NCBI RefSeq assembly: GCF_916700565.1
Contig: NZ_CAKAKO010000001.1
Coordinates: 744,001 to 808,000 of the forward strand
Source of the DNA: Xenophilus sp. Marseille-Q4582
Lineage (GTDB): Bacteria; Pseudomonadota; Gammaproteobacteria; Burkholderiales; Burkholderiaceae_C
DNA: 64,000 nucleotides
Direction of reading: 5' to 3'
In this document: in pieces, positions 1-64,000 of the stretch
Position numbering within the stretch: position 1 is the first letter of the stretch
Layout: each line of letters begins with the position of its first letter
The notes under the pieces: generated by a model
What the model was told of the DNA's origin: nothing
Database searches by the model: none
Seen by the model: the letters and a program-made list of their open reading frames with translations, nothing else
Position numbers and translations under genes: made by a program

Positions 1-698
1 ACGACAGCCGCACCTACGAAGGCGCGTACATGGCCGGCATCATCGCGGGTGCGATGACCAAGTCCAACAAGCTGGGCGTGGTCGGCTCGGTGCCGATCCC
101 CGAAGTGCTGCGCAACATCAACAGCTTCACGCTGGGCGCGCAGTCGGTGAACCCCAAGATCACGACCAACGTGGTGTGGGTCAACGAATGGTTCAGCCCG
201 CCCAAGGAAACCGAAGCCGCCACCGCGCTGCTCAACGGCGGCGCCGACGTGCTGTTCCAGAACACCGATTCGCCGGCCGTGCTCAAGACCGCCCAGGAGC
301 GCGGCGCGCGCGCCTTCGGCTGGGACAGCGACATGACCGCCTACGGCCCCAAGGCCCACCTGGGTTCGGCCATCATCAACTGGGGCCCGTACTACATCAA
401 GGCCACCAAGGAAGCCCTGGACGGCACCTGGACCACGGGCCAGACCTGGTGGGGCGTGAAGGAAGGCGCGATCGACATCGTCTCCATCGCCGAAGACGTG
501 CCGGCCGACATCAAGGCCAAGGTGGAAGAGGTGAAGGCCGGCCTGAAGGCCGGTACCTACCACATCTGGAAGGGCCCGCTGGTCGGCCAGGACGGCAAGG
601 AGATCCTGGCCGCCGGCGCCGTGGCCGACGACAAGTTCCTGTCGGGCGTGAACTTCTACGTCAAGGGCGTGGAAGGCAAGGTGCCGGGCAAGAACTGA
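1..698 (+). CDS. BMP-family purine/nucleoside ABC receptor (3' part)
   Basis: This is the C-terminal part of a periplasmic substrate-binding protein of the BMP/PnrA (Med) family. The family binds nucleosides or purines for ABC uptake. The gene is open at the window edge: the frame reads through base 3 with residues DSRTYEGAYMAG, so the start lies outside. The segment contains the family signature VPIPEVLRNINSF and ends in a normal stop followed by a strong hairpin terminator. It closely resembles the complete BMP protein at 4429-5529 (same PIPEVL, NPK and PPKE segments), so the two are paralogues. Adenine and guanine deaminase genes nearby support a purine ligand, which is inference. The missing 5' part prevents signal peptide assessment. 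Confidence 0.9.
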   Translation, partial: DSRTYEGAYMAGIIAGAMTKSNKLGVVGSVPIPEVLRNINSFTLGAQSVNPKITTNVVWVNEWFSPPKETEAATALLNGGADVLFQNTDSPAVLKTAQERGARAFGWDSDMTAYGPKAHLGSAIINWGPYYIKATKEALDGTWTTGQTWWGVKEGAIDIVSIAEDVPADIKAKVEEVKAGLKAGTYHIWKGPLVGQDGKEILAAGAVADDKFLSGVNFYVKGVEGKVPGKN

Positions 699-717
699 TC
701 GTTGCCCTGCATCGCTG

Positions 718-742
718 AAAAGGCCGCGCAAGCGGCCTTTTT
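718..742 (+). terminator. Rho-independent terminator
   Basis: A perfect 10-bp stem (AAAAGGCCGC with GCGGCCTTTT) closes a GCAA tetraloop, and the T-run continues past the stem. It lies 20 bases after the stop of the BMP receptor and should end that transcript. Confidence 0.9.
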
Positions 743-789
743 CCATGGCGCCAGCCTGTTGCCGGCCGAGCGCCAGGCATGATCGGCGC

Positions 790-2553
<1,764 letters not shown>

Positions 2554-2664
2554 CGGGCGCGGGGCTGTGCCTGGGGTGGCGTGGCTCAGGCCCGAAGCGA
2601 TGGGCTTGACGGGCAACAGGCGGCCCCTCTATGGAGTGGGGCCGTTTTGGATGGCAGCCAGGCC

Positions 2665-2943
2665 ATGCGCGCGTTAAAAGTACTCGGCTGGATTGCCCTG
2701 AACCTCATCAGTTTTGTCGTGCCGATCTGGGTGGCGTCGCAAGTCGTCAAGGAGGAGCAGGCGTGGTTTGCCGCCCAGCCATACTTCCCTGATCTTCACG
2801 ATACGCCTCCGGGACTGTTCTTCGGCGCCGCGCTCATCGCTTGGCTGGCCGTGCTGCTTGTCGTGAATTTGGTGCTGCTGGCTGTGTGCTGGTGGCGTCG
2901 CAAACGGGCCAAAGCGCTGCAGATTGTTGGCGGCGGCGCCTAG
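2665..2943 (+). CDS. Small two-helix membrane protein, unknown
   Basis: This is a 92-residue protein with two clear hydrophobic helices, at about residues 7-27 (LGWIALNLISFVVPIWVA) and 54-76 (FFGAALIAWLAVLLVVNLV). They are joined by an acidic/aromatic loop, and the tail after the second helix is basic (WWRRKRAK), suggesting a cytoplasmic C-terminus. I do not recognise a family. It lies between the adenine deaminase gene and a convergent MFS gene. The coding case rests on the coherent membrane topology and the basic cytoplasmic tail; no strong ribosome binding site is visible. Confidence 0.55.
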   Translation: MRALKVLGWIALNLISFVVPIWVASQVVKEEQAWFAAQPYFPDLHDTPPGLFFGAALIAWLAVLLVVNLVLLAVCWWRRKRAKALQIVGGGA

Positions 2944-2988
2944 TCTGCTCCTCCTCCTGCTGGCAGGCGCCGGATCGGCTGCCCGTCG

Positions 2989-4239
2989 TCATGACGCTGC
3001 GATGGCCCTGAACCTGCGCCGCCGCTGCACCCAGGCATTGCCCAGCGCCCCCGCCGCCATGAGCACGCAGGTGCCGACGAACACGGCCCGCATGCCGATG
3101 TGCCCGCCCACGTAGCCGCCCAGCAGCGGCCCCGCCACCTGGCCCACGTACTGGGCCGACACCGAGTAGCCGAGCATCTGGCCGGCCGCGTTCTCGGGCA
3201 CGCTGTGGCGGATCACGGCCGCGATGCAGGGCAGCAGCCCGCCCAGCGACAGGCCCATGAGGAAGCGCAGCAGCACCAACTGCCAGCCGGCAGTCACAAA
3301 GGCCTGCGGCACCAGCAGCAGGGTCGACACGGCGAGGCAGGCGACGATGACGTTCCAGTGCCCGATGCGGTCGGCCAGTTTGCCGAGCTGCGCGGCTGAC
3401 AGGATACTGCCGAGGGCCGCCGCCGACATCACGAGGCCCGCGACCCAGGTGACCTGCGCGGCGTCGCGCACCAGCGTGGCGACATACACGGTGATGATGG
3501 GTTCGATGGACATGTTGGCCAGCATCAGCAGCATGCCGGTGGCGAACATGGCCGTGACCGGGCCCTTGTCGGGAATGCTGGCCCAGCCCGCACCCACGGG
3601 CTTGCCCTGGGCATTGCGCGGCCGGGGCGCCTCGCGGATGAGGAAGGTGGTGGCCAGGAAGGCGACGAAGATCACCGCCCCGGCCGCAAAGAAGGTGGCG
3701 CGGATGCCGATCAGCGGCGGCAGCGCGCCGCCCACCAGGGGCCCCACGAGGTTGCCTGCCATGATGGCCGAGGACATCGTGCCGAGCGCCCAGCCCGAGC
3801 GCGCCTTGGGCGTCTGCGTGGCGACCAGCAGCATCGAGCCGGAGGCATAGCCGCCCAGAAAGCCCGCGAGCAGCCGCAGGCCGACGAGCTGGTAAACGTC
3901 CTGCGCCACGCCGATCAGCGCCATCGCCACGGCCATGCCGAGGCTGGCGCGGATCAGCATCAGCTTGCGGCCGTACCGATCGGCCAGGCGCCCCCACAGT
4001 GGCGCGACCAGCGCGGCCGTGAGGAAGGTGGCGCCGTAGGCCGCGCCCGACCACTGCACGATGGCCGCGTGCTCGGACACGCCCAACTGCTCCACGTACA
4101 GCGGCAGGAAGGGCAGCAGCAGCGTCATCGCCACGATGGTGGTGAAGGCGCCGAACATGCACACCGCGAGGTTGCGGCGCCAGGGCCCTTCGTCGGGGGA
4201 GGGGGTCGAGATGGGGGCTTCGGTGGCCGCGAGAGTCAT
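2989..4239 (-). CDS. MFS drug/metabolite efflux transporter
   Basis: This is a 416-residue major facilitator superfamily protein of the DHA1/TetA-like type with about 12 transmembrane helices. The loop 2-3 signature is present as GRLADRYGRKLML. Helix 5 carries a multidrug-type G-x8-G-x3-GP motif (SSAIMAGNLVGPLVGG), and a long central loop contains KPVGAGWASIPDKGP. The N-terminus MTLAATEAPISTPSPDEGPW is hydrophilic, and ATG 4239 is preferred because residues upstream look non-coding. Substrate is unknown. It is transcribed toward the small membrane protein gene and divergently from the BMP receptor at 4429, so a purine-linked role is possible but unsupported. Confidence 0.88.
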   Translation of the reverse strand: MTLAATEAPISTPSPDEGPWRRNLAVCMFGAFTTIVAMTLLLPFLPLYVEQLGVSEHAAIVQWSGAAYGATFLTAALVAPLWGRLADRYGRKLMLIRASLGMAVAMALIGVAQDVYQLVGLRLLAGFLGGYASGSMLLVATQTPKARSGWALGTMSSAIMAGNLVGPLVGGALPPLIGIRATFFAAGAVIFVAFLATTFLIREAPRPRNAQGKPVGAGWASIPDKGPVTAMFATGMLLMLANMSIEPIITVYVATLVRDAAQVTWVAGLVMSAAALGSILSAAQLGKLADRIGHWNVIVACLAVSTLLLVPQAFVTAGWQLVLLRFLMGLSLGGLLPCIAAVIRHSVPENAAGQMLGYSVSAQYVGQVAGPLLGGYVGGHIGMRAVFVGTCVLMAAGALGNAWVQRRRRFRAIAAS

Positions 4240-4428
4240 GCAGGGCATTCTGCGGCGATCCGCGCCATCGTGCCCCTGCCGATGTGCGGCGGCGGGCATC
4301 GCGGAGCCCGAAGCCCGGAGATCGGCTTGGGCGTGGGCTTTCAAGGCCTTCTACAATTGCGGCCTCGCGCTGCAGGCGTCCCGGCTGCAGCGCATTTCTT
4401 TTTCACCGGGGCCATGTAGAGGAACACC

Positions 4429-5529
4429 ATGTACAAAAACCTCGCCGCCGCATTCGCGGCCGCTTGTTTTTTCTCCCCCGTTTTTTCACAACAGCCCGCG
4501 CCGGCAGCCGCTGTGGCGGCGCCACCGCTGAAGGTCGGCTTCGTCCAGGTGGCGCCGGTCGGCGATGCGGGCTGGGTGCGCCAGCATGACGAGGGCCGCA
4601 AGGCCATGGAGGCCGCGCTCGGCGCGCGCGTGCGCACCACCACGGTCGAGAACGTGCCCGAAGGCGCGGATGCCGAACGCGTGATCCGCGACCTGGCCCA
4701 GCAGGGGCATGGCCTGATCTTCACGCCCAGCTTCGGCTACATGGAGCCCACGCTGCGCGTGGCCCAGGACTTCCCGAATGTGAAGTTCGAGTCGGTCACG
4801 GGTCTGAAGACGGCGCCCAACGTGGCGACGGCCAATGCGCGCTATTACGAAGGCCGCTACCTGGCCGGCATCGCGGCCGGGCGCATGACGAAGACGAACG
4901 TGGCCGGCTATGTGGCCGGCTTCCCGATCCCCGAGGTGCTGCAGGGCATCAACGCCTTCACATTGGGCATGCGCTCGGTGAACCCGAAGGCGCAGGTCAA
5001 GGTGATCTGGCTCGACGTCTGGTTCGACCCGCCCAAGGAGCGCGACGCGGCCATGACGCTGTTCAACCAGGACGCGGACGTGATCGCCTTCCACACCGGC
5101 TCCACGGCCGTGATGCAGGCGGCGCAGGAGCGCGGCAAGCTGGCCATCGCCTACCACTCCGACATGCGCAAGGTGGCGCCGCAGGCGCAGGTGCTCGCCG
5201 TCACGCACCAGTGGGGCGGCTATTACACGCAGCGCGCGCGCGAGGTGCTGGCCGGTCAATGGAAGCCGGGCAATGTCTGGGGCGGCGTGCGCGAGGGCAT
5301 GATCCGCGTCGGCGATTTTGGCCCGCAGGTGCCCGAAGCGGTGCAGCGCGAGGTGCTGGCACGCCAGAAAGAGATCGGCGAAGGCAAGCTGCAACCCTTC
5401 CGTGCCGCGGCCGACGTGCGCGACAACGAAGGCAAGGTGGTGATCCCCAAGGGGCAGGCCTTGAGCGACGCACAGATCCTGCAGATGAACTGGCTGGCCG
5501 AAGGCGTGCAGGGCCGCATCCACCGGTGA
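4429..5529 (+). CDS. BMP-family purine/nucleoside ABC receptor
   Basis: This is a complete 366-residue periplasmic binding protein of the BMP/PnrA family. A signal peptide (MYKNLAAAFAAACFFSPVFS) is followed by the mature domain starting near PPLKVGFVQVAP. Family segments include DEGRKAMEAALG, FTPSFGYMEPTLRVAQDFP, NARYYEGRYLAGIAAG and VAGFPIPEVLQGINAFTLG. An AGAGGA ribosome binding site sits just before ATG 4429. It is paralogous to the truncated receptor at the window start, and a guanine deaminase gene follows 128 bases downstream in the same direction. A role in capturing purine bases or nucleosides for an ABC importer encoded elsewhere is likely. No ATPase or permease partner is visible here. 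Confidence 0.93.
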   Translation: MYKNLAAAFAAACFFSPVFSQQPAPAAAVAAPPLKVGFVQVAPVGDAGWVRQHDEGRKAMEAALGARVRTTTVENVPEGADAERVIRDLAQQGHGLIFTPSFGYMEPTLRVAQDFPNVKFESVTGLKTAPNVATANARYYEGRYLAGIAAGRMTKTNVAGYVAGFPIPEVLQGINAFTLGMRSVNPKAQVKVIWLDVWFDPPKERDAAMTLFNQDADVIAFHTGSTAVMQAAQERGKLAIAYHSDMRKVAPQAQVLAVTHQWGGYYTQRAREVLAGQWKPGNVWGGVREGMIRVGDFGPQVPEAVQREVLARQKEIGEGKLQPFRAAADVRDNEGKVVIPKGQALSDAQILQMNWLAEGVQGRIHR

Positions 5530-5657
5530 GCGCCGACGGGGGGCCCCTGACATCCGGCGCGCAGGGCGCCGTCCATATGAACCCCATACGCAGGTCGGCA
5601 TGGCGCAGACCTCCGGCCTGCGTCAAGATCGCATGACGTTCTCCTGACTTCCTTTCC

Positions 5658-6959
5658 ATGATGAAAAAAGCCTACCGTGCGGCCCTGCTGCGCTTCGACG
5701 ACGCCGGCGCGCCCCAGTTCGACCAGGACGGCCTGCTCGTCACCGGCGCGGATGCGCAGGGCCGCGTGCGTGTGCTCGATGCTGGCAGCCATGCGGCGGT
5801 GGCGCCGCGGCACCCCGATGCCGAAATCACGCACTGGCCCGGTCGCATCCTGGCGCCCGGCTTCGTGGACATGCACATCCACTTCCCGCAGCTGGACATC
5901 ATCGGCGCACCGGCCGACGGCCTGCTGCCTTGGCTGGAGAACTACACCTTCCCCGAGGAATCCCGCTTCGCCGACGCCGCGCATGCGCAGGCGGCGGCCA
6001 GCTTCTTCTTCGACGAACTGCTGCGCCAGGGCGTGACCACGGCGCTGACCTTCTGCACCTCGCACCCGGCCTCGGTCGAGGCCTTCTTCGGCGAGGCGCA
6101 GCGCCGCCAGCTGCGCATGATCGGCGGCAAGGTGCTGCAGGACCGCCATTCGCCCGACGGCGTGCGCGACCAGACCGAGCAGAGCCTGATCGACACCGAA
6201 GCGCTGATCCGGCGCTGGCACGGCACCGACCGGCTGGGCTATGCGATCACGCCGCGCTTCGCGCCCACCAGCACCGACGCCCAGCTGCGCGGCGCGGGCG
6301 AACTGGCCGCGAAGTACGCCGACACCTGGATCCATTCGCACGTGGCCGAGAACAAGGACGAGGTGCAGTGGGCGCGCGAGCTGTTCCCCCGGGCGCGCTC
6401 CTACCTGGACGTCTACACCGGCTTCGGTCTGATGCGCGAACGCGCGGTGTACGCGCACTGCATCCATTTCGACGATGCCGATCGGCAGCTGATGCACGAG
6501 ACCAGGACCGCCGCCGCGGTGAGCCCGACCAGCAACCTGTTCCTGGGCAGCGGCTTCTTCGACTTCGAGGGCGCGCAGCGCACGCACATGCTGCACGGCC
6601 TGGCCAGCGACGTGGGGGGTGGCACCAGCTTCAGCCCCTTCCACACCATGCTGGCGGCCTACTACATCGGCCGTGAAGGGCAGACCAAGCCGGGTCTGAG
6701 CCTGAAGCCTTCGCGCCTGTGGTGGCTGCACACGGCTGGCGCGGCGCAGGCGCTGGGCCTGGCCGGCACCCTCGGCAACCTGCAGCCAGGCTGCGAGGCG
6801 GACTTCCTGGTGCTCAACCCCGTCGCCACGCCGCTGCTGGCGCGCAAGACCGCGCGTTCGGAATCGCTGGAAGAGCTGCTGTTCGCGCTGATCGTGCTGG
6901 GCGACGACCGGCTGATCGAGCGCACGGTCATCGGTCAGCAGGGCGCTGCGGCCGCCTGA
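5658..6959 (+). CDS. guaD: Guanine deaminase
   Basis: Converts guanine to xanthine and ammonia in the cytosol, using one bound zinc. The 433-residue protein belongs to the amidohydrolase superfamily and has the expected metal and catalytic residues: H73-x-H75 in DMHIHFPQ, H228 in [12 protein letters not shown]267 or H270 in YAHCIH, and D318 in LASDVGGG. The guanine-binding segment is seen as [14 protein letters not shown] (about 197-210), and length is normal for bacterial GuaD. It follows the BMP receptor gene on the same strand and, with the adenine deaminase at 1504, would send both purine bases toward hypoxanthine/xanthine oxidation. Xanthine dehydrogenase genes are not in the window. Confidence 0.96.
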
Positions 6960-7060
6960 GTTCGCGAGCGGGCCGGGGCGCCGGGCGTGCGGCTGGGGCG
7001 CCGTGCCAAAATCCTGGCCCTTTTCCGATTCCGGAAGCGAACCCCCTTGAGCGAGCGGCG

Positions 7061-7630
7061 ATGACCATCAAGAGCGACAAATGGATCCGGCGCATGGCCG
7101 AGCAGCACGGCATGATCGAGCCCTTCGAGCCGGGCCAGGTGCGCCATGCCGCCAACGGCAACAAGATCGTGAGCTACGGCACCAGCAGCTACGGCTACGA
7201 CATCCGCTGCGCGCCGGAATTCAAGGTCTTCACCAACATCCACAGCACGGTGGTGGACCCGAAGAACTTCGACGAGAAGAGCTTCGTGGACATCAATGCC
7301 GACGTCTGCATCATCCCGCCCAACAGCTTCGCGCTGGCGCGCACGGTGGAGTACTTTCGCATCCCGCGCAATGTGCTGACCATCTGCCTGGGCAAGAGCA
7401 CCTACGCGCGCTGCGGCATCATCGTCAACGTCACGCCCTTCGAGCCCGAATGGGAAGGCTACGTGACGCTGGAGTTCTCCAACACCACGCCGCTGCCGGC
7501 CAAGATCTACGCGGGCGAGGGTTGCGCCCAGGTGCTGTTCTTCGAGAGCGACGAGGTCTGCGAGACCAGCTACAAGGACCGCGGGGGCAAGTACCAGGGC
7601 CAGCACGGCGTGACGCTGCCCAAGACCTGA
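7061..7630 (+). CDS. dcd: dCTP deaminase
   Basis: Deaminates dCTP to dUTP, the main route to dTMP in proteobacteria. The 189-residue protein is nearly canonical: [22 protein letters not shown] at the start, [14 protein letters not shown], the nucleotide-binding [23 protein letters not shown] with its catalytic Glu, and the C-terminal [16 protein letters not shown] that closes over the active site in the trimer. ATG 7061 is certain from this N-terminus, although the frame is open much further upstream. It is a housekeeping gene between guaD and a metallopeptidase gene, with no sign of an operon. Confidence 0.98.
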
Positions 7631-7773
7631 GCCATCCGCTGGTGCGATGCGGCCGGCGCTGTAGGCGGGACGCCAAATCGTTCACGGCCGCCCCGTTCCG
7701 TCTGCCAGAAGCCCTTCGGCGCAGCGTACCATTCGCGGGCGAAGGCGCAGGCACGCGCCCATGGAGCAAAAGC

Positions 7774-8649
7774 ATGCGCTGGGAAGGCAACGATCAATCG
7801 GACAACGTCGAAGACCGCCGCAGCAGCGGCGGGGGCGGTGGTTTTCCCATCGGCGGGCGCGGCATCGGGCTGGGCACGGTGGCCATCGCGGTGGTGGCCG
7901 GCCTGATCTTCGGCGTCAACCCGCTCACGATCCTCGGCCTGCTCAGCGGCGGCGCCCCCACCGAGGTGGTGCAGCAGCAGGGCCCGGCGCAGGCGCCGCC
8001 CGCCGACGACCGCGAGGCGGCCTTCGTCTCCACCGTGCTGCGCAACACGGAAGAGGTCTGGGGCAAGGTGTTCCAGGCCAACCGCGCCACCTACCAGCAG
8101 CCGCGCCTGGTGCTCTACCGGGGTGTCACGCCCACGGCCTGCGGCACCGGCCAGAGCGCGATGGGCCCGTTCTACTGCCCCGGCGACAAGAAGATCTACA
8201 TCGATCTGGGCTTCTTCGACACGCTCAAGCAGCAGCTGGGCGCGCCGGGCGAGTTCGCGCGCGCCTACGTGATCGCGCACGAGGTGGCGCACCACGTGCA
8301 GGACCAGCTGGGCGTGACCGGCCGCGTGGACGCCATGCGCGGGCGCATCAGCCAGAGCCAGCAGAACGAGCTGAGCGTGCGCGTGGAACTGCAGGCCGAT
8401 TGCTTCTCGGGCGTGTGGGCGCACCATTCGCAGCAGTCCAAGCAGTGGCTGGAGCCGGGCGACATCGAGTCGGCGATGAACGCTGCCGCCAAGATCGGCG
8501 ATGACGCGCTGCAGCGCTCGGCCGGCCGCGCCGTGGTGCCCGACAGCTTCACCCACGGCAGCAGCGCGCAGCGCCAGCGCTGGTTCGCCACCGGCTACAA
8601 GACCGGCAGTGTGCAGGCCTGCGACACCTTCTCGGCCGACCGGCTCTGA
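7774..8649 (+). CDS. YpfJ-like neutral zinc metallopeptidase
   Basis: This 291-residue protein belongs to the zinc-metallopeptidase family PF04228 (YpfJ/KPN_02809). A glycine-rich basic N-terminus (RRSSGGGGGFPIGGRG) precedes a single membrane anchor at about residues 31-58. The extracytoplasmic domain holds the zincin motif H169-E-V-A-H173-H and the downstream VELQADCFSGVWAHHS, whose Glu and Asp are typical third-ligand candidates. TACGTGQSAMGPFYCPGDKKIYID is the family hallmark. Substrates are not known for the family. ATG 7774 starts the conserved MRWEGNDQSDNVEDRR segment. Confidence 0.94.
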   Translation: MRWEGNDQSDNVEDRRSSGGGGGFPIGGRGIGLGTVAIAVVAGLIFGVNPLTILGLLSGGAPTEVVQQQGPAQAPPADDREAAFVSTVLRNTEEVWGKVFQANRATYQQPRLVLYRGVTPTACGTGQSAMGPFYCPGDKKIYIDLGFFDTLKQQLGAPGEFARAYVIAHEVAHHVQDQLGVTGRVDAMRGRISQSQQNELSVRVELQADCFSGVWAHHSQQSKQWLEPGDIESAMNAAAKIGDDALQRSAGRAVVPDSFTHGSSAQRQRWFATGYKTGSVQACDTFSADRL

Positions 8650-8734
8650 GGCACCGCCGGTGGCTGTCCGGCGGCGTTCCCCTGCTGAGAGTGGGGTTTT
8701 GTGACAGGCGGGTGAAAGCCTGTGGCCCTGCCGC

Positions 8735-8757
8735 CACTGCCGCTTTTTGCGGCAGTG
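8735..8757 (+). promoter_or_regulatory. Perfect hairpin in the rhlE 5' leader
   Basis: CACTGCCGC and GCGGCAGTG form a perfect 9-bp stem around a TTTTT loop. No T-run follows, so it is not a classical terminator. It ends 16 bases before the rhlE start codon and directly precedes the GCGGG that may serve as ribosome binding site. It could affect translation or mRNA stability of the helicase if it lies in the transcript; the transcription start is not known. Confidence 0.5.
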
Positions 8758-8773
8758 CGACAATGGCGGGTTC

Positions 8774-10249
8774 ATGAGCACTCTCTATTCCGACCTCGCG
8801 CTGGCGGACACCCTCAAGCGCGCCGTGGCCGACATGGGCTACGAGAACATGACGCCGATCCAGGCGCAGGCCATTCCGGTGGTGTTGACGGGCCAGGACG
8901 TGATGGGCGCCGCACAGACCGGTACGGGCAAGACGGCGGCCTTCTCGCTGCCGCTGCTGCAGCGCCTGCTCAAGCACGAGAACGCCTCGACTTCGCCGGC
9001 CCGCCACCCCGTGCGCGCGCTGGTGCTGCTGCCCACGCGCGAACTGGCCGACCAGGTGGCCCAGCAGATCAAGGCCTACGCCAAATACACGCAATTGCGC
9101 AGCACGGTGGTCTTCGGCGGCATCGACATGAAGCCGCAGACGGCCGAGCTCAAGAAGGGCGTCGAGGTGCTGGTGGCCACGCCCGGGCGCCTGCTGGACC
9201 ACATCGAAGCCAAGAACGCGGTGCTGAACCAGGTCGAGTACGTGGTGCTGGACGAGGCCGACCGCATGCTGGACATCGGCTTCCTGCCCGACCTGCAGCG
9301 CATCCTCTCCTACCTGCCCAAGCAGCGCACCACGCTGCTGTTTTCCGCCACCTTCTCGCCCGAGATCAAGCGCCTGGCCGGCAGCTACCTGCAGAACCCG
9401 ATCACCATCGAGGTCGCGCGGCCCAACGAGACGGCTTCCACGGTGGAGCAGCGCTTCTACCGCGTGGCCGACGACGACAAGCGCCGCGCGCTCAAGCAGA
9501 TCGTGCGCCAGCGCGGCATCACGCAGGCTTTCGTCTTCGTCAACAGCAAGCTGGGCTGCGCGCGGCTGGCGCGTTCGCTGGAGCGCGAAGGCCTTCGCTG
9601 CACGGCGCTGCACGGTGACAAGAGCCAGGACGAGCGCCTGAAGGCCTTGGCCGCTTTCAAGGCCGGCGAGGTGGACCTGCTGGTGTGCACCGACGTGGCC
9701 GCGCGCGGCCTGGACATCAAGGACGTGCCCGCGGTGTTCAATTTCGACATCCCGTTCAATGCCGAGGATTACGTGCACCGCATCGGCCGCACGGGCCGCG
9801 CCGGGGCCTCGGGCCTGGCGGTGAGCTTCTCGGCCGGCGGCAACGATGCCCGGCTGGTGGCCGACATCGAGAAGCTGATCAAGAAGCCGATCGAGCTGGA
9901 GGCGCTGGAGTACGAGGAAGACCGGCCCAACTTCCGCCGGGATGGCCGCATCAACGACGGCCGCCGCCACTGGCGCGAGGAAGGCGAGACCGGCGATGCG
10001 CGCGACGCGCTGGACCGCCCGCGCGACAGCCGCGAGGCCTACCGCTCGCCGCGCCCGCAACGCGCCCCGGCCGCGCCGCGGGATCCGTTCTTCGACCGCC
10101 CTTACGAGCCGAGCGAACGCGACGCGGCCCCCGCCTGGGAATCGGCGTCCGCCAAGGCCGTGCCGGTCAGCCGCTCGCCGGCCAGCCACATCCGCAGCAA
10201 GCGCAAGGTGCCGGCGCTGTTCAAGGCCGCCGAGCCGTCCGGCAGCTGA
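8774..10249 (+). CDS. rhlE: DEAD-box RNA helicase RhlE
   Basis: ATP-dependent RNA helicase acting in ribosome assembly, RNA decay or cold adaptation. The 491-residue protein shows all superfamily 2 motifs: the Q motif near residues 25-32, Walker A AQTGTGKT (47-54), PTRELADQ (88-95), DEAD (160-163), SATF (191-194), and the motif VI segment HRIGRTGRAG. The C-terminal 110 residues are low-complexity, rich in Arg, Pro and Asp, and probably disordered RNA-binding tail. ATG 8774 gives the usual MSTLYSDLALAD start. A strong terminator follows at 10284. Confidence 0.96.
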   Translation: MSTLYSDLALADTLKRAVADMGYENMTPIQAQAIPVVLTGQDVMGAAQTGTGKTAAFSLPLLQRLLKHENASTSPARHPVRALVLLPTRELADQVAQQIKAYAKYTQLRSTVVFGGIDMKPQTAELKKGVEVLVATPGRLLDHIEAKNAVLNQVEYVVLDEADRMLDIGFLPDLQRILSYLPKQRTTLLFSATFSPEIKRLAGSYLQNPITIEVARPNETASTVEQRFYRVADDDKRRALKQIVRQRGITQAFVFVNSKLGCARLARSLEREGLRCTALHGDKSQDERLKALAAFKAGEVDLLVCTDVAARGLDIKDVPAVFNFDIPFNAEDYVHRIGRTGRAGASGLAVSFSAGGNDARLVADIEKLIKKPIELEALEYEEDRPNFRRDGRINDGRRHWREEGETGDARDALDRPRDSREAYRSPRPQRAPAAPRDPFFDRPYEPSERDAAPAWESASAKAVPVSRSPASHIRSKRKVPALFKAAEPSGS

Positions 10250-10283
10250 GGCGGGCGCGGCGCAGCCGCTGGCGCTGCTGTGC

Positions 10284-10310
10284 AAGGCGCCCGCGTGGCG
10301 CCTTTTCTTC
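10284..10310 (+). terminator. Rho-independent terminator of rhlE
   Basis: AAGGCGCC (10284-10291) pairs perfectly with GGCGCCTT (10297-10304) around a CGCGT loop. It is followed by a T-rich run that merges into a TTC repeat. It lies 35 bases after the rhlE stop. Confidence 0.9.
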
Positions 10311-10328
10311 TTCTTCTTCTTCTTCTTC
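10305..10328. repeat. (TTC)8 trinucleotide microsatellite
   Basis: Eight uninterrupted TTC units (GAA on the other strand) follow the rhlE terminator stem. They end 5 bases before the complement of the apaH stop codon. Being between convergent genes, copy number change would alter no protein, but could alter the terminator's U-tract quality. Confidence 0.85.
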
Positions 10329-10333
10329 TCGCG

Positions 10334-11176
10334 TCAGCCCGGCTTTTGCGCCTGTTCGCAGCGCACCTCGATGCGCTCGCGCTCGTCCAGGGTGGCGCCG
10401 ATGCGCACGGCCGTGAGGCAGCCGCCCCAGACGCAGCCGGTGTCGGTGGCCAGCAGGTCGGGCCGCGACACATAGCCCAGCGTGGACCAGTGGCCGAAGG
10501 CGACCGTGGCCTCGGCCGTGCGCCGGCCCGGCACGTCGAACCAGGGCAGGAAGCCGGGCGGGGCGTCCTCCAGCCCTTCCTTGGCGTCGAAGTCCATCAC
10601 GCCCTCGGCGGTGCAAAAGCGCAAACGCGTGAGCGCGTTGACGATCACGCGCAGGCGCGCCGTGCCCTGCAGGCCGGCGTCCCAGCGGTCGGGCTCGTTG
10701 CCGTACATGGCGTGCAGGAAGTCGCCCAGACCGGGCCCGCGCAGCACCGCTTGCAGCTCGGCCGCGCAGGCCAGGCTGGTGGCCACGTCCCATTGCGGCA
10801 GCACGCCCGCATGCACCATCAGCAGGTCGCGCCCGGCGATGCGCCGGTGCAGCGCCATGGCTTGCTGGCGCAGCCAGTCCAGCAGGGCGTCACGGTCGGG
10901 CGCGGCCAGCAGCTCGGCCAGGGTGTCGCGCCGGCCCGCCTTGCGCACGCCGTGCGCCACGCCCAGCAGGTGCAGGTCGTGGTTGCCCAGCAGGCTCTGC
11001 GCGGCGCCGCCCAGGCGCTGCAGGCGCCGCAGCACGGCGGCCGACGCGGGGCCGCGGTTGACCAGGTCGCCCAGCAGCACGAGCTGGTCGCGGCTGGGCG
11101 AGAAGTCCAGGGTGTCGAGCAGGCGGCCCAGCGCCGCATCGCAGCCCTGCACGTCGCCGATGAGATAGAGTGCCAT
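10334..11176 (-). CDS. apaH: Symmetrical bis(5'-nucleosyl)-tetraphosphatase
   Basis: Hydrolyses Ap4A to two ADP and also removes the NpnN cap of RNA in the cytosol. The 280-residue protein is a calcineurin-like phosphoesterase with GDVQGC (D8), GDLVNRGP (D37) and GNHD (N65, H66), plus later metal-binding His in LLMVHAGVLPQW and AFGHWSTLGY. The length equals that of E. coli ApaH. ATG 11176 begins the canonical MALYLIGDVQG. The gene is convergent with rhlE and divergent from the CNNM-type gene 46 bases away, so the two starts share a short promoter region. Confidence 0.95.
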   Translation of the reverse strand: MALYLIGDVQGCDAALGRLLDTLDFSPSRDQLVLLGDLVNRGPASAAVLRRLQRLGGAAQSLLGNHDLHLLGVAHGVRKAGRRDTLAELLAAPDRDALLDWLRQQAMALHRRIAGRDLLMVHAGVLPQWDVATSLACAAELQAVLRGPGLGDFLHAMYGNEPDRWDAGLQGTARLRVIVNALTRLRFCTAEGVMDFDAKEGLEDAPPGFLPWFDVPGRRTAEATVAFGHWSTLGYVSRPDLLATDTGCVWGGCLTAVRIGATLDERERIEVRCEQAQKPG

Positions 11177-11222
11177 CTCCGCATTCTCCCCAGAAGGCGC
11201 GCCTGCGCCTTCGCTCCCTTCG

Positions 11223-12545
11223 ATGGACGTTTTCCTGCTGGCGTTGCTGACCACCTGCAACGCGATCTTCGCCATGTCCGAAATGGCCCTGGCGACCAGC
11301 CGCCGCGCGCGCCTGGCGGCCCTGGCCGAAACCGGCGATGCCGGCGCCGCGACGGCGCTCAAGCTCATGGACGAGCCCACGCAGTTCCTGTCCACCGTGC
11401 AGATCGGCATCACCTCCATCGGCATGCTCAGCGGCATCGTGGGCGAAGCGGCTTTCGCCGGTCCGCTGGCCGTGTGGATGGAAGGCATGGGCATGGGCGC
11501 CGGCGTGGCCAGCGTGGTGTCCACGGCGGTGGTGGTCACGGGCATCACCTTCTTCACCATCATCTTCGGCGAGCTGGTGCCCAAGCGCATCGGCCAGCTG
11601 TACCCCGAGGTGGTGGCGCGCTGGATCTCGCGCCCCATGCGCGGGCTGGCCAAGGGCGCCAAGCCCTTCGTGGTGCTGCTGTCGGGCGCGACGGCGGGTG
11701 TGCTCAAGCTGCTGCGCATCGACGCCACGGGCGCGCGCGCCGTGACCGAGGAAGAGATCTCGGCCAGCCTGGAAGAGGGCGTGGACGCGGGGGTGATCGA
11801 GCAGCACGAACACCAGATGGTGCGCAACGTGTTCCACCTCGACGACCGCCGCCTGTCGTCGCTGATGATCCCGCGCTCGGACATCGAATGGATGGACGCC
11901 GGCCTGGACGTGGCGCAGGCGTTGCAGCAGGTGGCCGACGCGGCCAAGCTCAACCTCGTGCATTCCTGGTACCCGGTCTGCCGCGGCTCGCTCGACGACG
12001 TGGTGGGCGTGGTCAGCGTGGCGCAGCTGCTGCAGCTGGGCCGCGACCATGCGGGCACCCTGGGCGAGATGGCGCAGGCTGCCTCCTTCGTGCCCGAGAC
12101 GCTGTCGGGCATGGAACTGCTGGAGCAGTTCCGCGCGCGCGCCGGCCGCATGGTCTTCGTGGTGGACGAATACGGCGTGGTGCAGGGCCTGATGACACCG
12201 CGCGACCTGCTGGAAGCCATCACGGGCGAGCTGCAGCCCGGCGTGCCGGCCGACGCCTGGGCCACGCCGCACGAGGACGGCAGCTGGGACCTGGACGGCC
12301 TGATGCCGGTGTCGGAGCTGCGCGCGCGGCTCGCGATCCGCGAGCTGCCCGACGAGGACCGCGGCCTCTACAACACGGTGGCCGGCCTGCTCATGGCCGT
12401 GTCGGGCCAGTTGCCCGCCGTGGGCCAGCGCGTGGAGTGCGCGGGCTGGCAGTTCGAGGTGCTGGCGCTGGAAGGCCGCCGCATCGACCGCGTGCGCGCC
12501 CGGCCCGAGGCCGTGGCGGCCGAGGCCTTCGACCCTTCACTCTGA
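11223..12545 (+). CDS. CNNM/CorC-type hemolysin-family membrane protein
   Basis: This is a 440-residue inner-membrane protein of the CNNM/MpfA (UPF0053, "hemolysin family") group, which is linked to magnesium or cobalt export. The domain order is a DUF21 transmembrane module (about residues 1-190, with FGELVPKRIGQLYPE), a CBS pair (about 205-330, containing MIPRSDIEWMD and VVDEYGVVQGLMTPRDL), and a C-terminal CorC_HlyC domain (about 345-425, with DEDRGLYNTVAGLLM). A haemolytic role should not be assumed. Its stop overlaps by 9 bases the stop of the convergent nuclease gene. Confidence 0.93.
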   Translation: MDVFLLALLTTCNAIFAMSEMALATSRRARLAALAETGDAGAATALKLMDEPTQFLSTVQIGITSIGMLSGIVGEAAFAGPLAVWMEGMGMGAGVASVVSTAVVVTGITFFTIIFGELVPKRIGQLYPEVVARWISRPMRGLAKGAKPFVVLLSGATAGVLKLLRIDATGARAVTEEEISASLEEGVDAGVIEQHEHQMVRNVFHLDDRRLSSLMIPRSDIEWMDAGLDVAQALQQVADAAKLNLVHSWYPVCRGSLDDVVGVVSVAQLLQLGRDHAGTLGEMAQAASFVPETLSGMELLEQFRARAGRMVFVVDEYGVVQGLMTPRDLLEAITGELQPGVPADAWATPHEDGSWDLDGLMPVSELRARLAIRELPDEDRGLYNTVAGLLMAVSGQLPAVGQRVECAGWQFEVLALEGRRIDRVRARPEAVAAEAFDPSL

Positions 12546-13049
12546 CGCGGCGCGGGGGGCGCTGGCGGCATCCCGCGGCTGCGCATGCCGCCAGCGCCAG
12601 GGCGGCACGGCGCGCTCGCCCTCGCGCCACAGGCCGAGGCGCGCGTGGCGTGCGGCAGCTTCCGCGGCTTCGTAACGTGCCCGGTCTCCGGGGCTCTGCG
12701 CTGCGCTGAAGGCGCGGTACCACCAGGCCAGGCCGCTTTCGACCAGGGCCAGGCCCACGTCCTGCGGCGGCTCACCGGCGCCCGCGGGCTTGAAGACCTG
12801 GCACACGCGGCGGCCGTAGGGATCGCGGTCCACGCAATGCAGCGCGACGGTCTGCCGGTCCACCAGCTTGCGCAGCGCCTGCCGCGCACGCCGGCCGTAG
12901 GCCTGGCCGTACTCGGGCGCGTCGATGGCGTGGATGCGCACCGTGACGGGCGCGCCGCGCGGTGGGGTGTCCTCGCAGCGCACCTGCAGGCTGTCGCCGT
13001 CCTGCACGGCGAGCACCAGACAGACAAGGGCGGCGGCGGTGGCGGGCAT
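12537..13049 (-). CDS. Thermonuclease-like (SNase) protein
   Basis: This 170-residue protein has a staphylococcal nuclease fold, probably exported. A short hydrophobic N-terminus (MPATAAALVCLVLAV) could serve as signal peptide. The SNase signature residues are seen: DGDSLQVRCE, R38 in VTVRIHAIDAPE with D43 and E46, and an Arg in DRDPYGRRVCQVF (R80/R81). LVESGLAWWYRAF and the tail RLGLWREGERAVPPW..R complete the domain. Such proteins hydrolyse DNA and RNA in a calcium-dependent way. It converges on, and slightly overlaps, the CNNM-type gene. Confidence 0.88.
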   Translation of the reverse strand: MPATAAALVCLVLAVQDGDSLQVRCEDTPPRGAPVTVRIHAIDAPEYGQAYGRRARQALRKLVDRQTVALHCVDRDPYGRRVCQVFKPAGAGEPPQDVGLALVESGLAWWYRAFSAAQSPGDRARYEAAEAAARHARLGLWREGERAVPPWRWRHAQPRDAASAPRAASE

Positions 13050-13207
13050 GGGAAGAAGGGCCAGGGCGGAAGGGACGGTGACGGCCGGCGGCGCGGGCGC
13101 TGGCTACACTTTCGCGATTGTTCGCGAAGCGGCCGCCGAGCCGTTGTGCGAAAAGGCGCGGATTCCGATCTGCCCATCCTCCCCCATTCTTGCTCCTGGA
13201 GACCTCC

Positions 13208-14425
13208 ATGCCCGGCCTGCTTCCCGACATCGATCCCGATGGCCTGCTCGAATTCTCGGTGGTCTACACCGACCGTGCGCTCAACCACATGTCCAAGCGC
13301 TTCACGGGCGTGATGCAGGACATCCTTTCCATGCTCAAGGAGGTGTACCACGCCCATACCGCCGTGCTGGTGCCGGGCAGCGGCACCTTCGGCATGGAAG
13401 CGGTGGCGCGCCAGTTCGCCAACCGCGAGAAGGTGCTGATCGTGCGCAACGGCTGGTTCAGCTACCGCTGGAGCCAGATCTTCGACGCCGGCGGACTCGG
13501 TCTGCCCCCAGGGCAGGGCGACGCCCTGCCCGGCCCCCAAGGGGATCAAGGAAGCCCGGGGCGGCCCAGCGCTTCCTTGGGCGGCGGCGCCGTGGTCTGC
13601 AAGGCGCGCAAGCAGGGCGACGGGCCGCAGGCCCCCTGGGCCCCGTGCCCGGCCCAAGAGGTGGCCGCCACCATTCGCGCCGAGAAGCCCAAGGTGGTGT
13701 TCGCGCCGCACGTGGAAACGGCCAGCGGCATCATCCTGCCCGACGACTACCTGCGCACCGTGGCCGACGCGGCGCATGAGGTGGGCGCACTCTTCGTGCT
13801 CGACTGCGTGGCCTCCGGCGCCATGTGGGTGGACATGCAGGCCACCGGCGTCGACGTGCTCATCAGCGCGCCGCAGAAGGGCTGGAGCGGTTCGCCCTGC
13901 TGCGCCATGGTGATGCTGAGCGAGCGCGCGCGCCAGGCCATCGAGGGCACCACCAGCAGCAGCTTCTCGTGCGACCTCAAGAAGTGGATGCAGATCGCCG
14001 AAGGCTACGAGAAGGGCCAGCATGCGTACCACACCACCATGCCCACCGACGCGCTGGTGCGCCTGCGCGACGTGATGCGCGAGACGCGCGAATGGGGCTT
14101 CGCGCCCGTGAAGGCGGCGCAGGTGGAACTGGGCGCCAAGGTGCGGGCCCTGCTCGAGTCGCGCGGCTTTCCCAGCGTGGCGGCGGCGGGCTTCCAGGCC
14201 CCGGGCGTGGTGGTCAGCTACACCACCGACCCCGGCATCCAGAGCGCCAAGAAATTCATCGAGGCCGGCCTGCAGACCGCTTCGGGCGTGCCGCTGCAAT
14301 GCGACGAAGGCCCGGACTTCATGAGTTTCCGCATCGGCCTGTTCGGCCTGGAGAAGTGGCGCAACGTGGACCGCAGCGTGGGCCACCTGGCGGCGGCGCT
14401 GGACCAGGTGGCGCCGCGCGGCTGA
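13208..14425 (+). CDS. Class V aminotransferase (alanine-glyoxylate type) with in-frame palindromic insert
   Basis: This is a 405-residue PLP-dependent class V aminotransferase related to serine-pyruvate/alanine-glyoxylate aminotransferases. The PLP lysine is in SAPQKGWSGSPC; VLVPGSGTFGMEAVARQFAN and FVLDCVASGAMWVDM are the cofactor and substrate segments. Between FDAGG (residue 96) and VVCKARKQGDGPQAPW lie about 30 extra residues, rich in Gly and Pro, that have no place in the fold. Their DNA (about 13497-13586) contains two hairpins. Subtracting them gives the usual family length near 375, so this looks like an in-frame palindromic-element insertion in a surface loop. Whether activity survives is unknown. 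ATG 13208 follows a CTGGAGACCTCC ribosome binding site. Confidence 0.85.
   Translation: MPGLLPDIDPDGLLEFSVVYTDRALNHMSKRFTGVMQDILSMLKEVYHAHTAVLVPGSGTFGMEAVARQFANREKVLIVRNGWFSYRWSQIFDAGGLGLPPGQGDALPGPQGDQGSPGRPSASLGGGAVVCKARKQGDGPQAPWAPCPAQEVAATIRAEKPKVVFAPHVETASGIILPDDYLRTVADAAHEVGALFVLDCVASGAMWVDMQATGVDVLISAPQKGWSGSPCCAMVMLSERARQAIEGTTSSSFSCDLKKWMQIAEGYEKGQHAYHTTMPTDALVRLRDVMRETREWGFAPVKAAQVELGAKVRALLESRGFPSVAAAGFQAPGVVVSYTTDPGIQSAKKFIEAGLQTASGVPLQCDEGPDFMSFRIGLFGLEKWRNVDRSVGHLAAALDQVAPRG
13511..13581. repeat. Palindromic (REP-like) element inside the aminotransferase gene
   Basis: There are two adjacent inverted repeats. GGGCAGGGC (13511-13519) and GCCCTGCCC (13523-13531) enclose GAC. CAAGGAAGC (13547-13555) and GCTTCCTTG (13571-13579) enclose 15 bases. 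An alternative outer pairing uses CCCAAGG (13536-13542) and CCTTGGG (13575-13581). The whole is in frame and encodes the extra Gly/Pro-rich segment of the enzyme. Confidence 0.75.
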
Positions 14426-14474
14426 GGCCTCCCAACGCCGCGTCGATCAGCCCTCGGCACGGACCCGGAAGCCC

Positions 14475-14822
14475 ATGGCCCGCATCCTGCGAACCTGGAC
14501 CTTCTGGATCCGCACCGTCTGCGAGGACGAATGCCGGGCCTACCTGGAGCTGCACAACCTGCCGCTGATCCGCGCGCAACCCGGCTGCATCCACGCGCGC
14601 GCCATCTTCCGGCCTTTCGGCGACAGCGCCACCGAGGTGGTCGTGGCATCGGTGTGGCGCTCGATGGCGGACATCCGGGCCTACACGGGGCTGGGCGACC
14701 CGATGCGGCCGCGCGGCGATCCGCTGGCCGTGCTGCGCACCATGGACCGGGAGCCCTTCGTGCGGCACAGCCTCATCCGCGCGGACGAGGAGACCGACGC
14801 GTGGCTCGGCAGCCTGCGCTGA
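14475..14822 (+). CDS. ABM-like dimeric alpha/beta-barrel protein
   Basis: This is a 115-residue protein of unknown function. The pattern WTFWIRTVCEDECRAYLELHNLPLIRAQPGCIHARAIFR, split as strand, helix and strand, followed by TEVVVASVWRSMADIRAYTG, fits a small ferredoxin-like domain of the antibiotic-biosynthesis-monooxygenase/dimeric alpha-beta barrel group. Such proteins range from monooxygenases to heme or quinone binders, so no reaction is assigned. It follows the aminotransferase gene by 49 bases and abuts the convergent Smr gene with no gap (stop at 14820-14822, facing stop at 14823). Confidence 0.65.
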   Translation: MARILRTWTFWIRTVCEDECRAYLELHNLPLIRAQPGCIHARAIFRPFGDSATEVVVASVWRSMADIRAYTGLGDPMRPRGDPLAVLRTMDREPFVRHSLIRADEETDAWLGSLR

Positions 14823-15491
14823 TCAGCTGCCGGCCGGCGCCAGCAGCACCACCAGCGCGCCCGCGCCGCCGTCCGAGGGGCGGGCCTGCACGAAGGCCAG
14901 CACCTCCTTCTTCTGGATCAGCCAGCGCTGCGCCTTGAGCTTGAGCACCGGCTGCTTGCCGGGCGAGCCCAGCCCCTTGCCGTGCACCACGCGCACGCAG
15001 CGCAGGCCCTGCCTGTGTGCCTGGCGCACGAACTGCGCCAGCGCCTCGCGCGCCTCGTCGCTGCGCAGGCCGTGCAGGTCCACCTGGCCCTGAAGCGACC
15101 AGTGGCCCGAGCGCAGCTTGCGCGTCACCTCGGTGCTCACGCCGGGGCGGCGGAAGCTCATCTGGTCGTCGGCGTCGAGCAGGGTCGTGACGTCGAATTC
15201 GTCGCTCAGCGCCTCGCGCAACGCTTCGGCCTCGTCGCGCAGGTGCTGGCGCGCGATGGGTTCGGGCGGTGTGGGCGCGAGCACCACCACCGGCTTGTGG
15301 CGCAGCGGGCGCGTGGCGCCCGTGTCGGCGCCGATGGCGCGGGCAAAGAGGTCCTGGTCGGCCTGGCGCTTCTTCTGTTGGGCCGCAGCCGCCGCGGCGG
15401 CCGCGGCCTCGCGTGCGCGCCGCTCGGCCAGCTCCTTCTGCACTTGCTTGAGGTCGGCCAGGGTCTTCAGGGGCGGTTTGGAGGCAGGCAT
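14823..15491 (-). CDS. Smr-domain (MutS2-like) protein
   Basis: A 222-residue protein with a C-terminal Smr domain (about residues 135-218), named after the endonuclease domain of MutS2. The domain shows the diagnostic VDLHGLRSDEAREALAQFV and RVVHGKGLGSPG segments. The N-terminal part is charged and alanine-rich (LKQVQKELAERRAREAAAAAAAAAQQ split here), probably a coiled coil or linker. Smr proteins nick DNA or cleave RNA, including collided-ribosome mRNA; which applies here is unknown. ATG 15491 is chosen because the charged MPASKPPLKTLADLKQ start is typical, while residues upstream are not. Confidence 0.9.
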   Translation of the reverse strand: MPASKPPLKTLADLKQVQKELAERRAREAAAAAAAAAQQKKRQADQDLFARAIGADTGATRPLRHKPVVVLAPTPPEPIARQHLRDEAEALREALSDEFDVTTLLDADDQMSFRRPGVSTEVTRKLRSGHWSLQGQVDLHGLRSDEAREALAQFVRQAHRQGLRCVRVVHGKGLGSPGKQPVLKLKAQRWLIQKKEVLAFVQARPSDGGAGALVVLLAPAGS

Positions 15492-15539
15492 GGCCGAACG
15501 AGCATACCCCGTGCGTTCCACCCCCGCGGCCCAGCGGGT

Positions 15540-16217
15540 TCAGATCAATCCGCGTTCCGCCATCGACAGCGCACGCCCGGGCCCGACCACGACATGGTCC
15601 AGCACGCGCACGTCGACCAGCGCGAGCGCGGCCTTCAGGTTCTGCGTCAGCGCCTCGTCGGCGCGCGAGGGCTCGACCTCGCCGCTGGGATGGTTGTGGG
15701 CCAGCACGACGGCGGCGGCATGGTGGTGCAGGGCACGCTGCACCACTTCGCGCGGGTACACGCTGGTCTGGTTCAGCGTGCCGCGGAACAGCTCCTCCAG
15801 CGCCAGCAGGCGGTGCTGGCTGTCCAGGAAGAGCACGGCGAACACCTCGTGCGCATGCCCTGCCAGGTGCAGTTGCAGGTAGTCCTTGACGGCCTGGGGC
15901 GCATCGAAGACCGGGCGCTGCGCCAGTTGCTGGGCCAGGGCGCGGCGCGAAAGCTCCAGCACGGCCAGCAGTTCGGCGCGCTTGGCGGTGCCGCCCAGGC
16001 CCTTGATGCGCTTCAGGTCTTCGGCGCTGGCCTGCAGCAGGCCGGCGATGCCGCCGAACTGCTGGAGCAGCTGCTGCGCCAGTTGCAGCACGTGCGTGCC
16101 GGCCACGCCCGTGCGCAGCAGCAGCGCCAGCAATTCGCTGTCGCTGAGCGCCGCGGCCCCGCGCGCGATCAGCTTCTCGCGCGGGCGCGCGTCGGCCGGC
16201 AGATCCTTCAAGCCCAT
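15540..16217 (-). CDS. radC: RadC-family JAMM protein
   Basis: A 225-residue protein of the RadC/YeeS family. An N-terminal helix-hairpin-helix part (about residues 1-80, with [16 protein letters not shown]) precedes a JAB1/MPN (JAMM) domain holding the zinc motif in [18 protein letters not shown], close to the canonical H-x-H-x7-S-x2-D. The start [16 protein letters not shown] is standard. The old role in DNA repair is not supported by later work and the function remains uncertain. It is transcribed toward the Smr gene and divergently from slpA across 96 bases. Confidence 0.95.
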
Positions 16218-16313
16218 GACTTGTCCCTCCTGGCGGGGGCGCTGTCCTGGCCTTCGCGGCCGGCGGCACGGGCCCCTCTTCTAAAATCCGGCTCCAGTTT
16301 ATCGGGGCCCGAC

Positions 16314-16772
16314 TTGTCCTTGCCTAATCCTGCGGCCGTGGTTCAGCCCGGCTCCTTCCTCACGCTGCACTACCGCCTGGCCGGCCCGGCCGGCGACATC
16401 ATCAACACCTTCGCCGACAAGCCCGCCACGCTGTCGCTGGGCACGGGCGAGCTGTCGCCGGCCATGGAGCAGCGCCTGCTGGGCCTGGAAGAGGGCACGC
16501 ACACCACTTTCGAGCTGCCTGCGGGCGAGGCTTTCGGCGAGCGCAACCCCGAGATGCAGCAGTGGGTGGCGCGTGCGCTGCTGCGCCAGCTGGGCGATCC
16601 CGACGAGCAGTACAGCGTGGGCGACGTGGTGCAGTTCCCCACGCCCGACGGCGCGGGCAGCTACGCCGGCGCGGTGATCGCGCTCGGCGACACGGCCGTG
16701 CAGTTCGACTTCAACCATCCGCTGGCCGGTCAGCCCGTCACCTTCGAGGTGAAGCTCATCGGCGTGCTCTGA
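16314..16772 (+). CDS. slpA: FKBP-type peptidyl-prolyl isomerase (SlpA-like)
   Basis: A 152-residue FKBP-type prolyl isomerase/chaperone of the SlpA/SlyD group. LTLHYRLAGPAGDIINTF, LSLGTGELSPAMEQRLLGLEEG and FNHPLAGQPVTFEVKLIGV are the FKBP and insert-in-flap segments. No ATG is available at the N-terminus. TTG 16314 gives MSLPNPAAVVQPGSF, and TTG 16320 and GTG 16338 are alternatives, so the exact start is unsure. In E. coli slpA precedes ispH, and here ispH also follows. The stop codon TGA lies in the left end of a MITE-like repeat that separates the two genes. Confidence 0.9.
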   Translation: MSLPNPAAVVQPGSFLTLHYRLAGPAGDIINTFADKPATLSLGTGELSPAMEQRLLGLEEGTHTTFELPAGEAFGERNPEMQQWVARALLRQLGDPDEQYSVGDVVQFPTPDGAGSYAGAVIALGDTAVQFDFNHPLAGQPVTFEVKLIGVL

Positions 16773-16947
16773 GAAGGTGTGAACGAACCCGCCATGTCCG
16801 CTCATCCCACCAGAACGGTGCAACTCCGGCGCGCCCTCATCGTTGCAGATGCTCGCCATCGCCCGGGCTATGGCTGCGCTTTGCACCTCGATGGCGCACC
16901 TTTCGGCGGGCTGCTCGGCCACGCCGGATTCATTCACACCTGCTGAG
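16769..16947. repeat. MITE-like repeat, copy 1
   Basis: The element is bounded by imperfect terminal inverted repeats: left CTGAGAAGGTGTGAACGAA, and right TTCATTCACACCTGCTGAG read inward on the other strand. Its interior (CTCATCGTTGCA, GCTATGGCTGCGCTTTGC, CTCGATGGCGCACC, GCTCGGCCACGC) recurs at 42748-42905. An inner hairpin is GCCATCGC with GCTATGGC. It fills the whole slpA-ispH gap and supplies the slpA stop codon. Confidence 0.85.
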
Positions 16948-16953
16948 GCAAGC

Positions 16954-17919
16954 ATGGCCGTCAACGAAATCCTGCTGGCCGAACCGCGCGGCTTCTGCGC
17001 GGGGGTGGACCGCGCCATCGAGATCGTGGAACGCGCCATCGCCAAGTTCGGCGCACCCATCTACGTGCGCCACGAGATCGTGCACAACACCTATGTGGTG
17101 GAAACGCTCAAGGCCAAGGGGGCGGTCTTCATCGAGGAGCTGTCCGAGGTGCCGCCCGGCGCCACGCTGGTCTTCAGCGCCCACGGCGTGAGCAAGGCGG
17201 TGGAAAAGGAAGCGCACGACCGAGGTTTCTCGGTCTTCGACGCCACCTGCCCGCTGGTGACCAAGGTGCACGTGGAAGTCGCCAAGCTGGCCAAGGCGGG
17301 CTATGAGTTCATCATGATCGGCCACAAGGGGCATCCCGAGGTCGAGGGCACGATGGGCCAGCTCTCGAGCGGCATTCATCTGGTCGAGGACGTGGAGGAC
17401 GTGCACAGGGTGCAGCCCGCGCAGACCGAGAAGCTGGCCGTGGTCACGCAGACCACGCTTTCCGTGGACGACGCGGCCGAGATCGCCGCCGCGGTGCGCG
17501 CGCGCTTCCCGGCCGTGCGCGAGCCCAAGCAGCAGGACATCTGCTACGCCACGCAGAACCGCCAGGACGCCGTGAAGCTCATGAGCCCGCAGGTGGACCT
17601 CGTGATCGTGGTGGGCAGCCCCACCAGTTCCAACAGCAACCGCCTGCGCGAGTTGGCCGAGCGCCTGGGCACCCCGGCCTACATGGTCGATTCGGCCGCC
17701 GAGCTGCGGTCCGAATGGTTCACGGGCAAGACGCGCGTGGGCCTGACGGCTGGTGCCTCGGCCCCCGAGGTGCTGGTGCGCGAGGTGATCGAGCGCATCA
17801 AGGCCCTGGGCGCGGTGGCCGTGCGCACCATGCCGGGCATCGAGGAAACCATCAAGTTCCCGCTGCCCAAGGGCCTCAAGCTGCCCGACGCGGCCGCCAC
17901 GCCGCCGCACATTTCCTGA
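16954..17919 (+). CDS. ispH: 4-hydroxy-3-methylbut-2-enyl diphosphate reductase
   Basis: Last enzyme of the MEP isoprenoid pathway; it reduces HMBPP to IPP and DMAPP with a [4Fe-4S] cluster. The 321-residue protein has the three cluster cysteines C15 ([12 protein letters not shown]), C99 ([10 protein letters not shown]) and C197 ([11 protein letters not shown]). The catalytic Glu is in HPEVEGTMG (E129 or E131), and [13 protein letters not shown] binds diphosphate. ATG 16954 gives the normal start [14 protein letters not shown]. The upstream region is a MITE-like repeat, so any ispH promoter must lie within that element or upstream in slpA. Confidence 0.98.
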
Positions 17920-18055
17920 ACCTCACTCCCCGTGCGGCCCTGCGGCCGTGGCGCGCGGCAGAGCTGGGCGCACGCACCCCGCCACAGGCGGCGCGGCGTC
18001 CCGGATCGAAACCCGGCGCAGGGCGAGCCGGCACACACCTGCAAGAAGACCTTCC

Positions 18056-19018
18056 ATGACCGCTGCACTTGCTCCCTGGCGCGAAGCCGTCGAATCCGCC
18101 GCCCGGCGCCTGGCGCCCCACACGGGCCCCTTCCTGCGGCAGACGCCGCTGTGGAAACTGCCGGCCACGCAGCTCGGGCTGGACCTGGACGGCGTGGAAT
18201 GCTGGCTCAAGCTGGAGCACCTGCAGGTCAGCGGCAGCTTCAAGGCGCGCGGCATGATGAACCGGCTGCTGGCGCATCCCATCCCCGAAAGCGGCGTCGT
18301 GGTGGCCTCCGGCGGCAATGCCGGCATTGCCACCGCGGCGGCGGCGCGCGCGCTCGGCGTGCGCTGCGAGGTCTACCTGCCCGGCGTCTCGCCCGAGGCC
18401 AAGCGTGCCAAGCTGCGCGCGCTGGGCGCCGACGTGCGCGTGGTGGGCGAGCTGTACGTCGATGCGCTGAACGCCTGCCTGGAACGCCAGCGCGAGACCG
18501 GCGCGCTGCTGACCCATGCCTACGACCAGCCCGAAGTGGTGGCCGGCGCCGGCACGCTGGGCCGCGAAATCGAAGCGCAAGGGGGCCTGCCCGACCACGT
18601 GCTGGTCAGCGTGGGCGGCGGCGGGCTGATCGGTGGCCTGGCCGCCTGGTTCGGCACGCGCAGCAACGTCGTGGCGCTGGAGCCCGAGGCCGCGCCCACG
18701 CTGTTCCGCGCCCGCGAGGCCGGCGCGCCGGTGGACGTGCCGGTGGGCGGCATCGCGGCCGATTCGCTGGGCGCCAGGCGCATCGGCGAACTGGCCTGGG
18801 AAGTGACCCAGCTGGCCGTGCGCGAGGCCCGCCTGCTGGGGGACGACGCCATCCGCCGCGCGCAGCAGTGGCTGTGGTCGCAGATGCGCCTGGCGGTCGA
18901 GCCTGCGGCCGCGCTGCCGCTGGCTGCGCTGCAAAGCGGCGCCTGGCGGCCCGCCGCGGGCCAGAAGGTCTGCCTGGTCATTTGCGGCGCCAACGTGGAC
19001 GCGGCCATGCTGGCCTGA
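18056..19018 (+). CDS. Threonine/serine dehydratase-like PLP enzyme
   Basis: A 320-residue fold-type II PLP enzyme of the serine/threonine dehydratase group. The Schiff-base lysine is K63 in VSGSFKARGMMNRL; the ASGGNAGIATAAAA segment and the phosphate loop SVGGGGLIGGLAAW are canonical. In the homologous catabolic enzymes the reaction is loss of water and ammonia from Thr or Ser; no regulatory ACT domain is present, so a catabolic, unregulated form is likely. ATG 18056 is chosen from the family N-terminus; the upstream open frame has no conserved residues. Serine racemase-like activity is an alternative. Confidence 0.88.
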   Translation: MTAALAPWREAVESAARRLAPHTGPFLRQTPLWKLPATQLGLDLDGVECWLKLEHLQVSGSFKARGMMNRLLAHPIPESGVVVASGGNAGIATAAAARALGVRCEVYLPGVSPEAKRAKLRALGADVRVVGELYVDALNACLERQRETGALLTHAYDQPEVVAGAGTLGREIEAQGGLPDHVLVSVGGGGLIGGLAAWFGTRSNVVALEPEAAPTLFRAREAGAPVDVPVGGIAADSLGARRIGELAWEVTQLAVREARLLGDDAIRRAQQWLWSQMRLAVEPAAALPLAALQSGAWRPAAGQKVCLVICGANVDAAMLA

Positions 19019-19055
19019 TCGGCGGCGCGGCCTGCGTGCCGGCAGCGGCTTCTAG

Positions 19056-20396
<1,341 letters not shown>

Positions 20397-20439
20397 GGAC
20401 GGAAGCGGGCCCGGCGGCCGGTCCGCCGCCAGCCCGCAC

Positions 20440-20460
20440 GCGGCGGAGGCGCCGCTTTTT
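20440..20460 (+). terminator. Rho-independent terminator of serS
   Basis: GCGGCG (20440-20445) and CGCCGC (20450-20455) form a 6-bp GC stem with a GAGG loop followed by TTTTT. It lies 43 bases after the serS stop. Confidence 0.75.
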
Positions 20461-20493
20461 GCGCATGGCGCGAGAAAACCCGCCGAAGTCCGC

Positions 20494-20499
20494 TATACT
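20494..20499 (+). promoter_or_regulatory. Probable -10 box of the tRNA-Ser promoter
   Basis: TATACT lies 34 bases before the tRNA 5' end, and the downstream CTAGGGCTTCG stretch is GC-rich as in stringent discriminators. No good -35 hexamer is seen at the right spacing, so the call rests on the -10 alone. Confidence 0.45.
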
Positions 20500-20527
20500 C
20501 TAGGGCTTCGACAAATTTGCGTCTTGT

Positions 20528-20619
<92 letters not shown>

Positions 20620-20649
20620 CATTTCAACCTAACGTGTTGATTTCAATGA

Positions 20650-20677
20650 AAAAAGCCACCCATGAGGTGGCTTTTTC
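20650..20677 (+). terminator. Rho-independent terminator after tRNA-Ser
   Basis: AAAAAGCCACC (20650-20660) pairs with GGTGGCTTTTT (20666-20676) around a CATGA loop. It is an 11-bp perfect stem with T-run, 31 bases after the tRNA. Confidence 0.92.
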
Positions 20678-20954
20678 TCGTCTATTCATGATCTGGCCCA
20701 GACTCGCGCTTGCGCTGTGGCGAGTACGGTTACGACCAGTTGAGACTATATGTTGATCGCAGGCTCTTCCGGTCAGCGGCGTCGGTGGAGCTATCTCGCC
20801 TTGGGTCGTGCCTTGCGACAGCGGTGCACCCCGATCGAGGTGATGAAGCACGACGGCACTTCAAGACCGTTGACGTGAGATAGCCCCCTGATTCTCCGGC
20901 CCCGTCCTCTCGCCTATCGGGTGGCAGCGGGCGCTCGCGGGCAGATCGTGGCTG
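20678..20954. other. Non-coding stretch, lower GC, no gene recognised
   Basis: About 280 bases between the tRNA terminator and the end of the Bug gene. The sequence is less GC-rich than its surroundings. No protein-like frame is seen; an 8-bp inverted pair GCTATCTC (20790-20797) and GAGATAGC (20877-20884) is the only structure noticed and is weak. It may be the remains of inserted DNA next to the tRNA. Confidence 0.5.
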
Positions 20955-21929
20955 TCATTCGGCCACGATCTTCAGCTCCTGCGCCAGCTTGCCCAGGCGC
21001 CGGTTCTCGTCGTCGATGAAGCGCGTGAAGGCGGCGCGGTCGCCCAGCATCGGCTCGCTGTTGCGCTGCGCGATGAACTGCCGCTGCGCGGGCGTGGAGA
21101 TGAACTTCTGCACCGCGGCGTTGATGCGGTCCAGCACCGCCGGCGGCGTGCCCTTGGGGGCCATCAGGCCGAGCCAGTGCGTCATGCGGATGGTGGGAAA
21201 GCCCGCCTCCACCGTCGTCGGCACCTCGGGCAGGGCGGCCAGGCGGTGGTCCGACGCCACAGCCAGCGCGCGCATCTTGCCGGCCTTGACCAGCGCGATG
21301 AGCGAGGCCGAGGGCACTTCCGACAGCATCTGCACCTGGCCAGAATGCAGCGCGGCGCTGCTCTCGCCCCCGCTTTTGTACTGCACGAAGGTCAAGGGAA
21401 CGCCGAGCGCCGCCTTGATCAGCTCGCCCGAGAAATGGCTGGTGCTGCCGATGCCGGTGGTCGCGAAGAAGATGCCACGCGGCTCGGCGCGTGCCAGGGC
21501 CTGCAGGCCCGCGAGGTCCCTGGGCGGCAGGGCTGGATCGACCACCAGCAGCGAGGGCGACGCCGACACGCCGGTCACGGGCACCAGGTCGCCGGCGGCG
21601 TACGGCATCTTGCTGCGGATCAGGCTGTTGATCAGCGTGCCGTTGGCGGCCGCCAGCAAGGTGTAGCCGTCGGCCGGCGCCTTGGCCACCAGGTCGGCAC
21701 CGATGATGCCGCCCGCGCCGGGCTTGTTGTCCACGATGACCGGCTGGCCCAGCGCCTTGGCCAGGCCATCGGCCACCATGCGGGCCGTGTCGTCGCCCGG
21801 GCCGCCGGCGGCGTAGGGCGTGACGATGCGGATCGGCTTGGTGGGCCAGGCGGGCGATTGGGCCCGGGCGGTGCCGGCGCCCAGCGCCACGGCGAGTGCG
21901 AGCAGTGCCGTGCGTACAAGCGGCTTCAT
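20955..21929 (-). CDS. Bug/TctC-family periplasmic receptor 1
   Basis: This 324-residue solute receptor is of the Bug (TctC) family, which binds carboxylates and related small molecules in the periplasm. A signal peptide MKPLVRTALLALAVALGAGTARA is followed by the mature start WPTKPIRIVTPYAAGGPGDDTARM. DNKPGAGGIIGADLVAKAPADGYTL and TVEAGFPTIRMTHWLGLMAPKGTP are family hallmarks. It is the last gene of the minus-strand operon from 34372. No TctA/TctB membrane partner is present, as is usual for Bug receptors, which may also act as sensors. The ligand is unknown but probably the substrate of the operon. Confidence 0.92.
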   Translation of the reverse strand: MKPLVRTALLALAVALGAGTARAQSPAWPTKPIRIVTPYAAGGPGDDTARMVADGLAKALGQPVIVDNKPGAGGIIGADLVAKAPADGYTLLAAANGTLINSLIRSKMPYAAGDLVPVTGVSASPSLLVVDPALPPRDLAGLQALARAEPRGIFFATTGIGSTSHFSGELIKAALGVPLTFVQYKSGGESSAALHSGQVQMLSEVPSASLIALVKAGKMRALAVASDHRLAALPEVPTTVEAGFPTIRMTHWLGLMAPKGTPPAVLDRINAAVQKFISTPAQRQFIAQRNSEPMLGDRAAFTRFIDDENRRLGKLAQELKIVAE

Positions 21930-22005
21930 GGGGATCTCCTTGCGGTTCAATGCAGCTGCGCGCGCCGTGTGGGGGTGCTGCAGCCCGGTCTGGCTCGGCG
22001 CGATC

Positions 22006-23451
22006 TCAGTCGAAGGCGGCGCGTGCGGGCGGCGCCAGCAACGTGAGCAGCGCGCGCATGTCCTGCACCGCGTCCAGCCCGCGCACCAGGCGCTCGATCG
22101 CCTGCTGGCGCGGCGCGTCGATCAGCGCGTCGGTCAGGGTGCGGTACTTGGCGGCGATCTCCTCGCTCGTCTGCGGCGATTCGATGGCGCGCGAGGCGTT
22201 GCGCTCCACCACCAGCCGCTGCCCGTCGGTGAAGCGCACGGCCACGCGCGTGCGGCCGCGGCGCGCCATGCCGCCGGCGTCGAAATCCGGGTCGTGCCGC
22301 ACGGCGATGCGCGGCAGCAGCGCCCACACGTCGTCGGCATCGATGCGCGCGGGCGCGAACTGCGCCACCATCGCCGCGCCGTCGAGCACCGCCACCGCCA
22401 GCGCGTAGCCGATGTGCATCTGCGCGCCAATCGGCGTCAGCGGCCGCTCGAGTGTCCACCAGCCGTGGTGGTAGACCGCGTGCGACACGTCGCATTCGAT
22501 GCGCGCGATCTCGGCGGCGCGCAGCGGGCGCTGGCGGCCGATGTCGAACAGCGCGTCCAGCGGCGAATGGATGCCGCCCATCGCCGCGTAGGGCTTGATG
22601 ACGATGCGCTCCACCTCCCAGCGCGTGCCCAGGCCGTCGGTGATCTGCGAGGCGTCGGGGTCGTGGCCTTCGCCGAAGGTGGACAGGAAGCCACCGTACT
22701 CGCGCTCGAACACGCGCTTGATGCCGGTGTAGCCGCCCTCGGCCAGCACGGCGGCGTACAGGCCGTTGCGTGCCGAAAAACCGTGGTGCATGCGCTTGCA
22801 CATGGCCTCGTACTGCGCTGCCATGAGTCCGGCGGACTGCGTGCCGGCCAGGCCCAGCGCGTCCTCGAAGCGCCCGGCATCCAGGCCCAGCAGCTTGCCC
22901 ACGGCGGCCGCGGCCGCATGCGTGCCGAAGACCGAGCCCGAATGCCAACCGCGCGAGAGCATTTGCGCGCCGTGCAGCGCCATGCCCACACGCGGGCCGA
23001 CCTCGTAGCCCACCAGCGCCGCCTCGAGGAAGCGGCGCCCCGAGACCGGGGCCGGCGCACGCTCCACGGCCGCCCACAGCGCGGGCAGCACGATGGAGGC
23101 GCTGTGCAGCGGTCCGAGCGGGTGGTAGTCGTCCAGCTCGAAACCCTGGATGAAGCTGCCATTGAGCAGCGCCGCCCCCGGCGCACTGGTCGCCGCGCCC
23201 CAGCCGACGATGGTGTGCGCGCCGGCGCCTTCGAGGCGCCGCACGATGTCCACCGCCGTGCGCGACCACGGCAGTTGCGCGCCCACGATCGCGCAGGCGA
23301 TGCCATCGAGCGTGAGCATGCGGGCGCGCTCGCGGGCCGCTTCGGGTGCATCGTCGAGCGAGAAGCCGGCGAGCCAGTCGCACAGCAGGCCCGTGGGTGC
23401 GGCCGGGTCGGTGGGGCGTGCCGGGTCGGCAGCGGGTCGTGAACCGGTCAT
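22006..23451 (-). CDS. MmgE/PrpD-family protein 1
   Basis: A 481-residue member of the MmgE/PrpD family, which includes 2-methylcitrate dehydratase, cis-aconitate decarboxylase and other hydro-lyases acting on di- and tricarboxylates. The helical domain contains LTLDGIACAIVGAQLPWSRT, then GWGAATSAPGAALLNGSFIQGFELDDYHPLGP (split), with the family's conserved DD pair (ELDDYH). HGFSARNGLYAAVLAEGG and IVIKPYAAMGGIHSPLDA follow. ATG 23451 overlaps by 4 bases the stop of the acyl-CoA ligase gene, indicating translational coupling. A second, diverged PrpD protein lies in the same operon at 26174. The substrate is not known. Confidence 0.9.
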   Translation of the reverse strand: MTGSRPAADPARPTDPAAPTGLLCDWLAGFSLDDAPEAARERARMLTLDGIACAIVGAQLPWSRTAVDIVRRLEGAGAHTIVGWGAATSAPGAALLNGSFIQGFELDDYHPLGPLHSASIVLPALWAAVERAPAPVSGRRFLEAALVGYEVGPRVGMALHGAQMLSRGWHSGSVFGTHAAAAAVGKLLGLDAGRFEDALGLAGTQSAGLMAAQYEAMCKRMHHGFSARNGLYAAVLAEGGYTGIKRVFEREYGGFLSTFGEGHDPDASQITDGLGTRWEVERIVIKPYAAMGGIHSPLDALFDIGRQRPLRAAEIARIECDVSHAVYHHGWWTLERPLTPIGAQMHIGYALAVAVLDGAAMVAQFAPARIDADDVWALLPRIAVRHDPDFDAGGMARRGRTRVAVRFTDGQRLVVERNASRAIESPQTSEEIAAKYRTLTDALIDAPRQQAIERLVRGLDAVQDMRALLTLLAPPARAAFD

Positions 23452-25112
23452 GCGTTGTCTCCTCGGGCCCGCGCCGTCTCGGGCAATTGGTGGCCACGCA
23501 GGTCCTCCCGCAGACGGGTCTTGAGGATCTTGCCGGTGGCGCCGAGCGGAATGCTGTCCACGAAGACGACGTCGTCGGGCACCTGCCACCGCGCCGTCTT
23601 GCCTTCGTAGAAGGCCAGCAGCTCCTCGCGTTCGAGCCGGGCGCCGGGCTTGCGCGCGACGACGACGATCGGCCGCTCGTCCCATTTCGGATGCGGGACG
23701 CCGATGCAGGCCGCCATCGCCACCGCGGGATGCGACATGGCGATGTTCTCGATGTCGATCGAGCTGATCCATTCGCCGCCGGACTTGATGACGTCCTTGC
23801 TGCGGTCGGTGATCTGCAGGTAGCCCTCGGTGTCGATGGTGGCCACGTCGCCGGTGGGGAACCAGCCGTCCACCAGCGGGTCGCCGCCATCGCCCTTGAA
23901 GTAGGCCCGCACGATCCACGGGCCACGCACCAGCAGGTCGCCGGCGGCGCGGCCATCCCAGGGCAGGGCCTGGCCATTCGCGTCGACGATCTTCATGTCG
24001 ACGCCGTAGACCGCGCGGCCCTGCTTCTCGAGCACGCGAAGCTGCGCCTCGCGCGGCAGCGCGTCGTGCACCTTCTTGAGCGAGCACACGGTGCCCAGCG
24101 GGCTCATCTCGGTCATGCCCCAGCCGTGCAGCACGCGCACGTCGTGCCGCTCTTCGAATTCGCGCAGCATCGCCGGCGGGCAGGCGGCGCCGCCGATCAC
24201 CGTCCGTCGCAGCGTGGAGAACGTCAGGTCGCCGGCCTGCATGTGGCCCAGCAGCATCTGCCACACGGTGGGCACGCCGGCCGCGAAGCTCACCTTCTCG
24301 GCTTCGATGAGTTCGTAGACCGACTTGCCGTCCAGCGCCGGGCCGGGAAAGACCAGCTTGCAGCCCACCAGCGCCGCCGAGTACGGAATGCCCCAGGCGT
24401 TGACGTGGAACATCGGCACCACCGGCAGCACCGAATCGCGCGCCGACAGGGCCATCATGTCCGGCAGCACCGAGCCGTAGGCATGCAGCACCGTGGAGCG
24501 GTGGCTGTACAGCGCGCCCTTGGGGTTGCCGGTGGTGCCGCTCGTGTAGCACAGGCTCGAGGCCGCGTTCTCGTCGAACACCGGCCAGTCGTAGCTGTCG
24601 GACTGATCGCCGATCCACGCTTCGTAGCTCACCAGGTCGGGAATGCCGCTGTCGACCGGCAGCCGGTCGCTGTCGCACAGGGCGATCCATTTCTTGACGG
24701 TGGTGCACCGGGCGTGCACGGCCTGCACCAGCGGCAGGAAGCTCAGGTCGAAGCACAGCACCTGGTCTTCGGCATGGTTGGCGATCCAGGCGATCTGGTC
24801 CGGGTGCAGGCGCGGGTTGATGGTGTGCAGCACGCGGCCCGAGCCGCTCACGCCGTAGTACAGCTCGAGGTGGCGGTAGCCGTTCCAGGCCAGGGTGGCG
24901 ACGCGGTCGGAAAAGAGGAGCTTCTCGCCGTCCAGCGCGTTGGCCACCTGGCGCGCGCGTGCGGCGCAGTCGCGCCAGGTGTAGCGGTGGATGTCGCCCT
25001 CCACGCGACGAGAGACGATCTCGGCATCGCCGTTGTGGCGCTCGACGAACTCGATCAGGTGGGAGATCAGCAGGGGGCGGTCCTGCATCAGGCCGGTCAT
25101 GGGCGCAGTCAT
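23448..25112 (-). CDS. Acyl-CoA ligase (AMP-forming)
   Basis: A 554-residue ANL-superfamily acyl-CoA synthetase that activates a carboxylate via an acyl-AMP. The AMP-binding P-loop is [21 protein letters not shown] (split as [11 protein letters not shown]), the adenine-binding segment is [13 protein letters not shown], and the hinge and catalytic region ends with [18 protein letters not shown], containing the acetylatable/catalytic Lys. Overall resemblance is to medium- or long-chain and methylmercaptopropionate CoA ligases. ATG 25112 gives [19 protein letters not shown]. Coupled to the PrpD gene downstream, it likely acts on an intermediate of the operon's pathway; the actual acid is unknown. 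Confidence 0.92.
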
Positions 25113-25140
25113 CGTGGTCGTACGAAGAAATGGAAGGAGA

Positions 25141-26133
25141 TCAGTCGAGACGGATGTCGGCCGCCCTGACCAGCGCTTCCCATTTGACGCGGTCGTTGCG
25201 AATCTGGAGGGCCATGTCACCGACCTTTTCTGGTGGCACGAGCGCGCTGTTGCGCTTGAGCATGTCGGCGCGGAAGGCGGGTTCGGCGATCAGGTCGCGC
25301 ATCGCCGCGCGCAAGGTGGCGACGGTCTCGGGCGGCGTGCCGGCCGGCGCCAGCAGCCCGGTCCAGCCGACCACGTCGAAATCTTTGAGCGCCGCGACGC
25401 CTTGCTGCGCGATCGGCATGAACTGCGGTGCAACGGCGTCAGCCTGCGCCGAACTGATGCCGAAGGCCTTCAAGCGGCCAGCCTTGACCATCTCGGCGCC
25501 GGTCGTTACCGAGTCGAACATCAGCGTCACTTGGCCTCCGATGACGTCCGTCTCGGCCTGCGCCGGGCCCTTGTAGGCGATGTGCACCAGGTCCACACCT
25601 GCCATCTGCTTGAACAGTTCCATGGCCATGTGCGAATAGCTCCCGTTGCCGTTGGACGCGAAGCTGTACTTGCCCGGGTTTTTCCTGAGCAGCGCCACGA
25701 GCTCGGGCAGCGTGTTGGCCGGCAGGTTTGGATGCGCCACCAGCAACAGGCCGCCGCTGGCGATCATCGCGACGGGCGTGAGGTCTTTCTCGACCTGGTA
25801 GTTCACTGTGCGGTCAATCAGCGGATTGATGACCAGCGGCGATGACGTGGTCAGTACCAGCGTGTAGCCGTCGGCCGGCGCATGAGCAACGGCCGAGACC
25901 CCCAACGTGCCGCCCGCACCCGCCTTGTTGTCGATCACGAAGGGTTGCTTGAAGCGCTGGCCCAGCCGGTCGGTGAAGCTGCGCGCCACGTTGTCCGCCG
26001 TGCTGGCGGCACTGAAGGGCACCACGATCTTCACGCTGCGGTTCGGATAGGCGTTGCCTTGCGCGAAGGCGCCGCCTGTGGCGAGAGAGAAGGCGAGCAG
26101 GACGCCCGCATGGCGTCGGGTCAGAAGGGTCAC
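25141..26133 (-). CDS. Bug/TctC-family periplasmic receptor 2
   Basis: A 330-residue Bug receptor. GTG 26133 is chosen as start because a GGAG lies about 10 bases upstream and it gives the signal peptide VTLLTRRHAGVLLAFSLATGGAFA; the upstream ATG 26181 would overlap the preceding PrpD gene. The mature part begins YPNRSVKIVVPFSAASTADNVAR. DNKAGAGGTLGVSAVAHAPADGYTL and VVGWTGLLAPAGTPPETVATL are typical. It is distinct from the three other Bug proteins of the operon, so probably not a recent duplicate. Confidence 0.92.
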   Translation of the reverse strand: MTLLTRRHAGVLLAFSLATGGAFAQGNAYPNRSVKIVVPFSAASTADNVARSFTDRLGQRFKQPFVIDNKAGAGGTLGVSAVAHAPADGYTLVLTTSSPLVINPLIDRTVNYQVEKDLTPVAMIASGGLLLVAHPNLPANTLPELVALLRKNPGKYSFASNGNGSYSHMAMELFKQMAGVDLVHIAYKGPAQAETDVIGGQVTLMFDSVTTGAEMVKAGRLKAFGISSAQADAVAPQFMPIAQQGVAALKDFDVVGWTGLLAPAGTPPETVATLRAAMRDLIAEPAFRADMLKRNSALVPPEKVGDMALQIRNDRVKWEALVRAADIRLD

Positions 26134-26173
26134 GGGATGTCTCCGGGTTTGTTGTGGAAGAAGGGGAAGGAGC

Positions 26174-27535
26174 TCAGGCATCGGTGCGCAGGCTGCGCAC
26201 GAGTGCGGCGGCCGACGGCGCGTCGCGCAGGCTGAGCAGGCGCTCGGCCAGGCCATGCGCGCGCGCTTCGCCATAGACGGGTGTGGCCAGCGACAGGTAC
26301 TTCTGCGTAAGCCGTGCGCGGCCCAGCGGCGTCGAAGGCTCGCCCGCAGGCACTGGCACGTCGACCTGGACGCCGGGCAGGCCGACTACGCGCAGGCGCG
26401 CCGCCGGGCCCTTGAGCTGCGCATCGGCATCGACCCGGATGCGGCGTGCCAGAGCCTCCACGGCGGGGTCGCCCAGGCGCTCGTAGCTCTGCCAGTCGGC
26501 CCGACCATCGAGCCACGCACACGCCACCTGGAAATACACGCTGAACTGGCCGTCGACGATGTTGCGTGGCGCGATCTTGGCGGCCAGCGGTTCGCCCACG
26601 ATGTCGAAGCCCTTGGGGCTGAGCGTGACCGCGAGCGATACCGCCGCGCGCTCGGCATCGGGTACCTGGGCGCGCAGCGCCAGCGCGGCGTCCACCGCGC
26701 CGTGCGTGAGCCGGCACGAGGGGTAGGGCTTGATGCCGGTCTGGCGCGCCACCCAGTCGCGGCCCAGGCCGTCAGTCAGGCGTTCGGGCCGGGGCTGGTT
26801 CGAATGGCCAGCGAGCAGCCCGAAGCGGCCCGCGACTGCATCGCGCGCGCCGGCCACCCCGGCCTGCGCGAAGCCGAGCGCCATGAGCGCCGCCTGCGCC
26901 GCGAAGCCGGGGTGCAGGCGCTTGTTCCAGGCACCGTTCTCCAGGTACTGCATCGAACCGCCGGCGAGGCTGCCTGCCAAGCCGAAGGCGGCGTCGAGCC
27001 GGGTACCATCCAGTCCACGCAGTCGTCCGGCCGCCGCCACGGCGCCGAAGATGCCGGCCACGCCGGTAACGTGGAAACCGCGGTCGTAGGCACTCTCGCC
27101 GAGCGCCGCGCCGATGCGGCTCGCCACCTCGTAGCCCACCGCCACGGCCTCCAGCAGTGCGCGGCCGCGCGTGTCTACGGCTTCGGCCGCAGCGAGCGCC
27201 GCGGCGATCACCGGTGCGCCGGGATGAAGCACGCCGTAGACGTTGGTGTCGTCGAAATCCATCGTGTGCGCGAAGGCGCCGTTGAGCAGCGCGGCTTGGC
27301 CCTGCGCGTAGCTGCCGGCCTCGCCGATCACGGTGAAGCCACCGCCGGTCGGGTCGATGGCGCGCACGCCATCGCGAAAGGCCGGGCTGCTTTCGGCGAA
27401 GCGCGCGGCGAAGGCGCTGTGGCCCGCGAGGTCGAGCACGCATTCCTCGATGAGGCCGATCAGGTCGTCGGGCATCGTCAGCGGCCCGGCGGCGAAGTCC
27501 GCGAGTGCGCGGGTCGGGTCGGTGGTGTTGGTCAT
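26174..27535 (-). CDS. MmgE/PrpD-family protein 2
   Basis: A 453-residue MmgE/PrpD family protein. The family core is visible as ALLNGAFAHTMDFDDTNVYGVLHPGAPVIAAALAAAE (split around MDFDDTN), followed by LEAVAVGYEVASRIG, KRLHPGFAAQAALMALGFAQAG and GIKPYPSCRLTHGAVDAA. It shares only limited sequence with the PrpD protein at 22006, so the two probably act on different compounds or form unlike subunits. It lies 40 bases before one Bug gene and 11 bases after another, within the operon. The reaction is likely dehydration, hydration or decarboxylation of a polycarboxylate, by family membership only. Confidence 0.9.
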   Translation of the reverse strand: MTNTTDPTRALADFAAGPLTMPDDLIGLIEECVLDLAGHSAFAARFAESSPAFRDGVRAIDPTGGGFTVIGEAGSYAQGQAALLNGAFAHTMDFDDTNVYGVLHPGAPVIAAALAAAEAVDTRGRALLEAVAVGYEVASRIGAALGESAYDRGFHVTGVAGIFGAVAAAGRLRGLDGTRLDAAFGLAGSLAGGSMQYLENGAWNKRLHPGFAAQAALMALGFAQAGVAGARDAVAGRFGLLAGHSNQPRPERLTDGLGRDWVARQTGIKPYPSCRLTHGAVDAALALRAQVPDAERAAVSLAVTLSPKGFDIVGEPLAAKIAPRNIVDGQFSVYFQVACAWLDGRADWQSYERLGDPAVEALARRIRVDADAQLKGPAARLRVVGLPGVQVDVPVPAGEPSTPLGRARLTQKYLSLATPVYGEARAHGLAERLLSLRDAPSAAALVRSLRTDA

Positions 27536-27546
27536 CGCCTGCGCCT

Positions 27547-28542
27547 TCAGTCGACCTGCACGCCGGCATCGTTCACCGCTTGGCCCCACTTGCGGATCTC
27601 GCTCGCCAGGAAGCGGCTGAATTCGGCCGGCGGGGTGACGGCCAGTTCGCTGCCCGTGGCGCGGATGGATTCCTGGATCTCGGGGCTGACCGACGCACGC
27701 TGGATGGCCGCATGCAGCGCGTTCACCGTCGCGGGCGGCGTGCCGGCCGGCGCCAGGAAGCCCACCCAGGAGCTGATGTCGAAGCCCTTGAGCCCCTGCT
27801 CGTCGGCGGTGGGCACCTCGGGCAGCTGCGGGTTGCGCTTGGGGCTGGAGATGGCGAGCGCCTTCAGCTTGCCGGCCTTGACCTGCGGCAGGGTGGAGGC
27901 GAGCGCGTCGAACATGATCGGCACCTGCCCGGCCATCACGTCGTTGATGGCGGCCGGCGAGCCCTTGTAGGGGATGTGGTTGAGCTGCAGGCCGGCCTGG
28001 CGCTCGAGCACCACCATCGCGAGGTGGGCCGTGATGCCGTTGCCGCCGGAGGCGAAGTCCACCTTGCCCGGCCGCTGCTTCGCATAGGCGATCAGTTCCC
28101 TGAGGTTGTTGGGCCCGAAGGAGGGCGTCGCCACCAGCAGCAGCGCGCCGGTGCTGACCTGCGCAATCGGCGCGAAGTCCTTGAGCGTGTCGTAGGGCAG
28201 CTTCTTGTACAGCGTCGGGTTGATGGTCATCTGCCCCAGCGTGCCGAGCAGGATCGTGGTGCCGTCGGGCGCGCTCTTCTTCACCTCCTGCGCGCCCAGG
28301 CTGCCGTTGGCGCCGGGGCGGTTGTCGACGATCACCGGCTGGCCGATCTCCTTGGTGAGCGCAGCGGCGAAGTTGCGCGCGACGATGTCCACCGTCTGGC
28401 CGGCCGGGTAGCCGACGACGATGCGCAGCGGCTTGGCAGGCAGGCCTTGCGCGGGTGCGGTGCCGGCGAGCGCCTGGCCGGCCAAGCCGGCCAGGCCGGC
28501 CAGGGCGGCCAGCGCGTGTCGGCGCGAAAGGGGAATCGGCAT
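27547..28542 (-). CDS. Bug/TctC-family periplasmic receptor 3
   Basis: A 331-residue Bug receptor. The leader MPIPLSRRHALAALAGLAGLAGQALAG contains an S-R-R-x-A-L motif, so export by Tat is possible, unlike the other three Bug proteins. The mature segment starts LPAKPLRIVVGYPAGQTVDIVARNFAA. DNRPGANGSLGAQEVKKSAPDGTTI and KGFDISSWVGFLAPAGTP are family features. The PrpD gene begins 11 bases after its stop. Confidence 0.92.
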   Translation of the reverse strand: MPIPLSRRHALAALAGLAGLAGQALAGTAPAQGLPAKPLRIVVGYPAGQTVDIVARNFAAALTKEIGQPVIVDNRPGANGSLGAQEVKKSAPDGTTILLGTLGQMTINPTLYKKLPYDTLKDFAPIAQVSTGALLLVATPSFGPNNLRELIAYAKQRPGKVDFASGGNGITAHLAMVVLERQAGLQLNHIPYKGSPAAINDVMAGQVPIMFDALASTLPQVKAGKLKALAISSPKRNPQLPEVPTADEQGLKGFDISSWVGFLAPAGTPPATVNALHAAIQRASVSPEIQESIRATGSELAVTPPAEFSRFLASEIRKWGQAVNDAGVQVD

Positions 28543-28585
28543 GTCTGTCTCCGTGGTTCTGAATACGGGAAAGTCGAAGCGCGCC

Positions 28586-29752
28586 TCAGAGCGCGTCGCG
28601 CGGCACGTACACCGTGCCGGCCATGAGGCGGCGCGCCGTGCGCTGCAGGCCCAGCGCAGCGAAGCGCGTGTCGGCCGGTGTGGCACCCGGGCGGGCGATG
28701 ACCTTCAGGGTCATCACGCCCAGCGGGTGGCCGATGCGCAGGGTGTCGGTACCGGCGCGCTCACCCACCGCCGCGTTCACCAGCGAACCCTGCACGCGCG
28801 AGGCGGCGGCCGTGCACACCGAGCCGGTGCCCGCCATGCTGTCGTGGCATTTGCCCAGGAACACCAGGCGCGCGCGCAGGTCGCAGTCGGCCGCTTGCAC
28901 CGTGGCATGGTTGGTGTCGATGTAGTCGGCCGGCGGCGCCACCAGCACGGCCAGCGGCAGGCCGGGCAGATGCACGTCCTTCCAGTCCTTGTAGAGCCCG
29001 ATGCGTTCGCCGGCCTTGGACTGCAGTTCGCCGATGGCCTCGATCAGCGCGCGGTCGGCGCTGATGCCGGGCGGTAGTTCGCTGCCCGTGAGGCCCAGCG
29101 AACTGGCGGCGATGAACACGCAGGGTGTGGCTGCGTCCACGATCGAGACCTCGATGCGTCGGCCGTCCTCCAGCGCGATGGTGTCCACCGCTTGGCCCGT
29201 GGGCAGCAGCCGGCCGGTCTTGGCGCCCAGCGTGTCGGTGTAGTCCATCAGGATCTCGGCGCCCGTGCCGGGCACGCCGGCGATCGCGCAGTCGCCTTGT
29301 ACGCGCGCCTTGCCGTTCCTCACCTGCACCTTCGACACGAACACCGTGCCGGTGTTGGTGTTGTGGATGCGCACGGTGGTGACGGGCTCCACGGCCTCGA
29401 CCAGGCCCTCGTCGATCGCGAAGGGCGCCACGGCCGAGGAGATGTTGCCGCAGTTGGCGTCATAGCCGATCAGGTCGCGCTCGACGTCGGCCTGCGCGAA
29501 GGTGTAGTCCACGTCGGCGTCGAGCCGCTCGGACTTCTTGATGATCGCGATCTTGGACGTGACCAGGCGCGAGCCGCCCAGGCCATCGATCTGCAGCACG
29601 TCGGGTGTGCCCATGGCGCGCTTGAGCAGCCGGTCGCGCGCCGGGCCGGGCGGCGGCACATCGGCTTCGTGGAAGAACAACGCCTTGCTGGTGCCGCCGC
29701 GCATCAGCACGCAGCGGACTTCGACCTGTTCGTCGTCGGTGGTGGGGTTCAT
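28586..29752 (-). CDS. PrpF-family isomerase
   Basis: A 388-residue PrpF family protein with the diaminopimelate-epimerase-like fold. Known members isomerise the double bond of 2-methylaconitate or tautomerise 4-oxalomesaconate (GalD). Diagnostic segments are VLMRGGTSKALFFHEADVP, GTPDVLQIDGLGGSRLVTSK, IGYDANCGNISSAVAPFAIDEG and MDYTDTLGAKTGRLLPTG. The Cys of DANCGNISS is the usual catalytic-region cysteine. With PrpD and aconitase-type subunits in the same operon, isomerisation of an aconitate-like or methylaconitate-like intermediate is the natural inference. A classical methylcitrate cycle is not complete here (no prpC is seen). Confidence 0.93.
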   Translation of the reverse strand: MNPTTDDEQVEVRCVLMRGGTSKALFFHEADVPPPGPARDRLLKRAMGTPDVLQIDGLGGSRLVTSKIAIIKKSERLDADVDYTFAQADVERDLIGYDANCGNISSAVAPFAIDEGLVEAVEPVTTVRIHNTNTGTVFVSKVQVRNGKARVQGDCAIAGVPGTGAEILMDYTDTLGAKTGRLLPTGQAVDTIALEDGRRIEVSIVDAATPCVFIAASSLGLTGSELPPGISADRALIEAIGELQSKAGERIGLYKDWKDVHLPGLPLAVLVAPPADYIDTNHATVQAADCDLRARLVFLGKCHDSMAGTGSVCTAAASRVQGSLVNAAVGERAGTDTLRIGHPLGVMTLKVIARPGATPADTRFAALGLQRTARRLMAGTVYVPRDAL

Positions 29753-29780
29753 GCGAATCTCCGGGGTGTTCGTCGCGCCG

Positions 29781-30773
29781 TCACTCGAGTGGGTAGCGTT
29801 TGACCAGCGCGCCCAGGCGCTCGCTTTCCTCGCGCACCTGCGTGGCGAAGGCGGTGGGGTCGTTCACCACCGGCTCGGCGCCGGCGGCGGCGATGGTCTG
29901 GCGCACGTCGTTGTCCTTCACCGCCTCGCGCAGTGCGGCGACGATGCCCTGTTGCACCGGCGCCGGCGTGCCCTTGGGTGCGAAGAGGCCGAACCAGGTC
30001 ACCGACTGGAACTGCGGAAAGCCCGCCTCGGCGGTGGTCGGCACGCCGGGCAGCGCGGCGGCGCGCGTGCGCCCCTGTGTGGCCAGGATGCGCAGCGTGC
30101 CGGCCTTGTGGTGCGGCAGCGCGGCCGTGATGCCAGTGAAGGCGAAGTTCACGTTGTTGGCGATCATGTCGGTCACGATCGCGCCCGTGCCGCGGTAGTT
30201 GACGGTGATGAGCCCCGGTAGCGGCACCTCCGCCGCGATCTGCTTGGCGCTCACCCGCGCCAGCGTCTCGCCGCTCGCGATCGAGCACGGTTGCGGCGCC
30301 TTCTGGCAGTACTGGAAGAGCTCGGGCAGGGTCTTCACCGGCAGCCTGGCGCTGGCCACGATGGCGGCCGGCGATTGCGATACCGCCGTCACCGGCGCGA
30401 GCTGCGCCAGCGGATCGATGCCCTTGAGCCCCGGCGTGTATTTGGTGAGCACGATGGCCGGCACCTGCAGCAGCAGGGTGTGGCCGTCGGGCTTGGCTTC
30501 CATCACGCGGCGCGTGCCGATCAGCCCGTCGGCGCCGGGCAGGTTCTCGACCACCACCGGCTGCTTCCACAGCACGCCGAGCTGCTTGGCCACGGCGCGT
30601 GCGGTCGCGTCGGTGCCGCCACCGGCGGCATAGGGAACGATCAGCGTCACCGGCCGCTCGGGGTGCCAGGGCGCAGGCTGCGCCGGCGCGCCAGTTGCTA
30701 TCAAAAGCGTAGCTGCTACCGCAAGCAGCGCGGGCGCTGCAGGCCGATTCGGCTTGAAAAATGGGAAAGGCAT
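29781..30773 (-). CDS. Bug/TctC-family periplasmic receptor 4
   Basis: A 330-residue Bug receptor. The leader MPFPFFKPNRPAAPALLAVAATLLIATGAPAQ is followed by WHPERPVTLIVPYAAGGGTDATARA. LPGADGLIGTRRVMEAKPDGHTLL replaces the usual NxPGAGG element, so the ligand loop differs from that of its three paralogues. FGLFAPKGTPAPVQQGIVAAL is canonical. A start at a downstream Met is not available before the leader. It sits 28 bases before PrpF in the operon. Confidence 0.92.
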   Translation of the reverse strand: MPFPFFKPNRPAAPALLAVAATLLIATGAPAQPAPWHPERPVTLIVPYAAGGGTDATARAVAKQLGVLWKQPVVVENLPGADGLIGTRRVMEAKPDGHTLLLQVPAIVLTKYTPGLKGIDPLAQLAPVTAVSQSPAAIVASARLPVKTLPELFQYCQKAPQPCSIASGETLARVSAKQIAAEVPLPGLITVNYRGTGAIVTDMIANNVNFAFTGITAALPHHKAGTLRILATQGRTRAAALPGVPTTAEAGFPQFQSVTWFGLFAPKGTPAPVQQGIVAALREAVKDNDVRQTIAAAGAEPVVNDPTAFATQVREESERLGALVKRYPLE

Positions 30774-30827
30774 CTTTTGTCTCCGTGGGCGTGGCCCGTG
30801 TTCGTTGTCGTGGCAGCGGCGCCGTGC

Positions 30828-31445
30828 TCAGGCCTGCCGCAGCGCCGGTGGCCGCGGCGGCACTGGGCGGGCGCGCCAGTCGCGCGCGAACAGGCCGTCG
30901 AGCCGGCCGCGCGCCAGGGCGTGGCGCTGCAGGAAGGCGGGCAGGGCGTGGCGGTCCAGGCCGGGCGCGGGCAGCGCGTCGGTCGCGAAGAGCTGGAACA
31001 CATAGCGGTGCGTGCCGTGGCCTGGCAGCGGGCGTGGGCCGTCGTAGCCCGGTGTGCCCAGGCCATTGGGCGCCAGCGTCACGCCGGCCGGCGCCTGGCC
31101 GGCATCGAGCGCGCCCTCGGCCAGGCGATCGATCGATGCGTCGCCCCAGGCCAGCAGGTGGACGATGGCATGGCGCAGCGGCACGTCGGGGTCTTCCATG
31201 AGCAGCACCCAGTGGTGTGCCCCGGCGGGCAGGCCCGTCCATTGCAGCGCCGGCGAGCGGTTGTCACCCACGCCCTCGCCCGCATGGCGCAACGGCAGGG
31301 CGGCGCCGTGCGCGAAGCCGGGGCTGTGCAGGGCCAGCGTGGCGGGCAGGGTCTGCAGGCGCGGGTCGTGCCAGGCCAGGACGGCATCGCCCGCATGCCG
31401 GCCGCGCAGCAGCAGGCCGGCCCAACGGCGGACGAAAGCGTTCAT
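30828..31445 (-). CDS. YbhB/YbcL-type PEBP-family protein
   Basis: A 205-residue member of the phosphatidylethanolamine-binding/Raf kinase inhibitor-like family (YbhB/YbcL). The ligand-site segments are present: SPALQWTGLPAGAHHWVLLMEDPDVP, where the DPD motif belongs to the anion pocket, then HAIVHLLAWGD and NGLGTPGYDGPRPLPGHGTHRYVFQLFA (split). The bacterial members have no firm enzymatic role. ATG 31445 overlaps the leuD stop by 4 bases (ATGA), so it is translated with that gene. Its presence inside a catabolic operon is unexplained. Confidence 0.9.
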   Translation of the reverse strand: MNAFVRRWAGLLLRGRHAGDAVLAWHDPRLQTLPATLALHSPGFAHGAALPLRHAGEGVGDNRSPALQWTGLPAGAHHWVLLMEDPDVPLRHAIVHLLAWGDASIDRLAEGALDAGQAPAGVTLAPNGLGTPGYDGPRPLPGHGTHRYVFQLFATDALPAPGLDRHALPAFLQRHALARGRLDGLFARDWRARPVPPRPPALRQA

Positions 31446-32080
31446 GCGCGTGACGTCCCCGGGCGTTGCGCGGCAGGCCAGGCCCAGGGGCGCCGCTGCC
31501 GGTCGGCGGCCTGCCATGCGCGGATCAGCGCATCGTCCTTGAGCGTGAGGCCGATGTCGTCCAGCCCGTGCAGCAGCGCTTCGCGGCGCAGCGGGTCGAT
31601 CGTGAAGGGGATCGCCTGGCCGTCGGGCGCCGCCACGGTGCAGGCCTGCAGGTCGACGGTCACGGGCGCACCGCCCTCGCATTGCGCGGCCAGCGCCTGC
31701 ACCTGCGCGATCGGCAGCGTGATCGGCAGCACGCCGTTCTGGAAGCAGTTGCTCCAGAAGATGTCGCCGTAGCTCGGCGCGATCACGCAGCGCACGCCGA
31801 TGCCCTGCAGCGCCCACACCGCGCCCTCGCGCGAGGAACCGCAGCCGAAGTTCTCGGCCGCCAGCAGCACCGGCGCGCCCTGAAAGCGCGGCGCGTTCAG
31901 CACGCAGTCGGCGTCCTCGCTGCCGTCGGGCCGGCGGCGCAGTGCCTCGAAGGCATAGGGGCCCAGCTCGGCCTTGCCCAGGGTGGTCAGGCGCTCGATG
32001 CGGATGATGAGGTCGGTGTCGACGTTGGGCCGCATCAGCGGCACGGCCGGGCCGGTGACGGTGGTGAAAGGCTGATTCAC
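31442..32080 (-). CDS. leuD: Aconitase-family small subunit (LeuD-like)
   Basis: A 212-residue small (swivel) subunit of an isopropylmalate-isomerase-type hydro-lyase. MRPNVDTDLIIRIERLTTLGKAELG, ENFGCGSSREGAVWALQ and PSYGDIFWSNCFQNGVLPI are the LeuD signatures. GTG 32080 is the start (VNQPFTTVTGPAVPL) and overlaps the leuC stop by 4 bases. The symbol reflects family only. The genes around it (ICL-type lyase, PrpF, PrpD, Bug receptors, GntR) point to catabolism, so a relative such as dimethylmaleate, citraconate or methylaconitate hydratase is as likely as leucine biosynthesis. Confidence 0.88.
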   Translation of the reverse strand: MNQPFTTVTGPAVPLMRPNVDTDLIIRIERLTTLGKAELGPYAFEALRRRPDGSEDADCVLNAPRFQGAPVLLAAENFGCGSSREGAVWALQGIGVRCVIAPSYGDIFWSNCFQNGVLPITLPIAQVQALAAQCEGGAPVTVDLQACTVAAPDGQAIPFTIDPLRREALLHGLDDIGLTLKDDALIRAWQAADRQRRPWAWPAAQRPGTSRA

Positions 32081-33480
32081 ACCAGGCTCCTGACGTCGGT
32101 GATGCGGCCGGTGACCGCCGCGGCAGCGGCCATCGCGGGGCTGGCCAGGTGCGTGCGCGCACCCGGCCCCTGGCGGCCGACGAAATTGCGGTTGGAGGTG
32201 GAGACCGAGCGCTGCTGCGGCGGCACCTGCTCGCCATTGGCGGCCACGCACATGCTGCAGCCGGGCTCGCGCCACTCGAAGCCCGCCGCGGCGAAGACCT
32301 CGTGCAGGCCCTCGGCTTCGGCGGCGCGCTTGACGTTCTCGGAGCCCGGCACGACCCAGGCGCGCACGCCCTCGGCCACGTGGCGGCCGCGCGCCACCTC
32401 GGCGGCGGCGCGCAGGTCCGCCAGGCGCGAGTTGGCGCAGGAGCCGATGAACACCCAGTCCACCGCCGTGCCGGCGATGGGGGCATTGGCCCGCAGGCCC
32501 ATGTAGTCGAGCGCCGCGCCCCAGGCCTCGCGGTCGGTGGCCGTGGCGGCACGCGCCGGGTCGGGCACGGCGCCGTCGATGGCGATCGCATGCTCGGGGC
32601 TGGTGCCCCAGGTGATCGTCGGCGCCACGGCACCCGCGTCGATGGTCTCTTCGCGGTCGAACACCGCATCGGCATCGCTGGCCAGCGTGCGCCAGTGGGC
32701 AGCTGCCGCTTCGAAGGCCTCGCCCTGCGGCGCGTACGGGCGGCCGCGCAGCCAGTCGATGGTCGTCTCGTCGGGCGCGACCATGCCGAAGCGTGCGCCC
32801 AGCTCCACGCTGAGATTGCACAGCGTCAGGCGGCCCTCGACGTCCAGCGCCTCGACGGCCGGGCCGGCGAACTCGATCGCGTAGCCCACGCCCGCGGCGG
32901 CGCCCAGGCGGCCGATGAGATGCAGCGCGAGGTCCTTGGCCGTCACACCGGCCGGCAGGCGGCCTTCGCAGCGGATGCGCATGCGCCGCGGCTTCTGCTG
33001 GCGCAGCGTCTGCGTGGTCAGCGCATGCGTGCTCTCCGACGAGCCCACGCCGAAGGCCATTGCGCCGAGGCCGCCGTTGGTGCAGGTGTGGCTGTCGCCG
33101 CAGATCACCGTGAGGCCGGGCAGCACGATGCCCATCTCGGGGCCCATCACGTGCACGATGCCCTGGCCGGGCTCGCCCAGGTCGAACAGCTGCACGCCCA
33201 TCGCGCCCGTGAGCTGCTTCAGGCCCGCGTGCAGCTTGCCGCCCAGCGGGAAGGTGGTGGCCACGCGGCCGGGCTGGCTCGACACCGCGTGGTCGGGCGT
33301 GGCGAAGACGAGCTCGGGGTCGTGCAGCGCCATGCCGCGCGTGCGCACCTCGTTCAGCGCCGGCGGGCCCGACAGGTCGTGCAGCAGGTGCCGGTCGATG
33401 TGCAGCAGCGCCCAGCCGTCACCCAGCTCGCGGATGACGTGGGCGTCCCACAGCTTGTCGAAGAGGGTGCGGGCGGGCAT
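32077..33480 (-). CDS. leuC: Aconitase-family large subunit (LeuC-like)
   Basis: A 467-residue large subunit carrying the [4Fe-4S] cluster of an isopropylmalate-isomerase-like enzyme. Cluster cysteines lie in VICGDSHTCTNGG, IGSCANSRLADLRAA and EPGCSMCVAANGE. RQGPGARTHLASPAMAAAAAVTG closes the active site. Length is that of bacterial LeuC. It starts 1 base after the ICL/PEP-mutase stop and is coupled to leuD, so all three proteins should be made together. Function in leucine synthesis cannot be excluded, but a leuA/leuB pair is absent and the context is catabolic. Confidence 0.9.
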   Translation of the reverse strand: MPARTLFDKLWDAHVIRELGDGWALLHIDRHLLHDLSGPPALNEVRTRGMALHDPELVFATPDHAVSSQPGRVATTFPLGGKLHAGLKQLTGAMGVQLFDLGEPGQGIVHVMGPEMGIVLPGLTVICGDSHTCTNGGLGAMAFGVGSSESTHALTTQTLRQQKPRRMRIRCEGRLPAGVTAKDLALHLIGRLGAAAGVGYAIEFAGPAVEALDVEGRLTLCNLSVELGARFGMVAPDETTIDWLRGRPYAPQGEAFEAAAAHWRTLASDADAVFDREETIDAGAVAPTITWGTSPEHAIAIDGAVPDPARAATATDREAWGAALDYMGLRANAPIAGTAVDWVFIGSCANSRLADLRAAAEVARGRHVAEGVRAWVVPGSENVKRAAEAEGLHEVFAAAGFEWREPGCSMCVAANGEQVPPQQRSVSTSNRNFVGRQGPGARTHLASPAMAAAAAVTGRITDVRSLV

Positions 33481-33481
33481 G

Positions 33482-34372
33482 TCAGGCGCCCATGGTCGCG
33501 CCGGCGTTGAAGCGCGTGCGCAGCGCGTCCCACTCGTCGGCACCGAAGCGGCGGAAGGTCTGCGCCACGGTGGCGCTGGTGGTGGGCGCCTGCATCGTGG
33601 CCTGGACCTCGGCGAGCGCGGCGTCGCCGGCCTCGATGGCGGCCTTGAGCATCAGGCCGGGCAGGATCGCGAGCTTGTAGCCCATCTCCTCGGCCTGGCG
33701 CAGGTCGTGCACCGGCGTGCGGCCGCCGGGCACCACGTTGAGCAGGCAGGCGCCCTTCACGCGGCGCGGGACGAGCGCGGCCTCCTCGAGCGACTGCGTG
33801 GCCTCGACGAAGACCATGTCGGCGCCCGCATCGAGCGCGGCCTCGGCCCGCCACAAGGCTTCTTCCAGGCCCAGCATGGCGCGTGCGTCGGTGCGCGCGA
33901 TGAGGAAGAAATCGGGCGTGCGACGCGCCTCCACGGCGGCGCGGATCTTCGAGACGAAGTCGTCGCGCGAGACGACCTCCTTGCCGTCGAGGTGGCCGCA
34001 GCGCTTGGGCGACACCTGGTCCTCGATGTGGATGGCGGCCACGCCGCGCGCCTCGTACTCGCGCACGGTGCGCGTCATGTTCAGCTCGTTGCCGTAGCCG
34101 GTGTCGGCGTCGGCGATCAGCGGGATCTGCACCGAGCGCGCCATCACGGCGGCGTTCTCCACCATCTCGCTCATGGTGAGCAGGCCGAAGTCGGGAAAGC
34201 CGTGCGCCGCGGAGGTGCCCGCGCCGGTCATGTAGCAGGCGCCGAAGCCGGCCTGCTCGATCAGGCGCGCGCCGATGCCGTCGTAGGCACCGGGCGCGAT
34301 GCGCATGCCGGGGGCCGCGAGCTGCTGGCGCAGGCGGGCGCCAGCGGTGGCGGGAGAAGAGGGGGTGCTCAT
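33482..34372 (-). CDS. ICL/PEP-mutase-family lyase
   Basis: A 296-residue enzyme of the isocitrate lyase/PEP mutase superfamily, which cleaves or forms C-C bonds of 2-hydroxy or 2-oxo acids with magnesium. The metal site is in IPLIADADTGYGNELNMTRTV (D88, D90), followed by HIEDQVSPKRCGHLDGKEVV with catalytic Cys C125 in KRCGH, as in methylisocitrate lyase and dimethylmalate lyase. Oxaloacetate decarboxylases of this fold usually lack that Cys, so a lyase is favoured. It is the first gene of the 12-gene operon, with the GntR gene divergent 135 bases away. Confidence 0.9.
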   Translation of the reverse strand: MSTPSSPATAGARLRQQLAAPGMRIAPGAYDGIGARLIEQAGFGACYMTGAGTSAAHGFPDFGLLTMSEMVENAAVMARSVQIPLIADADTGYGNELNMTRTVREYEARGVAAIHIEDQVSPKRCGHLDGKEVVSRDDFVSKIRAAVEARRTPDFFLIARTDARAMLGLEEALWRAEAALDAGADMVFVEATQSLEEAALVPRRVKGACLLNVVPGGRTPVHDLRQAEEMGYKLAILPGLMLKAAIEAGDAALAEVQATMQAPTTSATVAQTFRRFGADEWDALRTRFNAGATMGA

Positions 34373-34426
34373 GGGGTGTCTCCAGGTGAGGCGGCGGACC
34401 CGGCCCGAACGGTCCGGCGCGGTGCA

Positions 34427-34448
34427 GTTGTTCTATTATTATTACAAC
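34427..34448. promoter_or_regulatory. Candidate GntR operator
   Basis: GTTGT and ACAAC form an inverted pair around a 12-base AT-only-rich centre (TCTATTATTATT) in otherwise GC-rich DNA, between the divergent lyase operon and the GntR gene. Position and AT-rich centre fit an operator/promoter overlap. Binding is inferred. Confidence 0.5.
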
Positions 34449-34507
34449 ATCAACTCAAGTCAACCGACTATGCTCGGGCGCCTGTTCTCCTCCGGTTCCC
34501 GACCTGC

Positions 34508-35326
34508 ATGAAGCCTGCGAACGCCCTGCTCGACCCCGATGCCGCGCCCGTCGGGCGCACGCCCGGCACAGCGCTGCACCGGCAGCTCTTCGTGGTGCTG
34601 CGCGACGAGATCGTGCGCGGCGTGTACGCCTCGGGCCTGCTGCCCAAGGAAGAGGCGCTGTGCGAGCGCTTCGGCGTCTCGCGCATCACGGTGCGGCGCG
34701 CGCTGGCCGACCTGGCGGCGCAGGGCCTGGTGGAGCGACGCCACGGACGCGGCACCTTCGTGCGCGAGGACCGCCTGCCGCTGGCCCGCGCGCGGCCCAG
34801 CCTGAGCCTGATCGACAGCCTGCGCCAGGCCGCGATCGACACGCAGGTGCAGGTGTTGCGGGTGGAGCAGACCGAGCCGCCGCTGGACGTGGCCGCGATG
34901 CTGCAGCTCGCGCCCGGCGAGAAGGCCGTGCATGCGCTGCGCCTGCGCAGCATCGACGGCACGCCGGTGATGCTGACCGACGCCTGGGTGCCCGCGCGGC
35001 TGGGCAAGCAGGTGACGGCCGCCACGCTGCGCAAGCAGGCGCTCTACGAGATCCTGCTGGCGCAGGGCGTGAAGTTCGGCCGCGTGATCCAGGAGATCAC
35101 GGCGGAGGTGAGCGACCCCGTGCGCGCCCGTCTCATGCAGACCGAGGTCGGCATGCCGCTGTTGAAGATCGTGCGCGTGATCCACGACCCAGAGGCGCGG
35201 CCGGTGCAGTACATCACCGTGACGATGACGCCCGAACGCAGCCGCATCCTGATGGACATCCCGGGCGAGACCGTCAACACGCTCAGCGCCGGGCACTTTG
35301 TGCACGAGGTTTTGCCGGCACGTTGA
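34508..35326 (+). CDS. GntR-family (HutC-type) regulator with UTRA domain
   Basis: A 272-residue transcription factor. The N-terminal winged helix (about residues 20-88) reads LRDEIVRGVYASGLLPKEEALCERFGVSRITVRRALADL in pieces, ending with the wing RRHGRGTFV. The C-terminal UTRA ligand domain covers about 105-250 (ALRLRSIDGTPVMLTDAWVP; KFGRVIQEITAEVSDP; VQYITVTMTPERSRILMD). It is divergent from the lyase-leuCD-Bug operon and most likely its local regulator, sensing the substrate or an intermediate. ATG 34508 is preceded by no strong ribosome binding site, but the start fits the family. Confidence 0.93.
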   Translation: MKPANALLDPDAAPVGRTPGTALHRQLFVVLRDEIVRGVYASGLLPKEEALCERFGVSRITVRRALADLAAQGLVERRHGRGTFVREDRLPLARARPSLSLIDSLRQAAIDTQVQVLRVEQTEPPLDVAAMLQLAPGEKAVHALRLRSIDGTPVMLTDAWVPARLGKQVTAATLRKQALYEILLAQGVKFGRVIQEITAEVSDPVRARLMQTEVGMPLLKIVRVIHDPEARPVQYITVTMTPERSRILMDIPGETVNTLSAGHFVHEVLPAR

Positions 35327-35800
35327 GACCGGCGCGGCCGTTACGAGATCGGCTCAGCCCGCATGCTGATCTCGCTGACCACGCGCCCGGCCGACACATG
35401 CCGCGCGGCTGAACGCACATGGTCCGTCTGGTCGTCGAAGAAGCCGGGCCCGAACTCGCGCACGAAGCCGCTTTCGTCGGGGCTGGCGAGAAACATCGCC
35501 TCGTCGACGCGGCTGTTCCAGCTCATGAGGTCTGGATCGCATGACGATGCGCTGAGGTGCCGTGCGCGGTGACCGGCGCCGTGCGGATGCGCATGTCGGT
35601 GCTGTGGCCGCTGCAGGTAGGGCAGCGCCCGTGCCCAGGCGCCCAGCGGCACCGCGGCCTTTGACGGGCTCGTGCGCTTGGAAGGCCGACAGACCCCCGA
35701 GCCTGATCGGTGTCCTCGATCTCCTCGGAAAAAAGCACTACGACGGCGTCGAAAGCCATGCCCACTTCGTCGTACGCAGACTGCTTGCAGCGCAGCTTCG
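35327..35800. other. Decayed region upstream of the aacS remnant
   Basis: There is no intact gene in 474 bases. Short protein-like runs occur in different minus frames (SRVDEAMFLASPDESGFVREF near 35420-35520; MGMAFDAVVVLFSEEIEDTD near 35705-35765), which suggests a gene broken by frameshifts. I cannot name the family. Together with the truncated aacS it looks like a rearrangement scar. Confidence 0.45.
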
Positions 35801-36412
35801 ATGGGTGAGTTGGTGATCACCCAGCCCATGCCTTCCATGCCGGTGCGCTTCTGGAACGACGCGGGCGACCGCCGCTACCGCGACAGCTACTTCGACACCT
35901 TCCCGGGCGTGTGGCGGCACGGCGACTGGATCCGCTTCACCGAACGCGGCACCTCGGTGATCTACGGCCGCTCCGACAGCACCATCAACCGCTTCGGCAT
36001 CCGCATGGGCACGGCCGAGATCTACCGCGTGGTGGAGGAACTGCCCGAGGTGCGCGACAGCCTGGTGGTGGACCTCGAATACCTGGGCCGGCCGTCCTTC
36101 ATGCCACTGTTCGTGGTGCTGCAGGAAGGCGCGACGCTGGACGACGCGCTGCGCGAGCGCATCAGCGACCAGATCCGCCAGCGGGCCTCGGCCCGCCATG
36201 TGCCCAACGAAGTGGTGCAGGTGCAGGAAGTGCCGCGCACGCTGAGCGGCAAGAAGATGGAAGTGCCGGTGCGCAAACTGCTGCTGGGCGCGGCACCCGA
36301 GAAGGTGGCCAGTCCCGACGCGATGGCGAACCCGGGCAGCTTCGACTTCTTCGTGGCCTACGCGCGGCGGCTGGCTGCGTTGCTGCAGCCGGCGCCGTCC
36401 ATGGGCGCCTGA
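35801..36412 (+). pseudogene. aacS: Acetoacetyl-CoA synthetase, 3' fragment
   Basis: Only about the last 200 residues of a roughly 650-residue acetoacetate-CoA ligase remain. The homologous part starts abruptly at GELVITQPMPSMPVRFWND, goes through FDTFPGVWRHGDWIRFTERG, YGRSDSTINRFGIRMGTAEIYR and the C-terminal domain with PRTLSGKKMEVPVRKLLLG, and ends at 36412. The N-terminal AMP-binding P-loop domain is missing, so the product could not be active. Upstream sequence is unrelated. The reading frame is otherwise intact, so the truncation may be recent. Confidence 0.85.
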
Positions 36413-36446
36413 GCGCACACCCGTGGGCGCCGCCGCCGCCCGGGGC

Positions 36447-36890
36447 TTACGGTTCGCGCGGCACGGCGCAGCTGGCCGCTTCCTGTTCGCCGGCCTGGTG
36501 CGCGCAGTCCAGATGCGCCCGCAGCGCCTGCACGCGTGCCTGCGTCACGGCCGCCAGGCAGCTGCGCAGGTCCAGCGCATGCAGGCTGCCGCCGCTGGAG
36601 CGCATGGTCTGGAAGGCGCATTCGGCATCGCGGAAGGCCAGCCACTTGCGCTGCGCGTCCAGCAACTGTTGGCGCGCCGCGGCGTCGCCCTGCAGCCGGC
36701 CCTGCACCTGCTGGTAGACCTGGTTGAGCCGGTCGTCGGCCTGCTTCAGGTCGGCGGCGGCGCACGCGTTCATCTGCGCCTGGGTCTGGGCCTTGTCCAG
36801 GCAGGCGGTATCCGCGTGCGCGGCGGAAAGGGCCAGCAGCCCGAACCCGGCGCTGGCGGCGCGCAGGCGCATGAGGGACGACAGGGTCAT
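36447..36890 (-). CDS. LprI-family (DUF1311) periplasmic protein
   Basis: A 147-residue secreted protein with signal peptide MTLSSLMRLRAASAGFGLLALSAAHA and mature start DTACLDKAQTQAQMNACAAADLKQADDRLNQVYQQV. This C-x-N/D-x-A-x3-C spacing and the following LLDAQRKWLAFRDAECAF are the DUF1311/LprI signature; members can inhibit lysozyme (LprI of mycobacteria). Two further cysteines (RSCLAAV, LDCAH) suggest disulfides. Actual target is unknown. Its neighbours are unrelated. Confidence 0.85.
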   Translation of the reverse strand: MTLSSLMRLRAASAGFGLLALSAAHADTACLDKAQTQAQMNACAAADLKQADDRLNQVYQQVQGRLQGDAAARQQLLDAQRKWLAFRDAECAFQTMRSSGGSLHALDLRSCLAAVTQARVQALRAHLDCAHQAGEQEAASCAVPREP

Positions 36891-36960
36891 GAAGTGATCT
36901 CCATATTGAAGGGGCGGTGTGCGCCGCGGCCCGCCGGGCTGTGGCGCGCGCGCCCAGGAA

Positions 36961-38490
36961 TCAGGACTTCCAGAAGCGATCGGCCTTGCGGATGCGGCCC
37001 AGGGCTTTGCGGCATTCCGCGGCCTCGCGCGGCAGGGTGGCGCTGAGCCAGCCGACGGCGAACAGTGCCCGCGGGTCCTCGGCGGCGCGCTGGCGGTAGA
37101 GGGCCAGCGCGACCTGGTGGTCGTTGTACACGCCCAATGTGTCTTGCGCCGGCGTCAGGCCGCGGAGGTAGCGGCGCGCGGCCTTGCGCTCGAACAGCGG
37201 CGCGGCGAATTCGGCGAGGTAGCGCAGCCGCTTGAGCTGCTTGCGCACGCGGTGCTGCGCTCGGGGCGACAGCGCCGTGAAGTGCCGGCCGCCGGTGCGC
37301 ACCTTCTTGTGCAGCGCGCTGAGGCGCCTGGCCAGCAGCGCGCGCGCATCCGCGGCGCCGAGCGCGGCCGGCTCGGCGCTGGCGGCCGGCGCCTCCTGCG
37401 GGGTTGCGCCGCTGCCGAAGGCGATCAGCGTGATGAGCACGGCCTGGAAGGCCGGGTCGGCCACGTGCGGCGCCAGGGCCGCGGCATCGTCGTCGGCGGC
37501 GGCCAGGGCAAGCGCCGGCGCGCCGGCGGCCTCCAGTTGCGGCTGGAGGCGGGTGCGCAGCAGTTCCTCGTCGCGCCGGTCTCCCAGCGCACGGAACACC
37601 GCCGTGAGCGGCGCTTGCCACTCATCGCGGAAGTGGCCCGGGTGCAGCGCATCCAGCATGCGCAAGGCCGTGCGCAGGCGCCGCAGTCCCACGCGCAGCT
37701 GGTGCACCACGGCCACGCCGGCGTTGCCTTGGGCGACTTCGGAAGCGTTGGGCAGGATCTGGGCGAGGCAGTTCGCGACCACGGCCCGCTGGATCGCCGT
37801 GCCGTCCGGCGCCGCTCCTGCGTCGGGGCAGGCGATGGGCTGCGCCTTGACCGCTTCACCGGCCTCCTGGCCCTTGAGCAGCCGCAAGCCGCGCTCGGCC
37901 TTGGTGATGGTGCTGAGCACCAGGCCATGGCGTTGCGCCCATCGCAGCGCCAGGTCGCGCAGGTCTTCCAGCCGGCCTTCGACCAGTTCCAGTTCCAGCT
38001 CGCACACCGGCGCGCTGCGCGCCCGGCCCTGCGCGTCGCGCGCCGTGACCTCGCCCACGTCGAGCGCGAGCTCGATGCGGCTGGCGCCCTGCGCCTGCAG
38101 GCTGCGCAGCCGCGTCATCTGCGTGCCCTGCACCGAAAGCAGCGCGGCTGCCGGGTCGGGCAGGGCGCTGCGCAGCAGCGCGAAGGCGGGCGAGCCTTCG
38201 TGGCGTTCGATCCTGGGCAAGGGGGCGGCGCCGTCTTCCGGCCTCAGTTCCACCTCGTGCTCCAGGCGCTCGATGGGGCCGCGGCCCGGTCCCTTGACGG
38301 TCTGCACCCAGCGCGCGTTCTCCTGGCGCAGGCGCAGGCCGATCCGTGCGGCCGCGAGCCGGCCATCCTCGGTGTCGTAGTAGTGGGCGCGCATCTCGAT
38401 GCGCTCGGCGCCCTGGGCCTGCAGCGCGGCCTCGACGTCGGCCAGGCGCGCGCGCGGGACCAGGAACTTGTATTCGACTTCGGTGCTCAT
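36961..38490 (-). CDS. CYTH and CHAD domain protein
   Basis: A 509-residue protein with an N-terminal CYTH (triphosphate tunnel) domain, about residues 1-205, starting with the EYKFLVP version of the ExExK motif (residues 4-8, EVEYK), and a C-terminal CHAD domain, about 240-505, rich in conserved His and Arg (VVHQLRVGLRRLRTALRML; HKKVRTGGRHFTALSPRAQHRVRKQLKRLRYLAEF in pieces). CYTH enzymes hydrolyse inorganic triphosphate; CHAD domains bind polyphosphate granules. A role in polyphosphate metabolism is therefore likely. ATG 38490 is defined by the CYTH motif. Confidence 0.93.
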   Translation of the reverse strand: MSTEVEYKFLVPRARLADVEAALQAQGAERIEMRAHYYDTEDGRLAAARIGLRLRQENARWVQTVKGPGRGPIERLEHEVELRPEDGAAPLPRIERHEGSPAFALLRSALPDPAAALLSVQGTQMTRLRSLQAQGASRIELALDVGEVTARDAQGRARSAPVCELELELVEGRLEDLRDLALRWAQRHGLVLSTITKAERGLRLLKGQEAGEAVKAQPIACPDAGAAPDGTAIQRAVVANCLAQILPNASEVAQGNAGVAVVHQLRVGLRRLRTALRMLDALHPGHFRDEWQAPLTAVFRALGDRRDEELLRTRLQPQLEAAGAPALALAAADDDAAALAPHVADPAFQAVLITLIAFGSGATPQEAPAASAEPAALGAADARALLARRLSALHKKVRTGGRHFTALSPRAQHRVRKQLKRLRYLAEFAAPLFERKAARRYLRGLTPAQDTLGVYNDHQVALALYRQRAAEDPRALFAVGWLSATLPREAAECRKALGRIRKADRFWKS

Positions 38491-38614
38491 CAGCGGCTTT
38501 GCTCCAATCACCCGCCGCCGCACGGTGCCCGCAGGATGCCGCCACGGCCGGGGCGGCCATTGTCGGAGAAGCAAGCGCGCAGGGCGCCGCGGGTGCGCCG
38601 GCGCCGGCCGCGGC

Positions 38615-39814
38615 TCAGCCCCCGTCGCGGAACCAGTTGCCCGCCTCGACGCGGATGATCACCTTCTCGGGATCGAAGTTCACGCCGGCCGGGTCGCGCC
38701 CTTCCTGCACGGCCTTGATCTGCTGGCGCAGGCTGCGGCGCAGCATGCCCACGCCCTTGTCGCTGGTGGCCAGGTGCTCCTCGTTGTGGAAGGTGATGGG
38801 CCCCTGGCCCACCTGCGCTTCCCAGTCGCCGGGGTAGCGCTGCCGCTCCTCCTCGGTCATCTTCGACCACGGGCGCAGGTTGGGGCTGCGCGGCAGCGCG
38901 TTCTGGTCCTCGGGGATCTTCATCGCGAAGCACAGGCGGAAATGCGTGTCGTCCACCGGCACGACGAAGCCCACGCCCCCGGCCGCGCCGTGGCGCAGCT
39001 GCACGTTGGGCACCATGCGCACGTAGGGGAAGCTGGCGGCGGTGATGCGGTCCAGCTCGCGCCCGTCCTCGAGCTTGCGGTAGGCGGTGTAGCGGATGCC
39101 GTCCTCGGTGTACTCCCATTCCACCTCGGGCATCACGCCCATCTCCAGCACGAACTGCACGCCGCTGAAGGTGGTGTGCAGCACGGGGATGTGGAAGGGG
39201 TCCATCACGTTCTCCCATTCCTGCAGCCAGTTGCAGGGCACGATCTCCACGTCGTCGTCCCCGCCGGCGTAGAGGCTGGAGTGCGAGACATGCAGCTTCA
39301 GGCCGGGCTCGATGGTCTCCAGGATGTCCCAGCGCGGCAGCAGGGGCATGCGCTCGGGCGGGCCCATGTAGGCCCACAGAATGCCGTAGCGCTCCTGCAC
39401 CGGGTACCAGGGCTGGCGGATGCGCTCGCGGTTCGCGCCGCCGCCTTTCTCGCAGGGCTGGTCCAGGCAGCGGCCTTCGACGCTGAACAGCCAGCCGTGG
39501 TAGCAGCAGCGGATGCCCTCGGGCTCCACGCGGCCGTAGAACAGGTCGGTGCCACGGTGCGCGCAGCGGTTGTGCAGCAGGCCGGGGCGGCCGCTGCGGT
39601 CGCGGAAGACGATCAGGTCCTCGCCCAGGATGCGGATGCGCGCCGGCGTGGCGGTCACGCGCTCGGACAGCGTGACCGGGTGCCAGTAGCGGCGCATGAA
39701 TTCGCCGCAGGGCGTGCCGGGGCCGACCTCGGTCAAGAAGGCGTCGTGCCGGCCGGCCGGCCGGCCGTAGGCCACGCCGGTCAGGTCGGACGGAGGGGCG
39801 TCGTGGGATTGCAT
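38615..39814 (-). CDS. Rieske non-heme iron oxygenase, alpha subunit
   Basis: A 399-residue oxygenase of the phthalate-dioxygenase-like class. The Rieske [2Fe-2S] ligands are C84-A-H86 and C103-x2-H106 (NRCAHRGTD; RCCYHGWLFS). The mononuclear iron site is in NVMDPFHIPVLHTTF, with D205, H208 and H213, and N202 nearby. Such enzymes hydroxylate or demethylate aromatic or N-heterocyclic compounds and need a separate reductase; a VanB-type candidate is encoded at 47175. The gene diverges from the ABC receptor gene at 40060, and a RutR-like box lies 66 bases upstream of its start. Substrate unknown; pyrimidine-like ring is my inference. Confidence 0.92.
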   Translation of the reverse strand: MQSHDAPPSDLTGVAYGRPAGRHDAFLTEVGPGTPCGEFMRRYWHPVTLSERVTATPARIRILGEDLIVFRDRSGRPGLLHNRCAHRGTDLFYGRVEPEGIRCCYHGWLFSVEGRCLDQPCEKGGGANRERIRQPWYPVQERYGILWAYMGPPERMPLLPRWDILETIEPGLKLHVSHSSLYAGGDDDVEIVPCNWLQEWENVMDPFHIPVLHTTFSGVQFVLEMGVMPEVEWEYTEDGIRYTAYRKLEDGRELDRITAASFPYVRMVPNVQLRHGAAGGVGFVVPVDDTHFRLCFAMKIPEDQNALPRSPNLRPWSKMTEEERQRYPGDWEAQVGQGPITFHNEEHLATSDKGVGMLRRSLRQQIKAVQEGRDPAGVNFDPEKVIIRVEAGNWFRDGG

Positions 39815-39879
39815 GGGCGTCTCCTGCGGGGGCGCAACTGCAGGGCAGGGCGCGCCGCCCGGATCATGGGTGTTCTATT

Positions 39880-39895
39880 TTTACCAATCGGTCAG
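39880..39895 (-). promoter_or_regulatory. RutR-like operator 1
   Basis: TTTACCAATCGGTCAG matches the RutR consensus TTGACCAnnTGGTCAA at 11 of 14 specified positions. It lies 66 bases before the start of the divergent Rieske oxygenase gene. Confidence 0.6.
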
Positions 39896-39965
39896 AAATT
39901 ATCGAGGTTCGTCGCGTGGCGCTGCAAGGGCATAGGGAGGCTTTCGCCTCGGGGTTATCTCTGAT

Positions 39966-39981
39966 TTGACCGATTGGTTAA
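39966..39981 (+). promoter_or_regulatory. RutR-like operator 2
   Basis: TTGACCGATTGGTTAA matches the RutR consensus TTGACCAnnTGGTCAA at 12 of 14 specified positions and is a near-perfect palindrome. It lies 78 bases before the start of the ABC receptor gene at 40060. Confidence 0.65.
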
Positions 39982-40059
39982 ACATTGAAGAATCCAGGCG
40001 CCCCCTCCCGAATACAGCCGGTCCTGGCGCTCGTCCATGACCCTCGACAAGGAAAATCC

Positions 40060-41070
40060 ATGATGAATCTGCCGCGGCTCTCCCGCTGTGTGCGCCTGCT
40101 CGCCGCCTCCGCCCTGCTGGTGGGCGGCGTGGCCCAGGCGCAGGACAAGGTGACCTTCGCGACCAACTGGCGCGCGCAGGCCACGCACGGCGGCTTCTTC
40201 CAGGCGGTGGCGGACGGCACGTACAAGAAGTACGGGCTCGAGGTCGAGATCCAGCAGGGCGGCCCGCAGGTCAACAACCGCGCCATGCTGCCGGCCGGGC
40301 GCATCGACTTCCTGATGACGGGCGGCCTGCTCACCGCGCTGGAGAACACGCGCAGCAAGGTGCCCACCGTGATCGTCGCGGCCTATTTCCAGAAGGACCC
40401 GACGGCGCTGATCGCGCACAAGGGCGCCTACAAGAACTTCGCCGACCTGAAGAACGCCAAGACGGTGTTCATCGCCAAGAGCAACCAGTTCGGCTTCTGG
40501 CAGTGGCTCAAGGCCGAGCACGGCTTCAGCGACGAGCAGCTCAAGCCCTACACCTTCAACATCGGCCCCTTCATGGCCGACAAGAAGTCCGTGCAGCAGG
40601 CCTTCGCGACCTCCGAGGTGCTCTACGCGCGCGAGCAGGGCGCCGACGTGGACGTCTTCCTGCTGGCCGACCAGGGCTACAACACCTATGGCAACCTGAT
40701 CGAGACGCGCACGGACCTGGTCAAGAACAAGCCCGACCTGGTGCAGCGCTTCGTCGATGCATCCACCATCGGCTGGGTCAACTTCCTGCATGGCGATCCG
40801 AAGCCGGGCCTGGACCTGATCAAGAAGTTCAATCCCGATGTGAACGACGCCAAGCTGGCCGCCGAGCGCGAGCAGATGATCCAGCTGGACCTGGTCGATT
40901 CGGGCGATGCCAGGACCAAGGGCATCGGCGCCATCGACATGCCCCGCGTGCGCGACTTCGCCGCGCGCATGGTCAAGGCCGGCATCTACAAGCCGGGCGA
41001 GGTGGACGCCGACCTGGCCGTGACCGACCGCTTCGTCAACAAGGGCGTGGGCCTCAAGGGCGGCAAGTAA
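40060..41070 (+). CDS. NMT1/THI5-type ABC substrate-binding protein 1
   Basis: A 336-residue periplasmic receptor of the SsuA/THI5 (NMT1) family, which serves importers for nitrate, taurine, alkanesulfonates and thiamine-pyrimidine precursors. The signal peptide ends at VGGVAQA, and the mature protein begins QDKVTFATNWRAQATHGGFFQAVADGTYKKYG (in pieces), followed by IQQGGPQVNNRAMLPAGRIDFLMTGG. W-R-A-Q-x3-GGF is typical for the pyrimidine-type THI5 group. An AAGGAAAA ribosome binding site precedes ATG 40060. A close paralogue is encoded at 46099 in the same gene run; ATPase and permease follow at 42945 and 43771. Confidence 0.92.
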   Translation: MMNLPRLSRCVRLLAASALLVGGVAQAQDKVTFATNWRAQATHGGFFQAVADGTYKKYGLEVEIQQGGPQVNNRAMLPAGRIDFLMTGGLLTALENTRSKVPTVIVAAYFQKDPTALIAHKGAYKNFADLKNAKTVFIAKSNQFGFWQWLKAEHGFSDEQLKPYTFNIGPFMADKKSVQQAFATSEVLYAREQGADVDVFLLADQGYNTYGNLIETRTDLVKNKPDLVQRFVDASTIGWVNFLHGDPKPGLDLIKKFNPDVNDAKLAAEREQMIQLDLVDSGDARTKGIGAIDMPRVRDFAARMVKAGIYKPGEVDADLAVTDRFVNKGVGLKGGK

Positions 41071-41092
41071 AGGGCGGCCGGGGCACGGCGCG

Positions 41093-42751
41093 ATGTTCGC
41101 GAACGCCATCGCTGGTGTCTGCGCCGGCCGGCCGGCCGCGCGGCGCGTGGCGGCGGGCTTGCTGATGGCGCTGGGCCTGGGTGCGGCGCATGCGGCCGAG
41201 CCGCAGGCAACGCCCGCTGCCCCCGTCGTGCGGACGGCGCTGGGCGCGCTGCAGGGCGTGTCGCTCGAAGGGGGCCGTGTGGCCGCCTACCTGGGCGTGC
41301 CCTTCGCCCAGCCACCCGTGGGCGAAGGGCGCTTCGCGAAGGCTCGGCCCGCCGCCGCCTGGGCGCCGCAGACCCTGCAGGCCACTCGCTTCCAGCGCGC
41401 CTGCATGCAGCAAGGCCAGGTGCCGGCCGACATCGGCATGGGCGAAGACTGCCTGTACCTCAATCTCTATGTGCCGCAGGGCGCCGACCGCGCCGAGGCG
41501 ACGGGACCACGCGCTGCGCGGCCCGTGCTGGTCTTCCTGCACGGCGGCCGCTACTGGACCGGTCGTGCCTCCGAGAACGCCGTGCAGAAGCTGGCGGCCG
41601 AGGCCGACGCCATCGTCGTCACCGTCGCCTACCGCCTCAACGCCTTCGGCTTCCTGGCCGATGCCGAGCGCGCGCGCCGTGGCGACACCAACCTGGGCCT
41701 GCAGGACCAGCAGCTCGCGCTGCGCTGGCTGCAGCGCCACATCGGCGACTTCGGCGGTGACCCGCAGCGCGTGACGCTCTTCGGCGAAAGCGCCGGTGCC
41801 GGCAGCACGCTGCTGCAACTGCTGGACCCGGCCGCCGCGGGCCTGTTCCAGCGCGCGATCCTGCAGTCGACCTGGCAATGGCGCCTGCCCACGCTGGCGC
41901 AGGCCGCGGCGGGCACGCAGGCGCTGGCGCAGCGCCTGAACTGCCCCGCCAGCCCCAGCGCCGCGATGCTGGCCTGCCTGCGGCAGCTGCCGGCCGAGAA
42001 GATCACGCCCCCCTTGGCCGACAGCCACGCCTTCCAGCCCACCGTGGACGGGCAGCGCCTGCCGGCGCAGCCGCTGGCGCTGCTGGAGGCGGGGCGCTTT
42101 CACCGCCAGGTGCCGGTGCTCATCGGCCTGAACCGGGACGAGGGTCATTTCATGGCCATGTCGCGCACCGGCTGGAAGCGGCCGGACCAGCCCGTGGACG
42201 ACACCGCCTACCTGCGCGCCGCGCGCGACGCGCTCGGCCCCTTCTACGCGCCGGAACAGGTGGAAGACATCCTGTCCTGGTACGCGCCCCGGCGCACCGC
42301 GCAGGGCAACTGGCAGGCGCTGAGCGCGCTGCTCGGCGACTTCTACCTGAACTGCGGCAGCTACGCCGGCGCGCAGGCGCTCGCGGCCCACGGCCGCCGG
42401 CCCGTGCAGGCCTACTGGTTCACGCACGTGAGCCGCAACCACACCAAACCTTTCCTGGGCGCCGCCCATGGCGACGAGCTGGATTTGCTGTTCGCCGCGC
42501 CGGTCTACCCGCCCGGCTACGTGCTCACGCCCGAAGACCAGGCCCTGTCGCGCCGCATGATGCGGGCCTGGGGCCAGTTCGCGCGCACGGGGCGCGCGAG
42601 CGCATCGCCTGGCATCGCGCCCTGGCCCGCCTTCAGCGCTGCTTCGCCGCAGGCGCAGATCTGGTCCGAGCCGGGCCCGGGAGATGCCGCGCTCCACCGC
42701 TTCACCGATGCCAGCGGCACCTGCGCGCGCTGGCAGGCGCTGCTGCACTGA
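41093..42751 (+). CDS. Type-B carboxylesterase/lipase, exported
   Basis: A 552-residue alpha/beta hydrolase. A signal peptide runs to about residue 35 (GLLMALGLGAAHA). The oxyanion hole is HGG (150-152, FLHGGRYWTG), the nucleophile is S233 in FGESAGAGS, the acid is probably the Glu of GLNRDEGHF, and the His is in FLGAAHGDELDLLF. EDCLYLNLYVP is a family marker. It could hydrolyse an ester precursor of the compound imported by the adjacent ABC system in the periplasm. It starts 23 bases after the receptor gene, and its stop lies in the left end of MITE-like copy 2. Confidence 0.9.
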   Translation: MFANAIAGVCAGRPAARRVAAGLLMALGLGAAHAAEPQATPAAPVVRTALGALQGVSLEGGRVAAYLGVPFAQPPVGEGRFAKARPAAAWAPQTLQATRFQRACMQQGQVPADIGMGEDCLYLNLYVPQGADRAEATGPRAARPVLVFLHGGRYWTGRASENAVQKLAAEADAIVVTVAYRLNAFGFLADAERARRGDTNLGLQDQQLALRWLQRHIGDFGGDPQRVTLFGESAGAGSTLLQLLDPAAAGLFQRAILQSTWQWRLPTLAQAAAGTQALAQRLNCPASPSAAMLACLRQLPAEKITPPLADSHAFQPTVDGQRLPAQPLALLEAGRFHRQVPVLIGLNRDEGHFMAMSRTGWKRPDQPVDDTAYLRAARDALGPFYAPEQVEDILSWYAPRRTAQGNWQALSALLGDFYLNCGSYAGAQALAAHGRRPVQAYWFTHVSRNHTKPFLGAAHGDELDLLFAAPVYPPGYVLTPEDQALSRRMMRAWGQFARTGRASASPGIAPWPAFSAASPQAQIWSEPGPGDAALHRFTDASGTCARWQALLH

Positions 42752-42905
42752 GAAGAACCCCACATGCCCGCTCATCCCGCCCAGGTGCACGCCCTCATCG
42801 TTGCAAATGCTCGCCATAGCCCGAGCTATGGCTGCGCTTTGCGCCTCGATGGCGCACCCCTGGACGGTCTGCTCGGCCACGCGGGATTCATTCACACCTT
42901 CTGAG
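42748..42905. repeat. MITE-like repeat, copy 2
   Basis: Same element as 16769-16947. The left end CTGAGAAG lacks 9 bases (GTGTGAACG) present in copy 1; the right end reads TTCATTCACACCTTCTGAG. The interior hairpin is perfect: GCCATAGC (42813-42820), loop CCGA, GCTATGGC (42825-42832). It lies between the esterase and ATPase genes and carries the esterase stop codon. Confidence 0.85.
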
Positions 42906-42944
42906 CGCCTTCTTCTTTCTCTGTTTGTCCCACGCTTGCCCGCC

Positions 42945-43757
42945 ATGTCCACGACCCTGTCGCCCCCCGCCGCCGCGTCATCGCCGCCCCTGTTCCAGAT
43001 GCGCAACGTGTCCAAGCGCTTCCCGAACGGCACGCTGGCGCTGGAAGGCATGTCGCTGGACTGCGGCGACCACGAGTTCATCAGCTTCCTGGGCCCCTCG
43101 GGCTGCGGCAAGAGCACGGCGCTGCGCCTGGTGGCCGGCCTCACGCGCATCAGCAGCGGCACGCTCGACTGGCCGCAGCGCCCGCCGCCGGCGGCCGGCC
43201 AGCGCGCGCTGGGCTTCGTGTTCCAGGAGCCCACGCTGATGCCCTGGGCCAAGGTCTTCGACAACGTCTGGCTGCCGCTCAAGCTGGCCGGCGTGAGCCG
43301 CGACGCCGCCGCGCCCGTGATCCAGCAGGTGCTGGAGATGGTGGGCCTGTCGCGCTTCGCCGACGTGTACCCGCGCGAGCTCTCGGGCGGCATGAAGATG
43401 CGCGTGTCCATCGCCCGCGCGCTGGTCACGCAGCCGCGCCTGCTGCTGATGGACGAGCCCTTCGCCGCGCTCGACGAGATGACGCGCATCAAGCTCAACA
43501 ACGACCTGCTGGCCATCTGGCGCGAGCACCGCTTCTCGGTGATCTTCGTCACCCACAGCGTCTACGAGTCGGTCTACCTGTCCAGTCGCATCGTCGTGAT
43601 GGCCGCGCGCCCGGGCCGCGTGATCGAGCAGATCGTGGTGGACGAGCCCTATCCGCGCGGCGAGGAATTCCGCACCTCCAGCCGCTACAACCAGCACTGC
43701 ATGGCTGTGCAGCAATCGCTGCACGGCGCGCTGGGCGGCCAGGACATCGACCACTGA
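42945..43757 (+). CDS. ABC transporter ATPase (SsuB/TauB type)
   Basis: A 270-residue ABC ATPase that powers the importer with receptors at 40060 and 46099 and the permease at 43771. The Walker A motif is GPSGCGKST (50-58), the signature is LSGGMKMRVSIARAL, Walker B is LLLMDEPFAALDE, and the switch His is in FVTHSVYES. The overall sequence is that of nitrate/sulfonate/taurine-type ATPases. It begins 40 bases after MITE-like copy 2, so the repeat sits inside what is otherwise a continuous gene run. Confidence 0.95.
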   Translation: MSTTLSPPAAASSPPLFQMRNVSKRFPNGTLALEGMSLDCGDHEFISFLGPSGCGKSTALRLVAGLTRISSGTLDWPQRPPPAAGQRALGFVFQEPTLMPWAKVFDNVWLPLKLAGVSRDAAAPVIQQVLEMVGLSRFADVYPRELSGGMKMRVSIARALVTQPRLLLMDEPFAALDEMTRIKLNNDLLAIWREHRFSVIFVTHSVYESVYLSSRIVVMAARPGRVIEQIVVDEPYPRGEEFRTSSRYNQHCMAVQQSLHGALGGQDIDH

Positions 43758-43770
43758 GCGGGCCGTCATC

Positions 43771-44592
43771 ATGAGCAACCTCGACGCCCACCAACGCAAG
43801 ATGCGCAGCCGCGAGACCACGGCGCGCATCGTCATCCCTGCCCTCATCATCGGCGCCCTGCTCATCGGCTGGGAGCTGCTGGTGCGGCTGCAGGAGATTC
43901 CGCACTACATCCTGCCCGCGCCCTCGCTGATCTGGCGCACGCTGGTCGACAACTGGGCCACGCTGTGGCCCGCGCTGTGGTTCACCATCAAGCTCACCCT
44001 GCTGGCGCTGATCGCCGCCATCGTGGGCGGCGTGCTGCTGGCCATCGCCTTCGCGCTGTTCCGCTGGGTGGAGATCGGCTTCTTCCCCATCGCCGTGGTG
44101 CTGCAGGTCACGCCCATCGTGGCCATCGCGCCGCTGATCCTGATCTATGTGTCCAACACCACGGCCGCGCTGCTGCTGTGCGCCTGGCTGGTGGCCTTCT
44201 TCCCCATCCTGTCGAACACGGTGATCGGGCTCAAGAGCGCGGACAGCAACCTGCGCGACCTGTTCCAGCTCTACGAGGCTTCGCCCTGGCAACGCTTTCG
44301 CTACCTGCTGGTGCCCAGCGCCACGCCCTACTTCATGGCGGGCCTGAAGATCGCCGGCGGCCTGGCGCTGATCGGCGCGGTGGTGGCCGAGTTCACGGCC
44401 GGCACGGCGGGCCGCGAAACCGGGCTGGCTTCGCGCATCCTCGAATCGAGCTTCCGCACCGAGATCCCGATGATGTTCGCGGCCCTGTTCCTGGTGTCCA
44501 TCCTGGGCGTGGTGATCTTCCTGGTGTTCGCGGTGCTCTCCAAGATGGTGCTGGGCCACTGGCACGAGAGCGAGATGCGGCGCGAGGGCTGA
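43771..44592 (+). CDS. ABC transporter permease (SsuC/TauC type)
   Basis: A 273-residue inner-membrane permease with about six helices. The EAA loop that docks the ATPase is seen as LFQLYEASPWQRFRYLLVPSATPYFMAGLKIAGGLALIGAVVAEF (in pieces; A-S-x5-F-x4-L-P-S-A-x-P). It is encoded 13 bases after the ATPase gene and 3 bases before the FAD oxidoreductase gene, indicating one operon. Substrate is set by the NMT1/THI5-type receptors. Confidence 0.95.
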   Translation: MSNLDAHQRKMRSRETTARIVIPALIIGALLIGWELLVRLQEIPHYILPAPSLIWRTLVDNWATLWPALWFTIKLTLLALIAAIVGGVLLAIAFALFRWVEIGFFPIAVVLQVTPIVAIAPLILIYVSNTTAALLLCAWLVAFFPILSNTVIGLKSADSNLRDLFQLYEASPWQRFRYLLVPSATPYFMAGLKIAGGLALIGAVVAEFTAGTAGRETGLASRILESSFRTEIPMMFAALFLVSILGVVIFLVFAVLSKMVLGHWHESEMRREG

Positions 44593-44595
44593 GCC

Positions 44596-46044
44596 ATGAA
44601 CGAGCAAGTCATTGATTCCGCCGCGGCGGGTGCCGCCATTCCCGCCATGCCGCCCACCGGCCATGCCGGCTTCGCGCATCCGCTGGCGCATGTGGACTGG
44701 GCCCAGGTGCAGGCCGAGCTGCAGGGCCTGGACGTCATCACGCGGCTGCCGCAGCGCCGGCAGCTGTCGAAGGACTTCTTCTGGTACAGCCCGGTGCTCT
44801 CGCAGTACCTGGCCGACTGCGTGGCCGACCTGGTCGTGCGCGTGGGCACCGAGGAGGACGTGCGCCAGGTGGCGCAGGTCGTGGCGCGGCACCGGCTGCC
44901 GCTCACGGTGCGCGCGGGCGGCACCGGCAACTACGGCCAGTGCGTGCCGCTCAACGGCGGCATCGTGATGGACGTGAGCGGTTTGGCGCGCGTGCTCGAC
45001 ATTCAGCCCGGCCGCGTGCGCGCCCAGGCCGGCGCGCGCATGTACGACATCGAGATGGCCGCGCGCGAAACGGGGCAGGGCCTGCGCATGTGGCCCTCGA
45101 CCTGGCATGTCGCCTCCATCGGCGGTTTCATTTCGGGCGGCTTCGGCGGCATCGGCTCGATGCGCAACGGCATCCTGCGCGACCCCGGCAACATGCTGCG
45201 CGCGCGCGTGATGACGGTTGAAAAGGAGCCGCGCATCATCGAGCTGGTGGGCGACGAGATCCAGCAGGTGCAGCACGCCTTCGGCACCAACGGCGTGATC
45301 CTGGACGTGGAAGTGGCGCTGAACCCGCACGTGGAATGGCTGCACACCACCGTGCTCTTCCCCACCTACCGCGGCGCGCTGGACTTCGGCTGCGCGGGCA
45401 GCACGCCCGATCTGGACCTGTTCCTGCTCTCCACCGTGGAGGCGCGCTTTGCGCCCTACTACACGAGCATGGGCGACAAGTTCCCGCCGGACCGTCATGC
45501 GGTGTTCACCATGGTGGCGCCCGGGTCGATGCCGGCGCTGCGGGAACTGGCCGCGCGCATGGGCGGCGAGATCTCGGTCTGCGGCACCGAGCAGGAATTG
45601 ATCGATGCTGGCCTGCCGCCGGCCTACGAGTGCGCCTACAACCACACCACGCTGCAGGCGCTGAAGGTGGACCGCAGCTGGACCTACCTGCAGGTGGCTT
45701 ATGCGCAACCCTTCGACCCGGCCGTGGTGCAGCGGCACCTGGACATCTTTGGCGACGACGTGCTGCAGCACCAGGACTTCGCGCGCGCCGGGGGCGAGTT
45801 CGGCACCTTCGGTATCCTGCTGGTGCGCTGGAAAGGCATCGAGCACCAGTACGAAGTGATCCGCGAGATCGAATCGCAGGGCGGCTGCCAGATCTTCAAC
45901 CCGCATGTGGTGACCATCGAAGAAGGCGGCATGAAGGCGATCGACGACCAGCAGATCGAATTCAAGAAGCGCAGCGACCCGATGGGCCTGATGAACCCGG
46001 GTAAGACGCGCGGCTGGCGGCCCGAGATGGCGCGCCTCGATTGA
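44596..46044 (+). CDS. FAD-binding oxidoreductase (PCMH/GlcD type)
   Basis: A 482-residue flavoprotein with an FAD-binding type 4 (PCMH) domain at about residues 65-240. The diphosphate-binding region is LTVRAGGTGNYGQCVPLNGGIVMDVSGL, followed by VRAQAGARMYDIEMAARETGQGLRMWPST and GGFISGGFGGIGSMRNGI (in pieces). GlcD, VAO and related enzymes of this fold oxidise hydroxy acids, alcohols or amines. It is coupled to the ABC permease gene and may oxidise a product of the Rieske oxygenase. No specific substrate can be given. Confidence 0.88.
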   Translation: MNEQVIDSAAAGAAIPAMPPTGHAGFAHPLAHVDWAQVQAELQGLDVITRLPQRRQLSKDFFWYSPVLSQYLADCVADLVVRVGTEEDVRQVAQVVARHRLPLTVRAGGTGNYGQCVPLNGGIVMDVSGLARVLDIQPGRVRAQAGARMYDIEMAARETGQGLRMWPSTWHVASIGGFISGGFGGIGSMRNGILRDPGNMLRARVMTVEKEPRIIELVGDEIQQVQHAFGTNGVILDVEVALNPHVEWLHTTVLFPTYRGALDFGCAGSTPDLDLFLLSTVEARFAPYYTSMGDKFPPDRHAVFTMVAPGSMPALRELAARMGGEISVCGTEQELIDAGLPPAYECAYNHTTLQALKVDRSWTYLQVAYAQPFDPAVVQRHLDIFGDDVLQHQDFARAGGEFGTFGILLVRWKGIEHQYEVIREIESQGGCQIFNPHVVTIEEGGMKAIDDQQIEFKKRSDPMGLMNPGKTRGWRPEMARLD

Positions 46045-46098
46045 GAGAGGAACCTCCTCTTTTTCTGTTTCCTCACCCCTTGATCAACTGGAGTGGAC

Positions 46099-47118
46099 AT
46101 GAGCAAGAAGCTGTTTCTGGGCCTGGGCATCGGTGTTGCCATGGCCGCGCTCGCGGGCCTCGCGTCGGCGCAGGACAAGGTGACTTTCGCCACCAACTGG
46201 CGGGCGCAGCCGGGCCACGGCGGCTTCTACCAGGCGCTGGCCGACGGCACCTACAAGAAGTACGGGCTGGACGTCACCATCCAGCAGGGCGGCCCGCAGG
46301 TCAACAACCGGCCCATGCTGCCGGCCGGCCGCGTGGACTTCCTCATGAGCGGCAACCTGCTGCTGCCCTTCGACAACCTGAAGGCCGGCGTGCCCACGGT
46401 GGTGGTGGCGGCCTACTTCCAGAAAGACCCGCAGATCCTGATCGCGCATCCGGGGCAGGGCTACGAGAAGTTCTCCGACCTGACCAAGGCACCGACCATC
46501 CTGATGGCCAAGGACGGCCAGATCAGCTACTTCCAGTGGATGAAGAAGGCGCACGGCTTCCGCGACGAGCAGGTGCGGCCCTACAACTTCAGCCTGTCGC
46601 AGTTCCTGGCCGACAAGAAGGCGGTGCAGCAGGGCTACGCGACCTCGGAGCCGATCTCGGTCGAGGCGCAGGCCGGCTTCAAGCCGCTGAGCTTCTCGCT
46701 GGCCGATGCGGGCTGGTCCACCTACGGCATGCTGATCGAGACCCGCAAGGACCTGGTGGAAAAGAAGCCCGAGGTCGTTCGCCGCTTCATCGAGGCCAGC
46801 AACATCGGCTGGTACAACTACCTGTACGGCGACCGCTCGGCGGCCGACAAGCTGATCCGCGAGGCCAACCCCGACATCACGCCCGAGTACACGGCCAAGT
46901 CCATCCCCATCCTGCGCGAGCACATCGACAGCGGCGATGCGCTCACCCAGGGCATCGGCGCACTCAATGCCGAGCGCATCAAGGACTTCCACAGGAAGAC
47001 CGTGGACGCCGGCCTGTTCACGGCCGGCCAGATCAACCCCGAGGCGAGCTTCACGACGCAGTTCGTCAACAAGGGCGCCGGCCTGGACCTGCGCAAGCAG
47101 CTGACCGGCGGCAAGTGA
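46099..47118 (+). CDS. NMT1/THI5-type ABC substrate-binding protein 2
   Basis: A 339-residue paralogue of the receptor at 40060. The signal peptide MSKKLFLGLGIGVAMAALAGLASA is followed by QDKVTFATNWRAQPGHGGFYQALADG and IQQGGPQVNNRPMLPAGRVDFLMSG. The body is conserved with receptor 1 in the pocket regions but diverges elsewhere. ATG 46099 follows a GGAG 6 bases upstream; a GTG six bases earlier is less likely. Two receptors for one ATPase/permease pair suggest two related ligands. Confidence 0.92.
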   Translation: MSKKLFLGLGIGVAMAALAGLASAQDKVTFATNWRAQPGHGGFYQALADGTYKKYGLDVTIQQGGPQVNNRPMLPAGRVDFLMSGNLLLPFDNLKAGVPTVVVAAYFQKDPQILIAHPGQGYEKFSDLTKAPTILMAKDGQISYFQWMKKAHGFRDEQVRPYNFSLSQFLADKKAVQQGYATSEPISVEAQAGFKPLSFSLADAGWSTYGMLIETRKDLVEKKPEVVRRFIEASNIGWYNYLYGDRSAADKLIREANPDITPEYTAKSIPILREHIDSGDALTQGIGALNAERIKDFHRKTVDAGLFTAGQINPEASFTTQFVNKGAGLDLRKQLTGGK

Positions 47119-47174
47119 AAGAGTGAGAGTGACGCAGGGCCCGCGCCCTGCGATGACGTAGCGGTGAAGAGCCC

Positions 47175-48140
47175 ATGACCCAGACGCGCATCCTGACCCT
47201 GCGCGTCTCGCGCCTCACGCGCGAGACGCCCGAAATCCTCGGCGTGGAGCTGACCCACCCCTGGGGCCGCGCGCTGCCGGCCTACGAAGCCGGCGCGCAC
47301 ATCGACCTGCACCTGCCGGGGGGCTTTTCGCGCCAGTACTCGCTGGCACAGGCGCCGCACGTGGCGGGCAATCGCTATGTGATCGGCGTCAAGCGCGAGA
47401 GCGCGAGCCGCGGCGGCTCGGCCTCCGTGCACGGCCGCCTGCGCGAAGGCGACCTGCTGCCCGTGGGCGAGCCGCGCAACACCTTCGCGCTGGCCGAAGG
47501 CGCGGCGCATCACCTGCTGCTGGCAGGCGGCATCGGCATGACGCCGCTGCTGGCCATGGCCCAGACCCTGGCCGCGCGCGGCGAGCGCTTCACGCTGTGC
47601 GTGTTCGCGCGCAGTCCCGAGCACCTGGCCTTCGCCGGATCGCTGCGCGACAGCGCGCTGGCGCCGCATGTGCGCCTGCATTTCGACGAGGGCGGCACGC
47701 CCGCGCAGAAACTGTCGCTGCCCGAACTGCTGGCCGCGCCCGCCCCGGGCACGCACCTGTACCTGTGCGGTCCGGCCGGCTTCATGCAGGCCGTGCGCGA
47801 CGCGGCCAAGGGCTGGCCGGAAGACAACATCCATGCCGAGTACTTCGCCGCGCCCGACGGTGGGGTGGCCACCTCCGGCAAGCCTTTCATGCTGAACCTG
47901 CTGCAGCGGGGCATCCGCGTGCCGGTGGCGGGCGAGCAGACGGCCGTGGAGGCGTTGCACGACGTGGGCATCGACATTCCTGTGTCCTGCCAGCAGGGCC
48001 TGTGCGGCACCTGCGTGGTGCCGGCAGAAGGCGAAACGGCCGAGCACCGCGATTTCTGCCTGAGCGGCAGCGAGCGCCGGCACAAGGTGGCGCTGTGCTG
48101 CTCGCGCGCGCGGGGCGAGGAGCTGGCCCTTCACATCTAG
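47175..48140 (+). CDS. VanB/PDR-type reductase (FNR + 2Fe-2S)
   Basis: A 321-residue reductase in the phthalate-dioxygenase-reductase class. The N-terminal flavin domain (about 1-105) has HIDLHLPGGFSRQYSLAQ, the NAD(P) domain (about 110-230) has LLLAGGIGMTPLLAMAQ, and the C-terminal plant-type [2Fe-2S] ferredoxin (about 235-321) has C272, C277, C280 in CQQGLCGTC and C308 in VALCCSRARG. It would pass electrons from NAD(P)H to the Rieske oxygenase encoded at 38615. This supports a complete two-component oxygenase in the locus. Confidence 0.93.
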   Translation: MTQTRILTLRVSRLTRETPEILGVELTHPWGRALPAYEAGAHIDLHLPGGFSRQYSLAQAPHVAGNRYVIGVKRESASRGGSASVHGRLREGDLLPVGEPRNTFALAEGAAHHLLLAGGIGMTPLLAMAQTLAARGERFTLCVFARSPEHLAFAGSLRDSALAPHVRLHFDEGGTPAQKLSLPELLAAPAPGTHLYLCGPAGFMQAVRDAAKGWPEDNIHAEYFAAPDGGVATSGKPFMLNLLQRGIRVPVAGEQTAVEALHDVGIDIPVSCQQGLCGTCVVPAEGETAEHRDFCLSGSERRHKVALCCSRARGEELALHI

Positions 48141-48227
48141 CATGCCGGGGCTGCGGCGCCGCGGCCTTCCTTCGCCTTCCTCCTTCTTCTCCCGCCTGTT
48201 GTTCTTCCGCCTTCCGACCCACCCCGC

Positions 48228-48950
48228 ATGACCCGCGCGAAGCGCCCACCCGCCGCCGAGGAGGCTGCGCCCTCCAGCCCCGCATTGGCCGCCGAGGCGC
48301 AGCCATCGCAGCGCGGCCGCGCGCGCAAGTACGCGCTGGTGATGGAGCAGATCCACGCGGCGGCCATCGAGGTCTTCGCGGCCGAAGGCGCGGCAGGCGC
48401 GACCACGCAGGCCATCGCCGACCGCGCCGGCCTGTCGAAGGCGCAGCTGCACTACTACATCGACACCAAGGACGCGCTGTACCGCGAGGTGCTGCAGAAC
48501 ATCCTCGACGACTGGGTCGCGGTCTTCGGCTACGAGGACGAGGCCCAGGGCCCGCGCAAGGTGCTGGGCGACTACATCCGGCGCAAGATGAACTTCTCCT
48601 TCGAGGAGCCGCTGCGCTCGCGCATCTTCGCGGCCGAGATGATGCGCGGCGGACCGGTGGCGCTCGCGCTCATGGGCGGCAACAGCGGCCGGCGCACCTG
48701 GCAGGCCGATTCGGTGATCCGCCACTGGATCCAGCGCGGGCTCATGGCGCCGGTGGAGCCGCTGCTCTTTCTGTTCCACCTCTGGGCCATCACCCAGTTC
48801 TATGCCGACCAGGCGCAGCAGGTGCACCTGTTCATGCCCGGCGAGCTGGACAGCGCCGAGGGCCGCGAGCGGCTGATCCAGGAAGTGACGCTGCAGATCT
48901 TCCGCGCCGCGGGCCTGGAGCCGGCCGTGCCGGTCCGCGCGCCGGACTGA
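48228..48950 (+). CDS. TetR-family regulator, RutR-like
   Basis: A 240-residue regulator. The helix-turn-helix lies at about 36-82 (AAIEVFAAEGAAGATTQAIADRAGLSKAQLHYYIDTKDALY in pieces). The C-terminal part resembles RutR/YcdC: LYREVLQNILDDW, GDYIRRKMNFSFEEPLRSRIFAAEMMRG and LFLFHLWAITQFYADQAQQV. E. coli RutR binds uracil and thymine and represses pyrimidine catabolism. Three RutR-like boxes in the locus (39880, 39966, 51506) are likely its operators. A long Ala/Pro-rich N-terminal extension of about 30 residues precedes the HTH. Confidence 0.88.
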   Translation: MTRAKRPPAAEEAAPSSPALAAEAQPSQRGRARKYALVMEQIHAAAIEVFAAEGAAGATTQAIADRAGLSKAQLHYYIDTKDALYREVLQNILDDWVAVFGYEDEAQGPRKVLGDYIRRKMNFSFEEPLRSRIFAAEMMRGGPVALALMGGNSGRRTWQADSVIRHWIQRGLMAPVEPLLFLFHLWAITQFYADQAQQVHLFMPGELDSAEGRERLIQEVTLQIFRAAGLEPAVPVRAPD

Positions 48951-48977
48951 ACCCCGCTGCGGTCCCGGCCGCCGCCT

Positions 48978-49436
48978 TCAGCGCTGCGGCAGGTACATCG
49001 TGGCCTCGACCTCGACCAGCACCTCGTCGCCGGGCAGGAAGCGCGACACCTCCACCACTGTGCTCACGGGCGGCTCGCCGGGGTAGAACAGGCCGCGCAC
49101 GCGGTTGTAGGGCGCGTAGTCGCGCAGGTGGCGGAAGTACTGCACCAGCTTGAACACGTCGTCCATCGTGCCGCCATGGGCGGCGGCCAGTTCGCGGATG
49201 CGCTCGAGCACGCACCAGCTCTGCGCCACGATGGCCGACTCGAACACGTCGACCGACATCTGGCCCGTGGCATAGCCCAGGCCCTGGAGGGCGCTGCGGG
49301 CGTGTTCGGGCAGCTCGTCGTAGTGGCGCACGGCGCTGCGGGTGGCCGGGTTGGTGGCGACCACGCCGCTCATGAAGACGAAATCGCCCACGCGTTTCGC
49401 GGCGGCGTAGCGGGCCATGGGGGCGCCGGTGCTCAT
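48978..49436 (-). CDS. RidA-family (YjgF/RutC-like) protein
   Basis: A 152-residue RidA family protein. Segments FVFMSGVVATNPATRSAVRHYDEL, ATGQMSVDVFESAIVAQSWCVLERIRELAAAHGGTMDDVFKLVQYFRHL (in pieces) and RGLFYPGEPPVSTVVEVSRFLPGDEVLVEVEATMYLP give the trimeric barrel; the Arg and Glu of the active site are R114-like (NRVRGLF) and in LVEVEATMY. Members hydrolyse enamines/imines; RutC removes ammonia from 3-aminoacrylate in pyrimidine degradation. ATG 49436 overlaps the preceding amidohydrolase stop by 4 bases, so it is the last gene of a three-gene minus-strand operon. Confidence 0.9.
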   Translation of the reverse strand: MSTGAPMARYAAAKRVGDFVFMSGVVATNPATRSAVRHYDELPEHARSALQGLGYATGQMSVDVFESAIVAQSWCVLERIRELAAAHGGTMDDVFKLVQYFRHLRDYAPYNRVRGLFYPGEPPVSTVVEVSRFLPGDEVLVEVEATMYLPQR

Positions 49437-50626
49437 GGGTGCATCTCCTCCAGCAGGCGCCCGGCACGGATCACCCGGCGCGCGCGGCCACGCGGGCCGA
49501 TCAGTTCGTATTCGTGGCGGGCCTGCAGCCACAGCAGGTCGGCCGGCGCGCCTTCGTGCAGGCGGCCGTCCCAGTCCAGGCCCAGCGCTTGCGCGGGGCC
49601 CATGGTGACGGTGTCGATCCAGTCCAGCGCCGGCGCCAGGTGCGCGGCCTGCACGCCCAGCGCGAAGGTGTCGAGCAGGTCGTAGCCGCCGTAGGGGTAG
49701 AAGGCGTCCTGCACGTTGTCGGTGGCCAGGCTCAGGCCCAGGCCCGCGGCGCGCGCCTCGTGAAGGCGCGTGAGGCCGCGCTGCACCGGCGTGCGGTCCC
49801 AGGCGCCCTGCAGGTATAGGTTGGTGCTGGGCAGCGCGATCAGGTGCAGGCCGGCACGTGCGCAGAGCGCGAGCGTCTCCAGCGCTTCGTCGTCGGGCTG
49901 CACCGAGAGCGAGCAGGCATGGCCGCAGACCACGCGGCCCTGCAGGCCATGCTCCAGCGTCAGTTCGGCGATCTGCCGCAGGCCGCGCGCTTCCACGTCC
50001 AGGCCTTCGTCCACGTGGAAGTCCAGCCGCAGCCCGTGCTGCACGGCCAGCGCGAAGACGCGCCGCAGCTTGGGCGCCAGATCGGCATTGCGGTACACGA
50101 AGGCGCCCAGCACCCCCTGGGCGCGCTGCACCTCGCGCGCGATGCGCGCGCCCGCGTCCTCGTCGGCGTACACATCCAGCGGCGTGAGCGCGACGAACTG
50201 CAGCTCGATGCGGCCCCGCCAGGCGTCGCGCAGCGCTTCCAGCACGGCCAGCGAGGCGGGCGCCTCGGGCCGGCCCCAGTCCAGGTGCGTGCGCAGCGCG
50301 CGCGTGCCGAAACGCCAGGCTTCCTGCAGCGCACGCTCCATGCGTGGCTGCAGGGTGGCACCGTTCCAGCTTGCGCGGTGCACTTCCATGCGGCGGATGG
50401 CGCTGAACAGGTCGCCCTGTGCGCCGCCCGTCTCTTCGACTGTGTAGTTCTTGTCGATGTGCGCATGCGCCTCGACCGGCGCGCTCAGCAGCAGGCCCCG
50501 CGCGGCTTCGGCGCTGGGGCGGATGGATGCGATGCGGCCGTCCTGCAGTCGGAGGTCGAAAACCTGGTCCGCGCCCGCGTCAAAGCCGCGCAGCACGCGC
50601 GGAATGTGCAGCGCCTTCAGTTCCAT
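49433..50626 (-). CDS. Cytosine-deaminase-like amidohydrolase
   Basis: A 397-residue metal-dependent amidohydrolase of the CodA/N-isopropylammelide group. Metal-site motifs are VEAHAHIDKNYTVEE (H-x-H), HVDEGLD, CGHACSL and ATDNVQDAFYPYG (Asp); E in the HVDE is the usual acid-base. Length is near that of CodA (427). Likely reactions are deamination or ring hydrolysis of a pyrimidine-like or triazine-like substrate. It lies 31 bases after the creatininase-family gene and overlaps RidA by 4 bases, so the three enzymes form one operon with a RutR-like box at its front. Confidence 0.9.
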   Translation of the reverse strand: MELKALHIPRVLRGFDAGADQVFDLRLQDGRIASIRPSAEAARGLLLSAPVEAHAHIDKNYTVEETGGAQGDLFSAIRRMEVHRASWNGATLQPRMERALQEAWRFGTRALRTHLDWGRPEAPASLAVLEALRDAWRGRIELQFVALTPLDVYADEDAGARIAREVQRAQGVLGAFVYRNADLAPKLRRVFALAVQHGLRLDFHVDEGLDVEARGLRQIAELTLEHGLQGRVVCGHACSLSVQPDDEALETLALCARAGLHLIALPSTNLYLQGAWDRTPVQRGLTRLHEARAAGLGLSLATDNVQDAFYPYGGYDLLDTFALGVQAAHLAPALDWIDTVTMGPAQALGLDWDGRLHEGAPADLLWLQARHEYELIGPRGRARRVIRAGRLLEEMHP

Positions 50627-50657
50627 GCGCGGGCCCTCTGGCGCTGGAAGCACACGC

Positions 50658-51470
50658 TCATTTCCACGCGGGCTCGTTGGCCAGGCGCGCGAGCGGGAAG
50701 CGGTCCACCTCCTGCAGCAGCTGCACGAAGCGGCGGCCCACATGGTCGAGCACAGCGGCCCCCTTGTCGGCGCTGGCGCGCGAGGCATCGCCGGCCGCGC
50801 CCCAGGGGTTGATGTCGTGCATCTGCCAGCCCAGCTTGCCACTGGGCGTGATCGACAGGAACTGGTTCTCGGCCGCGAGCTGCTGCGTCATCGACGGGAA
50901 GTTGCGCAGCTGGTCGCGCTGCACGTCGTCGGGCGTCACGTGCATCATGATCGAGGACTCCAGGTCGCCCGCATGGATGCCGTGGCGGCCCTCCTCCTCG
51001 GTGAACAGGCCGCTCGGCAGGCCCAGCGTGTACCAGTTGGCCGCCACCACCATCATCTGCTGCTGCTCGCGCAGGTCGCGCGCCACGATGTCCATGGGCG
51101 CCATCTGGCCGCCATGGCTGTTGTAGAGCACCAGCTTGCGCACGCCCGCGCGGGCCACGCAGGCGCCAATCTCCATCCACAGCGCGATCAGCGTGCTGGC
51201 CGACACCGTGAGCGTGCCCGGGTAGCGCGAATGCTCGTTGCTCTTGCCGTAGGGCACGGTGGGCAGGAAGAGCACAGGCAGGTCGTCGGGCAGATGCGGC
51301 AGGCTGGCCTGCACCATGGCGTCGATGGTGGCCGTGTCGGTGGACATGGGCAGGTGCGGGCCGTGCTGCTCGGTGGCGCCGACGGGCAGCACGGCGATGA
51401 GGCGTTCCCGGTCGAGCCGCGAGAACTCCTCGCTCGTCAGGTCGGACCAGTAGCGTGTGCGCAGTTTCAT
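50658..51470 (-). CDS. Creatininase-family amidohydrolase
   Basis: A 270-residue member of the creatininase (creatinine amidohydrolase) family, which opens cyclic amides or hydrolyses amide bonds with two metals. The metal ligands and active-site segments are LPVGATEQHGPHLPMSTDT (E34, H36, D45), NEHSRYPGTLTVS, YNSHGGQMAPMDI and GIHAGDLESSIMMH. Length and motifs are typical. Substrate is unknown: creatinine, a formamide (as ArfB) or a ring amide are all possible. It starts the minus-strand operon creatininase-amidohydrolase-RidA, 36 bases downstream of RutR-like operator 3. Confidence 0.9.
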   Translation of the reverse strand: MKLRTRYWSDLTSEEFSRLDRERLIAVLPVGATEQHGPHLPMSTDTATIDAMVQASLPHLPDDLPVLFLPTVPYGKSNEHSRYPGTLTVSASTLIALWMEIGACVARAGVRKLVLYNSHGGQMAPMDIVARDLREQQQMMVVAANWYTLGLPSGLFTEEEGRHGIHAGDLESSIMMHVTPDDVQRDQLRNFPSMTQQLAAENQFLSITPSGKLGWQMHDINPWGAAGDASRASADKGAAVLDHVGRRFVQLLQEVDRFPLARLANEPAWK

Positions 51471-51505
51471 GGGGAACAGGGCCTTGGGGTGGGGACGGTC
51501 TAAAT

Positions 51506-51521
51506 TTATCCAAACGGTCAA
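51506..51521 (-). promoter_or_regulatory. RutR-like operator 3
   Basis: TTATCCAAACGGTCAA matches the RutR consensus TTGACCAnnTGGTCAA at 11 of 14 positions, with a perfect right half. It lies 36 bases before the creatininase-family start, overlapping a TAAATTTAT stretch in GC-rich DNA that probably includes the promoter. Confidence 0.6.
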
Positions 51522-51699
51522 GAATTGGGATCGGGACCAACCCACATCCGACTGCGCCGCTGGGCGATCGCGTCGGGCGACCCGCCTTCCTCGGACAGTT
51601 CCGGGTGCATTCCTACACCTTGCGCGGGCCGGATGCATAGGGTGGTGTTTTCGGGCGAGCGCGCTTGCCCGGGCCGACCCTCTTTTCAAGGAGCTTTCC

Positions 51700-51972
51700 A
51701 TGTCCGAGTCCAACATTCTGAGCAGCGGCGACGGATCCCGCCCGACCACCGACGGCACCGTGGGCAACATCGGCGCGGCCGAGAAGTTCTCGACCCAGCG
51801 CAACGCCGTGGGCGAGGAGGTGTCCGAACCGGCGAATCCCGAAGCGATGTCGCACAAGCGCCAGGATGCCGAATCGGCGCGGCACGACGACTCCGACTCG
51901 TTCAACCTGCACGAGAACCTCGACCCGGCGCCGAGCACCGACCCCACGAACCAGAGCCACCGCGACCGCTGA
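51700..51972 (+). CDS. Small hydrophilic protein, unknown
   Basis: A 90-residue very polar protein with no membrane segment or signal peptide. It is rich in Ser, Asp, Asn, Glu and His (SESNILSSGDGSRPTTDGTV, HKRQDAESARHDDSDSFNLHE) and probably disordered. I do not recognise a family. An AAGGAG ribosome binding site 7 bases before ATG 51700 strongly supports the start and the coding status. It lies between the divergent catabolic locus and the convergent metallophosphoesterase gene. Confidence 0.75.
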   Translation: MSESNILSSGDGSRPTTDGTVGNIGAAEKFSTQRNAVGEEVSEPANPEAMSHKRQDAESARHDDSDSFNLHENLDPAPSTDPTNQSHRDR

Positions 51973-52013
51973 GCCCGCGCGCCTCAGCGCCTCGGCGGTG
52001 CCCGGCCCTCCGC

Positions 52014-52847
52014 TCAGTGCGGCATGTCGGGCGGGCCCGCGTGTGACGCTGAAGCAGCCGGGCGGCCACCGTCTGGCGGCCCGCCCGCCTGATCGGCCGG
52101 CGCCTCGCGCGGCACCTCGTACAGGAAAAAGGGCGGCTGCTCGGGCCGCGTGCGCTGCAGCAGTGGCTTGGCCACGTTGAAGACAGGCACGCCGTTCATC
52201 GTGCGCCCCTCGAGGGTGCCCCGATGCGCATGGCCGTGGAACACCGCGTCGATGGGGTAGCGCAGCAGCGGCTCCTCCAGCCGGCTGCTGCCCAGAAAGG
52301 GAAAGATCTCCATCGGCTCGCCTTCCACCGTGCCCACCACCGGCGCGTAATGCAGCAGCGCGATGCGCCGGCGCGTGCGCAATTTGGCCAGGGCCGATTC
52401 CAGCTTCATCGCCTCGTTGAGCGCCTCCTGCACGAAGTGCTTGATCGCCGGCTCGCCCCAGGCGCCCAGCGAGGCGCGGCCGAAGCCGCCCGCGAAGCCT
52501 TTCACGCCCGCGATGCCCACGCCCTCGATCTCGCAGGCCTCGCCGTCGAGCACCTGCACGCCCGACTGCTTCAGCGCCCGAACCACCACTTCGGGCGTGC
52601 CCGACTCGAAATCGTGGTTGCCCAGCACCGCCACCGTCGGGATGGCCTCCGTGCCCAGCTCGCCCGACAGCACCTGCGCCTCCTCGGCCGTGCCGTAATC
52701 GGTCAGGTCGCCGCACAGCAGCAGCACGTCGGCCTCGTCGGCGATCTGGGCGAAAAAGCTGCGCAAGGTGCCGGCCGAATCCTTGTGGACGTGGATGTCG
52801 CCGACCGCGGCGAAGCGCACATGGGTGGAGGACTTGGGGGCGGGCAT
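52014..52847 (-). CDS. Metallophosphoesterase (calcineurin-like)
   Basis: A 277-residue calcineurin-like phosphoesterase with two metal ions. Motifs: GDIHVH (D17, H19), GDLTDYG (D47), GNHDFES (N77-H78-D79), LLHYAP and FHGHAHRGTLEGR. The C-terminal tail of about 30 residues is Pro/Gly/Ala-rich and probably disordered. Family members act on nucleotides, cyclic nucleotides or proteins; no specific substrate is indicated. The gene is divergent from a nucleotidyltransferase-like gene at 53012, 164 bases away, and the two may share regulation. Confidence 0.9.
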   Translation of the reverse strand: MPAPKSSTHVRFAAVGDIHVHKDSAGTLRSFFAQIADEADVLLLCGDLTDYGTAEEAQVLSGELGTEAIPTVAVLGNHDFESGTPEVVVRALKQSGVQVLDGEACEIEGVGIAGVKGFAGGFGRASLGAWGEPAIKHFVQEALNEAMKLESALAKLRTRRRIALLHYAPVVGTVEGEPMEIFPFLGSSRLEEPLLRYPIDAVFHGHAHRGTLEGRTMNGVPVFNVAKPLLQRTRPEQPPFFLYEVPREAPADQAGGPPDGGRPAASASHAGPPDMPH

Positions 52848-53011
52848 GGAGCGAAGGCGGGCAGCCGTGGCGATGGACGATGCGGCAAGCCTGCACCGGT
52901 GCGCCGGGGCGGCTGATCGGCCCGGCCCCGCCCTGCCTGTAGGTGCCGGCCGACCGCCGGTGCAGCGCTTGACGCCGGGCCGGGCCGTGCGCCGCGCCTT
53001 AGCGTGCCGCC

Positions 53012-53962
53012 ATGCCAGCCCTTCCCGTCCCAGCTTCCTGTCCGGCGCCCGCCTCGCTCGACGCGATGGTTGAGCCGTGGATGGCGCCCTTCTACGGCCC
53101 GGCCCTGCGCACGCTGCACGAGGCCGGCGTGCCCTTCGTGCTCGGCGGCACCTTCGCGCTGGCCTACCTCACGGGCATTTGCCGCGCCACGGCGGACCTG
53201 GACCTGTTCATCCGCCGCACCGATTTCGATCGCATCGCGCAGCTGCTGCACGAACGGCAAGGCTGGCGCTGCATGCTGACGCACCCCCACTGGCTGGCCA
53301 AGGTGCATGGCTCGGACCAGGACGGCGACGGCGCGGCCTTCATTGACCTGATTTTCAATTCCGGCAACGGCCTCGCGCCCGTGGACGAGGACTGGTTCCG
53401 CGGCAATGGCCAGGCGCAGTTGCTGGGCGTGCCGGTGCGCGTGATGAAGGCCGAGGACGCGCTCATGTCCAAGGCCTTCATCATGGAGCGCGAGCGCTAC
53501 GACGGCGGCGACGTCGCGCATCTGCTGCAGGCCTGCGCCGAGCGGATGGACTGGGAGCGCGTGCTCGCGCGCTTCGGCCCGCACTGGCGCGTGCTGCTCG
53601 CGCACCTGACCCTGTTCGGCTACATCTACCCCGGCGAGCGGCACCATGTGCCGGGCTGGGTGATGGCGCAGCTGCTGGGCCGGCTGCACGAGGAGCAGGG
53701 CGCGCCGCCGCGCGCCGACATGGCAGTGTGCGCCGGCACGCTGCTGTCGCGCGAACAGTACCTGCATGACGTTTCCCAGGGTTATGTGGACGCCCGCCTG
53801 GCCTCCACCAGCACCATGACGGCGGACGACGTCCAGGCCTGGACGCAGGCCATCGGGGACAGGAAGGCCGCCGAGCCGCCGGTGCCGCCCGCCGGCGCGC
53901 CCCCCGCGCCGCAGGTGGCGCGGCTGCTGCTGGCGGACCGCCCGACAGGCCGGGGCGCGTGA
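53012..53962 (+). CDS. Nucleotidyltransferase-fold protein
   Basis: A 316-residue protein with a minimal nucleotidyltransferase core. G45-G46 in FVLGGTFALAYL and D62-x-D64 in TADLDLFIRR match the GG/S ... DhD active-site pattern, and a third acid is likely in AFIDLIFNSG (about residue 108). VRVMKAEDALMSKAFIMERERYDGGDVAHLL follows, as in MNT/AbiEii-like nucleotidyltransferases where a second acidic helix packs on the core. A Pro-rich tail ends the protein. Target (RNA, protein or small molecule) is unknown. Its partner candidate is the divergent metallophosphoesterase. Confidence 0.8.
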   Translation: MPALPVPASCPAPASLDAMVEPWMAPFYGPALRTLHEAGVPFVLGGTFALAYLTGICRATADLDLFIRRTDFDRIAQLLHERQGWRCMLTHPHWLAKVHGSDQDGDGAAFIDLIFNSGNGLAPVDEDWFRGNGQAQLLGVPVRVMKAEDALMSKAFIMERERYDGGDVAHLLQACAERMDWERVLARFGPHWRVLLAHLTLFGYIYPGERHHVPGWVMAQLLGRLHEEQGAPPRADMAVCAGTLLSREQYLHDVSQGYVDARLASTSTMTADDVQAWTQAIGDRKAAEPPVPPAGAPPAPQVARLLLADRPTGRGA

Positions 53963-53964
53963 AA

Positions 53965-54011
53965 GAGAAAAGAGAGAAAAGCCGGCGCGGGCATGCCCCG
54001 CTTTCGCCGGC
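53965..54011 (-). terminator. Rho-independent terminator of the LysR gene
   Basis: GCCGGCG (53981-53987) and CGCCGGC (54005-54011) form the outer stem, with an inner GC-rich stem. On the minus strand the hairpin is followed by a long TTTTCTCTCTTTTCTC run, and it lies 21 bases after the LysR stop. Confidence 0.8.
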
Positions 54012-54031
54012 CAGGGCGGCGTTCACCACGC

Positions 54032-54943
54032 TCAGGTGGCCGCCGCGGCCGCCGCGCGGCCAGGCGCCCGCGTCGCCTGGTGCTCCTGCGGCCAGGCCGC
54101 CTGTTCGATGAGCCGCCCCAGTTCGCGCACGGCCGGCGCCTGCCGGCCCGCGGTGTCCTCGCCGTAGACCAGCGTGAAGTCCAGGTGGGGCAGCGGCGGC
54201 ATGCCGTGCTGTTCGCCCAGCACCACCATGCCCGGTCGCAGGTTGTCGCGCGTGAGCGGAGCCACCGCCAGGCCGCTCAGCGCGACTGCGCGCAGGTCGT
54301 GCAGGCTGTGCGAACTGAAGGCCGCATGCCAGGCGAGGCCGGCCTGGTGCAGCGCATCGACGGCGATCTGGCGACACACGCAGGGCGGCGGCGAATAGGC
54401 CAGCGGCAGCGAGTCCGCGCGCGACCAGGCGAAGCCCTCCGCCGCGGCCCACACCAGGGGCTGGCGCTGCAGCAGCCGGCCCGGCACGGCGCCCGGCGGC
54501 GCCACCACCACGGCCAGGTCGAGTTCGCGCTCGCGCACCAGGCTGCCCAGGTCCAGCGTGAGGCCCACGCTGACCTCCAGCCGCACCTTGGGGCAGCGGC
54601 GTGCGAACTGGCGCAGCAACTGCGGCAGGCCCTCGCGCATGAAGCTCTCGGGCACGCCGAAGCGCACGGTGCCTTCGATCGGCGAGCAGCGGAAATGCCG
54701 CGCCAGCGCCTCCTGCGCCTGCAGGATTCGCTGCGCTAGGCGCAGGAAGTCCTCGCCGTCGGCCGTCAGGCGCAGGCTGCGCGTGGTGCGCAGGAACAGC
54801 GGGCGGCCCACGAGTTCCTCCAGCCGCCGGATCTGGTGGCTCACGGCCGACTGCGTGAGGTTCAGCTGCTGCGCCGCGCGCGTGAAGCCCTGGGCCTGGT
54901 GCACGGCCATGAAGGCCTGCAGCAGGCCGGTGTCGTAGCTCAT
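54032..54943 (-). CDS. LysR-family transcriptional regulator
   Basis: A 303-residue LysR regulator. The HTH is at about residues 4-62: LLQAFMAVHQAQGFTRAAQQLNLTQSAVSHQIRRLEELVGRPLF (in pieces). The effector domain (about 90-290) includes VRFGVPESFMREGLPQLL and VALSGLAVAPLTRDNLRPG. An Ala-rich tail ends the protein. It is divergent from an MFS transporter gene at 55051, so it probably controls it; a region of AT-rich DNA with TTCATCATTTGCATCATGG between them may hold the operator. ATG 54943 is taken because the HTH begins right after it. Confidence 0.9.
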   Translation of the reverse strand: MSYDTGLLQAFMAVHQAQGFTRAAQQLNLTQSAVSHQIRRLEELVGRPLFLRTTRSLRLTADGEDFLRLAQRILQAQEALARHFRCSPIEGTVRFGVPESFMREGLPQLLRQFARRCPKVRLEVSVGLTLDLGSLVRERELDLAVVVAPPGAVPGRLLQRQPLVWAAAEGFAWSRADSLPLAYSPPPCVCRQIAVDALHQAGLAWHAAFSSHSLHDLRAVALSGLAVAPLTRDNLRPGMVVLGEQHGMPPLPHLDFTLVYGEDTAGRQAPAVRELGRLIEQAAWPQEHQATRAPGRAAAAAAT

Positions 54944-55050
54944 GGCCGCGAGATTAATGAACAAGGTTGCTGAATGGAAGTGAAATTCATCATTTGCATC
55001 ATGGTTCAACGGTCTTGAGAATGGCCGTCCCGCTGCTGCTCCACCTGTCC

Positions 55051-56595
55051 ATGTCCACCCGCCATCCCGCCCTCGCGCTGTCCGCCATCTGCCTCGCCGC
55101 CCTCCTGTTCGGCCTGGAGATTTCCAGCGTGCCCATCATCCTGCCGGTGCTGGAGGCGCAGCTGCAGGCCGGCTTCCAGGACCTGCAATGGACCATGAAC
55201 GCCTACACCATCGCCTGCACCACGGTGCTGATGGCCACCGGCACGCTGGCCGACCGCTACGGGCGCCGGCGCGTGTTCGAGATCAGCGTGCTGGCCTTCG
55301 GCGTCGCCTCGCTGCTGTGCGGGCTGGCGCCGCAGATGCCGGCGCTGATCGTGGCGCGCTTCGCGCAAGGCATGGCCGGCGGCGCGATGTTCATCTGCTC
55401 CATCGCCATCCTGTCGCACCAGTTTCCCGAGGGCCGGGCACGGGCGCGGGCCTTCGCGGTCTGGGGCGTGGTGGCCGGCATCGGCCTGGGTTTCGGGCCC
55501 GTCGTGGGCGGCGCCATCGTGGCGCTGGCCAGCTGGCACTGGGTCTTTCTGGTGCATGCGCCGTTGGCGCTGCTGACCCTGGGGCTGATCCGCATCGGCG
55601 TGGCCGAGTCGCGCGATCCGCGGGCGCAGACGCAACGGCTGGACATGGCTGGCATCGCGACGCTGACGCTGGCCGTACTGGGCCTCAGCTGGCTCATCAC
55701 GCAGGGCGAAAGCCTGGGCTGGGCGAGCCCGGCCGCGCTGGGCCTGCTCGCGCTCACGGCGCTGAGCCTGGCCGTCTTCGTCGCGGTGGAGCGCCGGCAC
55801 CCGCACCCGATGTTCGATTTCTCGGTGTTCCGCATCCGCGACTTCTCGGGCGCCATCCTGGGCTGCGTGGGCATGAACTGCAGCTACTGGCCCTTCATGG
55901 TCTACCTGCCGCTGTATTTCACGGCCGGGCTGGGCTGGGACACCCCGGCCACCGGGCTGGCGCTGCTGGTCTACACCGTGCCCTTCCTCGTGATGCCGCC
56001 GATCGCGCAGTGGCTGCTGCTGCGCTGGCAGGCGCGCACCGTGATCCCGGCCGGGCTGTTCACCATCGGCCTGGGCTTCGCGCTCATGAAGGTAGGCAGC
56101 AGCTTCGCCGGGCTGGGCGGCTGGACCGTGCTGCCCGGCGCGCTGGTGGCCGGCATCGGCCTGGGCCTGACCACCACGCCGGCGACGAACATGACGACCT
56201 CGTCGGTGCCGGCCGAGCGCGCAGGCATGGCCTCGGGCATGGATGTGAGCGCGCGCCTGATCACGCTGGCGCTCCACATCGCCCTGATGGGCGGGGTGCT
56301 GGTGGCCGGCATTGCGGCGGCGCTGCAGGAAGCACTGGCCGGAGGCCTTCATGCGCCGCAGCTGCGGGCCCTGGCCGAGCGGCTGGCCAGCGGCGACCTG
56401 GCGGGCGCCCAGCCGCTGGCGCACTCGCTGAGCGGTTCGGAAGTGTCGGCGTCCGTGCTGCAAGCCGCCGTCATCGACGGCTTCGGCACCGTGATGCTGT
56501 TCGGTGCCGTCGCCGTCTGGCTGACGGCTGCCGCCAGCTGGGCGGTGCTGCGCCGGCCCCGGGGCGCGCGGGCGGCCGAGCCCTGCAAGGCCTGA
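55051..56595 (+). CDS. MFS transporter, DHA2 type (14 TM)
   Basis: A 514-residue major facilitator of the DHA2 (EmrB/QacA-like) drug:proton antiporter type. The motif A-like loop is TGTLADRYGRRRVFE, motif C in helix 5 is GIGLGFGPVVGGAIV, and DHA2 motif D1-like LQWTMNAYTIA occurs in helix 2. About 14 hydrophobic helices are visible. ATG 55051 gives MSTRHPALALSAICLAALLFG; ATG 55021 would add ten residues. It is divergent from a LysR gene, the usual layout for a regulated efflux pump. The substrate is unknown. Confidence 0.9.
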   Translation: MSTRHPALALSAICLAALLFGLEISSVPIILPVLEAQLQAGFQDLQWTMNAYTIACTTVLMATGTLADRYGRRRVFEISVLAFGVASLLCGLAPQMPALIVARFAQGMAGGAMFICSIAILSHQFPEGRARARAFAVWGVVAGIGLGFGPVVGGAIVALASWHWVFLVHAPLALLTLGLIRIGVAESRDPRAQTQRLDMAGIATLTLAVLGLSWLITQGESLGWASPAALGLLALTALSLAVFVAVERRHPHPMFDFSVFRIRDFSGAILGCVGMNCSYWPFMVYLPLYFTAGLGWDTPATGLALLVYTVPFLVMPPIAQWLLLRWQARTVIPAGLFTIGLGFALMKVGSSFAGLGGWTVLPGALVAGIGLGLTTTPATNMTTSSVPAERAGMASGMDVSARLITLALHIALMGGVLVAGIAAALQEALAGGLHAPQLRALAERLASGDLAGAQPLAHSLSGSEVSASVLQAAVIDGFGTVMLFGAVAVWLTAAASWAVLRRPRGARAAEPCKA

Positions 56596-56777
56596 GCGCC
56601 GCCGGCGCGGCGTTGGCCGACGTGCGCCCGGGATGTGCAGGCCGGCGCCGGCCAGGCGCGGGCGCGCACAATGCACAGTTGCGGTTTCCGCGCGCTGCGG
56701 CTGCGTCCTCCCCGGGTGGAACGCAGGCAGCGCCGGCCCGCTTTCCCCTTTCACGCCAATCGCAAGGATCCGATTCG

Positions 56778-57035
56778 ATGAACACCGCCGAGCCGAGGAT
56801 GAGCAACCTCTTTCTGCAACTGGGGCTGGACGCCGGAGATGCGGCCATCGCCGATTTCATCCGCACCCACCAGTTGCCGGCCGAGGTGCACATCGCCGAG
56901 GCGCCGTACTGGAACGACGCGCAGCGCCAGTTCCTGGCCGAGCAGATCAAGGCCGACGCGGCCTGGGCCATCGTGGTGGACCAGCTCAACGAATCCCTGC
57001 ACGAGGACGCGGTGAAGAAGCAGACCGGCCTGTGA
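56778..57035 (+). CDS. DUF2789-family small protein
   Basis: An 85-residue soluble protein. LFLQLGLDAGDAAIADFIRTHQLPAEVHIAEAPYWNDAQRQFL and AWAIVVDQLNESLHED (in pieces) match the DUF2789 family, found in beta- and gamma-proteobacteria. No function is known. ATG 56778 follows a CAAGGATC ribosome-binding-site-like sequence. A strong bidirectional terminator separates it from the convergent DUF4148 gene. Confidence 0.85.
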   Translation: MNTAEPRMSNLFLQLGLDAGDAAIADFIRTHQLPAEVHIAEAPYWNDAQRQFLAEQIKADAAWAIVVDQLNESLHEDAVKKQTGL

Positions 57036-57063
57036 GCGGCGGCCTCAACCCGCCCTGAGAAAA

Positions 57064-57107
57064 GAAAAAGAACCCGGCCGCGCTGGTGCGCGGGCCGGGT
57101 TCTTTTC
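57064..57107. terminator. Bidirectional Rho-independent terminator
   Basis: AAAAGAACCCGGCC (57066-57079) pairs perfectly with GGCCGGGTTCTTTT (57093-57106). Flanking A- and T-runs make it effective for the plus-strand DUF2789 gene and the minus-strand DUF4148 gene. Confidence 0.92.
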
Positions 57108-57162
57108 TTCCGGGCGGGCGGTCGGACGCCGCCCGGGCCCCATGGGCAGGGCGGTTGCGCGG

Positions 57163-57513
57163 TCAGCGCGCGGCCTGCTGGGCGGCCTGGCCCTGCGGCT
57201 GCAGGTGGGCCGGGATCTGGCTGCCGGCGAAGGATTCGCGGCGCAGGTTCTGCGTGCTGTCATGGGCGGCGGCGACGGCTTCGGCCTGCACCAGCGCACG
57301 GTCGCGCGATTGGGCCAGCGAGCCCATCGGGATGGCCGACGAGGGCACGTTCTGGTTCGCGGCATGCGCGGCCGCGACGGCCTGCTGCTGCACTTCTGCG
57401 CGGCTCAGGGCCGACACGGATTCGGTGACGCCCTGGTATTCCTCGGCTTGCGCCACGCCGGCAAAGGCGGCGAAAGAAAGGGCAGCAACGGCAAAAATCT
57501 TCGAGGTCTTCAT
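57163..57513 (-). CDS. DUF4148-like periplasmic protein
   Basis: A 116-residue exported protein. The signal peptide MKTSKIFAVAALSFAAFAGVAQA is cleaved before EEYQGVTESVSA. Two short helical repeats follow: RAEVQQQAVAAAHAANQN (residues 38-55) and RALVQAEAVAAAHDSTQN (72-89), each with the AVAAAH core. This repeat and the Gln/Ala-rich tail fit the DUF4148 family, frequent and multi-copy in Burkholderiales but of unknown function. Its expression may end at the shared bidirectional terminator. Confidence 0.78.
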   Translation of the reverse strand: MKTSKIFAVAALSFAAFAGVAQAEEYQGVTESVSALSRAEVQQQAVAAAHAANQNVPSSAIPMGSLAQSRDRALVQAEAVAAAHDSTQNLRRESFAGSQIPAHLQPQGQAAQQAAR

Positions 57514-57781
57514 GGTTCTACTCCTGGCTTCTTGGTCGCGGTCTGGACGGGAGCGAGGCCGGCGCCATGCCGGGTGCTTCGCTTCGGGTCGGCGTTCAAA
57601 CGGATCGCTGGCCCGTGGGATGAATTGTGGGCCGAAGCGCTAGGTAGAAACCCTTGCTTTCGCAGACAGGGTGTTTCGGCGGCGTGAACAATCCGTCGGC
57701 GCCGTCCGACAAACCGCAGCGGGCCTCCAGGATTCCGCCCCGGTTCCGGCGGGGCAGGGCAGGGCCCGCCGGCGTGCCGCC

Positions 57782-59056
<1,275 letters not shown>

Positions 59057-59119
59057 CTACGGGCAGGGCCCCCTGCGCACATCACCCGCTGCGAGACCGT
59101 GTGCGATCATCGGCGTGAC

Positions 59120-59136
59120 TGCGCGATGATCGCGCA
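59120..59136. promoter_or_regulatory. Candidate PobR operator
   Basis: TGCGCGATGATCGCGCA is a perfect 17-bp palindrome (8-bp arms, one central base). A second partial copy, GTGTGCGATCATCGG, lies just upstream (about 59099-59113). Both are in the pobA-pobR divergent gap, 27 bases before the pobR start. IclR-type regulators bind such sites. Confidence 0.55.
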
Positions 59137-59162
59137 ATAGCTTCAATCGCCGGAGACCTCGC

Positions 59163-59921
59163 ATGACCATCGCCAAGGCGGACCTGATCGAAGGCATGGC
59201 CAAGGGCCTGGCCGTGCTGGAGAGCTTCGACACCGAACGCCAGCGCCTGAACGCCACCCTGGCGGCGCAGCGCGCCGGCATCACGCGCGCGGCGGCGCGG
59301 CGCCATCTGCTCACGCTCGCGCACCTGGGTTACCTGGAGTCGGATGGCGGCTACTTCTGGCTGGCGCCCAAGGTGCTGCGCTTTTCGGGCAGCTACCTGG
59401 CCTCGGCGCGGCTGCCGCGCACGATCCAGCCCACCTTGAACCGGCTGGCGGCGCAGACCGGCGAGTCCTTCTCGGCCGTGGTGCGGGACCAGGACGAGGT
59501 GGTGATCGTCGCGCGCAGCGGCACCCTGCGCATGCTGGCCTACGGCCTGCACCTGGGCGCGCGGCTGCCGCTGCACGCCACCTCCACCGGCCGCGTGCTG
59601 CTGGCCAGCGAGCCGCGCGCCGCCTTCAGCGCATGGATGAAGGGCCGTGCGCTCGCGCGCCTGACCCTGCACACGATCACCGAGCCCAAGCGCTTCCGCC
59701 AGGTGATCGACGAGGTGCGTCGGCTCGATTACTGCGTGGCCATCGAGGAGCACGAGCTGGGCGTGCATGCGCTGGCCGTGCCGTTGCGCAACATGCAGGG
59801 CCGCACCGTGGCGGCGCTGAACGTGGTCGCCTCGCCCGCGCGCACCGGCCGCGAAGCGATGGAGCGCGAGCTGCTGCCCGTGATGCTGGAAGCCGCGCGC
59901 GAGCTGCGCGGGCTGCTGTAG
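59163..59921 (+). CDS. pobR: IclR-family regulator PobR
   Basis: A 252-residue IclR-type transcription factor. The winged helix is at about residues 12-75: KGLAVLESFDTERQRLNATLAAQRAGITRAAARRHLLTLAHLGYLES (in pieces). The effector domain follows with PLHATSTGRVLLASEPRAAF and ELGVHALAVPLRNMQGRTVAALNVVASPAR. Its position next to pobA and divergent orientation match PobR/PcaU activators, which respond to 4-hydroxybenzoate. No other pca genes are present. Confidence 0.92.
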   Translation: MTIAKADLIEGMAKGLAVLESFDTERQRLNATLAAQRAGITRAAARRHLLTLAHLGYLESDGGYFWLAPKVLRFSGSYLASARLPRTIQPTLNRLAAQTGESFSAVVRDQDEVVIVARSGTLRMLAYGLHLGARLPLHATSTGRVLLASEPRAAFSAWMKGRALARLTLHTITEPKRFRQVIDEVRRLDYCVAIEEHELGVHALAVPLRNMQGRTVAALNVVASPARTGREAMERELLPVMLEAARELRGLL

Positions 59922-59922
59922 C

Positions 59923-62268
59923 TCAGCCCGGTTGCTTTGCGCCGCGCGGGCTCGTCGCACCGGCCGTGCCGGGCGGCGGCGGTGCCGCCACGCCCGCGCC
60001 GCGCACCTCCAGCCGGATGCGGTGCAGCACCTGGCCGCGCGCGTCGGCCAGCTCCACCGTGTGGCGGCCCGGCCAGGGCAGCCACTGCGCCTGCGTGCCG
60101 CGCGCGAAGGTCTTGCCGTCGATGCGCCATTGCAGGCGCGCCGCTTCGGCGCCCGCGTTCACGCCGTCGGCCTCGAAGCGCACACGCTGGTGGCGCGGCG
60201 GAATGTCGGGGTCCAGCGCGAGGATGGTGCCGTCGGCGGGGGCGGCGATGCGCGCCACGGAGCCAGCGGGTGCGCCCGCGTCGTCGCTGCCTGCGGTGGC
60301 ATTGGCACGCAGCCCGGCCTGCAGGCGCGAGGGCGTGAACAGCGCCTGCTCGGTTCCGCGCAGGAACCATTCCTCGCGCGCGGCTTCCAGCGGCGCTGCG
60401 CCGGCGCCGGCCGCGCCCGGCGCGGGGCCGAAGCGCACGGCCTGCCGCTGCACGCCCGCGGGCGGCGCGGGCGCGCGGCTGGGTTCGTGCGCATGCAGGA
60501 AGGCCATCAGCTCGGCCCAGACCGGCGCCGCGCCGCTGGTGCCGCTCACGTCCCACATGGGCGCGCCGCTGGCATTGCCCACCCACACGCCCACGGTGTA
60601 GCGCTCGCTCCAGCCCACGGCCCAGTTGTCGCGCATGTCCTTGCTGGTGCCGGTCTTCACGGCGGTCCAGAAGCGCGTGGCCAGCACGCTGTCGGTGCCG
60701 AAGGTGCGGGCGCGCGCGTTCGGATCCGACAGGATGTCGCCCACGATGAAGGCCGCGCCGGCATCGAGGACGGGCGTGAATGCAGGCGCCGCGGCAGTGG
60801 CGCCGGGCGCCGGCAGCAGCAGCCGCGTGTCGCTGAAGCGCCCGCCATTGGCCAGCGTGCGGAAGCTGTTGGTCAGACCCAGCAGCGTGACTTCGGCGCT
60901 GCCCAGCGCGAGGCTGAAGCCGTAGTAGTCGCCGCTTTCGCGCAGCGCGATGCCGGCATTGCGCAACTGCCGCGCGAAGGCCTCGGGCGTGACCATCACC
61001 AGCGTGCGCACCGCGGGCACGTTGAGCGAGGCGGCCAGCGCCGTGCGCACCGACACCGTGCCCTTGAAGCTGCGGTCGTAGTTCTGCGGGATGTAGAGGC
61101 CGCCCGAGGTCGGGATCTGCGCCGAGGAGTCTTCCAGCAGCGAGGCCGCCGTGAGCCGCCGCTCGGCAATCGCCTGCGCGTAGAGCAGCGGCTTGAGCGT
61201 GGAGCCGGGCTGGCGCGGCGCGAGCACCGCATCGACCTCGCGCGCACGGCTCAGCGCGCCCGAGGAGCCGACCCAGGCCAGCACCTCGCCGCTGGCGTTG
61301 TCCAGCACCACCAGCGCACCGTCTTCCACGTGGCGGTCGCGCAGTTCGCGCAGGTGGCGCTGCAGCGTCTGCACGGCCATGCGTTGCAGCGGCGCGCGCA
61401 GCGTGGTGCGGACGGTGTCGCTGGCAGGGTCGGTCCCTTGGGCTTGATGCTGGCGCAGGGCCTGGCGCGCCAGGTGCGGGGCAATGCCTTCGCTGGCGTC
61501 GAAGGCCCGGCGCGCCAGCGCGGCCTGCGTGAACAGGTCCAGCGCGGCGCAGTCGGGCCGCTCCCGGGGCTCGACCGTGCGCATCACTTCGCACGCGCGT
61601 TCGGCCACGCGCTTCGGGGAGGCATTGGGCGCGCGCACCAGCGCCGCGGCCACGGCGGCTTCGCGGTCGTCCAGCCCGTGCGCGGCCTTGCCGAAAAGGG
61701 TGCGCGACAGCGCGTCGATGCCCACCAGCTCGCCCCGGAAGGGCACGCTGTTGAGGTAGGCCTCCAGGATCTGGTCCTTGCGCCAGCGCCGCTCCAGCTG
61801 CGTGGCCGTCAGCGCCTGGCCGATCTTCTGGCCGAAGCTGCGGCCGTCGCGACCACGCCGCAGGTCTTCGTCGAGCAGGCCCGCGAGCTGCATGGTGAGG
61901 GTGGAGGCGCCGCGCGTGCGCGTGTGCCACAGGTTGCCCCAGGCGGCGGCCGAGACGGCGCGCCAGTCCACGCCGCTGTGTTCGTGGAAGCGCTTGTCCT
62001 CGCTGAGCACCAACGCCGTGCGCAGCGCGGGCGACACATCGGCCAGCGCCACCCATTCGCCGCGCCGCACGGTGGCGTCGGTGCGCACGCGCTGCAGCAG
62101 CGCGCCCTGGCGGTCGACGATGCGCACATCCGAGGGATGGTGGGCCGTGCGCACGTCGTCGAAGGCCGGCAGCGCCCCGGCCGCGGCGCATGCGGCCAGG
62201 CCCAGGGCGGCCACGGACGCACGACGCAGGAAGGGCATGCCGGGGCGGGGCAGGGCGAGGCGGAGCAT
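59923..62268 (-). CDS. pbpC: Penicillin-binding protein 1C
   Basis: A 781-residue class A-type PBP with one N-terminal membrane anchor (about 10-35). The transglycosylase (GT51) domain contains VLSEDKRFHEHSGVDWRAV, STLTMQLAGLL and LEAYLNSVPFRGELVGIDALSRTLFGK (in pieces). The transpeptidase has S-x-x-K in PGSTLKPLLYA, S-L-N in AASLNVPAV and K-T-G in AVKTGTSKDMRDNW. The C-terminal BiPBP domain (about 680-770, ALDPDIPPRHQRVRFEAD) is specific for PbpC. The usual partner, an alpha-2-macroglobulin gene, is not upstream here. PbpC is nonessential in E. coli. Confidence 0.95.
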   Translation of the reverse strand: MLRLALPRPGMPFLRRASVAALGLAACAAAGALPAFDDVRTAHHPSDVRIVDRQGALLQRVRTDATVRRGEWVALADVSPALRTALVLSEDKRFHEHSGVDWRAVSAAAWGNLWHTRTRGASTLTMQLAGLLDEDLRRGRDGRSFGQKIGQALTATQLERRWRKDQILEAYLNSVPFRGELVGIDALSRTLFGKAAHGLDDREAAVAAALVRAPNASPKRVAERACEVMRTVEPRERPDCAALDLFTQAALARRAFDASEGIAPHLARQALRQHQAQGTDPASDTVRTTLRAPLQRMAVQTLQRHLRELRDRHVEDGALVVLDNASGEVLAWVGSSGALSRAREVDAVLAPRQPGSTLKPLLYAQAIAERRLTAASLLEDSSAQIPTSGGLYIPQNYDRSFKGTVSVRTALAASLNVPAVRTLVMVTPEAFARQLRNAGIALRESGDYYGFSLALGSAEVTLLGLTNSFRTLANGGRFSDTRLLLPAPGATAAAPAFTPVLDAGAAFIVGDILSDPNARARTFGTDSVLATRFWTAVKTGTSKDMRDNWAVGWSERYTVGVWVGNASGAPMWDVSGTSGAAPVWAELMAFLHAHEPSRAPAPPAGVQRQAVRFGPAPGAAGAGAAPLEAAREEWFLRGTEQALFTPSRLQAGLRANATAGSDDAGAPAGSVARIAAPADGTILALDPDIPPRHQRVRFEADGVNAGAEAARLQWRIDGKTFARGTQAQWLPWPGRHTVELADARGQVLHRIRLEVRGAGVAAPPPPGTAGATSPRGAKQPG

Positions 62269-62415
62269 GCGCGTACTTTAAGCGGGGGCCGCGCGCGGCC
62301 GGTCGCAGTGGCCGGCGCTGCATTGCAAATGGCGAAGCCGGCGCGGGCCGGCTTCGCGCTGAGCGCGGACGAACCGGGCGTGGCCTCGTTCGGTCGGACC
62401 CGGCCGCCGAACCGA

Positions 62416-63270
62416 TCAGAAGTCCACGGTGGCCGACAGCAGGAAGGTGCGCGGCGCGCCCAGGATCGCCAGGCCGTCGCGCCAGCTGGCGTCCCAGTAG
62501 CCGCGGTTGGTGGCGTTCTGCAGCGTGGCGCGCAGCGTGAGCGGGTAGCCCGCGGCCTGCGTGGCGTAGCGCGCGCCCAGGTCAAGGCGCGTCCACGCGG
62601 GCGCGCGCTGCGTGTTGGCGCTGTTGAGCCACGCCGCGCTGTTGTAGATCACGGTGCCTGTGAGTGTCAGGCCCTGCACGGCCGGCACATCCCATTCGCC
62701 GCCGAGGTTGATCTTCCACTTGGGCGCGGCCGGGGGCGTGTTGCCCTGGTTCACGCCGCGCGCGGTGCGCGTCAGCTCGGCATCGGTGAAGGCTACGCCG
62801 CCCAGCACGCGCACGCCCTTGGCCACCTGGCCGAAGGTGCTCCATTCCACGCGGCGGTTGGTCTGCTCGCCCTCGGCATCGACGGAGTAGCGTGTGGGGG
62901 TGGTGTAGACGTTGATCGTGCTGGGCCGCTTGATCTGGTAGACCGCCAGGGTGTTCGTCCAGGTGCCCAGGTCCCACTTGGCGCCCAGTTCGATCTGCTT
63001 GGTGGGCAGCGGCGGAATGGTCTGGCCGTAGTTGGTGGCGGCGGTGTCGGTGACCTGCGAGCCGCTGGTCAGGCCTTCGATGTAGTTGCCATACACCGAC
63101 AGCTGCGGCGTGATCTTGAACAGCGCGCCGACGGCGGGCGTGGTCTTGCTCGCGCGGTAGCTGCTGCTGCGGGTGACGAAGTTGCTCTGCAGGCTGGCGA
63201 GGTTGCTCGACAGCGGCGTGAAGCCTTCCAGGAACACGCGCTGTTCGCGCAGGCCCAGCGTGAGCTTAGA
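62416..63270 (-). pseudogene. TonB-dependent (siderophore) receptor, truncated by IS
   Basis: Only the last 280 or so residues of a TonB-dependent receptor remain. The fragment starts KLTLGLREQRVFLEGFTPL and continues with beta-strand pairs typical of FhuA/ferrichrome-type barrels (VGALFKITPQLSVYGNYIEGL; QIELGAKWDLGTWTNTLAVYQIK; NQGNTPPAAPKWKINLGGEWD; RATLQNATNRGYW) and the terminal aromatic F of LLSATVDF. The 5' part (signal peptide, plug, first strands) is cut off by an IS5-like element at about 63270, so no functional receptor is made from this copy. Ligand is probably a ferric siderophore. Confidence 0.9.
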
Positions 63271-64000
63271 GCTACTAACAAAACCATGTCATCATCGAGC
63301 GCTTGATTGGTGTTTGATGAGGCATGGGTCGAAACAGGAATAGAGAAATCAGCGCCGCGCTGTTCAAGAAGGTTGCCCCGCTGTTGCCGGTAGTCGTTGC
63401 CTCGGCCAAAGGCGGTCGCCCACGAGTGAGCGACGAGATGGCCCTGAACGGCATTCTGTTCGTGCTGCGCACCGGCATTCCCTGGGAGGGGTTGCCCCAG
63501 GAACTGGGCTTTGGCAGTGGCATGACCTGTTGGCGGCGTCTGCGTGATTGGCAGGCTGCGGGCGTGTGGCATCGCCTGCATCTGTTGTTGCTCGGTGAAT
63601 TGCGCGGCGCCGGCAAACTGGACTTCAGCCGTGCGAGCATGGACGCGGCCAGTGTGGCCAGCCCCCGGGGGGCCACTACACCGGCCCCAACCCCACGGAC
63701 AGGGGCAAACTCGCAAGCAAGCGCCACATCATCACGGACCGCCAAGGCATCCCACTGATCTTCTGCGTCACGGGCGCCAACCGGCATGACTCGGTGGTTT
63801 TCGAGCAACTGGTCGACGCGTTGCCAGCGGTACGTGGCTGTCGCGGTCGGCCCAGGCGCTGGCCGCACAAACTGCATGCCGACAAGGGCTATGACTATGC
63901 TCGCTGCCGCTTTCACCTGCGCAAGCTGGGGATCACCGCGCGTATTGCCCGGCGCGGCATCGAACGCAACGACCGGCTCGGGCGTCATCGCTGGGTGGTC
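63270..64000 (+). mobile_element. IS5-family element (IS427-like), left part
   Basis: The element interrupts the TonB receptor gene at about 63268-63271; GAGCTACTAACAAAACC is the probable left terminal sequence, next to a TTAG that fits the YTAR target of this IS group. The transposase gene follows at 63324. The window ends inside it, so the right end and target duplication cannot be seen. Confidence 0.85.
63324..64000 (+). CDS. IS5-family transposase with -1 frameshift (partial)
   Basis: The first frame (63324-63758) begins MGRNRNREISAALFKKVAPLLP and has GGRPRVSDEMALNGILFVLRTGIPWEGLPQELG (in pieces). It ends its homology at SMDAASVASPRGG, which contains the first catalytic Asp. The rest of the DDE domain (HYTGPNPTDRGKLASKRHIIT, then LHADKGYDYARCRFHLRKLGI with the second Asp) is in the -1 frame and runs off the window. 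The joint lies on a G6 run (63667-63672) where a -1 slip would fuse the frames, as in IS427-like elements that make transposase by frameshifting. It could also be a dead copy. Confidence 0.88.

Follow-up and report, generated by a model that had tools for sequence, protein, structure and literature searches.

A probable pteridine catabolic locus with an added PobA-type Rieske module in Xenophilus sp. Marseille-Q4582

The window analysed here is a stretch of 64,000 nucleotides from Xenophilus sp. Marseille-Q4582. All coordinates are positions in this window, and gene families were called with Pfam and NCBIfam. The locus contains 12 genes. The gene for the alpha subunit of a Rieske oxygenase of the PobA/3-phenoxybenzoate dioxygenase type is on the minus strand (38615..39814). 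It is followed on the plus strand by SBP1, an NMT1/THI5-type receptor (40060..41070; PF09084, E = 2.9e-22), and a type-B carboxylesterase (41093..42751; PF00135, E = 4.8e-115), which is apparently exported, as judged by eye from its signal-like N-terminus. These three genes constitute the Rieske module. The other plus-strand genes encode an ABC transporter ATPase (42945..43757; PF00005; start re-set), an ABC transporter permease (43771..44592; PF00528), an FAD enzyme (FAD_binding_4 protein; 44596..46044), a second NMT1/THI5-type receptor, SBP2 (46099..47118; PF09084, E = 2.7e-21), an FNR-type reductase with a C-terminal 2Fe-2S domain (FNR/Fer2; 47175..48140; PF00111 and PF00175), and a RutR-like TetR regulator (48228..48950; PF08362, E = 4.3e-29). 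Convergent with them are three minus-strand genes whose starts were re-set. They encode a RidA family protein (48978..49436; PF01042, E = 2.8e-14), an amidohydrolase (49433..50626; PF01979), and a creatininase-family hydrolase (50658..51470; PF02633, E = 3.1e-71). These nine of the 12 genes are the core. All families named in the initial annotation are present. Its single contiguous locus holds as a gene set, but not as one unit, as the gene layout indicates three transcription units. The identical 12 genes in the identical order were found in one other genome among the 15 same-genus genomes searched, which include the window's own. This recurrence indicates that the locus is more than a chance cluster.

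Three near-matches, with 2-3 mismatches, to the RutR operator consensus, TTGACCANNTGGTCAA, are distributed over both promoter regions of the locus. They are TTTACCAATCGGTCAG (39880..39895), 5' of the Rieske gene, TTGACCGATTGGTTAA (39966..39981), 5' of the SBP1 gene, and TTATCCAAACGGTCAA (51506..51521), 35 bp 5' of the start codon of the creatininase-family gene; none is assigned a strand. The last base of the third match is 51521, the locus end proposed initially. Since RutR-type operators precede both the Rieske gene and the creatininase-family gene, and the same-genus genome keeps the gene order, the Rieske gene is considered to belong to the locus. The proposal of a catabolic locus under a RutR-like regulator is supported by these operators, although the regulatory effect of the TetR protein through them is a prediction. 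The window has further matches elsewhere, for example within the RidA gene (49150). Among the 35 core-type loci scanned (L129, L130 and L132 being left out), such sites adjoin the core operon start or the TetR gene in only 12.

Several proteins of the locus resemble those of pyrimidine catabolism at the family level only. The TetR protein has the YcdC/RutR-type C-terminal domain and is RutR-like, as first proposed, but it is not RutR, because it scores 134.2 bits against the equivalog cut-off of 368 (TIGR03613). The RidA assignment stands, while identity with RutC does not (41 against 169.1 bits). The amidohydrolase is CodA-like, but not cytosine deaminase proper, as it missed the cut-offs of PRK07583 (342 against 403) and PRK07572 (156 against 438). 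When it is aligned with 1k6w and its relatives by HMMER, Pro stands at the counterpart of CodA Gln156, a substrate-binding residue. The creatininase-family protein fits the PF02633 domain, but it falls below the cut-offs for creatininase proper (TIGR04448, 88.9 against 235) and for the mycofactocin MftE model (123.7 against 172).

The core operon is retained in Variovorax and Diaphorobacter without such a Rieske gene adjoining it. Family and genus counts refer to sampled genomes, and the family set (n=200) was taken as one set across searches, since handles and sizes agree. With the amidohydrolase as a proxy (E<=1e-120), 75 out of 100 genomes from the genus Variovorax have the core, while 2 of the same 100 have a close Rieske gene (E<=1e-180). 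In both of these named strains, the Rieske gene and the core are on one contig, ~150 kb apart. G200/G214 and G201/G298 were taken as the same two Variovorax genomes, as contig numbers and positions agree. The gene set, expected to be kept together, is thus largely split in Variovorax; the split is not complete, given the same-genus genome with all 12 genes. The closest core operons also have no such Rieske gene at the locus. Because the core usually occurs without the Rieske gene, it does not need it. The core genes are present in all five close-Rieske genomes examined (G000, G204, G132, G200 and G201). The window's genome has three core-type FAD genes, and its two further core-type copies (L119) are without RutR-type sites. 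In the Variovorax core, RidA is 84% identical to that of the window.

Varied versions of the core operon are also borne on plasmids, likewise without such a Rieske gene adjoining. Nine plasmid records have a protein over 50% identical to the FAD enzyme, and the gene tables of eight (all but H6) were inspected. The creatininase-family, permease, amidohydrolase, FAD, receptor and TetR genes are in all eight, the ATPase gene in seven (exception L181), and the RidA gene in seven (exception L146). Within 9 kb, a gene named Rieske was found in none of the eight, the gene tables being incomplete.

The Rieske protein has the cluster ligands C84, H86, C103 and H106, as well as D205, H208 and H213. The Rieske C-H/C-H and the 2-His mononuclear-iron residues are invariant in an alignment of 39 sequences (alignment A2). 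R256 is also invariant in the 39 sequences, and both 7fhr and 9ina have an Arg at the aligned position. Arginines of phthalate dioxygenase have roles in carboxylate binding. Among solved structures, those closest in fold are dioxygenases for phthalate and isophthalate, together with a Cupriavidus Rieske oxygenase that has no assigned substrate. Sequence identity to Sca is 52.1% over 386 residues (96% of the length). Sca is a tested 3-phenoxybenzoate-degrading enzyme, 96.33% identical to PobA (PMC11026547). The 52% identity makes an aromatic carboxylate the likely substrate. Attack of the Rieske enzyme on a pyrimidine, as proposed at first, is not supported: its closest tested relative has a plain aromatic acid as substrate, and the folds nearest to it are of the phthalate type. 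The substrates of Sca and PobA are diaryl ethers, not pterins, which counts against the folate-breakdown reading of the locus.

SBP1 is 81-83% identical to its counterparts in the Variovorax Rieske loci. It is 55% identical to SBP2, and in the Variovorax module the 10 kb on either side of SBP1 contain no match to the core ATPase or permease. In the two Variovorax strains, the module has its own reductase and RutR-like TetR. No PobB-type cognate reductase adjoins the window's Rieske gene; the locus holds only the core reductase, ~7 kb away and 39% identical to Scb. The core reductase was rejected as the original partner of the Rieske enzyme, as five core loci retain it although the stretches inspected there contain no relative of this Rieske gene (L120, L121, L122, L156 and L157; the genomes of L156 and L157 carry the Rieske gene ~150 kb away). 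This conservation implies that another enzyme was its first partner, perhaps the FAD oxygenase.

No common pathway neighbour stood out among 82 Rieske loci, where most neighbour clusters are unannotated. Besides the Rieske cluster itself, the commonest were seen in 29, 19, 15 and 13 of the 82 loci. Seven neighbours of the Hydrogenophaga Rieske relatives L028 and L030 were scanned; they are NAPRTase, DctM, TctC and AMP-ligase proteins, and glutamine synthetase is absent among them. The sad operon of SadA (4-aminobenzenesulfonate dioxygenase) includes glutamine synthetase, according to the available text of PMC5632844. For this reason, it is doubted that L028 and L030 represent SadA.

Three clues in the sequences point to pteridines: the kinship of the FAD enzyme, the fit of the amidohydrolase, and a 2paj-like deaminase in two relatives. 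The nearest solved relative of the FAD enzyme is 6v42, a flavin oxygenase "involved in folate catabolism" by its title. The match to the 6v42 family in full-length sequence and fold is well above that to other families. The identity is only ~41% and 6v42 is known by its title, so the ligand may differ. The amidohydrolase (397 aa) is 70% identical to its V. boronicumulans orthologue (398 aa), and the RidA gene overlaps or follows both. The HxH, HxxE, H and D metal/catalytic residues are conserved in all 12 aligned sequences. The available text of PMC9513972 reports that the pterin deaminase (PDA) of Variovorax sp. F1 deaminates folate and pteroate. The amidohydrolase agrees with the description of F1 PDA/Arad3529: the same clade, ~399 aa, and RidA ("endoribonuclease") directly downstream. 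The clade assignment was derived from the figures available from PMC9513972, and WP_068679287, Vapar5141 and Arad3529 were compared by identity figures rather than by direct alignment. The amidohydrolase is probably a pterin deaminase.

We consider the locus, with a probability of about 0.7, to be a catabolic island for pteridines, as folate breakdown products, that has gained a PobA-type Rieske module. Gene content, conservation, kinship and operator-like sites were computed, while each substrate, reaction and regulatory effect in the following scheme is predicted. A pterin would be imported by the NMT1-type ABC system. The amidohydrolase would strip the 2-amino group, given its apparent orthology with the F1 enzyme. 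The FAD enzyme may oxygenate or oxidise the pteridine or its side chain, and hydrolysis of ring-amide and imine products would fall to the creatininase-family enzyme and RidA. Electrons for an oxygenase would come from the reductase. The RutR-like TetR would repress at TTGACCnnnnGGTCAA-type sites until released by a pterin-like ligand. In the same regulon, the Rieske module would import and dioxygenate a 4-substituted benzoate, for which the p-aminobenzoyl moiety of folate is the most plausible candidate.

A more specific role of the Rieske enzyme is proposed only tentatively, and its probability is low. Pteroate, 4-(pterinylmethyl-amino)benzoate, is the nitrogen analogue of the PobA substrate 4-phenoxybenzoate, and the enzyme may act as an aryl-N dioxygenase on pteroate or deaminopteroate. 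If its carboxylated ring underwent angular 3,4-dioxygenation, an unstable hemiaminal would form and break up into protocatechuate and either 6-aminomethylpterin or 6-aminomethyllumazine. The FAD enzyme would then oxidise the amine, with RidA taking part in its hydrolysis, and protocatechuate, the benzene half, would enter protocatechuate cleavage. Two LigA-family genes are present in the window's genome. In a close variant, the Rieske enzyme would dioxygenate free p-aminobenzoate to protocatechuate and ammonia.

Alternatively, the Rieske module might serve an unrelated aromatic acid, such as a 4-substituted benzoate freed by the exported esterase, and share with the neighbouring pterin operon only the type of regulator. 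The phenoxybenzoate substrates of Sca and PobA, the phthalate-type fold, and the distant Variovorax module with its own reductase and regulator make this a serious, if doubtful, alternative. It is weakened by the conserved 12-gene order, the one operator type at the module and the core, and the core genes in all examined close-Rieske genomes. The lack of core ATPase and permease matches near SBP1 in the Variovorax module, and the resemblance of SBP1 to SBP2, are also against it. It is rather unlikely that the core is directed at some other heterocycle, fused or rich in N (8-oxopurine, a flavin or a thiamine fragment), and only resembles folate enzymes, with paralogous cores in one genome handling different compounds. 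The three FAD genes in the window's genome and the distance from 6v42 would fit it, as would the receptors, whose NMT1/THI5 name derives from proteins of thiamine-pyrimidine synthesis; against this, the tested and the structure-titled folate/pterin enzymes, from different clades of one operon family, agree. That uracil, thymine or some other plain pyrimidine is degraded by a fourth route, with the Rieske enzyme acting first, is very improbable. The RutR-like TetR with its operators and the pairing of RidA with a CodA-like amidohydrolase suggested it, but the RutR, RutC and cytosine deaminase cut-offs are missed, Gln156 is not conserved, and the luciferase-like RutA-type family is missing among the Pfam matches of the locus. 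The Rieske enzyme is also PobA-like, and the core is conserved without it. Of the initial interpretation, the pyrimidine-like N-heterocycle survives, probably as the fused pyrimidine ring of a pterin, whereas the pyrimidine route proper does not.

Folate is synthesised by many organisms. On the pteridine reading, candidates for further steps in folate breakdown (import, oxygenation, ring opening and regulation) are encoded at the locus, the core genes being a widespread, partly plasmid-borne operon and the Rieske enzyme one candidate for splitting pterin from benzoate. What becomes of pteroate and deaminopteroate is left open in the discussion of PMC9513972, a paper on folate breakdown in soil bacteria, as far as its available text goes. 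If true, pteroate cleavage by the Rieske enzyme would answer whether and how bacteria degrade them. In open-licence PMC literature, no description was found of the core operon, nor of any role for a Rieske enzyme in breaking down folate.

The locus shares features with several known systems. In the Variovorax sp. F1 folate route, the amidohydrolase is probably orthologous, on the basis of clade, length and RidA neighbour, and the bacteria are likewise Comamonadaceae. The available text of PMC9513972 traces this PDA/carboxypeptidase G route as far as deaminopteroate and describes no operon, FAD or Rieske enzyme. The folate flavin oxygenase 6v42/6v43 is in a different clade from the window's FAD enzyme. 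The two Rhizobium/Agrobacterium operons inspected (L169 and L147) have LysR where the core has TetR, and the place of the FNR reductase is taken by an NAD(P)H-dependent oxidoreductase. The PobAB/Sca 3-phenoxybenzoate (4-carboxydiphenyl ether) dioxygenase shares the Rieske kinship and the FNR/C-terminal 2Fe-2S reductase type; however, PobAB/Sca is an IS-flanked xenobiotic module, while the window's Rieske gene sits in a pterin-type operon setting and its reductase, at only 39% to Scb, is the core's own. Identity of the Rieske protein to phthalate/isophthalate dioxygenases (7fjl and 9ina) is only ~28-29%. The Rut pathway (RutABCDEFG, RutR) is similar in its RutR-like TetR, RutR-type operators and RidA protein, whereas the window's locus differs in its hydrolases and importer and is without a RutA-type family.

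The initial annotation had read this region as a Rieske-dependent pyrimidine-like catabolic locus. All gene types it named are present in the window, as ORF calling and Pfam/NCBIfam scans confirmed, and its pyrimidine interpretation is superseded by pteridine/folate catabolism, to which we assign a probability of about 0.7. By layout, the locus consists of three units. The Rieske gene stands on the minus strand. Divergent from it, on the plus strand, is a row of genes for the receptor SBP1, an esterase, an ABC ATPase, a permease, an FAD enzyme, the second receptor SBP2, a reductase, and a TetR regulator. Convergent with this row, the minus strand carries genes for a creatininase-family protein, an amidohydrolase, and RidA. 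Gene starts were re-set after the initial ORF calls; the RidA and amidohydrolase genes overlap by 4 bases. Just beyond the locus (window 53012-53962) lies an uncharacterised nucleotidyltransferase-family gene scoring above the PF14907 cut-off. The genome is 5.54 Mb in 13 contigs, and its family includes Diaphorobacter ruginosibacter. Our verdict is that the Rieske enzyme is probably a recruited aromatic-acid dioxygenase within the same regulon as the nine-gene core (the locus without the Rieske, SBP1, and esterase genes), and that its role is the interesting point of the locus.

The operator sites bear on this shared regulon. With up to three mismatches to TTGACCANNTGGTCAA, the E. coli RutR consensus, eight matches are found in the 64-kb window against 0.73 expected, a number reached in 0 of 100 shuffles. 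Two of them, at 39880 and 39966, are in the Rieske/SBP1 promoter region, one at 51506 is in the creatininase-family promoter, and one at 49150 is within the RidA gene. The other four fall outside the locus. TTGACCnnnnGGTCAA with up to two mismatches gives five window matches, including the promoter sites 39880, 39966, and 51506; its background in 60 simulations has a mean of 0.83 and a maximum of 4.

Paired sites between the Rieske and SBP1 genes, spaced by 86-89 bp, are also observed in three other loci (L167, L009, and L010), and a further locus, L160, has a perfect RutR-type site before its Rieske gene. In a control comparison, sites upstream of the Rieske gene are seen in all four loci at 77% identity or higher versus 2 of 78 at 67% or lower, both of these with two mismatches. 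Random 270-bp stretches contain RutR-type sites in 48 of 4000 cases. On the core side, the site precedes the creatininase-family gene in six of the seven closest core loci, the window counted, L122 being the one without it. Of the 35 core loci scanned, 12 by our reading have a site adjoining either the start of the core operon or TetR.

The core itself is recurrent. At E<=1e-60, the FAD enzyme has matches in 28 of 200 family genomes; the amidohydrolase has matches in 24, and both occur together in 22 (Fisher p 9e-22, uncorrected for kinship). We used tblastn and ORF clustering to compare gene content in 20 loci, each no longer than 20 kb. The recurrent set comprises the creatininase-family, ATPase, permease, amidohydrolase, FAD enzyme, receptor, RutR-like TetR, and RidA genes, often accompanied by a reductase or a flavodoxin-like oxidoreductase. 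Membership varies between loci; in L132, the members seen were limited to the FAD gene plus a distant ATPase. Three loci, L120 to L122, with FAD enzymes 76-77% identical to that of the window, have all nine core genes, and no relative of the window's Rieske was found in them. Much the same row, with gaps, is carried on plasmids of Mameliella, Leisingera, Roseateles, Nitratireductor, Alloyangia, Salipiger, and Pseudosulfitobacter, and more distant versions on plasmids of Agrobacterium, Rhizobium, and Comamonadaceae.

Several neighborhoods contain additional genes. Contig C7 of the window's genome (L119, G000:C7:1-20000) has two more FAD genes of the core type, together with genes for amidohydrolase, creatininase-family, ABC, RutR-like, and RidA proteins. 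In V. boronicumulans, xylose-isomerase-like, four-carbon-acid kinase-like, PdxA-like, and TctC genes (L157:9899-14833) lie in a row upstream of a predicted pterin deaminase gene. A cytochrome P450 gene (L123:12348-14090, genome G115) is near a creatininase-FAD-RidA-reductase set; it is perhaps another partner for the reductase of that set.

Among 15 genomes searched in the genus, counting that of the window, 2 have the complete 12-gene locus, while a paralogous core-type FAD gene is present in all 15. In the second genome, G204, the order of the window is kept for all 12 genes, with identities of 75-94%. The nearest called gene beyond the Rieske is an Mfd-type helicase there versus CYTH-CHAD in the window. 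Because RutR-type promoter sites are found at both parts and the 12-gene order is kept in G204, the Rieske gene and the core belong together here.

Another Rieske, of the VanA_C type and unrelated to that of the window, adjoins core-type genes in G064 (L129:545-1588) and G101 (L130:3-953). The two proteins are 72% identical, and their nearest solved structures are SxtT/SxtDIOX and methylxanthine N-demethylases. A Rieske gene beside a core-type operon has thus been seen in both the window type and the VanA_C type; this is consistent with the oxygenase step being optional.

The window's Rieske is of the PobA/Sca type. A 3-phenoxybenzoate dioxygenase gene of Sphingobium lies between IS6100 copies, and a 99.5% identical gene is present twice near IS1071 on a Rhodococcus plasmid (L171:7068-15653 and L172). 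In the window's genome, two LigA-family genes are a possible sink for protocatechuate. The PF00775 intradiol dioxygenase domain occurs at G000:C2:812840, C6:15555, and C8:118666. The three hits agree in score and in frame length, which may reflect triplication of one gene. We propose, by analogy with PobA and from the shared operator type, that the Rieske enzyme may dioxygenate the benzoate ring of pteroate. In the PobA reaction, a phenoxybenzoate is split at positions 3,4 of its carboxylated ring, and pteroate has the same shape as the PobA substrate 4-phenoxybenzoate, but with NH-CH2-pterin in place of O-phenyl.
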